A stretch of DNA of 64,000 bases. Origin: Liolophura sinensis. Its lineage: Eukaryota; Mollusca; Polyplacophora; Chitonida; Chitonidae. How positions within the stretch are numbered: position 1 is the first letter of the stretch; the number at the start of each line of letters is the position of its first letter. The position numbers and the translations under genes are program-made. The notes under the pieces are model-generated. The model was not told where the DNA came from. It saw only the letters and a program-made list of their open reading frames with translations, and did not search any database. The DNA lies in assembly GCF_032854445.1 (NCBI RefSeq), contig NC_088300.1, forward strand, positions 77,615,966 to 77,679,965, in the 5' to 3' direction. Shown one piece after another: positions 1-64,000 of this stretch.

Positions 1-635
1 CACGGGGACCATCTGCATGCAGATAACAGTGAAATGTCACAGAGACCATCTGCGTGCAGATAACAGTGAAATCTCACGGAGACCATCTGCGTGCAGATGA
101 ACAGTGAAATGTCACAGAGACCATCTGCATGCAGATAACAGTGAAATGCCACGGAGATCATCTGCATGCAGATAACAGTGAAATGTCACAGAGACCATCT
201 GCATGCAGATAACAGTGAAATGTCACGGAGACCATCTGCATGCAGATAAAAGTGAAATACCACGGAGACCATCTGCATGCAGATAACAGTGAAATACCAC
301 GGAGACCATCTGCATGCAGATAACAATGAAATACCACGGCGACCATCTGCATGCAGATAACAGTGAAATACCACGGAGACCATCTGCATGCAGATAACGG
401 TGAAATGTCACAGAGACCATCTGTATGCAGATAACAGTGAAATACAACTGAGACCATCTGCATACAGATAATAGTGAAATGTCATGGAGACCATCTGTAT
501 GCAGATAAGTGAAATACCACGGAGACCATCTGCATGCAGATAACGGTGAAATGTCATAGCGACCATCTGCATGCAGATAACAGTGAAATGTCACGGAGAC
601 CATCTGTATGCAGATAACAGTAAAATGTCACGGAG
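1..635. repeat. 37-bp minisatellite, about 17 copies
   Basis: Near-perfect direct repeats of a 37-base unit containing GACCATCTGCATGCAG followed by ATAACAGTGAAAT. It runs off the left edge of the window, so the full length is unknown. Unit variants differ by point changes and a few small indels. The unit carries few stops, so three short ORFs read through it on the minus strand; these are not genes. It probably lies in an intron of, or upstream of, the plus-strand gene that ends at 3078. Confidence 0.95.
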
Positions 636-1280
636 CCATTTTGGGTATAAGTTTGTACTTATACATAATTTCATAATTTGTGGTACATTTATATATTGTA
701 GTGTTGTCACTCCAAAAGAGCGCAAAATGTTAAAAACCTCTAGTATGAATACTTGTCCGTTGCGCTAGGTCACGTGCATCAATATGCAATTTAGTTTTTC
801 CTCCTTGCACGGGCTCCTTTCCCAATATTTTTAATTTTGAATTCAAAGAATCCCAAATATTCATCCTAAACATCGTGAATACAGTCTGTTTGCATATACA
901 TTGCATTTTTTGAACAGTTTTGAATTCAAAGATAAGAAGCCAAGTCATTCCACCTTGCTTTTGCTTGATAATGCCTAAATAACATGTATGCATAATCTGT
1001 TCACATTCTATGCTTGTTTTTTTGACAGGCTTGAATTCAAAGAAGCCTAATTATTTAACTTTCAGGTTTGGCTTGGGGACGCCTAAATAATGCGTACGGC
1101 CCTACACAGTCTACTCATATTTGCTTTTGTGAAATGATTTAAATTCAATGAGCCCAATTATTCAACCCTATTTTGGCTTGACAATGCCTAAATAGCATGT
1201 ACATAGAGTCTGTTGACATACTCTGTGCTCTACAAACGTTTATTTTTTTATCCTTTTAACTTTTCTTCTTTGTCACTCAG
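636..1280. other. non-coding stretch with a diverged ~107-bp tandem repeat
   Basis: From about 830 to 1240 there are four diverged units, each beginning with a TTGAATTCAA-like block and most carrying a block like GGCTTGACAATGCCTAAATA, spaced roughly 100-110 bases apart. Age differs clearly from the neighbouring young 37-bp array. I see no exon here. The end of the stretch is the pyrimidine-rich splice acceptor of the next exon (acceptor AG at 1279-1280). Confidence 0.6.
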
Positions 1281-3078
1281 CTCGAATGCGACGGAGACAA
1301 CGCAAGTTAAAACAAGATGACAAAATCGAGGTGAAGCGACCCTGTCCTTCTGACCCGGGAATAATTCCATGTTTTGATGGAAAGAAACCTGCCACTGGCC
1401 CAGCGTTGAAGATGAATAAAGTGTTTAGGCTTAGGGTGGAGCGTGCCAGACGAGAGGTGAGCCTTCCCGTACGACAACGGGAGAATGTCTGGGACTCTAA
1501 TGCCTACGGTTACAAGGGACCAAGGCTTGCAAGTAGATCCTCCTCCTACATCCTAGAATCCCCCAGTGTAGCCGGGGTACCATACATCCTCACACCATCA
1601 CATCCGCCCCAACCTTGCCCAGGGACAGCGCCCGGCCCTAACAAGTTAGATGTCATTGGGGCATTGACATGGAGGGCGTGGACAGGTAAACTATTATTCC
1701 TGGCATTTTGTGCACCAGTATATACACATTCATACAGATTTTACCCGTCCTGAACGTAAATTATGTAACTTATTGGTCACATGTTCGTATTCAGTGTTTA
1801 CGTATTCTACTGGTTTTAGAGACAAATGATGTCATTTTCCTTGCAGATATCAAGACACGATTACACAAGGTACTCCAAACACTAGTCAACATGCTTTCTT
1901 CCAGAAAACGTGAAGACAAGAGCACATCCACAAGTGAAGACAGTGGCAAGTATATCTATCACGGCATGCATATCTTTGTATTGTGTATTCGGTATAATAA
2001 TGTTTCCCTGCGATATAATTATATACAAGTCATTTCTCTGAGCCTAGTTCAATATCACATGTTCAAACATATATAATATAAATTTCAACAGTTTTGAAGC
2101 ATTATTGCTTATGTTTAGCCTGAATACTGTTAAGACCATTCTCAGTAGAAAGGCATGCAACTTTTTCGATCTATCACCAAAGGTAGGATGTGCCTTGGTG
2201 AATCACTTTCAGTGACTACATCGAACAAGTGTTGAACAAGGCTTATACATGTTACAGAGCTACATGTATTTCCGGTCCGCCATGACTTCCGCGGACCACG
2301 TGTGGACTCGTGGCAGAGAGGTAGACCAAAGAATCTCCAGTGTAAATCCTCCTCGTGCAGAACCCGTGGTAAGATACACGTGATCCTCGAAATAATATTG
2401 CCTGTTTTTCGTGTATATAAATGTGTCAAATTCATTAACTGCCAATAAAATAACTCTTGTGATTCAATATAAAACATGGCGACACACTTTCTTTCACAAG
2501 TGGAATGTCTTCTTATGGTTTCAAGACATTTATACCTTACGTACTGAACTTATTGATTATTGGTAACCTTTGCTTCAGCGTCTTCCAGCCCTCAGAAGCG
2601 ATTTGGTCCAAGTACAGCCAACATTGCTAAAGTTACCCGCGGTAAGACTCCTTATTGATCATTACTTCCAAGATAATGTCAAATGCGTGGACACGACGCG
2701 TCAAGCTTTGCTCTGTATGATTAGAGCGAGAACCAGGAAGCTGTGCTTGCCGACTACCTAGTATTAGCCAACACATAGCCTTTCATCAGTGAACTACTGA
2801 TCTTATGAGTACGTCTGAAGCTCTGCCAGCTGAAATGCTATGTTGTATTCGTCAAAATGATTCTGCTCATAATTTCAGTATTCCACAAAACTATTATGTG
2901 AGACATTAGCAGGTGGAGACAGATGATATTTACAGCATTATTAATAACAATCTTTTGTGTTGTATTTCCTTTACATTTAGATCCCAAGACAAAAGTGGTG
3001 ACAGTGTGGACAGTGGAGAAGCCTCCCTCACCAAAAGCTGCAGCCTTAAGACCTGGTCCCAGACCATGGCGATTCTAA
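1281..3078 (+). CDS. 3' end of an unrecognised plus-strand gene (four exons)
   Basis: Proposed exons are 1281-1685, 1847-about 1933, 2579-2641 and 2981-3078, stop TAA at 3076-3078. Acceptors are pyrimidine-rich tracts ending in CAG or TAG, and donors are GTAAAC, GTGAAG and GTAAGA. Phases join cleanly: exon 1 ends with one base, exon 2 read to 1933 ends with one base, exon 3 ends with one base, and the last exon completes an Asp codon. The second donor is uncertain: a GT at 1943 keeps the frame, while one at 1950 leads to a stop. The first exon is basic (MRRRQRKLKQ) and contains VERARREVSLPVRQRENVWD; the C-terminus is rich in proline and basic residues and ends LRPGPRPWRF. No known domain is recognised. 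Upstream exons lie outside the window or in the unassigned 5' stretch. It converges on the GNS copy A gene. Confidence 0.6.
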
Positions 3079-3212
3079 GCCAGTTACCCCAACCCAAAGA
3101 GCAACACAGCAGACTGTTAACATGCCACAGTTTTTTTATATTAGACATAAACAATGAGGCCACAAAAATATTTGGGTATACTTCATATGAATATACTGTA
3201 GAAAATTACTGA

Positions 3213-3221
3213 TTTAATAAA
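3213..3221. terminator. overlapping polyadenylation signals for two convergent genes
   Basis: AATAAA at 3216-3221 on the plus strand lies 138 nt after the stop codon of the plus-strand gene. The overlapping TTTAAT at 3213-3218 reads ATTAAA on the minus strand, about 540 nt beyond the stop of GNS copy A. The plus-strand use is likely; the minus-strand use is only possible. Confidence 0.5.
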
Positions 3222-3759
3222 ACACTTTGTTTAGTTTTCAAGCTACGTTTTCCTTGTTTAACTTACAAATGCAGATGCGTAGAATTGAAGCAAGCAAATT
3301 ATCATGCAGTACAATAAATATCCTGTGTTCGTCAAACCTCCATCATATAAATACATGCAAAAACAAGAACTTGTTTTCTGGCATTTTATGGTAAAGAAAA
3401 TCTCCTCTCCTCCCATTAGAATGAACTGATCTGAGATGAATGGGTAAAATTTCAATCTTTCGCTCTATCCATAAATACTGTTCAATGTGTTTTGACTGAA
3501 AATAAGGTTGAAGTCCATTTCTCTGTCACTGTTTGACAAGTCATCTTACGCGATAATGAAAGTGGTTTTGTGACATGAAGTCAGCACCAAATCCTGTGGA
3601 AAGACGAGGCCCACCAACTGACACCCTAACAAGCTGAGTCCTGATGGGTGTGACTGGCTGTGGGGGTGGAGTGCAACAGCTGACTCCCTGTGAGTTCTGA
3701 AGATTAAAGACAGTTTGTCAAATCCCTGACACCCAGGTGTTAGTGTTCCCTGCCCTGGG
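3222..3759. other. convergent intergenic/3' UTR region with internal duplications
   Basis: This is presumably the 3' UTR of GNS copy A. Related blocks recur near 3610, 3673 and 3790 (ACTGACTCCCTG-like) and near 3644 and 3767 (GTGTGACTGGCTGTGGGGG-like), so the segment was built by short duplications. The last of these overlaps the final codons of copy A. No other gene is seen. Confidence 0.5.
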
Positions 3760-3927
3760 TTAAGACAGGTGTGATTGCCTGTGGGGGGCCCAACAACTGA
3801 CTCCCTGACAGATGGCCAATGCTGACAAAGTTTGTGAATAATTCTCTCTAACACCAGGAGGCAAAAGCTTGGCTGTGTTTTTCATCTCAAAAGGGTCAGA
3901 ATTCAGATCGTAATACTCCACAAAGCC
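3760..3927 (-). CDS. GNS: GNS copy A terminal exon 12
   Basis: It begins [17 protein letters not shown] after an acceptor TTTTCAG and ends at a TAA at 3760-3762. It matches the C-terminal region of the family, where the usual pattern is a tyrosine-aspartate turn, DP(F/D), and a late Cys pair (here CQGVSC). The residues after that last Cys ([10 protein letters not shown]) do not resemble the tails of the two other terminal exons in the window. They fall in a duplicated block, so the C-terminus has been remodelled. Confidence 0.85.
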   Translation of the reverse strand, partial: GFVEYYDLNSDPFEMKNTAKLLPPGVRENYSQTLSALAICQGVSCWAPHRQSHLS

Positions 3928-6900
3928 CTGAAAAGACAAGTTCACATAAACAGAAGGGAATAATCATGACTGTCATGGGCACAACCAGGAAATTCCAGTG
4001 GTTGGATTGGGGTGGGGGGTGAGGGAGATGGGTGGGGGACATGGGTGGGGAAGATGGGAGCCTTTTCTAAGATGTTCCTGATGGCCAGATATACACGCTC
4101 ACCATTTTCAAGCGAAAAAACTAATAATAGTTTGAACTCTTATCGCAGATTTTTACATTTAGCAATGTTCTTCAGTCTTCACCCTCTTATCAAAGACAAA
4201 ACATAAACTGACCCAAGCAACCAATACAAAATTTAGGGTAATACTAAGGTCATAAAAATAATCACGTAATATCATGGCACATGTAACTGGATTAAGGTAA
4301 AATCTTCTAATATTGTCCCTAATCTGTCCTAATTAAAAACATGTTTCATCCTGTGGAGTGAGCATTATTTTCAACAAGACAAATGCTTACCTCATTATCA
4401 TCTAATTCACAATATTTTATGTTTTCCTGGGCACTTATTTTCCTTAGACAGAGGAATGTATTATTTTTGGCATCTTCACATATGCAGTCTGGCTTGCAGT
4501 TCTAAAACAATATCAATATATCAGCATTATGTATTACATACAGTGACTTGTCATGCTGAAACCTACTCCACACAATAACACAACCTATTCATGTTATTTC
4601 CCTAGTGATTAATCGTTAGTTTACGCCATACACTGTAAAGAAACCATTGCGTCTATTCTCCATGATTTTCAAAATGGGGAAAGTACAGCAGTGTAACAAA
4701 GATATGTGCAAGAATCATGGGAATGTCCAAGATGTAATACACATGTAAATACAAAGTAGAGGAATAGGCATAAACTCACAGCCACTGACTGATTGGTCAG
4801 CTGGGGACATCCTGGTATAACATTGTGAGACTCGCCAAAATGCTCCACCAGGAACCTGTCCTCCATAAGTGGCTGGGGTTTAGGATGTTGTTGTTCTGAC
4901 ATGAGCAGTGGTGTGATGGAGACCCCATCCATATCTGAGGCTGGCTGGCCTCCTGCTAGCTTCACAAATGTCGGAGCAAGGTCGATGTTTAAAACCACTT
5001 CCTGTAATAATCCATGGACTTTTCTTTAATGTGTATAAACACAAGAAATAATTGAAGGTTCTAGTTACCACACATGGGATTTGTTTTTCGAGAAAGTGTG
5101 AAAAGTGAATCACTGGTGAAAACCACAAGCAAAATTCCCCCTCCTCATTTTTTTGTTGTTCTTTTGAAATGCAGTTAAATGTTTGGTGAACTTTCTTCCA
5201 CAGGCATTTTAGCTGTTCAGTTGGTACTACCTTTTCTACCTGGCTACCTGGCGTACTACCTTTTGACACAAGTCAGTCTGTCAAAGTTGTGACTTCCTAT
5301 CTTTTAACATGGGCCATTCACTTTACACTAAGTGTAAAATTTTGCACTTTATGGATACCAGCGATGCTTAGCCATGTTTTTCCATTATAATTTCAATTCA
5401 AAAGTAAGATATGGACACTGGTACCTATAAACTTCATCCACAAAGCCAATCAAAGCATTTCACATACTTTATTCATTGCAAAGAATCTTGTAAGTGAGGC
5501 AAACATAGTTTTGAATATACACCTCATTTTCAGTGATCTTCCTAAATTACTTTCAATTTGAGGTCCAACTGTCAAATTATGTTCCCTATAAAAAAAACCC
5601 CATAAACTCACTTGCTTAACCTGTCGTGCTGGTATACCAGGCCCTCTCACCATCAGTGGAACCCTGACGTCAAACTCGTATAACTGGCGCTTGTCAATCG
5701 GCAGAGAAAACTGACCTAGGAATGTGATGTAGGTGAGAGGGCAATATGTGTATCAGAATGGTTGTATCAGTTCGTCTGAACAGAAACCTGACATGCCTTG
5801 GAATTTACAAATCGAACTGAAGAAAGAAAGGTGATGATCCGTATTACATGAATTTGTCTATTACTATGTCTTCTGCTTCTACAGGTGATTACCTTCAACA
5901 GTTTTACACACTATCACTCTGAATTCACCAGACTGTAAATGTCATACATCTTACGCGAAAGGCCATAGCTTATACGAATGTGCTCTAAATGACCTAAAAT
6001 GTTGCCAGCAAAAGTGTAATTTTTAGAGGCACATAAATGTAACAAAATTTTATTTTTATTCTTGAAATTTACAATTTTTCAGTAAAATATCATCTCGTGT
6101 TTCAAACAAACCTCAGAACACTTTTCTAAAATCAACAGAACTTTCAGAATCTGGGAAGAACGGGCAAGTTAGTCGTGGACAAAATTTATTGTCATTAAAG
6201 GTACCTAACAGGTGGCCACCTTCATACTGAATTAGTTTCAATGTACAGCAAAACAAATCCTGAAATCATGTTTCATTTTGTCAAAAAGGATTCTCAAACA
6301 AACATTAAAGTATGAAAACTTAAAAACCTCCACCAGCAAGTCAACCTGGTATTATTTACCCAGGTGGAATCCATTGTCACTTGTGAAGAAGATATAGGTG
6401 TTATCCAGCAAACCTTTCTGCTGTAATGTGTTCACCACATCTTCCACCATGTCATCGACAGACAACAGGGTCCTCCATCTGTACAACAGTCAGAAATACA
6501 TTATAGTCCTATCTCACCCTTATCATGTCATCTACGAACAGGGTCTTCCATCTGTACAACAGTCAGATATACATTGCAGTCCTATCCCCACTCTCACCAT
6601 GTCATCTACAGACAGCATTGTCCTCCATCTGTACAACAGTCAGAAATACATTACAGTCCTATCTCACTCTCACCATGTCATCTACAGACAGCATTGTCTT
6701 CCATCTGTACATCAGTGAGAAATACATTACAGTCCTATCCCCACTCTCACCATGTCATCTACAGACAGCATTGTCCTCCATCTGTACAACAGTCAGAAAT
6801 ACATTACAGTCCTATCCCCACTCTCACCATGTCATCTACAGACAATAGGGTCCTCCATCTGTACAACAGTCAGAAATACATTACAGTCCTATACCACCTC

Positions 6901-9900
6901 ACCATGTCATCTACAGACAACAGGGTCCTCCATCTGCACAACAGTCAAAAATACATTACAGTCCTATCCTACCCTTACCTTGTCATCTACAGACAGCAGG
7001 GTCCTCCATCTGCACAACAGTCAGAAATACATTACAGTCCTATCTTACCCCACCACATCATCCACAGACAACGGCCATCAACTGTACAACAGTCAGCAAT
7101 AGATTACAGTCCTATCCTACCCTTACCTAGTCATCTACAGACTGCAGGGTCCTCCATCTGTACAACAGTCAAAAATACATTACAGTCCTATCTTACTCCA
7201 CCACATCATCCACAGGCAACAGGGTCATCAACTGTACAACAGTCAGAAATACATTACAGTCCTATCCTACCCTTACCATGTTATCTACAGACAACAGGGT
7301 CTTCCATCTGTACAACAGTCAGAAGTACATTACAGTCCTATCTCCACTCTCACCATGTCATCTACAGACAGCATTGTCTTCCATCTGTACAACAGTCAGA
7401 TATACATTACAGTCCTATCCCCACTCTCACCATGTCATCTACAGACAGCATTGTCCTCCATCTGTACAAAAGTGAGAAATACATTACAGTCCTATCCTAC
7501 CCTTACCATGTCATCTACAGACAGCAAGACTCTCCATCTGCACAACAGTCAGAAATACATTACAGTCACATCTTACTCCACCACATCATCCACAGAAAAC
7601 AGGGCAATCAACTGTACAACAGTCAGAAATACATTACAGTCCTATCCTACCCTTACCTTGTCATCTGCAGGCAGCAAGGTCCACCATCTGTACAGCAGTC
7701 AGAAATATATTACAGTCCTATACCACCTCACCATGTCATCTACAGACAACAGAGTCCTCCATCTGCACAACAGTCAGAAATACATTTCAGTCCCATCTTA
7801 CCCCACCACATCATCCACAGACAACAGGGTCATCAACTATACAACAGTGAGAAATACATTACAGTCCTATCTCACACTGCCACATCATCTACAGACAATA
7901 GGGTCCTCCATCTGTACAACAGTTAGAAATACATTACAGTCCTGTCTCACCTCACGACGCCATCTACAGACAACAGGGTCCTCCATCTGTACAACAGTCA
8001 GAAATACATTACAGTCCTATCCCCACTGTCACCATGTCATCTACAGACAACAGGGTCCTCCATCTGTACAACAGTCAGAAATACATTACAGTCCTATCCT
8101 ACCCCACCATGCCACCTACCGACAGTAGGGTCCTCCACAGTCAGAAATATAATACAGTCCTGTAACAGTCAGAAAACCTTGGTGTTGAAAAAATTGTTAG
8201 GATTAATATTCCTTCCACGTCATGATGATATCTGATGATAAGGCCTTAGTTACACTGTGAACAGTTAGTGCATTTCCAAGCTGCTTATCGACGTCACATC
8301 ATACCTGTTTCTGAAGGCGCAATCTGTGATATTCACCGAGGATTCTGACATAGGATTTCTGGCAGCCCTTATCAACCAGTGCTTATCCTGTTTGTAACAA
8401 AATGTTATTGTCAGTGTAATACTAGCACAGAATTACCTTCCAAAACGGATTCTCACCAGATACATGTAAAATATCACTAAAATTATTTTCATTTTATTTC
8501 CATAACCTGTAATGCCTCTTGTGAAATAACAATCCCCTACATGTACGCAAGACACATTTAATCAAATTTGTCTAATATTAGGGAGTGTCAGGCCACAGTA
8601 TTTCAGTGTGACATAGACAGTGCACTTTACACTTATAGACTTCAACCTTTTCAACCACCACTGCGACCAGTACTTGAAACGTTCTGAGTTCTGGGGTGTA
8701 CAGAAATAACTTGTGCAGTTTAACGAAGACTGCATCTTGAGTGGCACAAACAAACCGTTTTTTTAGCATCTTTTTCATAATAATGGCATGCATAAATTTC
8801 TCTCAAAAAAGTGCTGTACTGGTTTAAAAGACAGAAGATTTACAGTAAGGAAGAATTAAGATGATACTAGTCAATGCCAAGTTAAGTTGCTATGTTATAA
8901 CAATACAGTTACCAGGTAATAAAGTCTGAGAAAAGCGGTAGATATTTTGTTTACAGCCCACAGTTCCATGAATGCAAAATATGTACATATCTGCTTTGAC
9001 AATACATGTAACATCTACATACACTGCCATGTACATTGTAGTTGGGTATCCTGGGAGCTCGGAGGTCTGAGAAGTTCTGGGCATACTGCGGAGCAGGGGT
9101 GAAGGGGGCATGGCATGCTGGGGTGGACAGCATCATGAAGAATGGAGTGTTCTCTGTCTGGTAACTCAGAAACTCTAAGGCTTTCCTGTTCTAAACAGAG
9201 CAAAGTTTGTTCTCGCGATTTGCATGTACTGAATACTGAAGATCATCCATTCCAGTTTACTAATAGTAGTGACAATTAATGGGAGCAGATATTACCTGAA
9301 AAGGGGAACTACTTGAACATGTATACAGTGTTCAGAAATTCTGTGTGGCTGTCTCTCAAAAAGCTAAAACATGGAGCAAAAAAATGGAGCAAAAAAATGG
9401 AGCAACAACTTCAAAGGTTAGAAACTGACAAAATCACAACGTCTTTAAATTGACTATGTAGCCAGTATGGAGTAGAGAAATCTGGTGAATTTTGAGCACA
9501 GCTTCAGGAAAAGATTCCCAGAAGAATTAAAATACTTATATTTTAATTTCCTGCATTTTCTCATCATTCACTGAAAGATTGCTTCTAAAGATTTATTATA
9601 GGGATAGTAATGTCTTAAATTTGTTTTGCTTCTCACAATACGCTAATGTGGCTTACTTGTTCTTTAGGTAACTTTCCACAAGTACTTCATGCAGCAGTAG
9701 CTTGGCAAAAGTTCGTAGTTTTGGATGAAGCTATTACCAATTAATTAACAGGAAATATGGTGTATTTGCACTCCCATCCTCACCTCAAAGAGTTGAACAC
9801 TAAATCCAGGTGTGTTATGCTTTGACATACTGATACTCACAACAAGGTCGGTGAGGTAATCTTGTTTATACACCTCACCATGTTTCTCCTTTGTTCCGTT

Positions 9901-12900
9901 GATGGACAGCTTATAATCATAATAACGAGAATTTCCTACCTGAAATCATATTTGGCATAACAGTAAAACGTAGTAACTGGCTAATCTTAGAGTCCTACGA
10001 CAGTACTCCATGTAACATAATTACTGGAGTAGTATATATCATAAATGCCAAAAGACAGAGTATACTGCCTAGTTCAACAGGAGGCAGTTAGCTCTAAGCC
10101 TTCCAAGGCCAAATTTGCTGGCTTAACATACACATATTACAGGTCAAACATAAGCATTTATGTATATTAAACCACCAGTTCAAGACTTAAAAAAACATGC
10201 ATCAGACCGCCAAGTGTAAACCTACCAGTCCCACCCACCAGTTCCAGCCTAAGTGAACATACATCACAGCACCAGCTGTAAACCCACCTGTTCCAGCCTA
10301 AATGAACATGCATCACACCACCTGCAATAAACCTACCTGTCGCAGCCTAAGTGAACATGCATCACAGCACCTGCTGTAAACCTGCCAGTCCCACCCACCA
10401 GTCCCAGCCTAAGTGAACATGCATCACAGCACCAGCTGTACACCTACCAATCTCAACCTAAGTGAACATGCATCACAACACCAACTGTAAACCTGCCAGT
10501 CCCACCCACCAGTCCCAGCCTAAGTGAACATGCATCACAGCACCAGCTGTACACCTACCTGTCCCAGCCTAAGTGAACATGCATCACACCACCAACTGTA
10601 AACCTACCAGTCCCACCCACCAGTCCCAGCCTAAGTGAACATGCATCACAGCACCAGCTGTACACCTACCAATCTCAACCTAAGTGAACATGCATCACAA
10701 CACCAACTGTAAACCTGCCAGTCCCACCCACCAGTCCCAGCCTAAGTGAACATGCATCACAGCACCAGCTGTACACCTACCTGTCCCAGCCTAAGTGAAC
10801 ATGCATCACACCACCAACTGTAAACCTGCCAGTCCCACCCACCAGTCCCAGCCTAAGTGAACATGCATCACACCACCAGCTGTAAACCTACCTGTCCCAG
10901 CCTAAGTGAACATGCATCACACCACCAACTGTAAACCTACCAGTCCCACCCACCAGTCCCAGCCTAAGTGAACATGCATCACAGCACCAGCTGTACACCT
11001 ACCAGTCCCAGCCTAAGTGAACATGCATCACACCACCAGCTGTAAACCTACCAGTCCCAGCCTAAGTGAACATGCATCACACCACCAACTGTAAACCTAC
11101 CAGTCCCACCCACCAGTCCCAGCCTAAGTGAACATGCATCACACCACCAGCTGTAAACCTACCTGTCCCAGCCTAAGTGAACATGCATCACACCACCAAC
11201 TGTAAACCTACCAGTCCCACCCACCAGTCCCAGCCTAAGTGAACATGCATCACAGCACCAGCTGTACACCTACCAGTCCCAGCCTAAGTGAACATACATC
11301 ACACCACCAACTGTAAACCTGCCAGTCCCACCCACCAGTCCCAGCCTAAGTGAACATACATCACACCACCAACTGTAAACCTGCCAGTCCCACCCACCAG
11401 TCCCAGCCTAAGTGAACATACATCACACCACCAGCTGTAAACCTACCAGTCCCATCCACCAGTCCCAGCCTGGGGGTACATGTTTTACACCGCCTGCTGT
11501 ACGTTTTCCATACTGCAAAACAAAGTAAACAAAAAGTAATTGTTAAACTGCTTCCAGTAGCATGTATGATTGAGGCAATTCTGTACAAGTTCCAAATCAT
11601 TAACTTCATCGTGTGAAAGTTGGACACATGACAACATTAATTTACTGTTCACCTAAAGTTTCTTATATCAGATCTCTAGTGTGAAAACATCAGACTAACT
11701 AACAATACACCTGCCTACCTGATTTAAATACTTCCCTGCAAAGAAGGTGTTGTAGCCTCTCTGTTTAATGTATGTGATAAATGTGTGTTTCTCTGGGCCT
11801 GCCTGCCAGGCTGGACTGCTACAGTTCCCAGAGATGGAGTTATTTAGAGCGTTATGGTTGTGGATGTACTTCCCAGTTAGTATACTGGAGCGACTCGGAC
11901 AACATAGCGGGCTGGTCACAAACTGTAAGAAATCAGGGTTAACTGATATGTGAGGAATATCTTTAACTGTAAATATGCACCACTACAATAAACCAAAACT
12001 GACACTACATCGTAATATTGACATGTAGAAATGTTGACTAGGTAAGTCAGTGGCAAAGTATTCCCAGCTTACATGTACAGATGATGGGTATCGCGCCTTG
12101 TTATGTATGTGATTTCCCCTTGGTCTAGCGTATTCCCAGCTTGCATGTACAGATGATGGGTATCGCGCCTTGTTATGTATGTGATTTCCCCCTGGTCTAG
12201 CGTATTCCCAGCTTGCATGTACAGATGATGGGTATCGCGCCTTGTTACCTATGCGATTTCCCCCTGGTCTAGCGTATTCCCAGCTTGCATGTACAGATGA
12301 TGGGTATCGCACCTTGTTACGTATGTGATTTCCCCCTGGTCTAGCGTATTCCCAGCTTGCATGTACAGATGATGGGTATCGCGCCTTGTTACCTATGTGA
12401 TTTCCCCCTGGTCTAGCGTATTCCCAGCTTGCATGTACAGATGATGGGTATTGCGCCTTGTTACGTATGTGATTTCCCCCTGGTCTAGCGTATTCCCAGC
12501 TTGCATGTACAGATGATGGGTATCGCGCCTTGTTACGTATGTGATTTCCCCCTGGTCTAGCGTATTCCCAGCTTGCATGTACAAATGATGGGTATCGCGC
12601 CTTGTTACCTATGTGATTTCCCCCTGGTCTAGCGTATTCCCAGCTTGCATGTACAGATGATGGATATCGCGCCTTGTTACCTATGTGATTTTCCTCTGGT
12701 CTAGCGTATTCCCAGCTTGCATGTACAGATGATGGGTATCGCACCTTGTTATGTATGTGATTTCCCCCTGGTCTAGCGTATTCCCAGCTTGCATGTACAG
12801 ATGATGGGTATGGCACCTTGTTATGTATGTGATTTCCCCTTGGTCTAGCGTATTCCCAGCTTGCATGTTCAGATGATGGGTATTGCGCCTTGTTATGTAT

Positions 12901-15754
12901 GTGATTTCCCCCTGGTCTAGCGTATTCCCAGCTTGCATGTACAGATGATGGGTATCGCGCCTTGTTACCTATGTGATTTCCCCCTGGTCTAGCGTATTCC
13001 CAGCTTGCATGTACAGATGATGGGTATTGCGCCTTGTTACGTATGTGATTTCCCCCTGGTCTAGCGGCTTCCCAGCTTGCATGTACAGATGATGGGTATC
13101 GCGCCTTGTTACCTATGTGATTTCCCCCTGGTCTAGCGTATTCCCAGCTTGCATGTACAGATGATGGGTATCGCGCCTTGTTACCTATGTGATTTCCCCC
13201 TGGTCTAGCGTATTCCCAGCTTGCATGTACAGATGATGGGTATTGCGCCTTGTTACGTATGTGATTTCCCCTTGGTCTAGCGTATTCCCAGCTTGCATGT
13301 ACAGATGATGGGTATCGCGCCTGGTTACGTATGTGATTTCCCCCTGGTCTAGCGTATTCCCAGCTTGCATGTACAGATGATGGGTATCGCGCCTTGTTAT
13401 GTATGTGATTTCCCCTTGGTCTAGCGTATTCCCAGCTTGCATGTACAGATGATGGGTATCGCGCCTTGTTACCTATGTGATTTCCCCCTGGTCTAGCATA
13501 TTCCCAGCTTGCATGTACAGATGATGGGTATCGCGCCTTGTTACCTATGTGATTTCCCCCTGGTCTAGCGTATTCCCAGCTTGCATGTACAGATGATGGG
13601 TAGCCTTGTTACGTATGTGATTTCCCCCTGGTCTAGCGTATTCCCAGCTTGCATGTACAGATGATGGGTATCGCGCCTTGTTATGTATGTGATTTCCCCC
13701 TGGTCTAGCGTATTCCCAGCTTGCATGTACAGATGATGGGTATCGCGCCTTGTTACCTATGTGATTTCCCCCTGGTCTAGCGTATTCCCAGCTTGCATGT
13801 ACAGATGATGGGTATCGTGCCTGGTTACCTATGTGATTTCCCCCTGGTCTAGCGTATTCCCAGCTTGCATGTACAGATGATGGGTATCGTGCCTGGTTAC
13901 GTATGTGATTTCCCCCTGGTCTAGCGTATTCCCAGCTTGCATGTACAGATGATGGGTATCGCACCTTGTTATGTATGTGATTTCCCCCTGGCCTAGCGTA
14001 TTCCCAGCTTGCATGTACAGATGATGGGTATCGCGCCTTGTTACCTATGTGATTTCCCCCTGGTCTAGCGTATTCCCAGCTTGCATGTACAGATGATGGG
14101 TATTGCGCCTTGTTACCTATGTGATTTCCCCCTGGTCTAGCGTATTCCCAGCTTGCATGTACAGATGATGGGTATCGCGCCTTGTTACCTATGTGATTTC
14201 CCTCTGGTCTAGCGTATTCCCAGCTTGCATGTACAGATGATGGGTATAGCGCCTTGTTGCCTATGTGATTTCCCCCTGGTCTAGCGTATTCCCAGCTTGC
14301 ATGTACAGATGATGGGTATCGCGCCTTGTTATGTATGTGATTTCCCCCTGGTCTAGCGTATTCCCAGCTTGCATGTACAGATGATGGGTATCGCGCCTTG
14401 TTACGTATGTGATTTCCCCCTGGTCTAGCGTATTCCCAGCTTGCATGTACAGATGATGGGTATCGCGCCTTGTTACCTATGTGATTTCCCCCTGGTCTAG
14501 CGTATTCCCAGCTTGCATGTACAGATGATGGGTATCGCGCCTTGTTACCTATGTGATTTCCCTCTAGTCTAGCGTGATTATGACTCATCCCTCCAGCTGG
14601 TCAACCCAGTCATAAAAAACTTTAGTTGCAATAACTGCTGATGGGTTTGAAAACATCCCACAGGGTGGGTGAAAACCAACTTAGACAGCACCCTTTGCAG
14701 GCTCTAACAGAAACAGACCCACAGATAGCTACCATCATTATTAGCAGAGGCACATGTAAGCTCAGAATTGCCTAAGAATGAATGACTGAATGCTTGGGGT
14801 TTAACGATGTACTTCAAGACAATGAATGAATGAATGAATGTTTGGGGTTTAACGTCATACTTAACAATATTTCAGTCATATGACCATGAGGAGCCATTTT
14901 GTTTGTTACATATACTGTGTCGCCCTGTGGTAGGGCAGTCCATGCTGCCAAAGTGCTGCCACCAAGCTGGGAAGATGCCCAGGACTCCAGGCATGACACT
15001 CCACCCAGTCACATTACAATGACACCGGGCAAACCAGTCCTTTTTCCTTGCTCTAACCTCTCAGTGTTGACTGCCAAGAGAGGCAGCAACAAGTATCATT
15101 TTCAAGGTCTTGGGTATGACCGGACCCGGGCTTGATCTCGGGTCACTTGACTTTGTGGTGAACACTCTAAGCATTTATAAGCCACCTAAGTGGTAGAACT
15201 GTATAGGAACCCAATGTATAACATTCACAGCTCTTCCATTCTTACCGCATTATTAAAAATGATCCCTTCATCTCCAATCAGCTTTTTTGTTTTCTTCATG
15301 GGGTTCTGGAAAAATCATGCACAAAACATCACTAAGAAACAATACAATCTGGTCATCATTTTACATACCCGTAAATAACAGGTTGAGATGAACCTGCAAC
15401 TGATATAATTTAAGAATTCCTGTTATGTACATGCAGTTTACAATTAACCAATGAAATCATTTATGTCATGATTAAAATTTGGTACGCTGACCATACGCTA
15501 CCATAATAACATTAAAGCTGTATGGGACTGAAATCTCAGCTGGTGATCAGAGACATATTTTACATGTCTGTAAAACTAAATGTTACCTGACCTCCCAGGT
15601 AAATGTCCTGATCATCAGTCAACACAAACACAATGTTCACAGAATTACTGCCTGCAGATGACGTCACTGTTCTGGTACATGTATGTATGAGCGTCATTGT
15701 GGTGGTCAGGGCTGTGAGGCTCACCAGTAAGCCTACAATTGGCATCCACATCAT
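3760..15754 (-). CDS. GNS: N-acetylglucosamine-6-sulfatase, copy A (12 exons, complete)
   Basis: Lysosomal glucosamine (N-acetyl)-6-sulfatase, which hydrolyses 6-sulfate from N-acetylglucosamine 6-sulfate during heparan and keratan sulfate breakdown. Exons in transcript order: 15587-15754, 15246-15305, 11719-11922, 11447-11512, 9841-9939, 9023-9190, 8305-8387, 6360-6478, 5612-5715, 4780-5001, 4391-4501, 3760-3927. All junctions are GT-AG and in frame, giving about 523 aa against 552 in human. A hydrophobic N-terminus ([13 protein letters not shown]) is a signal peptide. LTDDQD at 45-50 holds metal-binding aspartates. Sulfatase signature 1 ([13 protein letters not shown], 81-93) has the formylglycine Cys83, and signature 2 ([12 protein letters not shown]) is at 132-143. 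SDNG at 316-319 is the later metal-site motif. NCSS and NNTY are possible N-glycosylation sites. The start is the first in-frame ATG (15752-15754); a TTG precedes it. Introns 2, 4 and 7 hold large minisatellites, two of them exon-derived. Confidence 0.95.
3928..6359 (-). other. introns 8-11 of GNS copy A
   Basis: The non-coding parts between exons 12 and 8 (3928-4390, 4502-4779, 5002-5611, 5716-6359) contain no recognisable gene or element. A G-rich stretch (GGGTGGGG-like) sits at 4009-4060. The rest is ordinary AT-rich intron. Confidence 0.6.
6360..6478 (-). CDS. GNS: GNS copy A exon 8 (source of the adjacent minisatellite)
   Basis: This 119-nt exon encodes [15 protein letters not shown] through [10 protein letters not shown]. 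It starts by completing an Arg codon split with exon 7 and ends one base into a Gly codon. Its first ~28 nt and its acceptor are copied in the tandem array that begins at 6479. It differs from exon 8 of copy B at only two bases, one silent (CTG/TTG) and one Ser-to-Gly. Confidence 0.95.
6479..8170. repeat. ~70-bp minisatellite made from the 5' boundary of GNS exon 8 (copy A)
   Basis: About 24 units lie in intron 7, directly upstream of exon 8 in transcript direction. On the minus strand a unit has TTGTACAG (the exon 8 acceptor), then ATGGAGGAC and CTGTCTGTAGATGACATGG, which are exon 8 bases, then intron-like sequence. Exon 8 itself is the last unit. Units fall into sub-types (CACCATGTCAT, CACCACATCAT, TACCTTGTCAT on the plus strand). 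Plus-strand ORFs of up to 450 codons through this array are artefacts of a repeat with few stops. Confidence 0.95.
8171..10199 (-). other. GNS copy A introns 4 (part) to 6 around exons 5-7
   Basis: Exons 7 (8305-8387), 6 (9023-9190) and 5 (9841-9939) lie here; the intervening introns 8388-9022, 9191-9840 and the start of intron 4 contain no recognised element. A short triple repeat of ATGGAGCAAAAAA occurs at about 9370-9405. Confidence 0.6.
10200..11446. repeat. exon 4-derived minisatellite in GNS copy A intron 4
   Basis: About 22 units alternate between a 62-bp form and a 49-bp form, a composite of about 111 bp. The 62-bp form aligns across its length with exon 4 plus its donor: both share CAGTCCCA-CCACCAGTCCCAG, then an ACATG block, then ACACC and GCTGTA. 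Translated on the minus strand, units read GWDWWVGL, as exon 4 reads GWDWWMGL. The array ends exactly at the splice donor of exon 4 (exon low end 11447), so the exon looks like its terminal unit. Confidence 0.9.
11447..11512 (-). CDS. GNS: GNS copy A exon 4
   Basis: This 66-nt exon encodes [19 protein letters not shown] and three further residues, flanked by acceptor TTTGCAG and donor GTAGGT. The matching exon in copy B (33874-33939) has the same length and phase. The tandem array at 10200-11446 is derived from it. Confidence 0.95.
11719..11922 (-). CDS. GNS: GNS copy A exon 3, catalytic core
   Basis: This 204-nt exon holds both sulfatase signatures. [10 protein letters not shown] carries the cysteine oxidised to formylglycine by the sulfatase-modifying enzyme. 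[12 protein letters not shown] is signature 2. HNHNALNN and GNCSSPAWQ are typical GNS sequence, the latter with an N-glycosylation site. It is about 87% identical in protein to copy B exon 3. Confidence 0.97.
12045..14577. repeat. 72-bp minisatellite, about 35 copies, in GNS copy A intron 2
   Basis: This is the largest array in the window. The unit contains GGTCTAGCGTATTCCCAGC, TTGCATGTACAGATGATGGG and TATCGCGCCTTGTTACSTATG (S variable). Units are very uniform, so it expanded recently or is being homogenised. Because 72 is divisible by three, the minus strand reads through for up to 347 codons ([20 protein letters not shown] repeated). I found no similarity to a GNS exon, a start signal or a splice pattern that would make it coding. 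Confidence 0.97.
14777..15150 (-). mobile_element. tRNA-derived SINE, type I
   Basis: The left end is a GAATGAATG microsatellite followed by TTTGGGGTTTAACGTCATAC and CAGTCATATGAC, the 3' tail region. The right end, about 15110-15145, has the tRNA-like B-box region (GACCCGGGCTTGATCTCGGG on the plus strand; head on the minus strand). The body (GTGCTGCCACCAAGCTGG, AACCTCTCAGTG) also matches the reversed copy at 37528-37810. It lies in intron 2 of GNS copy A. Confidence 0.75.
15246..15305 (-). CDS. GNS: GNS copy A exon 2
   Basis: This 60-nt exon encodes [20 protein letters not shown], phase 0 at both ends, with donor GTAAGA and a CCAG acceptor. It matches the family segment just after LTDDQD (TPLKKTKALIGEMG in human). 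It has the same length as copy B exon 2. Confidence 0.93.
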
Positions 15755-17045
15755 CAAGGAGCAGCAGTCAACCTTCCAATTTCCAAAAATTCGTTTTAGT
15801 TACCAGTAGCATATAACCTATAATTAATTCGACCCAACTTAGCAAGTCAACACTTCATTGCGCTCAATCTTGTTTCCCCATGTTTTTATGTCATAATCAC
15901 AACAGCTTCCCTCAAAGAAGAAGCATAAACCTAGACAGACATACTATGAAATTGTAGAAACCCTATACCTCAGTACCCTATCAATTCTAGTAATCACAAC
16001 AAATTAAACTTTATTTATTTTTTTTGATTGGTCTTTTGCACCGTAAGAATATTTCACTTATACCATGGCGGTCAGCATTATGGTGGTAGGAAACTGGGCA
16101 AAGCCCATGCAGGGGAAACCCACAACCATCCACAGGTTGCTGACAGACCATAATTCCCAGCATGGCCTGGATTTGAACTCACAACGACGGCATTGGTGGG
16201 AGGCTCCTGGGTCATTGTACCACATTAGAATTAAGTAAAGATCAGTTTTCATTTTGTCAAACAGTATAGCCTCTGAGTCATGTTGTAGAGAACTAGCATT
16301 AGGCCTACAATTTCCGTTATCACAGGGAATGTATTACAGTATGAACTATCGTCTGCTTCATAATATATATAAGGGATAACTTGACTTTGGATCTTGGCGG
16401 AGATATCTCTGACTATGGTCAGCACCAGAAACTGATATCTGGGACAGAAATGAAAGTGAAACCGGTGTCAGCCTACCCCGCTGGCCTACTGTTTTACAAC
16501 AACAACAACAACAACTTCAGACCCAGTTATCACAGATGTGAAATTTACAAATATTTACCATTATAATGCATGAACGATGCGTTCTGTTATAAAGAAACAT
16601 TTGCTTATTAAATCGATATAATGTCCCCGTTAATGAGTATGTATCTATTATTTGCGTCTAAAGTTACTTACCACGCGCTCATATGCCCACAAATATTTGA
16701 GTTATTCCCCCTTGTCCCCAAGGTTATCTCCCCTCGTGATCTTTTATTTTAGCGCTTGGTATGCATATGTAAAGGTTCTGAAAACAATTTTCATTAGCTA
16801 AGAGCTCTTTTCTTTTTCATTTGTATGTGTTTGGCAACAAAATAATAAAGACGCCATTTCAATCTTGAGAACTCTTAAAATGATCACACCACAAAGCAAT
16901 TATTTTCATGTAGACCTACTTTCACTACTAAATATTTTGATGTATGAATGAACAAAGATACCCCTGTGTTCTATAAAATATATAAAATAGAGAGTAAAAC
17001 TAGACCTGCAACAGCAGTGCGATAGTTGGCAAATCAAGCACTGTA
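15755..17045. other. region upstream of GNS copy A
   Basis: This is the presumed 5' UTR and promoter of copy A. No CACGTG E-box is seen between 15755 and 16700, unlike copy B. It contains a SINE (16010-16235) and a short AAC repeat at about 16497-16515. No gene is recognised. Confidence 0.5.
16010..16235 (-). mobile_element. tRNA-derived SINE, type II
   Basis: The T-rich left end (TTTATTTATTTTTTTT) is a poly(A)/AAAT tail read on the minus strand. Then come ATTGGTCTTTTGCACCGTA, AGAATATTTCACTTATACC, GGTCAGCATTATGGTGG and GGTTGCTGACAGACC. The right end carries the tRNA-like head (CTCCTGGGTCATTGTACC). The same element recurs at 57412-57625 and, truncated, at 23155-23330 and 32200-32296. Confidence 0.75.
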
Positions 17046-18195
17046 CTGACACCAGCTTACCCAGTATTCTGTAACTGCTGAGTGCCACAGTCTAAGGTGT
17101 CAAAACATTGTACTGACACCAGGTTACCCAGTGTTCTGTAACTGCTGAATACTACAGTCTAAGGTATCAAAACATTGTACTGACACCAGGTTACCCAGTG
17201 TTCTGTAACTGCTGAGTGCCACAGTCTAAGGTATCTAATATTGTGCTGACACCAGGTTACCCAGTGTTCTTTAACTGCTGAGTGCCACAGCCAATGTATC
17301 TAATATTGTGCTGACACCAGGTCACCTAGTGTTATGTAACTGCTGAGTGCCACAGTCTAAGGTATCTAATATTGTGCTGACACCAGGTCACCTAGTGTTA
17401 TGTAACTGCTGAGTGCCACAGCATAAGGTATCAAATATTGTACTGACACCAGGTCACCCAGTATTCTGTAACTGCTGAGTGCCACAGTCTAAGGTATCTA
17501 ATATTGTGCTGACACCAGGTCACCCAGTGTTCTGTAACTGCTGAGTGTCACAGCCTAAGGTATCAAATATTGTACTGACACCAGGTCATCCAGCGCTCTG
17601 TAACTGCTGAGTGCCACAGCCTAAGGTATCTAATATTGTGCTGACACCAGGTCACCCAGTGTTTTGTAACTCCTGAGCATTACAGCCTAAGCTATCAGAC
17701 ATTGTACTGACACCAGGTCACCTAGTGTTCTGTAACTGCTGAGTGCCACAGTCTAAGGTATCAGACATTGTACTGACACCAGGTCACCCAGTGTTCTGTA
17801 ACTGCTGAGTGCCAAAGGTATCAAACATTGTACTGACTCTGGGTCACCCAGTGTTCTGAAATCGCTGAGTACCACAGCCTAAGATGTCAGACATTGTACT
17901 GACACCAGGTCACCCAGTGTTATGTAACTGTTGAGTGCCACAGTTTAAGGTATCAAACATTGTACTGACAACCAGAATACCCAGTGCTCTGTAACTGCTG
18001 AGTGCCACAGCCAAAGGTATGTAATATTGTGCTGACACCAGGTCACCCAGTATTCTGTAACTGCTGAGTGCCACAGGCTAAGGTATGTAATATTGCGCTG
18101 ACACCAGGTCACCCAGTGTTATGTAACTGCTGAGTGCCACAGCCAAAGGTATGTAATATTGCGCTGACACCAGGTCACCTGCTGAGTGCCAAACC
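17046..18195. repeat. 66-bp minisatellite, about 17 copies, between GNS copies A and B
   Basis: The unit contains ATTGTGCTGACACCAGGTCA, CCCAGTGTTCTGTAACTGCT and GAGTGCCACAGTCTAAGG. Divergence between units is moderate (several substitutions per unit), so it is older than the 72-bp array. It lies in the only sizeable spacer between the two sulfatase genes. Confidence 0.95.
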
Positions 18196-18680
18196 AGTTA
18201 TTCATATGAACTAATCATGAACAAAAATCCAAGAAATGTCTTTTAAACGATTATAATGTTTATTGTCCATTACTTATTTGGGAGTAAGAAATATTCACAT
18301 ATCAACAAAAATCAGACTCAAAATTACAAAAGTTATGCCAATAAAGCGTGCAAATGTCACCAACTCACCACACACATCTATACTTTAGGAGTCTTCACTG
18401 CTTTCAGAAATTCACTAGTAAGGTCAATGATGAAAGTATAAGCAATCAGTCCAATCGATCAAAGAAAATTCCTTCCCACAATACGTCCTCTTCATCTTTA
18501 TGTCTATCAATAATATAAATGTCAGTGATCTGGTCCATCAGTTATCAGTCTCAACACCATGTCCATCTAACACAGTCTGTGTTTTTCGCTATTTTGATCC
18601 ATCAGCTAAGAAATTTTATTAATGCGAGTATTTCACATGTAATTCTGAAGAATCTCTGTAAGATTACTCTCAAAACTGTC
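18196..18680 (-). other. 3' flank of the distal GNS-B terminal exon
   Basis: TTTATT at 18615-18620 reads AATAAA on the minus strand, 61 nt after the stop of the distal terminal exon (18681-18683), and is a good polyadenylation signal. The remainder shows nothing recognisable. Confidence 0.55.
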
Positions 18681-18860
18681 TTATTCATGTAATTTTTGAA
18701 TTGACTTTGGTTGCAAAGTTTGTTTGCAATTTTCTCCAGCACATCTGGCCATGGAATACAGCAAGTCCTTGTACTTAGCAAGTTTGGCTTCTCCTACTGC
18801 AGGGTAGAGGTTGGTAAGCTCAAATGGGTCCTCTGTCACATCATAATGTTCAATGAAATG
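18681..18860 (-). CDS. GNS: distal alternative terminal exon 12' of GNS copy B
   Basis: It encodes HFIEHYDVTEDPFELTNLYP through to CAGENCKQTLQPKS and ends at a TGA or TAA-type stop at 18681. It is 180 nt, the same length as the proximal terminal exon at 24178-24357, with a pyrimidine-rich acceptor ending CTTACAG. It pairs with exon 11' at 19862-19975. No exons 1-10 lie between it and the proximal pair, so it is either an alternative 3' end of copy B or the remnant of a third gene. Confidence 0.85.
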   Translation of the reverse strand, partial: HFIEHYDVTEDPFELTNLYPAVGEAKLAKYKDLLYSMARCAGENCKQTLQPKSIQKLHE

Positions 18861-19861
18861 CTGTAAGGAGGAAAAAAAGCATAGACAATAGTAATACATG
18901 CGAAAACAAAATTCTAAAAACAAACCCCCAACAGTTCACTATTTAATTATTGGCATTGTAATGTATACTACATTTAAACCTACAGTAAACCTCAAAAGTA
19001 TTCTGGTATGTATATACAATGTGAAGAGGGAGAGCAAACAGCTAAAGATTTCAGATGGATGGAAAACACATAAAAACTCTTGTGAAAGAAATACACCCTG
19101 TGACTAGATCCACAGATGGCCACTAATACCGGTAACAATAATGGTACAAAAATCCAGATGAAACCAACACTAAAACTGTTTTCAATCAGATTCTATGGTG
19201 GTCTGTTGGAACTCACTGATGTCACAACCATGTTTTTAGTTTGAAATATTTTGGTTTAAGGTCCAATCATTTAATGCATTCATACTTTTATAAATGTATA
19301 TACATTTTGAACAATGAAATATATTAGACTCTATGCCTTAAGCGGCAAATACCAGCCGTGACATCACTGGTCCCAGTGTGGTCTGAAAAGCCAGTGCAGA
19401 ATCCAAAGTTTCAAATGCACTTTATTAGGTTGAAAACATTCTAAAAAAATCGACTTCCTTGGGCAGTGCTTAATGGTATTTTATCTGCCATATACTTCAT
19501 AGTAGTTATTCTCTGCCTTTAACTTGGGACTGCAAAGTCTACACATTGAACATATAATTGTCTTAGTAAACATTTCACTAATGCACTGATCTGTTTCTAA
19601 CCATGTCTATAACAAGGGCTTAACTACTCAAACTCCTCAACATTTTCGCACATGAAGGAGCATCCTTTTCAGTTTCAGGGCTTCACAAAAAATAGAAATT
19701 TTATCGGCCAACACAGAATAATGGAAACAGAATATGCTTAAATAAACATCTTACAAACATTTGAAAAGATTAAGAATTACAGTAAAATGACCGCTTCATG
19801 CAAAAGAGCTTTATTTACCCAGTATATCATATGTATATATAAAGTCACACAGCTATCTTAC

Positions 19862-19975
19862 ATTATCATCAGGAATCTCACAGTACTTGACATCAATGCC
19901 ATCCTCCTTAACGCGCACACAGGAAAACGTATTGTTCTTAGAGTCACACAAAGCAGGGCAATAATCTTGACAAGC
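19862..19975 (-). CDS. GNS: distal alternative penultimate exon 11' of GNS copy B
   Basis: This 114-nt, phase 0-0 exon encodes ACQDYCPALCDSKNNTFSCV and then VKYCEIPDDN. It matches exon 11 of A and B but has one extra codon and shifted cysteines (C-x3-C-x3-C instead of C-x3-C-x-C). Acceptor TTTGCAG and donor GTAAGA are intact. It can join in frame to exon 10 of copy B (26705-26917). A 30-bp minisatellite abuts its acceptor. Confidence 0.85.
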
Positions 19976-19984
19976 CTGCAAATT

Positions 19985-20515
19985 TAAATCACAATAACAA
20001 TACAGTATAAACATATAACAAACAAACATAGGAATACAGTATACATGTACAACAAACATAGGAATACAGTATGAACATATGACAAACATAGGAATACAGT
20101 ATGAACATATAACAAACATAGGAATACAGTATGAACATATAACAAACATAGGAATACAGTATGAACATATGACAAACATAGGAATACAGTATGAACATAT
20201 AATAAACATAGGAATACAGTATGAACGTATAACAAACATAGGAATACAGTATGAACATACAACAAACATAGGAATACAGTATACACGTACAACAAACATA
20301 GGAATACAGTATACACGTACAACAAACATAGGAATACAGTATACACGTACAACAAACATAGGAATACAGTATACACGTACAACAAACATAGGAATACAGT
20401 ATACACGTACAACAAACATAGGAATACAGTATACACGTACAACAAACATAGGAATACAGTATGAACGTACAACAAACATAGGAATACAGTATGAACATAC
20501 AACAGACGTAGGGAA
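19985..20515. repeat. 30-bp minisatellite, about 17 copies, abutting exon 11'
   Basis: The unit is ACAAACATAGGAATACAGTA plus TGAACATA or TACACGTA. Two unit forms are sorted along the array: TGAACATAT at the left and TACACGTAC in the middle. It starts about 10 nt from the exon 11' acceptor. All frames are open because 30 is divisible by three and the unit lacks stops; the resulting ORFs on both strands are not genes. Confidence 0.97.
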
Positions 20516-20529
20516 AAACAATAAAGACT

Positions 20530-20690
20530 ACTGTTTTCCAGATACAGGTGAGTGTATAGGTAAGCGTCTTGACCTACCTTACAGGTGAGTGTACAGGTGA
20601 GCGCCTTGACCTACCTTACAGGTGAGTGTATTGGTGAGCGTCTTGACCTACCTTACAGGTGAGTGTACAGGTGAGCGTCTTAACCTAACT
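20530..20690. repeat. ~37-bp short tandem repeat, four copies
   Basis: Units of ACAGGTGAGTGTACAGGTGA then GCGTCTTGACCTACCTT directly follow the 30-bp array. Each unit contains CAGGTGAGT, a perfect plus-strand splice-donor-like sequence, but it is antisense to the sulfatase gene. Confidence 0.8.
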
Positions 20691-23600
20691 AATTTCTTAT
20701 CACCAAGTCCTGTATGAAGAATTAAGTGATAGTGTATGTGTTTATACAAGTGATAGGGTATGTGTTCATATAGCACCAGGCAACAGGCAGGGTGTGGCTG
20801 CAACAAGCAGGTGATTGCTAGGGAGTGAGGCAGCTTCTCGGAGCAGTTGCTCTGTAGGCTTTGTCAGATGAACACCAGGGTAGTGATGAGTGTAGGTGTG
20901 AGATGGGGTGAGGAGAGGATTGGCGGAATGTGCATAGCAGCAGAAACACTGCCATAAATCGCATCAATCTGACACTGGAGACAACCATCCTTACATTATG
21001 CTAGAAGAATACCTGAACATGTAAACATACACTACCTGGATTGTACAGGAAAGTTCAGCATCACAACAATGGTCACCTCCATTCCTGCAGGAGGGCAGTG
21101 AAAGAGTTTTGCTTGGCAAAAGAGTCTTGCTTGATGCAATGGTGTATTTCATGATAAGAAATTGTACCACTTCCTCCTTTCCTTCTTTTCTGAGAGAAAA
21201 CACTGGCGCTGCGAGATCTCAACATTTTGTCATGGTACCATACAACATTTTGTCATGGTACCATACAACATTTTGTCATGGTGCCATACAACATTTTGCT
21301 CATAACCCGAGAATTTCAAACATATCAAGCTTCTCCCTGCAACTTTACAGTGATCAAGAAAAAAAAATGATCACTTGGAATTGGAATATCTCGATGGCTG
21401 TGTGATTTTATCATGTTCTGATCCAGTGCTTGCTCTTGAACTTTGTATGCTACACAGCACTGTGTCAGTGTCTAAAGACTGGTGTCAGATTCTCAGAGAT
21501 CGTACACTGGGTTCAGCTGTCTGTCACAGTGTCATGGTTTCACCAAATACATGATCAGAGCACTGTGTCAGTGTCTGAAGACGGGTGTCAACTTCCCACA
21601 GCAGGTACAATGAGTTCAGGTGTCTATCATGGTGTAAAGGTTTTACCAAATACATGATCTGAGCACTGTTTCAGCGTCTGAAGACTGGTGTCAACTTCCC
21701 ACAGCAGGTACAATGGGTTCAGGTGTCTGTCACAGTGTCAAGGTTTTACCAAATACATGATCACAGCTAACTGTAAGTTATATAGAATGTATGTAGTAGG
21801 TGAATGGTCTAGGAACATTTGCAGATCATTTGTCCACAGTTACATGTATATCAGTTTCATACTGTATGACAATACTGTATTACAATATATTAAATTGTAA
21901 AGCCTTAACCGTTTAAACTTAAATTATTAAAAAGTAAAAACTGGAGATCTTGGATATTTCTGTAAACTGAGCTATCAACAATACGCTTGATTGGATGACT
22001 TGTTCAAAGTTCTCAGTATTGGTAATATATGTACTGGCATATGGCATGTACTGCTATCAAACTTTCACATAAACTTTTTAACCAGAATGATTGTCTGGTT
22101 AAAAGGTTTCAGTATTTTCAAACTTGGTTATATTTGCATATCTTGCCATTAAATGTTTACAGGATTCTAACACAAGTTAAGTGACACATGCATTTTGTAA
22201 GAAAACAGTAACAATACATGTAAAATACTGAAATGTGACTTTGTGTATTTATTGATACTATCAATTGTATAAAAGGTTTGGAAGATAAGGTAACAATGAA
22301 ATAATATAAAGAAAACAGTAAATACCACCAAATTTGTACAAAAATAGCAAAATGGCACAAGATGTTGTGCACAGTTGCCATTTTGTTACATGTTAAATTA
22401 CATGATGTACAAGATCAGCTACTCTGTTACATAAAACAGACAAGTGCAGTAAAAAAAACTAACACATCAATGATCCAAGATTTTTACACAAGCCTGGAAT
22501 GCAAAAAGTCCTTTCACAGAAGGCATTTGGAAACAAAAAGGACAAAGTGTACATACTGTTTCCACTTTACAACAGAAAAGTTAAATACTATCAAAACAAC
22601 AACCATTGCTGCAAAACTGAAACTAAAACGTAACATAAAGACCGATACAATAATTTCATTACACAATTATCGTTATAAATGAACTGGCCTTAATGTGCCG
22701 ATATTCACATATCAACAATATATGTATGTACAATGTATCAACAATGTTAATTTAGCCTTACATTCCTGAAGGTTTCATAAAACCTATTTACTGAGATTTA
22801 AAATTGATCTAAAGAAGTAGTTGATATTGGCATCAAGCTGTGGCGGACATATTTCTACCGCCTGAACTGACCTAAGCCTTTTGTTGCCAGCTAAAGTAGG
22901 AGTCAAAATACCATAAGGGGTGTATCCAAACCACATCTACTGCCTGAGCATTTACTCTTAACTAGTAAGTGTGCCATCTTTCTCTAATAAAACTTGTCAA
23001 ACTGATTGATACAGACCTTGAACCACAAACCAACCGAAATGCTTAATTGGTTCACCACTATTTCCATTTACAATTTGTTACTTCTCCATAAAATACATTC
23101 TTCATACAAACAGGGAGCTCCTAACAAAATTGAGTCTTGTGCTTATTAAACTCACAGTCTCAAACGGTCTCCGGCCGTAAGTGAGAGCTCTGTCAGCAAC
23201 CTGCAGATGGTTGTGGGTTTCCCCCGGGATCTGCTTGTTTTCCTCCCACCATAATGTTGGACGCTCTCGGATAAGTGAAATATTCTTGAGTACAGCATAA
23301 AACACCAAACAAATAAATAAGTAAATAGATCAAACCCATGGGCCATTCTGCATGTGAGATATAAAGGAATGATCTAGCTGGATAATCTGAGTCCTTTTTT
23401 GATTCTCAAATCTGTCACAGGCCTATTCACCATTTTTACATAAACAAATAACACAAAGCATTAAAATTTATTGTTTGGGAATCCCAAACTTCTCACCTCC
23501 AAATCCTTTTGATCAATTCAAAAGTGTCCTGGATCAGACCGTAGATATGGGGATCGTATATTGTTATATCTTCACAGGTAACTATGGTTACATGTACTCA

Positions 23601-24177
23601 CCATGGGTTCTATTATATACTCGGATGCTACAACTGGACTTAAAAACTAGCACCCATAAATACATTAACACAATGCCTTTTACACATAAAATACTGTGCG
23701 CTATTGAAGATTTCTTTTCACAAAGGCCTGCTGGCTATTACCTGGTCCTGCTGTTTTTCATGATGCCATTAATTATGTTCACAAAACTGTGTGTAAAAAT
23801 CTTTTCCAGGTTGTGTAAGATCACGCAATTTCTGGAGACAAATGTCTGTTCAAAGTTTTGAGATAGTAGCCCTTGACATATAGGGCAGGTCTTCCCTCCA
23901 AAAAAGTAATTTACCAACACTGAGTAAAAGTATGCAGCTTGATTTTCACTTGATACTGAGATACAGTAGGTTAAAAATTATGCCAATGATCCTAGTTACC
24001 CCAGCTAATTTTCAGGTAAAAGCTTAAATCATAAATGCAGGTGTATATACAGATGTAGGCTTATACTACTTGTCATACCCTTTCACTCTGTTCATACGGT
24101 CCCCACGTCTTTCATATGTACACATCACTTAAAAATGGTCACATAAACTGCTATATCTCTAGAGTTTGATATAGAGT
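20691..24177. other. interval between the distal and proximal GNS-B terminal exon pairs
   Basis: It has no sulfatase exon on either strand. It contains a 22-bp repeat (CAACATTTTGTCATGGTACC) at about 21218-21300, a three-copy ~105-bp repeat at about 21455-21765 (CACTGTGTCAGTGTCTGAAG, ACCAAATACATGATC), and a type II SINE at 23155-23330. ORFs here, including one of 128 codons at 23475-23861, match nothing known. I see no AATAAA or ATTAAA on the minus strand within about 500 nt downstream of the proximal stop at 24178. Confidence 0.5.
23155..23330 (+). mobile_element. tRNA-derived SINE, type II, 5' truncated
   Basis: It contains the reverse complement of the type II body: GTCAGCAACCTGCAGATGG, CCTCCCACCATAATGTTGG, TAAGTGAAATATTCTTGAGT, ending in an AAATAAATAAGTAAATA tail. 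It sits in the interval between the two terminal exon pairs of GNS copy B. Confidence 0.7.
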
Positions 24178-24357
24178 TCAATACCAGTCCCCACCCGTGG
24201 ATAGATGGGGAATAACTTTGCGACAGGTAGGTCCCGAGCACAGGGATAATTCTGCCAATAGTTTATTATACTTCTGAACTTTCTTGGGATCAATCTGCTT
24301 CACTATGTTTTTCAACTCATCAGGATCTTTTCTTACATCATAGACCTCGATGAAGTT
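24178..24357 (-). CDS. GNS: proximal terminal exon 12 of GNS copy B
   Basis: It encodes [17 protein letters not shown] and [10 protein letters not shown] before the stop at 24178. CSGPTC is the same as in human GNS, so this is the more conserved of the three terminal exons in the window. The acceptor is TTTTGCAG. It pairs with exon 11 at 24673-24783 ([16 protein letters not shown]). Confidence 0.93.
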   Translation of the reverse strand, partial: NFIEVYDVRKDPDELKNIVKQIDPKKVQKYNKLLAELSLCSGPTCRKVIPHLSTGGDWY

Positions 24358-27300
24358 CTGCAAAAAATGGTGCAGACATCTAAAGTAACCAAACTTACAT
24401 GTATTTACATTGATTTTAATTAAATTTTGTGAGATGCCAATTATTTAAATGTAATGCCTCTGGAAATAACTTAAATTTATAAACTGTGCAGAATACTTCC
24501 AGGTAAATCTATAAATTGAAGGTTAGAGAGTAACTGAAAATTTCATTTCCTGAAAAAAAAAGGCTTCCAAGCAAAACGAACAGATGTGACAAACTTTTTT
24601 GTGCATACATGTAAGCTTTATTTCTGATTTGGTTCAAACAACATGCAGTGGAAAAAAGGAGTATTGCATTACCTGATCATCTGCCATTTCACAGTACTTC
24701 ATACTGCTCTTAGAATTGATAGATCTCAGACAACCAAACGAGTTGTTACGGGAGTCCTCACAAACACAATCGCTGGAACATATCTGCAAAACAAACAGAC
24801 AGGCCATCAATCACATGACGCTCAACCTATCAAGCAATCCTTACATCACTCAGCAATAATCAAGGTGGTAACGCTTGCCTAAAACTTTAGACTCTAACCG
24901 TTGAGAAACTGTCCACAATAAATTGTTATTTTTGTCACGAAGCAGTCAATAAATATTTTCATGCACTTTAAATACTTAAACTAATCAGAATACTTTGTAA
25001 CTAATGGTATAGCAGATGAAAAACTGCTGTGATTATAGATTATAGATCTATTTTTTATTTAAATTAAAACCCATCATAAAGGAGAATATACCGACCTTTC
25101 AAGGTAGTATATACTAGGTGTTTACACAGGAACTGCTATTGTAAATAACAAAAAGACATGTTATCACTCTACAGCAGGCAATGGGTAGAACAAGTGAGAA
25201 GGTTTGGCAGATTAGGGGAGCCGTTTTGGCATAGGGATCTTGGTGGGTGACTCCACAGTGACAAAGCATAAGGGGAACAGAAGCCATGTGTCCAAGTGCA
25301 AGGTCGGGTGGATTTCACCTGTGACACCTTATTTAGCCTGCTACCCAGTGCCAGGAACCTTCTGGTAATACTTACTTCTCTTTCTTGTGTTATTCTCAGA
25401 TACTCTGTAATACAACCTGCCGAAGATCTCTGTACCCTTAGCAATGTCGCGTCTACTATCACTATATTGCCACTATATTTATTCCACCAGCCCTATGTAT
25501 TAAGCAAGGCATCTTTTAAGAATGCACAAAATATCATGATGGCTGGATTAAAACTTTAAATCAGTTCTCAAAGGCTATAGTGTTTGTAAGATTTTCACTT
25601 AGCTGATCAATGAATTACAGGCTGTGATATTAAAACTGAAAAATGTTAACCTGTAATCGCAGTTAATATGCGAGATTTGGAACTGATTTTCAACAGGACA
25701 ATAACACAAGACAGGACTGTCAAAGTTTACATAGCATTAGTTATGAATTTAGAACCACTGATACCACATCAAATAGTACTGAAAGGTTTGTCAAGTCACT
25801 AATGATTACTGTTTTAAGTGACTGCAACTGACTGTAGGGTCTAAATAAAGCCTTAAAAAGGTAAAGTACATTTTCGTATGTATCTGTATAGATTTTATGT
25901 GAGTGGAAATCACGGGGTGTCCATGCTGCCAACTTGTCGTTGTCATATTAAGATCATATTAACATTACATGATTATTGTTAAAGATGTATTAGTATTCCC
26001 CTATCCGGAGACACCACATACACATCAGTGTAGGCTTACATTCACATCCATGTAGCAGAGAGTTTAAGTGACCACACACTTACGTAGGCATACAAACACA
26101 TCAGTGTACCAGAGAGTCACAGTCACCATACACATCAATGTAGCAGAGAGTGAGTGAGTGAGCGAGTGCTTGTTGTTTAACGTCGTACTTAGCAATTTTT
26201 CAGTCATATGACGATGAAGTAATCCTTTGAGTGCATGTAATGTGCCTTCTTGTTGCAGGACAGATTTCCAATGCTCTTTTATCTAGTGCTGCTTCACTGA
26301 GACGCCACACTGAAGGCATGTAAGCTGCACACCCGAGCCATTATACTGATACGGGTCAACCAGTTCTTGCAATTCCCCTTCGTGCTGAATGTGAAGCGAG
26401 GAAGTTACAACTTCCTCTTTTAAGGCTTTTGGTGTGACTCAATCCAGGATTGACCCTGGATCTACCACTCCTGAGGCAGAATGTAGCAGAGAGTCTCAGT
26501 CACCTTACGTGTATGTATGTACAGTACATATATGAAAACAGTGTCATACTGATACAGTATGTAGATACAAAGTAGAGTTCAGTGTCTGAGAGATGCTAGA
26601 CATGTGTACATACACAATGCAGTAGACAGTCTGAGTCATCATACACGTATCTGAGTACACAATGCTACCTGTCTTTGATGTATGTATAGGATCTGCTCAC
26701 TCACCATAACATCTTGGTTGTAGAGGTTAGGACAGCCTGGGATATTAATTGTATACTCTCCAACATGCTCCACCAGGAATGTGTCACGGAACGATAGGCT
26801 CTTGTTACTCTTGTCCATCAGAACTTTGGCCATTGACATTCCGTCCATATCAACAGGGGGAGATAACCCTGCTAACTCCACAAATGTTGGTGCAAAATCT
26901 ATATTTAACATGATTTCCTGAAAAAACAAAACAAAAAAAAAAATGTAAATTATCAACAATGTTTGGTAATAAGACAAAGAACCAACCATTACAATATGGA
27001 TAATCCTTGCATAATTTATCCACAAAAGTTTTAAGGGGCAAATAAATATGCAATTTAAACAAAATGAAGATCAACAATTTCATAAAAAAGACACCAGAAA
27101 ATTATGGAACATATGTGTACAGGCAGTTCATTTTAATTTTCCCGTAGCTGGAAATGGAATTGTTAGGGAACCCTGCTTGAAAATCACCTGGCTGACAACC
27201 ACATGAGCTGGGTGGTTAGCCAGTTTCCAACTGGCTTTCCTGCTAAATACATCAATGGAAAGTCAAATGTCTTCCTTTTTTGGTTGTAATAAAACAATAC

Positions 27301-30300
27301 AAAAGAAATACCTGTCCATGATTTAAAAAGAGCCTATTTTCCATGTACTTATATGGCAAAACTGATCAAATCTTTGAAAAGGTAAAAATAATTGCTGCTA
27401 CATAAGTTTCCATGGATGTCTACAGATCACCTTTGGCTGCAATTTCTGTACACCATACAGCCTATTTAAGGTGTTAACCATATCAGAAATACAAATTACA
27501 GAAGGCTATTCACAACTGAGCTCACCTCCCTAACCTGCCCTGCAGCTATACCAGGCCCCCTCACCATCAATGGCACCCGGATGTCAAACTCATACAACTG
27601 GCGCTTGTCAATCGGCAGAGAAAACTGACCTGAGATCATCATCAGAAGAAATATCATCCATCTCGTTTGTTATAAACACAAATAATGTAGTCATCCAAAA
27701 TCCACTATTTTGTGTGGTAATGTAATACAAATAAATCACCTACTATAACATATATAAACACACTATCATAATTTATTTCTATTTAGTTTCGGTAAAATTT
27801 TCCTGATGTGACATGTTAATATTAGTTACTAGTTAGTCAGTGATAGGATACAGAAACACACTGTACATGGTGTCAGTAACCCACCTACTGGGCAGGGTGT
27901 TAGCCGTGTAACAAATTTATCCTCCAAACGATCCATCAGTTCAGTGCACAAGATCAATATATCCACATATTGCTTCGGCAAATTTTCACGTCCAAAAAAG
28001 GGAGATAACCCAGTCAACAGATGCATATGCCAAGGGCTTGAAGATATGGGAACATATATGTCTCCCAAGGCAACTGTCCAATTACCACTTTTGTCTGATC
28101 TCTTATGGTATGTTGACTCAGTCAGATATGATGTCCAGTAAGGCAACATTTGAAAATATGGCCACTTTTGTAGCTATACATCAAGGTTACTAGCATACCT
28201 TGTGGTGTGATAACAGGAAAAAAGAGGAATGGCAGAAAGCATTTACTTCTATATTATCCTATAAAACTTACAATGACAGTTTTGATGCACTGCAATTTTC
28301 AACAAAAATTAGAAAATCTTGATCCTTATCATTTAACCCTGCTTTTAAGACACAGGGGCATTTACACTGGTGTAGCTCTTTAAACAAAGTGGTTTCAACA
28401 AACCGTCACCTGTAATTTTAGTCTTTCTAACATGGATGTATGTGTGCATTCAGTTGAAAAACAGAATCCATACTTGTAACAAAAATTTAATTTGTACTTA
28501 CCCAAGTGGAATCCATTGTCACCTGTGAAGAAGATATAGGTGTTATCCAGCAAACCTTTCTGCTGTAATGTGTTCACCACATCTTCCACCATGTCATCGA
28601 CAGACAACAGGGTCCTCCATCTGTACAACAGTCAGAAATACATTATAATCCTATCTCACCCTTACCATGTCATCTACAAAAAGGGTCTTCCATCTGTACC
28701 AGAGTCAGAAATACATTACAGTCCTATCCCCACTCTCACCATGTCATCGACAGACAGCATTGTCCTCCATCTATACAAGTGAGAAATACATTACAGTCCT
28801 ATCCCCACTCTCACCATGTCATCTACAGACAGCATTGTCCTCCATCTGTACAACACTGAGAAATACATTACAGTCCTATCCCCACTCTCACCATGTCATC
28901 TACAGACAGCATTGTCCTCCATCTGTACAACAGTCAGAAATACATTACAGTCCTATCTCACTCTCACCATGTCATCTACAGACAGCATTGTCCTCCATCT
29001 GTACCATAGTGAGAAATACATTACAGTCCTATCTCACTCTCACCATGTCATCTACAGACAGCATTTTCCTCCATCTGTACAAGTGAGAAATACATTACAG
29101 TCCTATCTCACTCTCACCATGTCATTTACAGACAGCATTGTCCTCCATCTGTACCACAGTGAGAAATACATTACAGTCCTATCTCACTCTCACCATGTCA
29201 TCTACAGACAGCATTGTCCTCTATCTGTACCACAGTGAGAAATACATTACAGTCCTATCTCACTCTCACCATGTCATCTACAGACAGCATTGTCCTCCAT
29301 CTGTACAAGTGAGAAATACATTACAGTCCTATCCCCACTCTCACCATGACATCTACAGACAGCATTGTCCTCCATCTATACAAGTGAGAAATACATTACA
29401 GTCCTATCCCCACTCTCACCATGTCATCTACAGACAGCATTGTCCTCCATCTGTACAACAGTCAGAAATACATTACAGTCCTATCCCCACTCTCACCATG
29501 TCATCTGCAGACAGCATTGTCCTCCATCTGTACAACAGTCAGAAATACATTACAGTCCTATCTCACTCTCACCATGTCATCTACAGACAGCATTGTCCTC
29601 CATCTGTACAACAGTCAGAAATACATTACAGTCCTATCCCCACTCTCACCATGTCATCTACAGACAGCATTGTCCTCCATCTGTACCACAGTGAGAAATA
29701 CATTACAGTCCTATCTCACTCTCACCATGTCATCTACAGACAGCATTGTCCTCCATCTGTACAAGTGAGAAATACATTACAGTCCTATCTCACGCTCACC
29801 ATGTCATCTACAGACAGCATTGTCCTTCATCTGTACCACAGTGAGAAATACATTACAGTCCTATCTCACTCTCACCATGTCATTTACAGACAGCATTGTC
29901 CTCCATCTGTACCATAGTGAGAAATACATTACAGTCCTATCTCACTCTCACCATGTCATCTACAGACAGCATTGTCCTCCATCTGTACAAGTGAGAAATA
30001 CATTACAGTCCTATCTCACGCTCACCATGTCATCTACAGACAGCATTGTCCTTCATCTGTACCACAGTGAGAAATACATTACAGTCCCATCTCACTCTCA
30101 CCATGTCATTTACAGACAGCATTGTCCTCCATCTGTACAACAGTCAGAAATACATTACAGTCCTATCCCACCCCACCACATCATCTACAGACACCAGGCT
30201 CCTCCATCCGTACAATGGGATTCAAAGATGGTGGCTGGAGTTCAAATTTATCCAGCTTCCACCAGTTTCATGCTTGCCAGGATTTACCTGGGATGACACA

Positions 30301-33300
30301 CAAGGACATCTATCTGCAATTGATAGCTGAGACAACTATGAGTACGAACAGACACATCATTTGGCGGCCAACAGTAGTGTATTGAAGCCAGCACGGAAAG
30401 TACAGAGGTCTTCAAGGTAAGTTCATGGATCAAGACAAGGCTGTGATAGTATACGTAATCACAGCCCTACAGAGCTATGTGTGGCAGTGCCTTTGCATAA
30501 TCCTTCAAACTCATGTCTTATCATTTATCTACATCTAAATAAAATCACATATTTATATTACTGTAAGGATTCTGTAAGCCTCATATGAAAAGAACTAAAA
30601 ACAATAAACCTAAAACGTTCAGGACAGATTTGGGCATCAGCGGGTTGCAGAGTTTTCACTGTAGGCTACTTCTGGTGGACGGACACATAGCCTGGAGTAT
30701 TTTTTTTTGAATTTGAGTGGTGTGTTAAAGAAGTTTTCAAGATTAGCCTACATTAATGATTGTGTGCAGACATAATTGCTGACCAAAATGCCACCGGGGA
30801 AGATATACAGAAGAGGGATTTACACAGAAACAGTGAATCCAGCCCAAGCACTTTTGAGATATTATTTCTACTGTTTAAGATTTTCCAAACCATATAGTGT
30901 GTGTCAGTTGATAAAGTTTGACACTTGTGAGTATTATTTACTTATTCCAATACAACATGCCTATTGCTCTTCAATCTTGGCAAAGTTTCACAGCTGGACA
31001 CTAAGCCTGCATGAGTTCTTCTCCCAAGTCTGCATGAAACTTCTGAGTATTTTAATTAAGCCTACAATAATCCATTTTGCTGTTGCTGCTAACACCCATC
31101 ATATTTTTTACACAAATATAGCATATACCAAGACATTACTGTCCAAACCGAAAAAAAAAAACAACCCGTAAAACATATGTTATTGATACACATACAAGCT
31201 ATTCATATACGTTTTGCTTCAACTTTTATTCAAGTTCACAAAAAAAAATTTGATATCAGATTTCATCTGGGTGTTGGTTCAAATAATGTATTGTTTAGCA
31301 TAAATTAACAGAGTGGAACTATTTCCATGAAGGCATTTTGTAGTCAAAAAGAGTCAGTAAAGAAAATACTAAGGCAGCCTAAAGTACACTGTGTCTGGTA
31401 CGTGAAAAATTCAAATAAAGTATATTGATGCAAATGGAAAATTATTTCTTTTTCTGTGAGGAAAACTCTTTCTTCATACTTTTGGTATGTGGGTGCTTTT
31501 CATACATCGTTTGGTACAAACTACAAATTCTCCACAAAGATATATTATACAGACAAAATCTAACTTGTCCTTCAACGTGTTTATCATTTTTTACCACGTT
31601 TGTACATTTGTACAAATTTGTATTGTATTACCGTGTTGTTGTTGGTTGCACAGCACGTCAGCGTCAAAGCGTCAATTTTGTCTGCTAAATTACTGAGTGG
31701 CAGATAATTTTTCACTGGCAACGACTCCCACAACAAGGAAAACCTTCTACGGAAGAAACAAAAGACATCTGTCCAACTTTAAAGGAGATGAAGAATGCAG
31801 AATTAGCTTTAGCAGTCATGGTGATCCAGTACAAATCTCGTCTGGACTCTCTACTTTAATAGAAGGTTGCCATGTTGCAATCAAAAAGACACACATCAGA
31901 TATTTTACATCAGTTTCATGTATGGTGATAGTCTTTCAAAAATCATTCTCACGAAGAACTAAATTTTTCAGCACGTTAGCGTGTAGGCATAACAATTCTC
32001 AGCCACTTATGTGTGATCAGTCACAGTGGACGGATCACTGACTGTGCAGGTGACTGTCTGTCCCAGAGCTCTCTACAAACCCTCTACAAACTCTCTAAAA
32101 GACCCCTAGGATCATGCTAATCTCCTGCCTGGTTTTGACTTTCAGCCTGAGCTGTACTGTACATGAATCGCCTTATACTGTGCTATACTTACCTATTTCT
32201 CCTCTCCGGCCATACGTGGGAAGGTCGGAGAAATATTCTTGATTATGGCGTAAAACACTAATCAAATAAATAAATAAATAAATAAATAAGTAAATTTACC
32301 TATTTCTGAAGGCGTCGTCAGCCATATCTACAGACTCCTGACTCATGGGAGATTTGGCAGCTCGGATCAACCAGTGTTTGTCCTAACAACCAAAACATGA
32401 ATGAATCAACATTTATTTATCATCTTTGACTTATTTTTAGCAGCAAAGTCTGTGTTGTTTGTTAATGTACGTTTATCTATTTTACTGACATATGAGGATT
32501 ATAATAGAGCTGTGTTACATAATATTATTTTATCCAGATGCATTTCTGTAATCAGTTCTTGTAACTCTGAACAATCTGTTTAAAATACCTTTCACCAAAA
32601 TAGCTGACAAACAAAAGCACAGAATATTTACAGTTCCATGAACATTGTAGCTGCCGTTTCTTGGAGCTTTCAAATCAGAAAAGTTCTTGGCATACTGGGG
32701 GGCGGGGGTGAAGGGGGCGTGGCATGCTGGGGTGGACAGCATCATGAAGAATGGGTCGTTCTCTGTCTGGTAATTCAGAAACTCTATGCCTCTTCTGTGC
32801 TGTAAAGTGAAAATTAGCAGAAGTATGTTTTGGTAGATTTATGCACTTTGTACGACACATATGCTGTTCAAACTATTAGCATAGCAGTGTATTCAAGTGG
32901 ACCAGGGGTGGTCTGAGTGTTTTTCTTTTTTGCTTTTTACTGGCATTACAAATTTACATTATACATTACTTTATGTAAAGCATCTGTGTGAAGCTACAAA
33001 TGACTTACTATAACATCTGTCAGGTAATCCTTCTCATAGTCTTTCCCATGCTTCTCCATAGTTCCATTGACTGACAGGGCGTAGTTATAATACCTGGAGT
33101 TACCCACCTACAAGGAGATACATTCTCAAACTTCTCTCACAAGTCTTTGTTTGATTGATTGACTGGTGTTTAATATAACTGTAGTATTTAAGGGTTTTTC
33201 CACTTATATGACAATGGTCAGGTTTATAGGGAGAGGAAGCCAGAGTGCCCGCAGTACAGCACTGACCTTTGCCGGGCACCTGACAAACCTCTTGAATGAA

Positions 33301-36300
33301 GCAAAGAATGCAACCTGACTGGTCAAGAACTTGACAGATGCTGTACACCACAGGTGTATAAAGCATCCTCTAAAATACTTAATCTTTGTATACATCACGT
33401 CCATGGATGTTTGATGGAGTAATGGACACAGTAATGAGAAGAAAATATAAATATAAAACAGCTGATAACTGACTTATTATTGTAACACCCAAATTCAATG
33501 ACATGCCCCTCACTATCAACTCTCAGTAAGACTTGGTGACAGGCAAAATGTTGGCTGTCAAAAATGGCATGGAACAGGCTACCGGCAGTGGATCAGCTTG
33601 TATTACAGGGGTAGGGGAACTTATGGACTGTCCATGTGACTTCAATGATCAGGTTAACAAATTTGCATTGTGATTAATAAAGACAACAGGCTGCATTTTG
33701 CTATTATTTCCAGCAACAGAAGTTGAGGCAATTTCAAGGCATTTAATTCCTTGCCAAAAATTTAGACCTCTGAATATGTCATTTACTAAAGCAGGTAATA
33801 AAGTCCAAACAAAGGCTGTGGTACCTTCACAAGAATTGTTCACACAAGCCAAGGGGAGGTAATTCTGACTTACCAGTCCCACCCACCAATCCCACCCTGG
33901 GGGCACATGCTGAACACCTCCTGTTTGAGGGAATCCATACTGTAAGCAAATCAAACATTTTTACTTGTGTCAAAGCTGCTTATAACTGACTGTATGCTTC
34001 AGGGTACAAATTTACACATTGGTTGATTGGGATATCACTGTCCATTTGGTTTATGAATTGGTAACTAAAACAAAAACATGGATACTTTACTAACTGACAA
34101 ATTAACTCCATGTATCCAGTTTTAAAACAGAACAAATGTAAATTAGATGTACATTTACTTTGCCTTCTCTTCTTACTTTGTGACAATGATATAGTGAAAT
34201 AATGCTGTTGTGGCCTGGCACATTCCTTCAATCTCTCAGTATTTCTTCCCTTGTGTCTACAGTATATTTCACATTTAAAATTCAATACCTGATTGAGATA
34301 TTTTCCAGAGAAGAAGGTGTTGTATCCTTGGCTCTTTATTTTGGTGATAAAAGCTTCTTTCTCTGGGCCTGCCTGCCAGGCTGGGCTGCTACAGTTCCCA
34401 GCCACAGAGTTGTTGAGAGCATTGTGGTTGTGGATATACTTGCCTGTGAATATACTGGAGCGACTCGGACAACATAGCGGACTGGTCACAAACTATGAAG
34501 AGAATAACCACTATGATCAAACTTACCGGACACTGTCACATGGTACTAAGCAGCTGCCACACGCTACTAAGCAGCTGTCACACTGTACTATGCAGCTGTC
34601 ACAAGGTACTATGCAGCTGTCACACAGTACTATGCAGCTGTCACATGGTACTAAGCAGCTGTCACACTGTACTAAGCAGCTGTCACACTGTACTAGGCAG
34701 CTGCCACATGGTACTATGCAGCTGTCACATGGTACTATGCAGCTGCCACACATTACTAAGCAACTGTCACACATTACTAAGCAGCTGTCACTGTACTAAG
34801 CAGCTGTCGCACAGTATTAAGCAGCTGCCACATGTTACTAAGCAGCTGTCACACGTTACTAAGCAGCTGTCACATGGTACTAAGCAGCTGTCACAAGGCA
34901 CTATGCAGCTGTCACACTGTACTAAGCAGCTGTCACATGGTAGTATGCAGCTGTCACACGGTACTAAGCAGCTATCACTGTACTAAGCTGCTATCACACA
35001 GTACTAAGCAGCTGTCACCCTGTACTATGCAGCTGTCACACTGTACTAAGCAGCTGTCATACAGTACTAAGCAGCTGTCACACTGTACTAAGCAGCTGTC
35101 ACACAGTACTAAGCAGCTGTCACACTGTACTATGCAGCGGTCACACTGTATTATGCAGCTGTCACAAGGTACTATGCAACTGTCACACGGTACTAAGCAG
35201 CTGTTGCATGGTAGCATTCAGCTGTCACACGCTACTAAGCAGCTGTCACATGTTACTAAGCAACTGTCACAAGGTACTATGCAGCTGCCACGTTACTAAG
35301 CAGCTGTCACACTTTACTAAGCAGCCGTCACACGTTACTAAGCAGCTGCCACACATTACTAAGCAGCTGTCACACTGTACTAAGCAGCTGTTACATGGTA
35401 CTAAGCTGCTGTCACAAGGTACTATGCAGCTGCCACACGTTACTAAGCAGCTGTCACACATTACCAAGAAGCTGCCACACATTACAAAGCAGCTGTCACA
35501 TGGTACTAAGCAGCTGTCACACATTACTAAGCAGCTGCCACATGTTACTAAGCAGCTGTCATACATTACTAAGTAGCTGTCACATGGTACTAAGCAGCTG
35601 TCACACATTACTAAGCAGCTACCACATGTTACTAAGCAGCTATCATACATTACTAAGTAGCTGTCACATGGTACTAAGCAGCTATCATACATTACTAAGT
35701 AGCTGTCACATGTTACTAAGCAGCTGTCACACATTACTAAGCAGCTGCCACATGGTACTAAGCAGCTGTCACACATTACCAAGAAGCTGCCACACATTAC
35801 TAAGCAGCCGTCACACTGTACTATGCAGCGGTCACACTGTATTATGCAGCTGTCACAAGGTACTATGCAACTGTCACACGGTACTAAGCAGCTGTTGCAT
35901 GGTAGCATTCAGCTGTCACACGCTACTAAGCAGCTGTCACATGTTACTAAGCAACTGTCACAAGGTACTATGCAGCTGCCACGTTACTAAGCAGCTGTCA
36001 CATGGTACTAAGCAGCTGTCACACATTACTAAGCAGCTGTCACATGTTACTAAGCAGCTGTCATACATTACTAAGCAGCTGTCACAAGGTACTAAGCAGC
36101 TGTCACACAAAATGATTCAAGATTACACATATGACAGAAGAATAACATCACATATATTTAAACGATGGTAGATCATCTCTTTTGTTGCTGGCAAAAAATA
36201 AACATAAATATTCAAAATAAAGAAACAGTAAGTAACAAAAAAATATTTTGACAGTTTAATATTAAATGCATTCTTCTCTTGTAACAAAATATCACAGTTC

Positions 36301-39300
36301 TGGACATTACAACCAAACTTTCAACATACCATATTATTGAATTTAATGCCATTGTCACCAACCAGCCGTTTTGTTTTCGTCATAGGAGTCTGCAAAAATG
36401 CACACATGTATATAAAAATAATTTACCAATAACTGGGACTATAAAAGATATATATAATATGTCCCAGTTAATAATAAATATGGTTAGTAACAAGTGAAAA
36501 TCTGAGAACTTAACACCTTGTTTTGGCGGAAGTCTTGCTTCTCAAACTTTTGCTTGATGGACAAAAATACTACATTAAAGAATTCATCAGGACATTCTTG
36601 AGGCAACTGCATGTTGTGCTCAGTATTTATTACCAAATACATCCAAGACTTTATTTATCTACATATCATGTCAACCTCTTGTTTATTATCAAATATACTG
36701 CCCAGTACAACAGCTACATCTCACACAATGCCAGTCAATAGGTTAACTTGTTGTTATCAGTGATGCCTGTAACCATCACCACTTGATACACAATCTGAAG
36801 TTCTGACCTCTAACTAGTGGTGCAAACCCTCTACAGCAGGTCATAACCTGGGCTTATCAAACCATTGTCTTCACACATACATGTGCATTATGAGAAAGAT
36901 GTACAGTACACAAAGCTTTTCAGGATACCAGTAACCATAAAAACAGTGCAGAAAACTAATATACTGCCTGAAATACTGAGTGAAGAAAACAACAAAAATG
37001 TCAAAAGACAGCGTCAGTTGAGTATGAATTTCTAAATCACTGTACTAAGTACAATATAAATTGCACTTTTTGTTCACATCTGAGGCTAATACAACAGATA
37101 AATATGTTATATTAGTGCCAGTTTTTAGGATGCTAAAAACAAGTTTTTATGGGCTATTCTGCCATTTTCTTGTTGTTAATAAATAAATTATACAGTAGAC
37201 ACTTCTAACTTGCTAGATACACTGTGTGTCATAGCTAGCTGACATATTCCTTGTCATAGCTAGGTGTTATTTTATTTGTCATAGCTGGCTAACATCTTCC
37301 CTGTCATTCTAGGTAAGATCTTTATTTGCCATGGATAGGTAATGTCTGTGTCACTGATGAAATATCTTATTTTGTCATGGCTCAAGGAACATCCTGTAGA
37401 TCTGCAATATCTTGGTAATATCTTATAGACATGCTATCATTCAGGGACAGAGTAAGTCATTTTCTGCGTCTTTAATTTGATATTGGGTGTCTAATCAAAA
37501 CAATATATACACATCTTTCTATTGTATCCAGCCTAATGGTTACAGTGCCCACTTTGAAATCAGAAAACCCGGGATCAAACCTGGGTCAGGTCATACCAAA
37601 GACTTTAAAGATGATACTTGTTGCTGCCTTGATTGGTACTCAGCACTGAGAGGTTAAAGCAAGGAAACAGAACTGGTTGGCAAGGTGTCAGTATAATGTG
37701 ATTGGGCGAGGCATCATATCTGGTGTCTTCGGCATGATATTTTTGTGGTGGCAGCACTTTGGCGGAATGGACTTGCCCTGCCACAAGAAGACACAGTATG
37801 TGTACATGTACACACACCTAATATCAATTCTAGGGATAGACTTTGCTATGCTTTAACCTGGCGGTAGGCGAGAACACACTGAAGCACCCAAAGGACTTCT
37901 TCAAACTTATGCTCTGAATGTTCCTTCTTAGTAAAACCCACAGATTAATTGCTTGGTCGTTGGCCTACCTAGTTGGAAAGAAACCCAAAGATGAACATCA
38001 AAACTTTGACTCAACATTTTTCTCCAGCGCCATGATTTGCTTTGATTTGCTTCGCTTTGACATCGGTAGCCTACATCTACTCTCACAAAATGTCCAATTT
38101 TACCCCCCTTAGTAAATGTTGGTAATATTCGGCACAACTTACTATAGAGGGTTTCTCTGTCCATAATGATTTTCCATAGAATTCTGATCACGGCACAGCA
38201 TGTAACAGACTGGTATTGAAGCAATAGTAGACTTTTGGTCAGACGTTTTCCTGGAGTAGATATAGACCACCGATGTCAAAGCAAAGCCAAATATATATAT
38301 ATGATGTTGGAGGAAAATGTGAAGAGTTTTGATGTTCATCTTTGGCTTTCTTTCTATCAAGGCAGCTAGCCAGCCACCAAACAAAATGTGCGTTTCTCTA
38401 AAAATACACGTACGAACATTCAGAGCGTAAGTTTGCTGGAGCGCTCCAAGGCCTTCAGTGTGATCTTGCCTACTGCTACGATCAAACATAACGATGTGGT
38501 AGGACTAGACTATTATAAACCACTATTTATTTGTGCTAGGTATCTACACACACCTACAGACTCTGTGTCCGCATATTACTGAAAAATAGGAGGAGTTGGC
38601 ATTTCAGGAGTCTCGCAATATCACGCAGGTCTGGAAGACAGAGTGAGGGCTCTCGCGATCTATTGCGGCTAAAAGATGTGATTTTATGGTAGCTACTATG
38701 GATGCCATTGGGTCGACAGACCCAGCAACAGAAGATGTGTATTGAGTTTGACAAGTACCGTAAAATCTTGTCCTTTAGCTGCGTTAGTTTGCAAGAATCC
38801 CCATGTGTCCTGTTTCGTGAACTCGAGGGACTCCTGAAATGCTGACCTGGCTTATTGTTCAGTACGATGTAAAATCTCAAGCATACATACATCCTACAGT
38901 ATCCTACTATATAAGTTATTACCATGGCAATAGGAGTTTTTTGTTCACATTGCAGCATGTTAAGAATTATTTGGAGATAGAGCGGTGCTTTGTTGCCCTG
39001 TAACGACAGATGTGAATAACTACATGTAGGCGTTCATTACCTTGTTTTCAATATGTGTATTGGTAGATAATACACTTCGGTCTACACGAATGCATTTGCT
39101 AGGCGCTACTGACTACTAATATCAACAATAATGCATATACGAGTTCACTGATATCGCACACTAAACGTTGGTTCTACACCAAAAAATCCAAGAAAACAAA
39201 ACAACAATAAGGTACCTCTCCTCCTAAAAATACATCCTGGTCATCTGTCAGTACGAAAACAATATTTGGCAATTTTGCAGAACTCGTTATCTTCGTCAAA

Positions 39301-39350
39301 CACACAGCAACCCACAGAACAAGCACCCACGCAACTCTGATGGCCGCCAT
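24178..39350 (-). CDS. GNS: N-acetylglucosamine-6-sulfatase, copy B (12 exons with proximal 3' end)
   Basis: This tandem paralogue of copy A has the same reaction and lysosomal role. Exons in transcript order: 39216-39350, 36330-36389, 34289-34492, 33874-33939, 33009-33107, 32632-32799, 32300-32382, 28502-28620, 27526-27629, 26705-26917, 24673-24783, 24178-24357. All introns are GT-AG and phases match copy A exactly. The product is about 513 aa, or about 514 aa with the distal pair 11'/12'. [18 protein letters not shown] is a signal peptide. [13 protein letters not shown] (70-82) holds formylglycine Cys72, and [12 protein letters not shown] starts at residue 121. The late motif reads GDNG (305-308) rather than SDNG. 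Exon 10 is 213 nt against 222 in A. Exons 3 and 5 are about 87% and 70% identical to A in protein, whereas exon 8 is almost identical. Intron 2 holds a 21-bp array and intron 7 an exon 8-derived array. Confidence 0.95.
24784..26704 (-). other. intron 10 of GNS copy B
   Basis: Contains a type I SINE with target-site duplications (26152-26479), set in a diffuse repeat with GTAGCAGAGAGT motifs (about 26000-26640). Nothing else is recognised. If the distal 3' end is used, this intron would extend to 19976. Confidence 0.6.
26152..26479 (-). mobile_element. type I SINE with 15-bp target-site duplication
   Basis: The element has a GAGTGAGTGAGTG left end, then TTTAACGTCGTACTTAGC, CAGTCATATGACG, CTTGTTGCAGGACAG, GAGCCATTATACTGATACGG, and CTGGATCTACCACTCC at the right. 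The tRNA-like head reads on the minus strand (GGGTCAATCC as B box). It is flanked by perfect copies of AATGTAGCAGAGAGT at 26137-26151 and 26480-26494. Confidence 0.88.
26918..28501 (-). other. introns 8 and 9 of GNS copy B
   Basis: Introns 26918-27525 and 27630-28501 flank exon 9 (27526-27629). They are AT-rich with no recognised element. The first 34 nt of exon 9 are identical to copy A, then divergence begins. Confidence 0.6.
28502..28620 (-). CDS. GNS: GNS copy B exon 8
   Basis: This 119-nt exon encodes [15 protein letters not shown] to [10 protein letters not shown]. It differs from copy A exon 8 by two bases only; the adjacent intron and first repeat units are also nearly identical. That is far closer than other exon pairs and points to a conversion tract. 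Confidence 0.95.
28621..30210. repeat. ~70-bp minisatellite from the exon 8 boundary (copy B)
   Basis: About 23 units of the same family as 6479-8170, again in intron 7 directly upstream of exon 8. Most units carry CTCACCATGTCATCTACAG then ACAGCATTGTCCTCCATC on the plus strand. Unit types are more uniform than in copy A, and a form with CATCTGTACAAGTGAG (shortened by a few bases) occurs only here. Plus-strand ORFs through it are artefacts. Confidence 0.95.
30211..32299 (-). other. remainder of GNS copy B intron 7
   Basis: Ordinary AT-rich intron. ORFs on the plus strand (131 codons at 30776-31171, 114 codons at 31697-32041) resemble nothing I recognise. A truncated SINE and an AAAT repeat are at 32200-32296. 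Confidence 0.5.
32200..32296 (+). mobile_element. 3' fragment of type II SINE
   Basis: CTCCGGCCATACGTGGGAAG, GGAGAAATATTCTTGATTAT and GGCGTAAAACACTAATC, followed by repeated AAAT units, match the end of the type II element. The 5' part is missing. It ends a few bases from exon 7 of GNS copy B (32300). Confidence 0.65.
32383..34288 (-). other. introns 3-6 of GNS copy B
   Basis: Exons 6 (32632-32799), 5 (33009-33107) and 4 (33874-33939) lie here. At about 33145-33300 there is a degraded type II SINE-like sequence (GATTGATTGACTGGTGTTTA, TTCCACTTATATGACAATGG). Unlike copy A, intron 4 contains no exon 4-derived array. Confidence 0.55.
34289..34492 (-). CDS. GNS: GNS copy B exon 3, catalytic core
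   Basis: This 204-nt exon holds [16 protein letters not shown] and [12 protein letters not shown], both matching the sulfatase signatures. Nine of 68 residues differ from copy A, clustered around [11 protein letters not shown]. Short blocks of near-identical nucleotides with copy A alternate with diverged ones. Confidence 0.97.
34525..36115. repeat. 21-bp minisatellite, about 75 copies, in GNS copy B intron 2
   Basis: The unit is TACTAAGCAGCTGTCACATGG with variants (TGCCACA, TATGCAG, CACTG). Nearly every unit carries CAGCTG, an E-box core. Internal higher-order duplication is visible: a block near 35140-35300 recurs near 35810-35990. Reading frames stay open on both strands because 21 is divisible by three (CDSCLVM-type heptads); these are not genes. 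The array starts about 30 nt upstream of the exon 3 acceptor. Confidence 0.97.
37528..37810 (+). mobile_element. tRNA-derived SINE, type I, forward
   Basis: The head shows an A-box-like CCTAATGGTTACAGTGCCCA and a B-box-like GGGATCAAACCTGG about 38 nt further. The body (AGATGATACTTGTTGCTGCC, GAGAGGTTAAAGCAAGGAAA, GGCAGCACTTTGGCGG) is the reverse complement of the element at 14777-15150. Confidence 0.75.
37862..38474. mobile_element. foldback (inverted-repeat) element
   Basis: Left arm 37862-38085 and right arm 38250-38474 are inverted copies of each other. Matching blocks include GTAGGCGAGAACACACTGAA, GCTCTGAATGTTC, AAAGATGAACATCAAAACT and GCTTTGACATCGGTAG-like sequence. The central spacer is about 165 bp. 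No transposase is seen, so it is a non-autonomous MITE or foldback element. Confidence 0.7.
39216..39350 (-). CDS. GNS: GNS copy B exon 1 with signal peptide
   Basis: Forty-five codons from ATG at 39348-39350. They encode [20 protein letters not shown], a cleavable signal peptide, then [13 protein letters not shown], the start of the sulfatase fold with its metal-binding aspartates. The donor is GTACCT. The start is set by the TISU-like context and by the family alignment. Confidence 0.93.
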
Positions 39351-39354
39351 TTTC
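39343..39354 (-). promoter_or_regulatory. TISU/YY1-like element at the GNS copy B start codon
   Basis: The minus strand reads GAAAATGGCGGC, matching 11 of 12 positions of the TISU consensus SAASATGGCGGC. TISU directs initiation from very short 5' UTRs and doubles as a YY1 site. This predicts a transcription start within a few tens of bases upstream. Confidence 0.5.
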
Positions 39355-39381
39355 GATGGAATAAGAAAGTCACATGTGAAG

Positions 39382-39389
39382 CACGTGAC
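39382..39389 (-). promoter_or_regulatory. CLEAR-like E-box (TFEB/MITF site) of GNS copy B
   Basis: The minus strand reads GTCACGTG, eight contiguous matches to the CLEAR consensus GTCACGTGAC, 32 nt upstream of the start codon. A second E-box-like CACATGTG lies at 39371-39378. CLEAR sites control lysosomal genes, which fits a GNS promoter. Binding is not shown. Confidence 0.5.
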
Positions 39390-42300
39390 CTGTGGTGTGT
39401 TTATCTCCGATGTTGTCTGATACAGCCTTTTACTTGTACGAGGCTAGCAACAATTCTAGAGCCATGTTAACACATTGACCCCAGAAGTATCCTACATTTA
39501 TCCTAGACCAAATGGAATAAAATTGCATTTGAAGCTGCCTAAGCTATTGAGCTGATAAATCCAAGTGTGCAAAAGGGGACGTGGTTCTACTCCACCAACA
39601 GTCGGAAGTGAAAACACCTAGGCTATGCACGTATGGCAGTCAAATCCGACTAGTATATTTGTCCGTTACAGCTACACATAAAATTTAACATGCTGTACCA
39701 ACAGGTAAAAAGAAGTACAAAACTGCTGGGCCATAATTATGACTAAAATTAGGTACTGAAACAGTATCAAATGAATAACTTACCACTTAAAGTATTATCA
39801 CAGTCTACAAGAACTGCAGGCATTTACATCTCTTCATTTTTTTGGTCCAATCAGGCCTACAGCCATAGTATAACTTCTTTCAGTGGCATTTGGAAGTTGA
39901 GTTGGATAGCATAACAAATATATTGATTACAACTAATATTTAATCAGTGAGCGACGTTTCGATATATCAAAAATAATGATTATTATTCCATGTCATGAAA
40001 ATTTCACTGAATTCCGCACCATTCAATACGAATGTAGGCCCACCGGCCTGTACGTGAATAAATATTGGCAAATGTCTGTGATGGCCAAACATGGACGTTC
40101 TCATCATGCTTACAAATGCAATATGTACATCCACAAAAAGCTCACCTGCTAAGATGTCAAGTATGCAAAATTTTCTTCGCTCAACCAGCTTTGTTACTGG
40201 ACCTAGTTGTAGAATGTTTTATATACTACAACTATTTTTAATGTCTTTTTTTTTAATGGTTTATTGTATTACTTTATCTCTCTTAGTTCTTAGGACTTCT
40301 TTGGTTTATTGTAATCATACATTACTTATCTCTCTTTGTTTTTAGGACATCACAATATTATAGCTGTCCAGGTTTTGGTCACTTTCTATGCAGGCTTATT
40401 CCTTGCATTGTAGTTACGCGTATCACAAATTTGAGATTTAGAAAAATTCCACTGTCCATATTTTAGTGAAGACAAGCTGTCCTCACATCACATTATTATT
40501 TGCATTATAATATTTGCACTGCAAAATTTGCTCTTCAGTATCTTGTCCACAACAATTATCTGCAACACTGTGCTAGTAGAATTTCCTTCATCCCTGGAAA
40601 ATGTTACAGTTTATAACATGTAATGTCAACACTGTTCTTATAGGGACAGAATTGGAAGTCTGCATGAAATGTGGGTGAATAAGTGATTTACATTTACTAT
40701 TATTTTTACAAAATATTCCTTCTGTATTTGGCAATTACTAATACTGATAACATTTACATTCATTCTGTATGTATGCATATTTGTGTGCGTCATGTCTGGG
40801 CAGAACACACAGCTCTGCAGAACACACAGGACACACAGCTCTGCAGAACACACATCTCTGCAGAACACACATCTCTGCAGAACACACAGGACACACAGCT
40901 CTGCAGGACACAGCTCTGCCCAGCAGAACTACCCTAAATAATCATAAATATTGTCCATGACTAACTTAACGTCCATTCTTCGTGATTCGGAGAGTTTTAT
41001 TGACTTTAGCAAGGTCTTTGGAGGTTTGGAATAGGTTATTCCAGGCAAGTTTTTGGACAGTTATGCTCCGTACATTGATTTATTGAGCAATAGATACAAA
41101 GTCCATTCTGTTTTCATTTTCCAGATTGATACATGTAAAAAACCTTCTTTATGATTTTGTGACATCCATTATCAGCAGATTTCTGGCTGGTAGGCAGAAC
41201 AGATCATAACACTTCTGAGCACCAATGACACCTGGGTGCAACGTACGCCTACATTGGCTTTATTAGCTGAGAGAGGCAGCTTTGTTAGCCGCTCAGCCTG
41301 TCTGTTTGTCGATAAAATTGTTGACATCCTGTTGACATCGTATCTTTTAACATCGGCCATTGACTGCATAAGGAATACAAGATGATATTCACTTCTTCCA
41401 GATTTCACAGCTATTGCAAATTTACCTTTATTTATTTCGCGTTTGACGCTGCCTTTCATGGAGGTGGAGGAAGCCACAGAGCCTGGAATAAACCAGCGTG
41501 TAACTGGTCAACTTTCCCACATGGGCCACACAAATATTTAAACACAAACCAGGCTCAATGTATATGCCTTATTGCTGAAGCCAGGTGATTTCCCATGAAC
41601 TTTGTGTCACACCACTTGAATCTGCACGACTGTTGTCAGTTAGGTGCTCATTGCCGTCAGGAGGAAGGTTTATACATACATGTATCATTATACAGAGCAA
41701 GAACAATATAAACATACAAAACAATATCACTTTTTTTTTCTCAAAATGACAATATTCGCTGTGATTTGTCATTTCTTATATATTTGTACTTATATATATA
41801 TATTTATATACCAATACAAAAACACTCAAATTTAAGCATACATACAAGGCATGACTTTATACATCCAACTGAGATAATGATGTCATTACCGGCAGGTACA
41901 GGTAACGTTTATCTGTTGAATGAGATTAATGATTAACGTTCACGGTATGAACTGCATCTCTGTTCCAACCGGAAGAAATCAACAGCTATTGGTTTGTACC
42001 TGTCCTGGTGTAGTACTGTACATTCTGAGAAATGTCCAAGTGATGAATTTAACCATGTGACCGTCCCGCACATGAGATAGAAAAGTCACGACAGAAGACA
42101 CGTTAGGCCTACCTGCTCTGATGCCAGTCAGACTGATAGAGGATATCAACCCTAACATGTGCAGACATAGATTAATCACAATATTTGATTTAAAAGAAAT
42201 AGGTAAGTACTTAATGCTGAAACACTTGGAACTAAACGCAAATGAAATATACAAAAGTACACAAATAAAAAATGTTGGTCTAACTTTGCTACTCTTCAAA

Positions 42301-42969
42301 TACTGTCCACATCCTGCATGTAGTCACATACATTATTTTAATAGAGATGCCAGTAATGCAGGAAACCTGATCTGTGACAAAGGATACTGCATAAGAGAGA
42401 TAATTTAACTGCTAGATATTACAACTAGTCATGAAATGACAGCAACAGGAAGGAAAAAATTAATTTTAAAATGTTTTATCAAATAAAACTGAACAGATCT
42501 TCATGGGTTTTAAATACGTTTGCATCGAATACAACAAAAATATAACTAACTACATTTAGCACTTGACAGCTTTAAACTACAAAATATTTTTCAAAATGAA
42601 AGGTACTAAATTTATGATGAATAAAGCTCATTCAAAAAAGAATGTCTTAAAGTACAATGGACAGTTTCAATGTTTCAAGCTATTATCAATTTTTCTTCCC
42701 TTTCACACTTTTCAGCAAATGAAATGTGATTGGGGTCAAGGCTAGGCACTTGAACATGGGAATGTAACCTTTATGTCCAACAGCTCGAGAGACGCAAGCT
42801 GGCCATTCTTGCTATTTGAAAGATTTTGTTTTTAACAGACTTACTGAGTAGGTGACAAAATGCATATATTCAGCCCTAAAAACTTCAAATAATGAAGACA
42901 AAATTGTAACAAAACAGAGAGAAACAATATGACACAGTACTCGGCATACATATAATACAATATGAACAC

Positions 42970-43010
<41 letters not shown>

Positions 43011-44294
43011 CTATGGTTCATAAATGCTACAAATATACTTAGAAACTAATCTACAGATACACATAAAGAGGACACCATTTAATGTCTTGTGATTTTTTTC
43101 TCCTGCCCATGCTCAATACTTTACCACTTTAATCAAAATAATTCTAATTGTAACGTGTTCTCATTTTTTGTGCTCGAACCAAGTTAGAAAACTGGGAAGA
43201 ACAAAACCTGTTCAGTGCTGCAAATTTCAAACACTTGAAAAATTTGCTTTCATCATTTTTAGTCCACCCACATTCTCAACCATAATGTTCACACACCCAC
43301 ATAATCTATGTAGTCAACTTGTTCACTCACCATGCTGTGATGTAATCAACATTATGTGAAAACAGATGATTCTATAAAAATACCAGAAAAGGTGGGAAAA
43401 TGAGAAAATGCATGATCTGTTACCCGTCAAATGGCATCTACTGGTGTGTTGGGAGAAAATGGCAGATAACTTCATGTACATGGCTGAAGCTTAGTAAACA
43501 TCTTTACTTGGGAGTTGTTCTAAAATGTCAGGCGAGGCCTAATAAGGAGCAACAAGACAGAATACCAGACAGCAAGTGTTATTTACAACTCAGATCAAGA
43601 GCACACTACATCAGGATCACAATTAGGATTCAAGAACACTTCAAAAATGCTGTTCTGAACTCTGGCTTGACTTTCTTTCAATAATACTATAAAAACCTGT
43701 AAAATGAAAACCGATCCATTCTCCTAACTCATCAAATGATAAATGACATAAGTTTCAGATGAACATGACTCAAAAAATAATGGAAAAGTCAAACTGACTT
43801 CATCAAAATGTGGATGAAACTGAACAAGGTATGAGCAATGTGTTTTTTCTGCTTTAACCAGCATCTGCATGGGAAGCTGAACCTTTCAGGTCTGTCCTTT
43901 TTTTCTACTTTTTTTGTCTTCTTTATTTGAGATTGCCAATTTCAGATTATATACAAGATCTGTCAGCGTAAATCTGTGTTGATGTGACTTCTCCTTGAGC
44001 ACGGACTGACACGCCATTCCTGGTACATGTTCTCTGTGCTCCACAAGCCCAGTTGTCCACAAGGCTTTGTGTACAGATCAACCAGCTCTCACCCTGTACT
44101 GCCACACTGCCCTGCAAGGCCGCTATACCAGTCTTTAGACAGGACAGCTTCATAAAAATATACGCCAACATTTTTATTTCTGCACACTTACAGAAAAAAA
44201 CATTGGCACATACTTTTACGGAGGTGATCCCAGGTCAGGCAGGGTGAAGTGAAATCAGAGCAAGGACGTGATGTGCATACCATCAAGGTGTATG
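39390..44294. other. intergenic region between GNS copy B and the LDB gene
   Basis: No gene is recognised. It includes a short CAGAACACACAGGACACACA-type repeat at 40797-40925 and a GT/AT microsatellite at 42971-43005. The part near 44294 should be LDB 3' UTR; TTTATT at 44173-44178 and at 43922-43927 read AATAAA on the minus strand, about 115 and 370 nt beyond the stop. Confidence 0.5.
40797..40925. repeat. short tandem repeat of CTCTGCAGAACACACA
   Basis: About six units of CTCTGCAGAACACACA with or without an added GGACACACAG. The local ORFs on both strands come from this repeat. Confidence 0.85.
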
Positions 44295-44525
44295 CTATTC
44301 CGTCTTCTCATCTGGCTGACTAGATACAGAGGCAGACTGCTGTGGCTTCTTGTCTTGACCCCAGGGGCTGTGTGCCAGGGCCGGGGAGTTGTTCCTGAAC
44401 TGGTCTGGATCCTCATCCCCTGCGTTATGCTCATACTGCGTGTTCTCCAGCCGGGTTATCAGCCGTTCATCTTCATCACCAAACTCTCCGCCCATCAACG
44501 TAGGCTCACCCACTACCATCACGTC
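44295..44525 (-). CDS. LDB: LDB last exon: LIM-interaction domain
   Basis: It encodes DVMVVGEPTLMGGEFGDEDE then RLITRLENTQYEHNAGDEDP, nearly identical to the vertebrate and fly LID. It ends in a low-complexity tail with NNSPALAHSPWGQDKKPQQS and stop TAG at 44295-44297. The acceptor is CTGTTGCAG, phase 0. The usual LSSQVP lead-in is shortened to NPVPG at the end of the previous exon. Confidence 0.97.
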   Translation of the reverse strand, partial: DVMVVGEPTLMGGEFGDEDERLITRLENTQYEHNAGDEDPDQFRNNSPALAHSPWGQDKKPQQSASVSSQPDEKTE

Positions 44526-47500
44526 CTGCAACAGATCACAACAAATATAAATTTTTGGCACTGAATTTCTGATATGGCAGCCATCTATAAATAACTTAAT
44601 AACTTTTGTTGGATGGTTAGTGATTTTTACTATCTGATTATTTGGTTAACCAGTATTTCTATTTAACGCTGTACTTTGCATTCAGAGAAATAAAATCTTT
44701 TCTTATTTTTACACCTTTCTGGCAGACATTTTTAAAACTGCAGACACACCTTTTCATTGAGAACAAAATGATAAATTTTTGGATTTCTCTAGGTTGCAGA
44801 CACATCTTTTCACTGAGAAGAAAATGATACATTTTTGGATTTCTCTAGGTTGCAGACACATCTTTTCACTGAGAAGAAAATGATACATTTTTGGATTTCT
44901 CTAGGTTGCAGACACGCTTTTTCATTGATAAGAAAATGATACATTTTTGGATTTCTCTACTTTGCAGACACACCTTTTCATTGAGAAGAAAATGATACAT
45001 TTTTGGATTTCTCTAGGTTGCAGACACGCCTTTTCATTGAGAAGAAAATGATAAATTTTTGGATTTCTCTAGGTTGCAGACACATCTTTTCACTGAGAAG
45101 AAAATGATACATTTTTGGATTTCTCTAGGTTGCAGACACATCTTTTCACTGAGAAGAAAATGATACATTTTTGGATTTCTCTACTTTGCAGACACGCCTT
45201 TTCATTGAGAAGAAAATGATACATTTTTGGATTTCTCTAGGTTGCAGACACGCCTTTTCATTGAGAAGAAAATGATAAATTTTTGGATTTCTCTAGGTTG
45301 CAGACACATCTTTTCATTGAGAAGAAAATGATACATTTTTGGATTTCTCCGTGTTGCAGACACGCCTTTTCATTGAGAAGAAAATGATAAATTTTGGATT
45401 TCAACAAAGGCCAACAAAAAACACAAGGAACTCCTGAAATGAGAGTGAACTGACCCAAACTAATTTGAATACCTGCAGATTTACAGCAGAAAAACAAATA
45501 TATGAATAGCAATTTACTCAATACCAGAAATCCAAAGAATGAATACATTTATTTGGTTAAACCGTTTCAGCATTACTGTCAAACTGGTTTTACTCGATAT
45601 AAAAGTAATTACCTGTGGTTCTTAAGCAGCATATTTCCAACTATTTACGGCAATATGAATAAATATTTGCTAAAATATTTACATAATAATAAAAAATAAA
45701 TAAAACAAGAAAATAAATTAAAAATGAAAAGAACAAAAAAGAATAGAAAGCACAATGTGGAGCAAATAAAATAAAAGAACCAATATGTTAGTCACCGAGA
45801 TGAGTTATCTAAACCACAGAACAAAAGCAGGCTGATCAGATATTTTTGTTACACTTGATACGATACTGGAAGCACACAAAAATAAACCTTTTATAAAAAA
45901 GGATAAAAAGCAAATAAAAACATAAGAATGCACAACAATAAGGCCAAAGGAGATGTACCAAAATATACTGAAGACTACTGATGAAGTCAAATCTTGTTCA
46001 GACAACTTTTAGATTTTTATCATCTGCAATAACAAAGAATTTGAAAAATATGACATTATGGCAGTTATTTATTTTCTTGTTTTTTATTTCCTGCGTCTGT
46101 CTCTGATAATTGTTTCAGCCTTAAATAATTGGCATAGCCTGGTGATTGCTGCTGCGACATCAGTCCTGCCCTCTCTATTTGGCCTACTGTTGCTGAGCAC
46201 ACTGGTCTACAGAGTGGAGCATGTATCTTTGCTTACAACTCACCCCCGGTACAGGATTGAACCCTTGGGGGCCTGGGGAACGCTTCTGCTTGCTCGATGG
46301 TGGGCCAGAGTCACGCGAGTTTATGTTGTTTGTGTTGCCAGCATTATTAGATGTTTTTCTTTTTCTCCTCTTTGTTGTTTGCCTTTGAGGATCTGGAACA
46401 AAATGGTCATACGTTAAACGTCTCAAAGTATTATGACTGGCAACAAATACAAATTTGATATCAGTAGTCTCTGCTTCAACTTATATATATACCCACTTAT
46501 TTTTATTTTTTTGAATCATGGATCATGAAGTAACTCTTAAGTATAAACTTTTCAATGAGAGTTTGAGTAGTTTTTGTGACTCTGACTGTTACAACAATTA
46601 CCTTGTCAAATCATTCTTAAAACAAACACTTGTCTTACTTGTTACTTGTAAGTATCAATCAAAATTTCTTCCTTTCTGAAAGCTGTTACAAACCTGGACT
46701 TCTCAGATCATCACTGGTACTTTTGTTTAAGAAACATATTGGTCGTTTGATCTTCAAGGAGAGATGCTAATCATTTTGGAAGGCTCAGACAACAAGGCTC
46801 ACATCTATGAATGACTCCTACTCACCGGCATTTCGCAAATAATTATCCGTGAATTCTACACAAACATACTTCAAGGCAATACTTCAATATGCTCTATTTG
46901 GTGTTAACAGGAAGACTATTAAAGTTCTCCCAGCTCCAGAGCTGTGAAAGCAATACATGTTCCCTACTTGAGCCATCAAACTGGAACAGTAACCTATCCT
47001 GGTGAAGTATGTGACATGTTTTAACATAATACGATAAACCGAAAACTCATTCCAGATACACTGACACAAAAACCTATAGTCACCTCTGGTAGCAGTACAG
47101 AACTAATAATTCCACAGTCTTCCTTAAAGTTCAACTATCTAATCACGACAGTGTCCTCTTGTTGGACAGGAAAGAGTAATAGCCCTTCCTACCAATCACA
47201 CAAAATGTCAAGTAAAATTAGCAAGCTTAAATTTCAACTCCCTCACAATTCATATAAACAGTATGAAGAATTATTTTATTTTGATCATGGTTGCTTTTTC
47301 AACAGAATAACTCAGCAATCTATGGTTTGAAGATCTGGGTTACCACAATAACTCAGCAATCTATTGTTGATAACCTGAATAACAGCAATCTACTGATGAT
47401 AACCAAAATAACTCAACAATCTATTGTTGATAACCAAAATAACTCAGTAATCTATTGTTGATAACCAAAATAACTCAACAATCTATTGTTGATAACCAAA

Positions 47501-50500
47501 ATAACTCAGCAATCTATTGTTGATAGCCAAAATAACTCAGTAATCTATCGTTGATAGCCAGAATAACAGCAATTTACATATGATAACCAAAATAACTCAA
47601 CAATCTATTGTTGATAACCAAAATAACTCTCTGATCTACTGCTGATAACCAAAATAACTCCCTGATCTACTGCTGTCAACCAAAATAACTCTCTGATCTA
47701 CTGCTGATAACCAGAATAACTCAGTGATGTACTGCTGATAACCAGAATAACTCAGTGATGTACTGCTGATAACCAGAATAACTCAGTGATGTACTGCTGA
47801 TAACCAGAATAACTCAGTGATGTACTGCTGATAACCAAAATAACTCAGTGATGTACTGCTGATAACCAGAATAACTCAGTGATGTATTGCTGTTATTTGT
47901 CATTTCATGTTTGAGCCTGAGTCTTTTGCCTCGACAAAACTTATCTTCAGTTCTGCCTGTATATTAACTGCTAGACTGAAAAGTAACAGATTGTAACAGA
48001 TTCCAGCAAGGAAGTCAAAGAAAAAGAAAGAAAACATTTCAACGTACTACTGCTCTTATTACCTTTACCAGGTGGCGCCACCATACGCTGCCATTTCTGA
48101 AAGAGCGTTGTCTTAAGACAGTCCCGAGGATTGAGACCGTAAGCCTTGTGCCTGGACATTAACTCTTGCATTGGTTCTAAAATAACACATAACTGCAAAA
48201 GAAAAGAAGCAAAACATGTTCATTAGAATCATTGCGACAATCTACATGTGGCAGACATGTAATAATCAATATAAAAGATCTACATGTGGCAGACATGTAA
48301 TAATCAATATAAAAGATCTACATGAGGCAGACATGTAATAATCAATATAAAAGATCTACATGTGGCAGACATGTAATAATCAGTATAAAAGATCTACATG
48401 TGGCGGAAATGTAATAATCAATATAAAAGATCTACATGTGGCAGACATGTAATAATCAGTATAAAAGATCTACATGTGGCAGAAATGTAATAATCAATAT
48501 AAAAGATCTACATGTGGCAGACATGTAATAATCAATATAAAAGATCTACATGTGGCAGACATGTAATAATCAACATAAAAGATCTGCTTTAGTTTTAAAA
48601 GAAAATCATGTGCATGTTAATCAGGCCACTGAACATTCTCTTGGGACTATCATGACACTTCCCTCATTACCGCTACAGCTGAATAAACCAATTTTGCCTA
48701 GACATAAAAACTATAAGAGTACATTCAGGCTGTTCAGATGGCAGATTAGATACATGTATGTTAATTTTTTTTCAACATTTTAAGGCAACACCAATTTAAA
48801 TTGTTGTTTTACGGGCTGAATAAACCTTTTTTCATTGTCAGAGTAAGGTATAAAAATAAAACTTTGTATAATAAAAATTTGTGGTAAATTTGAACTATTA
48901 GGGTCATTTTTCCTGTTGGACACATATCTACATGATCAGAAAGCTTTGAAAAACTGGAAAATCATAAATACTTCAAGATCGAAAAAATAAACAGATGGAT
49001 TTTCAGTTTTTATTTTTATTCTGTTTGTCCATTTTCAAGTGTCAGCTCGCCCCTCAAAATCAATACCATAAAACTGGTGTCACCTAATACTAAAATATTA
49101 TTCCTCTATACATTCTAAAATTTGAGTCATGTCTGTTTTGCAATTAACTTGACCACTGATGCAACATCAAATTTCTTTGATGTTACAATAAAAAACATGC
49201 AAAAAGTATAAAACAACTGTGCCTAGACAAGTGAGTGACTTGGTTACTTAGTGACTAACCCTGAGAAAATTGAGTGTGTAGTTAGTGAGCCCTTGTCTTG
49301 TAATGTTCTTTGACAGTTGTTCAACCATGGCTGGATCCTGCTGAAGAGAGAAAGTATGTGGTCATGAGAACAGGATGAGAACAGGCTAAAACATGTACAG
49401 TTCATCACAGGGTATGCTTCACTGACTCTGTCACACCTGAGCGAGTCTCGTCAAATAAATAGTATAGGAGATATTACAGGTATACACAAGACATCTCAAA
49501 ACACACTGTATACATGTAAAACCTGTGTTTAACACACAGTATAATTTCCTGGAATTCTTCACCTCCTATAAATCACCAGTGATTTTGAAATGACTTTACT
49601 TGAGTTTTCACCAACTGATCATCCTTCTACAGTACCACAGTTCGTACAGAAGAGCATTTAGTGGAACAATTTTCTTGAAATTATGTGATTTATTGTAGTC
49701 AGTTCATCTTAAAAAAGATTTAAAAGTGACAGTTTTAATGATTTAACACAGAGCGTGATTTTATGTCTCTAAATAATGCAAACAGTTAACAAAAAACAAG
49801 TGATAAACACATGTGAAATATCTTAATTCTGGATTACAACACTGCTAACACTGCCTCTGTAGTGTAGGAGAGAGCCAGACTGTTACCTGCATTGCTATGA
49901 CACTCCTGGGGATAAGTTCTCGGTGTTGTCGTACAGAAAAATGCCAAGATCTAATCCTCATGAGGTCATCAAATGTAAATTCCAAAATTAGCCTGCCTTC
50001 TGTCACCACCTGAAAAGATGAGGAAGTAACTCTTAACACCATCAATATGTGCAACTCTAATGTCAGCACTACCAGAAACAGTAACTGAGCACTCTGACTG
50101 AAAACACCTAATTGTCTACTGTATGGCTTTCTGTGCGATCCAGCTTTAAGGTTTAACATATCTGCACAGGAATGATGAAGTAGAATTCTGTGAAAACAAG
50201 TTCTTGTGAGTATTGCCCTACATGAACACCCCCTTGAACAGCTCTACTTCACCAAACCCTTACATGCCCTAAATGAACACCCCCTTGAACAGCCCTACTT
50301 GGCCAACCTCTTACATGCCCTACATGAACACCCCCTTGAACAGCTCTACTTCACCAAACCCTTACATGCCCTAAATGAACACCCCCTTGAACAGCCCTAC
50401 TTGACCAACCTCTTACATGCCCTACATGAACACCCCCTTGAACAGCCCTACTTCACCAAACCCTTACATGCCCTAAATGAACACCCCCTTGAACAGCCCT

Positions 50501-53500
50501 ACTTGACCAACCTCTTACATGCCCTACATGAACACCCTCTTGAACAGCCCTACTTCACCAAACCCTTATATGATCTAAATGAACACCCCCTTGAACAGCC
50601 CTACTTGACCAACCTCTTGCATGCCCTACATGAACACCCCTATTAACAGCCCTACTTCACCAAACCCTTATATGCCCTAAATGAACACCCCCTTGAACAG
50701 CCCTACTTCACCAATCCCTTATATATGAACACCCCCTTGAATAGCCCTAAATGACCAACCCATTACAGAGCCCTACATGAAATACCCCCTTACAGAGCCT
50801 CACTGAACCACTTACCTTGGTGAACATGGGCTTCCCATGATGCGTTACCATGGTAGCCTGGTCACAGTCCAAGGTTATCGTTGTATTGTGGAATGACTCT
50901 TTTGGATGTTTAAGAATATAGTACAAGTCTGTGACACCTCCTTCAAAGATACTGCGAAAGTATCGAGGTATAAGTGTCCTGCCAATTGCTGAAAGGTAAA
51001 CCACACAAAATTTATGGACTATTTTTTATTCACTTGATACTTCAGTTTAGGATTAACAGGTGTAGGAAACTGGACCTATCATATTCTACTCAGCAATTAT
51101 TGTAAAAAGGTAATACAGGGTCACAAATAAAAATAAAAAAAGGAATTGAAACAATTCTATTCTTGCAACTCATTCCTAATCTTCACCTCAAAGCCATGTA
51201 ACACATGAAGTTAGGGCGATATAAAATGTTCAGGTGATTTTAAAGCCAATGCCTGACTGACAAATGCCTTGTACACGGGCAAACATAATATACCAATACC
51301 TCATAACTGTATGTACCATGCAACTAATTACAGACCAGCTCCAGACTTTGATGTCACCCTTCCCTGGTTTACTTTAACAGATGTTTTGCCAGCACTATTA
51401 TTATTACAGCCCTGTTCAGTAATCTAGTGTGAAACATCTTACATGTGCATCACAAAAATCAACTCAACACCTCCATTCATGTGTATGGGAATGTTATCCT
51501 TGTCAATGGTACAGTCATTCCAGTGGTCAGGGTTTGCAATTCCCTAGACTGGTGTATCTAACGCGCTGGCTGTCGTTAAAACAAAGCATATGTTTTTCAC
51601 TGAACACAAAAAGCCTAGCCACTAGACAGAGACAGAGTGACACCGTCAAAGTAGTGTCAAGTCTGAGACCAGCATCCTGACATCTTGCAACTCGCCACTG
51701 GTTGCCAGCTGCTGCTTTCCATCAATTATTGATCAACAATAGAGATTCTCCTGGACAGATTGACAAGACAAACAACTGCTTGTCTCCCCTTCTTAGCAAA
51801 ATATAGACTCTTCCTATATCGGCCTACAACTTCCCATTATAGACCAGCCCTGTCCATTACCCTCACACAGGTAAATGCGACATTCTAACACACTAAATAA
51901 ATGAATCTTATCTCAAAGCACATCAGCCTGTTCAGACCTGTACAGCCAAACTATGTACTTGGACACAGCTACATAAACAAACTTGATTATAAACAAGAAA
52001 ACTACAGGTAACTCTGACGATAAAACTGATATTTTCAGACAAAGCAATGACCTTGGTGGAAGACAACTTCAGAATAATAACTACCTTCCCTCAGGTATAA
52101 AAATCCAGACAATGATATTTTAAATACCATCATTTTGGACAATAATTGTGTGCAAGACTTTTATAAAATTTTAGCCATACAATAACAGTTCATATTTTTG
52201 ATTCTGAGAAGTAGAACTAAGTGACATTTAAAAAAAAAAAAAAGAAAAAAAAAAAACCCCGACATTCACATCTACAAAATCAGCTTATGTGTATTTGTTA
52301 AGGACACTTTTGAAGGAAAAATAGAAATAAACCCAATAATTACACTATAATGACACCAATACATGTTCAAATAATAAAAATGAACAACCCACGTGACATT
52401 TACATGTAGTTCTATGAGTATCTTCAGTTATGACATGAAATCTCTTACTGTATCTTTTCGGGCCATCTTCCAAACAGAAGGCTAATGTTAATGTCGCATC
52501 GTCTTCAAAAAATTCTGTCGCAAAGGCATCCCACCATAGGTTGTCACTCTCCTGGAATTAACAAGGCAAGACAATCTCATTAGCATAAACACCTCAGGTG
52601 AAGACGAAAACATCCCAATATATTTACTTATTTGTTTGCTTGTTGTTTTAATAACAAAATACTCAAGAATTTGTCCTCTATACAATTATGGAAGAAACAA
52701 GAGTGCCCCGATGTAAACCACCGATCAATGGTTAGTTATTAGTGGGTCTTCAGTGGGTTTTGTACAAGGTAAAAATTAGAGAGCACCCTCAATGGATAAT
52801 TGCTCCCAAATCTCTGAAAACATCGAAAGCAAAGTATCTTGAAAATCCTCCGTCCCAAAGTGGAACTGAACCCATGTCTCTTGTGACCAAGTAAATGGCA
52901 AGCAGCTTTACCACTTGGCTGTGGCTAGCACATGAAAACATCCAGATGAAGATGCTTGTCCATAGATGCAATCAAACTGTCAAAGAGTGAAGGAGTAAGC
53001 TTTTAATTCAGCTCAGTCAAGAGGTCCAAAGCTAACCTCCACATATAACAGAGCTGAATCTCTGTTTGCAACAAAAATATCTTCATCTGTATCTACATGA
53101 AATTATACTCATATCCATCAGAAGATTTGTATTATCCACTCTTACATATAATAAGTATGTAAACGTACATGTTTATAGGCATGTACATGAAACAGTAGGC
53201 TTCAAAAACTTATGTAGAAATCATCTTCGACCAATTCCTGGCCTGACATCTTGTTATATAGGACATGTGTGTGTGTGTGTGTATATGTAGTTAGACTGAG
53301 AGAAATGCATTGCCAACTCATTCTAGCCCGAGTCTGCCTTTCTTGAGCAAACCTTGTTTGTTCTTCTAGCTTGATACTTTGCATCAAAATTAGACCAATC
53401 TAGAGGGCCATTGATCTATCTCTCACCATCCTGCTACCCAACCATTTGTACCCAGTTGCCATGGAAACATGACCATGGCACAAAGGAATCCATTTCTCAT

Positions 53501-56500
53501 GGGGACATACACGTGAGGTTGTTGGTAGATTATCAATGAGAACTCTTTTCACAAATAACTGCACATGTATGGATGTATTTTATAAATTCCTCAAATCTCA
53601 TTTATATTAACAAAATAAAATACCTATAGTGCTTTAATGCAAGTGGAGTTGAAAGCCAAGTAACGTGACTTTCACACCGTCACTAGTTGTGTTTAATGGG
53701 ACTGACAGATTTGTACGCAGAGTTAAGTATGAGGGATAATGGGGATTGCTTTTGTGACCTGATATATGAAGGTAGATTAAGAGAGATTAGAGGCAGGCGA
53801 CATTCAGCACCTGGTCAAATGTGCAGAGTTTGGGACTGGAAGGGGATTTGTTCTCCAGAACACATGGGCCCTCCGCAGGAAATATTGATTTTTCAGTTAG
53901 GACTTGCTGTGAACAGCACACTGAATCAGTCAACCTTCTGGGATCCTTGGGAGGTTCCCGAGTGGGGGTGCCTTTCAAAGCTCTTCCACCAGATTACAGA
54001 ATTCAAATAATACCTGTGATTAGTCCCCATGTGTTATAGTTCAGAAAAGGTTGACAGCTCCATGAGTGTGGGTACAAGGATACACGTAAGTTTATGTGAG
54101 CACAATGAGGAGTGAGGGACGGTACATGCATGCTTGTCAGCCAGTCACATGGAGTGAACCTGCACCATGGCACAGCACCATCATCTACATCTCTTCCTGG
54201 CAAGCTAAGCTCTACAACCTTGTTAAACAAAAATAACCAGTGATCCACACTTAGGTGTAGTTTTAAATAACTCTATATAAGTTAAATATACCCAACATGT
54301 AGCAAATTAAGTAAACATCATAAACGCTCTTGGTTTACTGGAATGAAATGAGCTATTATTCTTAGATAGAAGCCATAACAAAGCAGACAATGGTAAGGTT
54401 GGCTGTATACGGCATGACGTTTTTATACTACCATTAACCTTGGAATGGCTCTGGTGCGCATAAACTTGTAGATCTTGTGTTTCCTATTGTGTGGTTTCCA
54501 CACAGAGATTACAGAAGACACATTGGTTTCTTACAAGTACACTCACTGAAGAAGCACTGTCTGTTGTCATTAACTGAGATTTGGTAGCAAGGCTACCAAA
54601 GAGCTCGAACATGAATGCAAAACTTCAAGTACTGAAGTCATGAATTTGTTAATTTATGGTAACTAATATGCCCAAAGAGCATCAGTGATGGAACATCCTC
54701 CTCACCTCACTGTGCCTCATATGCAGGTAAAACCAGGACAATACATGCAGTACTTTTTAAGATACCAACCCTAACATTTTGTTTAACACAATACACTACG
54801 TTGTGAATTTTGTAATTTATGGTACTTAATATGCACGCAGCAAAACAACAATGGAATATTCCCCTCATGTCACTGTGCTCTATATGTCTGAAAACCTGAG
54901 AGCAATATATGCAATACTTTTTAAGATACCACATAAAGCATTTTGTTTAACATTGCTTTCCCTGATATTTGATGCTGACACTTGGGGCATGACATACCAT
55001 ACCTTGTACAGGCAAATTAAAACAAAAAAAGAAAGTTTACCCACAACCTTCTATCCCAGACCAGGCAAAAATGATTTGGATTGTGCCATCAAAGGACACT
55101 TAAACTTTGAAAAGCTCAAAACCTTCCCTCAAAATATAAAATATTTTGTGACTATAAGTGTATATGATTGGTGTAACAAAGCTCATAACCTTATTACAGT
55201 GTTACCTTTCTAGTTAACAACACATAATCTTATTACCAGTTAGCAACTGAAATACCACCAGACATTAGCCACTGAAATACCCCCAGACACTAGACATTGA
55301 AATACCCCCAGACACTAGACGTCGAAATACCCCCAGACACTAGGCACCGAAATACCCTCAGACACTAGCCACTGAAATACCCCCAGACAATAAACAATGA
55401 AATACCCCCAGAAAATAAACACTGAAATACCCCCAGACACTAAACACTGAAATACCCCCAGAAACTAGGCACTGAAATATCCCCCAGACACGAGCCCCTG
55501 AAATATCCCCCCAAACCACTGAAACACCCCTAGCCACTGAAACACCCCCAGACACAAGCCACTGAAATACCCCTAGACACTAGCCACTGAAATATTCCCA
55601 GACACTAGACACTGAAATACCCTAAGACACTAAACACTGAAAATACCCCAAGACAATAAACACTGAAATACTCCCAGACACTAGACACTGAAATATCTCC
55701 AGACACTAGACAAATACCTCCAGACACTAGCCACTGAAATATTCCCAGACACTTAACACTGAAAAGAGCCCAGGACAATAAACACTGAAATACTCCCAGA
55801 CACTAGACACTGAAATATCTCCAGACACTAGACAAATACCTCTAGACACTAGCCACCGAAATATTCTCAGACACTTAACACTGAAAATACCCCAGGAAAA
55901 TAAACACTGAAATACTCCCAGACACTAGACACTGAAATATCTCCAGACACTAGACACTGAAATATTCCGAGACACTAAGCACTGAAAATACCCCAGGACA
56001 ATAAACACTGAAATATCTCCAGACATTGATCATGGATAAGGCAGGACAAATACTTCACTACGATATCAAACACAAAAACAAAACTAAATCTGACACAATT
56101 CCAATGCCCCCATAAAAATATCTGTGGAAAATATACTGCTAATAAGTTCACATTTGACAGACAGAATGATACTTCCTGTTCATTCTCAGGTTTATTTTGG
56201 TTGTGAGCATTCAAAATTGGTGTTGAATGCCACATCAGCAATCATTTCATTCACAGCTCATCTTCAGGAAATGGCACACAATGGCAGTATCGCATGCACA
56301 TGTGCATATCAAGGCAACTTTCAAAGGAAGCATTATCCTGTCTTGAAAAATGAGGAAATCAAATCTTCTCCACTCAAATGTAACACAAGCTTTCAATTCT
56401 CACGAATTATATCAAGATCACATTTTTATTATGACTGAACCCTTGTATGACTGAGCCTGAGGCAGTATATCAACTTTTCTCTCTTGTACTCCTTCTTGAA

Positions 56501-59500
56501 TATTTGAATGTTTCTTTGTGAAAAGATAAGTTTGAGAACAAGAACCTGTCAAATTCTGATAAAGATTTACAAAAACTACTCTATCAAGAAAACAAAGCTC
56601 TCACTATATGCCAAGTTAGGCAGGTCTGGGCTGGCAAGGACAGATTCTCAACGCCTTGACCAAGGAGGTCCAAGTTTGAACCCATCTCTCACCCTTTCAG
56701 CTGTGGCTTTAATAGGCAAGAGATCTTCAAGGTCTGCTATGGCCACTTCAATTTTCTCCAATCATAAACTTGACCGTTGTAATCAAAGTTCGAAATTTTT
56801 GAATAAATGAATAAACATGACAATTCACTTCATAAAAAATTTGAAAAGTTTGTAAATGACAGCAAATCCCCATAGTGTATTTGAAACCATAAATATTTAA
56901 AACTAGGAAAAAGTGCAATTAACCATTTTAAATGATGTGGTTTACAACACCACAGATATTCTAACATGCAGTGATAAAGGCTACTAAATCAAAATCATCC
57001 ATACTCTTTCTTGTAGCCCAGAAAAGAATATCTCAGAATTGCACTATATATTATGTTGATAAAGTACATGTGTACTGATTGATAACATTTTGAAAAGGAT
57101 CTACAGAATAACCGTGTGAATAAAACAAAATGCCAGGAACCACATCTGATTGGGTGAGAACTTCTATCTTTCCTGTCAAACAACACTCCCTGTGAATCTG
57201 TATCTGGACTTCCACCCATGTGTAAACCACCTGAGCCACACAATGGCCTGACAAAGTCAGACCTGTAACGGTCAGTGAACCACTTGTACAAACTAATTCA
57301 CCAGACAAGAGTGAGCAGTCAAGGAAACACCATACGGTTCTTATTATACTCCAGCCTAAGGTAGCTTGTTCCAGATTAGCTATCAACAATATCATCACCA
57401 CACACAAAGTTTGTTTTATTTATTTATTTGATTGGTGTTTTACACTGTATTCATGAATATTTTGCTTATACGACGGTGGCCAGCGTTATGGCGGGAGGAA
57501 ACCAAGTTCAGCCTGGCGAAACCCATGACCATCCGCAGGCTACTGACAGACCCTATGGCCAGAGAGGAAGCCAGCATGAACTCGCAGCGAGCGCACTGGT
57601 GAGAGGCACCTGGGTCATTGTGCCTTACTCACCAAAGTTGACTTCAAACGTTCGAAAAGTTTAACACCAGAAATGCTTTTCTGCTAATGCACTATTTTCA
57701 CATTTTATACTTTCTGAAATTTATACGTTTAGTTTGTGTTTAACCATTTACTTGGTGTAGACAAACATGGTTCAATCCCTCTGGAAGTGCATAATGTATA
57801 TAAAGCAAACAGTTTTGAACAAACTAAAATTAGCAGGATGAACAAATTTCAGTTATTGGTAATCCAAATGGTATTTAATGTTTCAAACTTGCTTACTAAA
57901 AGTTCACGTGTATATTCCTTAGCCAGGATTAAGTGTCGGGGAGCCAGAAAGGTATAAGACTCAGTCACTCCAAGATCAGGAGCATGGAACACCAAGGTTC
58001 AGGGTAGAGATACCAAGATTAAGGAAAGGAGACACTTTGGTTAAAAGTGCGGGAAAACAAAATTAAGGGAAGTAACCATGGTTACGAGTGTGGGATAACA
58101 AGATTAAGTGTCCAAGGACACCAGGATTAAGAGTGGAAGGCATCAGGACTAACGGTGAGGGCATCAGAATTTAAGGTGGGAGACACTATGATTAAGTGCA
58201 GAGGAGACACTATGATTAAGTGCAGAGGAGACACAATGATTAAGTGTGGAGGACACCAGGATTAAGGAAAGGGGACACTATGATTAAGTGTGAGGGACAC
58301 CAGGATTAAGTGTGAGGGACACCAGGTTTAAGTGTGAGGGACATTATGATTAAGTGTGGGGGACACCAGGATTAAGGGTCAGAACACCAGGGTTAAGGGT
58401 CAGAACACCAGGATTAAGGATGGGAAACACCAGGATTAAGGGTCAGGACACCAGGATTAAGGATGGGAGACACCAGAATAAAGGGTGGAGGTCGCCAGGT
58501 TTAGAGTGAGGTTAGTGAGAACCAGGGGTAAGGGTGGGAACAACAGGATTAGGAGTGGGGGACACCAGGAATAGGTGCATGGGGACACCAGGATAAAGGG
58601 TTGAGCATGTCGAGATTAGAGTAAGGTTAGTGAGAACCAGGAGTAAGGGTGGGAACAACAGGATTAGGAGTGGGGGACGCCAGGATTAGGAGTGGGGGAC
58701 ACCAGAATTAGGTGCGTGGGGACACCAGGATAAAGAGTGGAGCATGTCAAGATTAGAGTAAGGTTAGTGAGAACCAGGAGTAAGGGTGGAAACAACAAGA
58801 TTAGGAGTGCATGGGGACACTAGGATAAAGGGTGGAGCATGTCGAGATTAGAGTAAGGTTAGTGAGAACCAGGAGTAAGGGTGGAAACAACATGATTAGG
58901 AGTGGGGGACGCCAGGATTAAGTGCGTGGCGACACTAGGTTAAAGAGTGGAGCATGTCGAGATTAGAGTAAGGTTAGTGAGAACCAGGAGTAAGGGTGGA
59001 AACAACAAGATTAGGAGTGTGTGGGGACACTAGGATAAAGGGTGGAGCATGTCGAGATTAGAGTAAGGTTAGTGAGAACCAGGAGTAAGGGTGGAAACAA
59101 CATGATTAGGAGTGGGGGACGCCAGGATTAAGTGCGTGGCGACACTAGGTTAAAGAGTGGAGCATGTCGAGATTAGAGTAAGGTTAGTGAGAACCAGGAG
59201 TAAGGGTGGAAACAACAAGATTAGGAGTGCATGGGGACACTAGGATAAAGGGTGGAGCATGTCGAGATTAGAGTAAGGTTAGTGAGAACCAGGAGTAAGG
59301 GTGGAAACAACATGATTAGGAGTGGGGGACGCCAGGATTAAGTGCGTGGCGACACTAGGTTAAAGAGTGGAGCATGTCGAGATTAGAGTAAGGTTAGTGA
59401 GAACCAGGATCAAGGGTGGGGGACACCAGGATTAAGGGTGGAGAACATCATGAATAAGGGTTAGGGGACACCAGGATTAAGGGTGGAGGACAAAAGGCAC

Positions 59501-60425
59501 AACCTTGCCTCCAATCTACATGAACCAAAACCAAACCTCAGCTGGATTTAAACATAATGTGACAATTGTCAAGGGTCTAGTTGTGCCATGTAATACATGT
59601 ACATGTAGTTCTACAAAAGCTGGGGTCGCTGGGGGGCATTCCTGTCAAACACGTAACAGTGCTGTTCATATACATCCACATACCTGTATGTATGCAAGAT
59701 CTATCAACATACAAAAGGAGTTCCAAGCTGTTATGACACATGCACGGTACTCATCAAGCAAGAATTTGTTTTATGTGGAGGTAAACAGATGCAGATTATT
59801 TTCAACACTGAGAAGTGTAATGCACAGTGTAAACACGTAGTTTGGATCGAAACATTTTAATGGTGCATGTATGCTATTGCATTGTTAGGAATACCTGTGA
59901 TGGACACCGGAATCTGCCCTTATTAGAGTGCAGATGATCAACACCATTAAATGATCCTAACAAAGTCTCGGGTTTCAATGAACTTAAAGTATATATTAAC
60001 ATGCACATGTCCACCTCTTCTCTGAATCTGAATCAGGGTTGTATGTAGGTCAACACTGGGGCATGTACCACTTTAATAATTTGTTTGTATCATTGCTTTA
60101 TTTCTCAGTTTATCAGGCTGATTCTGCTTCACAAGTAAATACACTCAATTAACTCCACCATGTTTACTTTAGCTTTTATCTGAATGATGGTTTTGAGACA
60201 CCTGTGATCATCAAACACCACACTTGACTACCAAAGTGAAAGTGAAAGCTATGAACTCACCTCTGTCCGCTGCTGTAACCTCTTGTTGAGTTCATATATG
60301 CGGAAGTCTGGCTGGCCCATGTAGGGGGTGTGGCGCCTGTAGTAAGTGGAGAAAGGAGAGGCATAGAAAGGGTCAGAGTTCATGGGCATAGCGTCTTGCG
60401 GTGGAGGATGCATTGGGGAATACAT
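44295..60425 (-). CDS. LDB: LIM-domain-binding protein (LDB/CLIM/Chip), 8 exons, complete
   Basis: Nuclear adaptor that dimerises and bridges LIM-homeodomain, LMO and bHLH/GATA complexes. Exons in transcript order: 60261-60425, 52449-52551, 50816-50988, 49887-50009, 49260-49340, 48069-48192, 46244-46392, 44295-44525. Every join is GT-AG and in frame, giving about 382 aa, close to 375 for human LDB1. Residues about 40-230 are the dimerisation domain (YELNKRLQQRTE, DNLWWDAFATEFFEDDA, KRYTIGRTLIPRYF, HGKPMFTK, RELIPRS). LEPMQELMSRHKAYGLNPRD and FQKWQRMVAPP follow. KRRKRK at 264-269 is the nuclear localisation signal, and residues 307-382 carry the LIM-interaction domain. I chose the first of two in-frame ATGs (60423-60425, then 60411-60413). 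Human VC(V/T)EGRL reads VVTEGRL here. LDB1 and LDB2 cannot be told apart. Confidence 0.95.
44700..45405. repeat. 56-bp minisatellite, about 12 copies, in the last LDB intron
   Basis: The unit contains GGTTGCAGACACATCTTTTC, ATTGAGAAGAAAATGATACA and TTTTTGGATTTCTCT. Two forms (ACACATC and ACACGCC) are mixed along the array. It abuts no exon and resembles none. Confidence 0.95.
45406..47299 (-). other. LDB introns 6 and 7 around exon 7
   Basis: Exon 7 (46244-46392) encodes the basic and serine-rich linker PQRQTTKRRKRKTSNNAGNT. The remainder is AT-rich intron with nothing recognised. ORFs antisense to exon 7 are shadows. Confidence 0.6.
47300..47890. repeat. 31-bp minisatellite, about 19 copies, in LDB intron 6
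   Basis: The unit is GATAACCAGAATAACTCAGT then GATGTACTGCT, with an older left half (AATCTATTGTT) grading into a uniform right half. This is a gradient of homogenisation along one array. Confidence 0.95.
48237..48585. repeat. 38-bp minisatellite, about 9 copies, in LDB intron 5
   Basis: The unit is ATCTACATGTGGCAGACATG then TAATAATCAATATAAAAG. It begins about 45 nt from the acceptor of exon 6 (48069-48192). Confidence 0.95.
48586..50214 (-). other. LDB introns 3-5 around exons 4 and 5
   Basis: Exon 5 (49260-49340) has a tandem NAGNAG acceptor, so the first Gln may be optional. Exon 4 (49887-50009) is conserved dimerisation-domain sequence. Otherwise ordinary intron. Confidence 0.6.
50215..50790. 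repeat. 51-bp (102-bp alternating) minisatellite beside LDB exon 3
   Basis: Two 51-bp half-units alternate: TGAACACCCCCTTGAACAGC followed by CCTACTTCACCAAACCC or by CCTACTTGACCAACCTC. About 11 half-units are present, degrading toward exon 3, whose donor lies at 50814-50815. The 146-codon plus-strand ORF is a consequence of the 51-bp period. Confidence 0.95.
50989..52448 (-). other. LDB intron 2
   Basis: Non-coding; an A-rich stretch lies at 52230-52256. No repeat array or known element is seen. Confidence 0.55.
52640..52925 (-). mobile_element. probable tRNA-derived SINE, third type
   Basis: On the minus strand AGCCAAGTGGTAAAGC matches a tRNA A box and GGGTTCAGTTCC a B box, about 35 nt apart (52860-52915). 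The body runs left to a T-rich stretch near 52640. No second copy is present, so the boundaries are approximate. Confidence 0.5.
52926..55219 (-). other. LDB intron 1, proximal part
   Basis: Contains a GT microsatellite at about 53267-53284 and a diverged two-copy tandem duplication with a period near 162 bp (about 54642-54965; shared TACTTTTTAAGATACCA and CATTTTGTTTAACA). No exon is seen. Confidence 0.5.
55220..56035. repeat. 25-bp minisatellite, about 32 copies, in LDB intron 1
   Basis: The unit is CCCCCAGACACTAGACACTG then AAATA. Units vary a lot and include a ~125-bp higher-order repeat (AGACAATAAACACTGAAATA and ACTAGACAAATACCTC recur). Confidence 0.93.
56036..57999 (-). other. LDB intron 1, middle part
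   Basis: Carries a type II SINE (57412-57625) and, at about 56630-56820, a weak tRNA-like sequence (CAAGTTTGAACCC as B box, GAATAAATGAATAAAC tail) that may be another SINE. Nothing else is recognised. Confidence 0.5.
57412..57625 (-). mobile_element. tRNA-derived SINE, type II
   Basis: The left TTTATTTATTTATTTGATTG is the tail in reverse; the body includes CTTATACGACGGTGGCCAGC, GTTATGGCGGGAGGAAACC and GACCATCCGCAGG, and the head is at the right (AGAGGCACCTGGGTCATTGT). CAAAGTT at 57405 and again at about 57642 may be its target-site duplication. Confidence 0.8.
58000..59500. repeat. ~20-bp G-rich minisatellite with a 210-bp higher-order repeat
   Basis: The basic unit is GGGGACACCAGGATTAAGG. 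From about 58590 to 59400 it is organised in a 210-bp higher-order unit: ATTAGGAGTGCATGGGGACA recurs at 58801 and 59221, with a TGTG variant at 59011. The plus strand is strongly purine-rich. It lies in LDB intron 1. Confidence 0.95.
59501..60260 (-). other. LDB intron 1, 5' part
   Basis: No feature is recognised apart from the donor of exon 1 at 60259-60260 (GTGAGT on the minus strand). Confidence 0.55.
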
Positions 60426-61955
60426 ATAGATGGTAACAAATAACAGGTAAACTAGGAGAGTAGTACTACAGCATCTGTGCTATGCCATGTAGTGATAGGT
60501 GTGATGATGGGTGGTACTGATCACTGATTGTCATGTACTCCACTCCACAGCATATCTGGCCGGTCTGAAGGATGGTTAGTCCATGTTTGTGAGCAGCTTG
60601 TTGACACTTCCACATCCACATCCACAATGAGCAACGTCTCTGTTCAACTCAATGGCCACAGACTATATAAAAATTATGGTGCCTCCAAATACGCACACAC
60701 ACACACGAGACATAGAGGCAAGGAACCGCATGGAAAACGTCAATATTCTATTGATTTCCTATCCCGCCATAAAGCGTGCTAGCATGTCGGTGGTAAAAAG
60801 CCGGGCGAGCTGGGTGAGTGCCAGCAGAGGTAGCTAGAGCTGGCTCATCCCTGACACTACAGTCTGCCACCCAAACAAGCCAGCCAGTGAATAACACTGA
60901 AATCAGTCCACAGTTCTCTGTAATGAACCTAGGTAGATGGTAGAGTCAGCAAGCAGATTCCATACACAGCCAGCTTATTGTCTGCCTCAGCCACATACAA
61001 CTCTCATTCAAACTATGCAGGTTGGGATACATATAGTACTGGAGTATGGGGCTGCAGGTGCAGTGACTGGGCTATCCACGTGGAGTAGCGACTGCAGCAG
61101 CGACAGCAGATCTGACCAAGTACCTGCCTACAACAGCTGATCTGCACAGCCAGCAGATTGCAATCCCTGTACACACACTGTATACATGTAAGCTCCACTC
61201 CAGCACTACACAGGTCCCCCACCCTTACACAGTGCTAGTCTCTATGTGGAGCTAAGGTGGGGTGAATTATGAAGGCTGTAGTTAATAAGCTCAGCTAGTG
61301 TAGGCACAGCAAACCTTGACTTGAACTGACTGACAGCAAGAGCATGCTGGGAACTAGGTCTTACTCTAGTCAGCCTTGCACTATTTTTCGCCTGGAGCGT
61401 TTGACCCCTTCACTCCCCTAACAACTGCTGACTGAGTGAGCTAGCCATGCATCCTGTGGCTGGCCCTGGGTGAGCACAGATCTGGGCAACCTCATGTAAT
61501 TCCTTCAGCTGGGGGTTTGCAGGTTCTAGCCTGCACTTTCCACCTTAATGCCACACTGGTAATCTAACCCCTGACATCTCAACATCTGTCTGGCTGCACT
61601 ACTTGCCATGCCTACATCAAGTATAACTTTTTTTTATCTTTGTTTTACTAAACCGAATGCAAACTGCAAATATTAAACTTACTGTTTTTATAAACAAATT
61701 TTCCAATGTTTCCCCTTAACAAAATCCATAAAAAATCCATAGAAACAGAATCTTAATTTAAACATTACAGATGAGTGATACTTAGGGCATGTTTATACAC
61801 ACAAAGTGAAAACAACACATTCTGCTTTACCATAACCTCCAATTATCTTTTACTTGACACACGCCACATGTGCACAAGCAGAAATCCTTACAACTGTCCT
61901 TTTGTATGAGTATTCCTGAAGACCTTGATTACAGATAGAACAGCATGTACATGTA
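60426..61955 (-). other. 5' UTR and promoter region of LDB
   Basis: The reading frame is open for about 40 codons upstream of the first ATG without another in-frame ATG, so a spliced upstream exon is possible. A palindromic E-box CCACGTGG lies near 61076-61083. The GC content is higher than in the introns. No other gene is seen. Confidence 0.45.
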
Positions 61956-61959
61956 CAAT

Positions 61960-63150
61960 ATCATACTTCACGACTGTTCTTTGTATGAAAAACATGCTAA
62001 CATATTCAATATCAAACTTTATGATTGTTCTTTGTATGAAAAACATGCTAACATATTCAATATCAAACTTTATGATTTTTCCTTTTTCTGAAAATATGCC
62101 AACATGTTTATTATCATACTTCACGACTGTTCTTTGTATGAAAAACATGCTAACATATTCAATATCAAACTTTATGATTTTTCTTTTTTGTGAAAATATG
62201 CCAACATGTTTATTATCATACTTCACGACTGTTCTTTGTATGAAAAACATGCTAACATATTCAACATCAAACTTTATGATTTTTCTTTTTTCTGAAAATA
62301 TGCCAACATGTTTATTATCATACTTCACGACTGTTCTTTGTATGAAAAACATGCTAACATATTCAATATCAAACTTTATGATTTTTCTTTTTTCTGAAAA
62401 TATGCCAACATGTTTATTATCATACTTCACGACTGTTCTTTGTATGAAAAACATGCTAACATATTCAATATCAAACTTTATGATTTTTCTTTTTTGTGAA
62501 AATATGCCAACATGTTTATTATCATACTTCACGACTGTTCTTTTGTGTGAAAAACATGCTGACATATTCAATATCAAACTTTATGATTGTTCTTTTGTGT
62601 GAAAAACATGCCAACATGTTGAATATCAAACTTTATGATAGTTCTTTTGTATGAAAAACATGCCAACATGTTGAATATCAAACTTCATGATAGTTCTTTT
62701 GTATGATAAATATGCCAATATGTTGAATATCAAACTTTATGATAGTTCTTTTGTATGAAAAACATGCCAACATGTTGAATATCAAACTTCATGATAGTTC
62801 TTTTGTATGATAAATATGCCAATATGTTGAATATCAAACTTTATGATAGTTCTTTTGTATGAAAAACATGCCAACATGTTCAACATCGAACTTTATGATT
62901 GTTCTTTTGTGTGAAAAATATGTCAACATGTTCAATATCAAACTTCATGATAGTTCTTTTGTATGAAAAACATGCTGAAATATTCAATATTAAACTTTAT
63001 GATTGTTCTTTTGTGTGACAAATATGCCAACATGTTCAATATCAAACTTTATGATTGTTCTTTTGTGTGAAAAACATGCCAGCCTGTTAAATATCAAACG
63101 TTATGATCGTTCTTTGGATGAAAAACATGCTAACATGTTCAATATCAAAC
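61960..63150. repeat. ~51-bp minisatellite with ~102-bp higher-order units
   Basis: The unit contains TTTGTATGAAAAACATGCTA, ACATATTCAATATCAAACTT and TATGATTGTTC. In the left half two monomer types alternate (one with CTGAAAATATGCCAACATG), making about 102-bp higher-order repeats. The right half is made of single monomers. Both strands stay open for over 225 codons because of the period; no gene is inferred. Confidence 0.95.
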
Positions 63151-64000
63151 ATTTTAACTTGAGATTCATGAAGCACATACCACTGTCCCAGTTTCAGGTA
63201 GTCTTATATACATGTAATCTACATATATACTCAGGTAAGTATGCAGACCCTATACATTCTAATGATTGACATACATGTATGCCTCTATACTGCCCAAGTT
63301 CAATACATCTACAATGCCTATTTATAGAACTACTCAGCATGCAACCCAGACTGTCTACCATAAGTCGAACATTACTTGATCTAATAATAGCAGGAATTAA
63401 AAGAACAAAAAATGTATATTCTAATACATGTAAATAGGTCAGTTAAGATGAGCACAAGAAGATGCTTTTAACAAACTCTGATGTACATACATTACATTAT
63501 ATCCATCATACTAGCAAACTAGTGTCACTGTCGCAATTAAACCTTCTGTACAGTATGTACACGTACTCTAATATTAAGAGAGCTCAAACTGTTTAATGTT
63601 GAAATGATACATGTACATGTATAGGCATACATGTATACTGACTTGCTGGGAACAGCTACAGTCAATACTGTTCATACCCCACTCCCACATCTGCACAGAG
63701 ATGATCAAGGAAGGTCTGTAATGTATATATAGTACATGTGCTGTGTGTAATAGCAAAATTATTTGTTAATTTGGTTGGTATTTAACACCGTAACCAAGAA
63801 TTCTTCACTTAATACTAAGCGACCAGATTAAACCACCGCCTACCAGGTACATGTACGTCGCAAACCTCCAGGCTTAAAGCCACAGCAAAAGTGGCCAGAG
63901 CTGAGAGCTGAATTCAAAGGGCGTTACATGCCTCTAATTGTCCAAAGGCTTGACAGTCAGAGTCATCCAGCACCTTAACCATACATGTAAGCTAGTGAGG
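63151..64000. other. right-hand flank
   Basis: AT-rich, with many TACATGTA palindromes, as in much of this genome. From about 63765 a degraded type II SINE-like sequence begins (GGTTGGTATTTAACACCGTA, AAGAATTCTTCACTTAATAC). No gene is recognised. Confidence 0.45.

Follow-up and report, generated by a model that had tools for sequence, protein, structure and literature searches.

A mirage-type minisatellite at the intron 7/exon 8 junction of a chiton sulfatase gene, with a related array in its tandem paralogue and similar ones in other genes

In amphioxus, minisatellites called mirages lie next to coding exons, have units made of both exon and intron sequence, and keep splice signals in many of their copies. 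According to the accessible parts of the two reports, mirages occur in Adh3, TnC and the globin genes BflGb6 and BflGb9, and duplications in PGBD5 are alike (PMC3087553, PMC3902484). They reportedly leave regular splicing undisturbed, as judged partly by RT-PCR (PMC3087553, as excerpted). In human segmental duplications, the exon-intron boundaries of recent paralogues carry internal tandem repeats (PMC2812944, accessible text). Among molluscs, intron 3 of a TSSK1-like gene of the abalone Haliotis discus hannai contains a length-variable minisatellite with a 27-bp unit (PMC6905558, accessible text). No mollusc mirage minisatellite was found among the matches listed by a literature search over open-licence papers. 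The chiton array analysed here (array A) belongs to the amphioxus kind. The novelty that a preliminary description claimed for a minisatellite at an exon boundary of a sulfatase gene is therefore not supported, as the accessible parts of both amphioxus reports already describe such arrays (PMC3087553, PMC3902484).

The window (the whole 64-kb stretch of DNA that was analysed, positions 77615966-77679965 of contig C6, from the chiton Liolophura sinensis) contained two tandem GNS-like sulfatase genes, A and B, both on the minus strand. The features of the junction were as follows:

about 15.7-3.8 kb, minus strand, exons of gene A, a GNS-like sulfatase
39.3-24.2 kb, minus strand, exons of gene B, the tandem paralogue of A
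8305..8387, minus strand, exon 7 of A, with donor GTATGA, homologous to exon 7 of B
32300..32382, minus strand, exon 7 of B, homologous to exon 7 of A
6360..6478, minus strand, exon 8 of A (119 nt), the real exon and seed of array A, with a Pfam Sulfatase match
28502..28620, minus strand, exon 8 of B, the same as exon 8 of A at 117/119 nt
6479..8138, minus strand, mirage array A, in intron 7 of gene A, with 22 units (72-77 nt each)
28621..30207, minus strand, mirage array B, at the corresponding junction of the tandem paralogue B, with 21 units

Reading frames were open through exons 2-11 in each gene, real junctions included, and Pfam PF00884 (sulfatase) matched exons 7-8. The best PDB match of exons 2-11 of gene A was 5g2v (E 1.1e-37), a GlcNAc-6-sulfatase and the closest solved relative. 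GNS (N-acetylglucosamine-6-sulfatase) would be a reasonable name for the host genes. Minisatellites were abundant across the window: intron 2 of A contained one at 12058-14575 (72 bp x 35) and intron 2 of B another at 34533-36108 (21 bp x 75), with a unit unlike that in A. The intron 2 array of A scored 40 against exon 3 where the shuffle maximum was 37, a marginal result for which no mirage is claimed. Between the two genes, at 20543-20687, there was a 37-bp repeat with two donor-like CAGGTGAG motifs per unit and no known exon near.

Array A directly adjoined the real coding exon 8. Tandem Repeats Finder called the repeat at 6445-8137 (period 77, 22.4 copies), and division of the minus-strand sequence at the acceptor positions yielded 22 units (8138-6479) followed by the real exon (6478-6360). 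The preliminary description had reported an array of about two dozen units, each joining the end of intron 7 to the start of exon 8, that stops at the real exon, and had placed the end of exon 7 at 8305; both statements agree with the present data. The length of the exon part was underestimated at about 28 nt, as each unit comprised both a ~34-nt copy of exon 8 and ~43 nt of intron end. The exon-8 copies had 25-33 identities per 34 nt (mean 85%).

Similarity to exon 8 unit by unit, on which the earlier proposal depended, was borne out. Local alignment of the array A units to exon 8 gave scores of 39-68 (median 55, n=22), compared with a mean of 22 and a maximum of 44 for 1,100 dinucleotide shuffles. 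Five of the 22 units scored at or below that maximum, and single array A units are weaker evidence of an exon-8 origin than the array consensus; none of the 21 array B units scored at or below theirs (38). Among the 20 exons compared (exons 2-11 of both genes), exon 8 of each gene scored 109 against the array consensus and the next exon 34, with a shuffle maximum of 56. A genome search for the acceptor-plus-exon pattern with at most one mismatch returned one place on contig C2, the remaining matches lying in array A or array B; the five matches to exon 8 plus the start of intron 8 lay within genes A and B or within array A. The unit structure, the unit alignments and the exon comparison support growth of array A from the junction of intron 7 with exon 8. 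With the outermost units of both arrays excluded, exon-copy columns of array A diverged more than its intron columns (0.192 vs 0.106, permutation p 0.02, 21 units); array B had the opposite trend, which was not significant (0.043 vs 0.092, p 0.14, 20 units).

Splice signals were kept in many copies of both arrays, with the AG intact in 21/22 units of A and 20/21 of B. The acceptor was lost in the outermost unit of A (8138), and the exact motif, TTGTACAG directly followed by ATGGAGGAC, was present in 8/22 array A units, so the true 3' splice site is not repeated in every unit, contrary to the earlier statement. Using matrices built from genes A and B only, and hence small (18 acceptors and 19 donors), 12 of the 22 decoy acceptors in A equalled or exceeded the score of the real site, in line with the earlier picture of near-identical decoys, but only 5 of 21 did so in B. 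A GT was found at copy position 32-33 in 16/22 units of A and 20/21 of B. In 14/22 array A units this was a GTRAG donor-like site 31 nt past the acceptor, so that the unit resembles a 31-nt pseudo-exon; inclusion of the 31-nt pseudo-exon present in most array A units would shift the frame. The best decoy donors scored 2.1-9.2, and the real donors 3.3-10.6 when left out one at a time. Use of a decoy acceptor without a donor would lead to an in-frame stop within 31 codons in 22/22 units of A and within 33 codons in 21/21 of B. The preliminary description mentions none of these donor-like sites, nor array B, the second mirage at the exon 4 donor or the arrays in other genes.

Gene A contained a second mirage, which duplicated the exon 4 donor:

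10172..11446, minus strand, donor-side mirage in intron 4 of A, ~22 copies of the exon 4 end plus donor
11447..11512, minus strand, exon 4 of A, seed of the donor-side array
33874..33939, minus strand, exon 4 of B, with donor GTAAGT and no array after it

The copies were mostly 49 or 62 nt long, and the 21 junctions past the real exon 4 donor had GT in 15 cases and GC in six. The array consensus scored 109 against exon 4 of A, 60 against exon 4 of B and 28 against the next exon; in a hand-made unit consensus the match to exon 4 spanned 55 nt. Intron 4 of B was an ordinary intron in which the donor-side array was absent. The 62-nt copies read GTG where exon 4 of A now reads ATG; since exon 4 of B also has GTG, these copies may preserve an older state of exon 4.

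Similar arrays were sought at 36 other loci (11 sulfatase, 12 P450, 7 ALDH and 6 sugar transporter; the lead locus L001 is not counted). These loci were hand-picked from ranked exon matches, with their repeats unseen beforehand, and are not a random sample. For sulfatase, 21 of 46 exon matches were used, plus one from a further search; the figures for P450, ALDH and sugar transporter were 20 of 98, 12 of 14 and 10 of 11. The AMP-binding family was also searched and, with few multi-exon matches, left out of the locus sample. Reading of the sequences revealed mirages of at least three copies in 6/36 loci, on the donor side in L002, L003, L010, L013 and L025 and on the acceptor side in L021. Two further loci, L019 and L031, had two-copy donor duplications. 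The copies in L003 were degenerate, and L021 was the weakest case by score. The arrays of L008 and L009 were candidates by score and on reading were not mirages.

The donor mirages at L002:572-1783 and L003:4798-5193 lie at the same exon end (CACCCAATACAYACAG) of related sulfatase genes and carry different intron halves, perhaps through independent seeding at one site. The acceptor-side mirage at L021:2419-6985, in a P450 gene, has ~88 copies of 52 bp in which ~20 nt of exon are copied. The two-copy donor-junction duplications, at L019:2818-2873 (28 bp) and L031:2195-2268 (37 bp), are possibly the first stage of a mirage. At L001:38-3269 on contig C13, a 46-bp array of ~73 copies contains GTGTACAG motifs, with no known exon match there.

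Among the first 30 loci, arrays were scored against exons in 217 own-locus pairs and in 6,263 cross-locus pairs, the latter with a maximum of 54; own-locus pairs above 54 came from L002, L003, L010, L013 and L031. With exon-end probes, 6/107 scored above the 99.9% point of the cross-locus distribution (2,675 scores), where 0.12 were expected (L002, L003, L010, L013, L019 and L031; one of 108 probes, lacking flank, was dropped). The maximum of this null, 64, was exceeded by one probe only and is suspected to have been raised by the related genes L002 and L003. The L021 probe scored 32 (p 0.006), below the 99.9% point, and the exon of L025 lay outside the probed set; both mirages were identified by reading. 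In a replication planned beforehand, one of the six sugar-transporter loci (L032) passed the threshold. Its match was one diverged copy ~150 nt away, with no array, and arrays were thus found in 0/6 sugar-transporter loci.

Six of 58 arrays (L002, L003, L010, L013, L021 and L031) were founded at a boundary, at 128 exon-match ends, counting two L003 arrays as one and leaving out L025, whose exon was not on the list. Uniform seeding would give 1.0 such arrays when an overlap of 6 nt on each side is demanded (P 0.0007) and 1.4 when it is not (P 0.003). The test was made after the fact, two of the loci counted (L002 and L003) are related genes, and the L031 array consists of two copies, so this result is no more than suggestive of targeted minisatellite seeding at splice sites.

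Arrays A and B differed in unit composition. The closest pairs of units (A10/B08 and A20/B09) had one difference, and the boundary units A22 and B21 clustered together (support 0.95) with four differences and a common 3-nt gap. A candidate extra row of array B at 30313-30208 was dropped as a spurious anchor. Between the two genes, exon 8 differed at 2/119 sites and the other nine exons at 305/1,106; exon 8 had a dS of 0.04, and exons 2-7 and 9 had values of 0.49 up to saturation. No similarity was detected between A and B in intron 7 upstream of the array (score 42, shuffle maximum 63) or in intron 8 (score 76, shuffle maximum 105). The array and exon 8 together are an A/B homology island. A near-identical exon 8 and near-identical array units amid diverged other exons point to DNA exchanged between A and B, for which gene conversion across the island would be the simplest reading. 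The array may have made a 119-bp exon into a homology block of roughly 1.7 kb, long enough for conversion. Exon 4, which has an array in A only, was not homogenised (A/B identity 77%); it is a single control, and one such comparison does not prove a causal role of the array in the exchange.

The identity of exon 8 could instead reflect purifying selection together with an old shared array and no recent exchange, as exon 8 codes for a conserved sulfatase segment and units A22 and B21 are common to both arrays. We consider this quite improbable: synonymous sites of exon 8 are nearly unchanged too (1 of 24.3 sites differs; exons 2-7 and 9 together differ at 93.8 of 168.8; binomial P about 1e-7), and the intronic parts of the arrays match as well, to one difference per unit. 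Artefactual assembly or a collapsed repeat is less probable still, and hardly credible. Tandem arrays are difficult to assemble and HiFi coverage was 14x, but the mean HiFi read of 8,347 bp is longer than each array (PMC11068029, accessible text). A and B are, moreover, unlike in unit composition and flanks, and similar arrays occur at further loci.

Array A is most likely (probability about 0.85) a mirage-type minisatellite, an expanded junction duplication that is a near-neutral by-product without function. There is good support for its having arisen by local tandem duplication over the junction and subsequent turnover, and the same arrangement in unrelated genes of the genome counts towards it. 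A short tandem duplication across the intron 7/exon 8 junction would have come at the start, followed by expansion and homogenisation through slippage, unequal exchange and gene conversion, the usual processes of minisatellite turnover. As the copies sit within intron 7 and are probably removed with it, a near-neutral by-product is favoured; the array probably has no function. The real exon 8 would still be selected by exon definition, perhaps because a donor lies at normal exon distance from its acceptor, while the decoys, which mostly meet a donor-like site ~31 nt on, would be passed over. A regulatory role is possible and, in our judgement, unlikely: decoy acceptors and donor-like ends would form poison pseudo-exons, and frameshift and nonsense-mediated decay would lower or tune expression. 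The GT positions, with the 31-nt frameshifting pseudo-exons that they imply, the decoy donor scores and the stop within 33 codons in 43/43 units when an acceptor is used without a donor all fit such a role. Pseudo-exons of 31 nt lying ~45 nt apart are, on the other hand, poor targets for the spliceosome; the copies drift, the exon-copy columns of array A are not conserved, and mirages of unrelated genes have different sequences and involve both junction types.

Beyond the near-neutral by-product, it is conceivable, as a tentative extension which we rather doubt, that in this chiton exon-intron boundaries are preferred birthplaces of minisatellites, with mirages at all stages from two-copy seeds to ~88 copies in unrelated families of genes, and that arrays shared by tandem paralogues become conversion platforms that homogenise the coding exon beside them. 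If true, mirages would be a general engine of intron growth, of possible intron gain and of exon-level concerted evolution outside lancelets.

New here are the related array at the same junction of the tandem paralogue B, inside a homology island; the second mirage in gene A, duplicating the exon 4 donor and absent from B; and the mirages across the sample of sulfatase, P450, ALDH and sugar transporter loci, six of 36 plus two of two copies. These results extend mirages from lancelets to a mollusc and suggest that mirages there are not rare. The A/B pair suggests a route by which an array within an intron could drive the conversion of a coding exon. Mirages are also natural series of near-identical acceptors or donors within one transcript, so rejection of decoys by the spliceosome can be tested with RNA-seq already deposited for the species.

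Among other known systems, the human 6-16/IFI6 minisatellite is reported, by the title of a 1995 paper by Turri, to provide multiple splice donor sites. Those donors, again by title, act in the transcript, whereas the chiton exon 8 array consists of acceptors and is known from genomic sequence alone. The human boundary repeats have units of about 30 bp, in four copies on average, and are discussed in the accessible text as sources of new introns (PMC2812944); the chiton array, unlike them, enlarges an existing intron. The abalone TSSK1-like minisatellite is likewise intronic and from a mollusc, and its description, in the accessible text, mentions no span across an exon boundary (PMC6905558). 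The closest likeness is to amphioxus mirages, in which, by the accessible parts of the reports, an exon-intron junction is likewise repeated in tandem, on the acceptor or the donor side, with the units at the boundary escaping homogenisation and splice signals kept in many copies (PMC3087553, PMC3902484). The chiton arrays differ from them in several respects: the host is a mollusc and not a cephalochordate; copy numbers are 22 and 21, compared with 6 and 3 reported for two amphioxus BflGb6 haplotypes in the accessible text; the array is common to two tandem paralogues with a near-identical exon; and acceptor and donor-like signals occur inside one unit.
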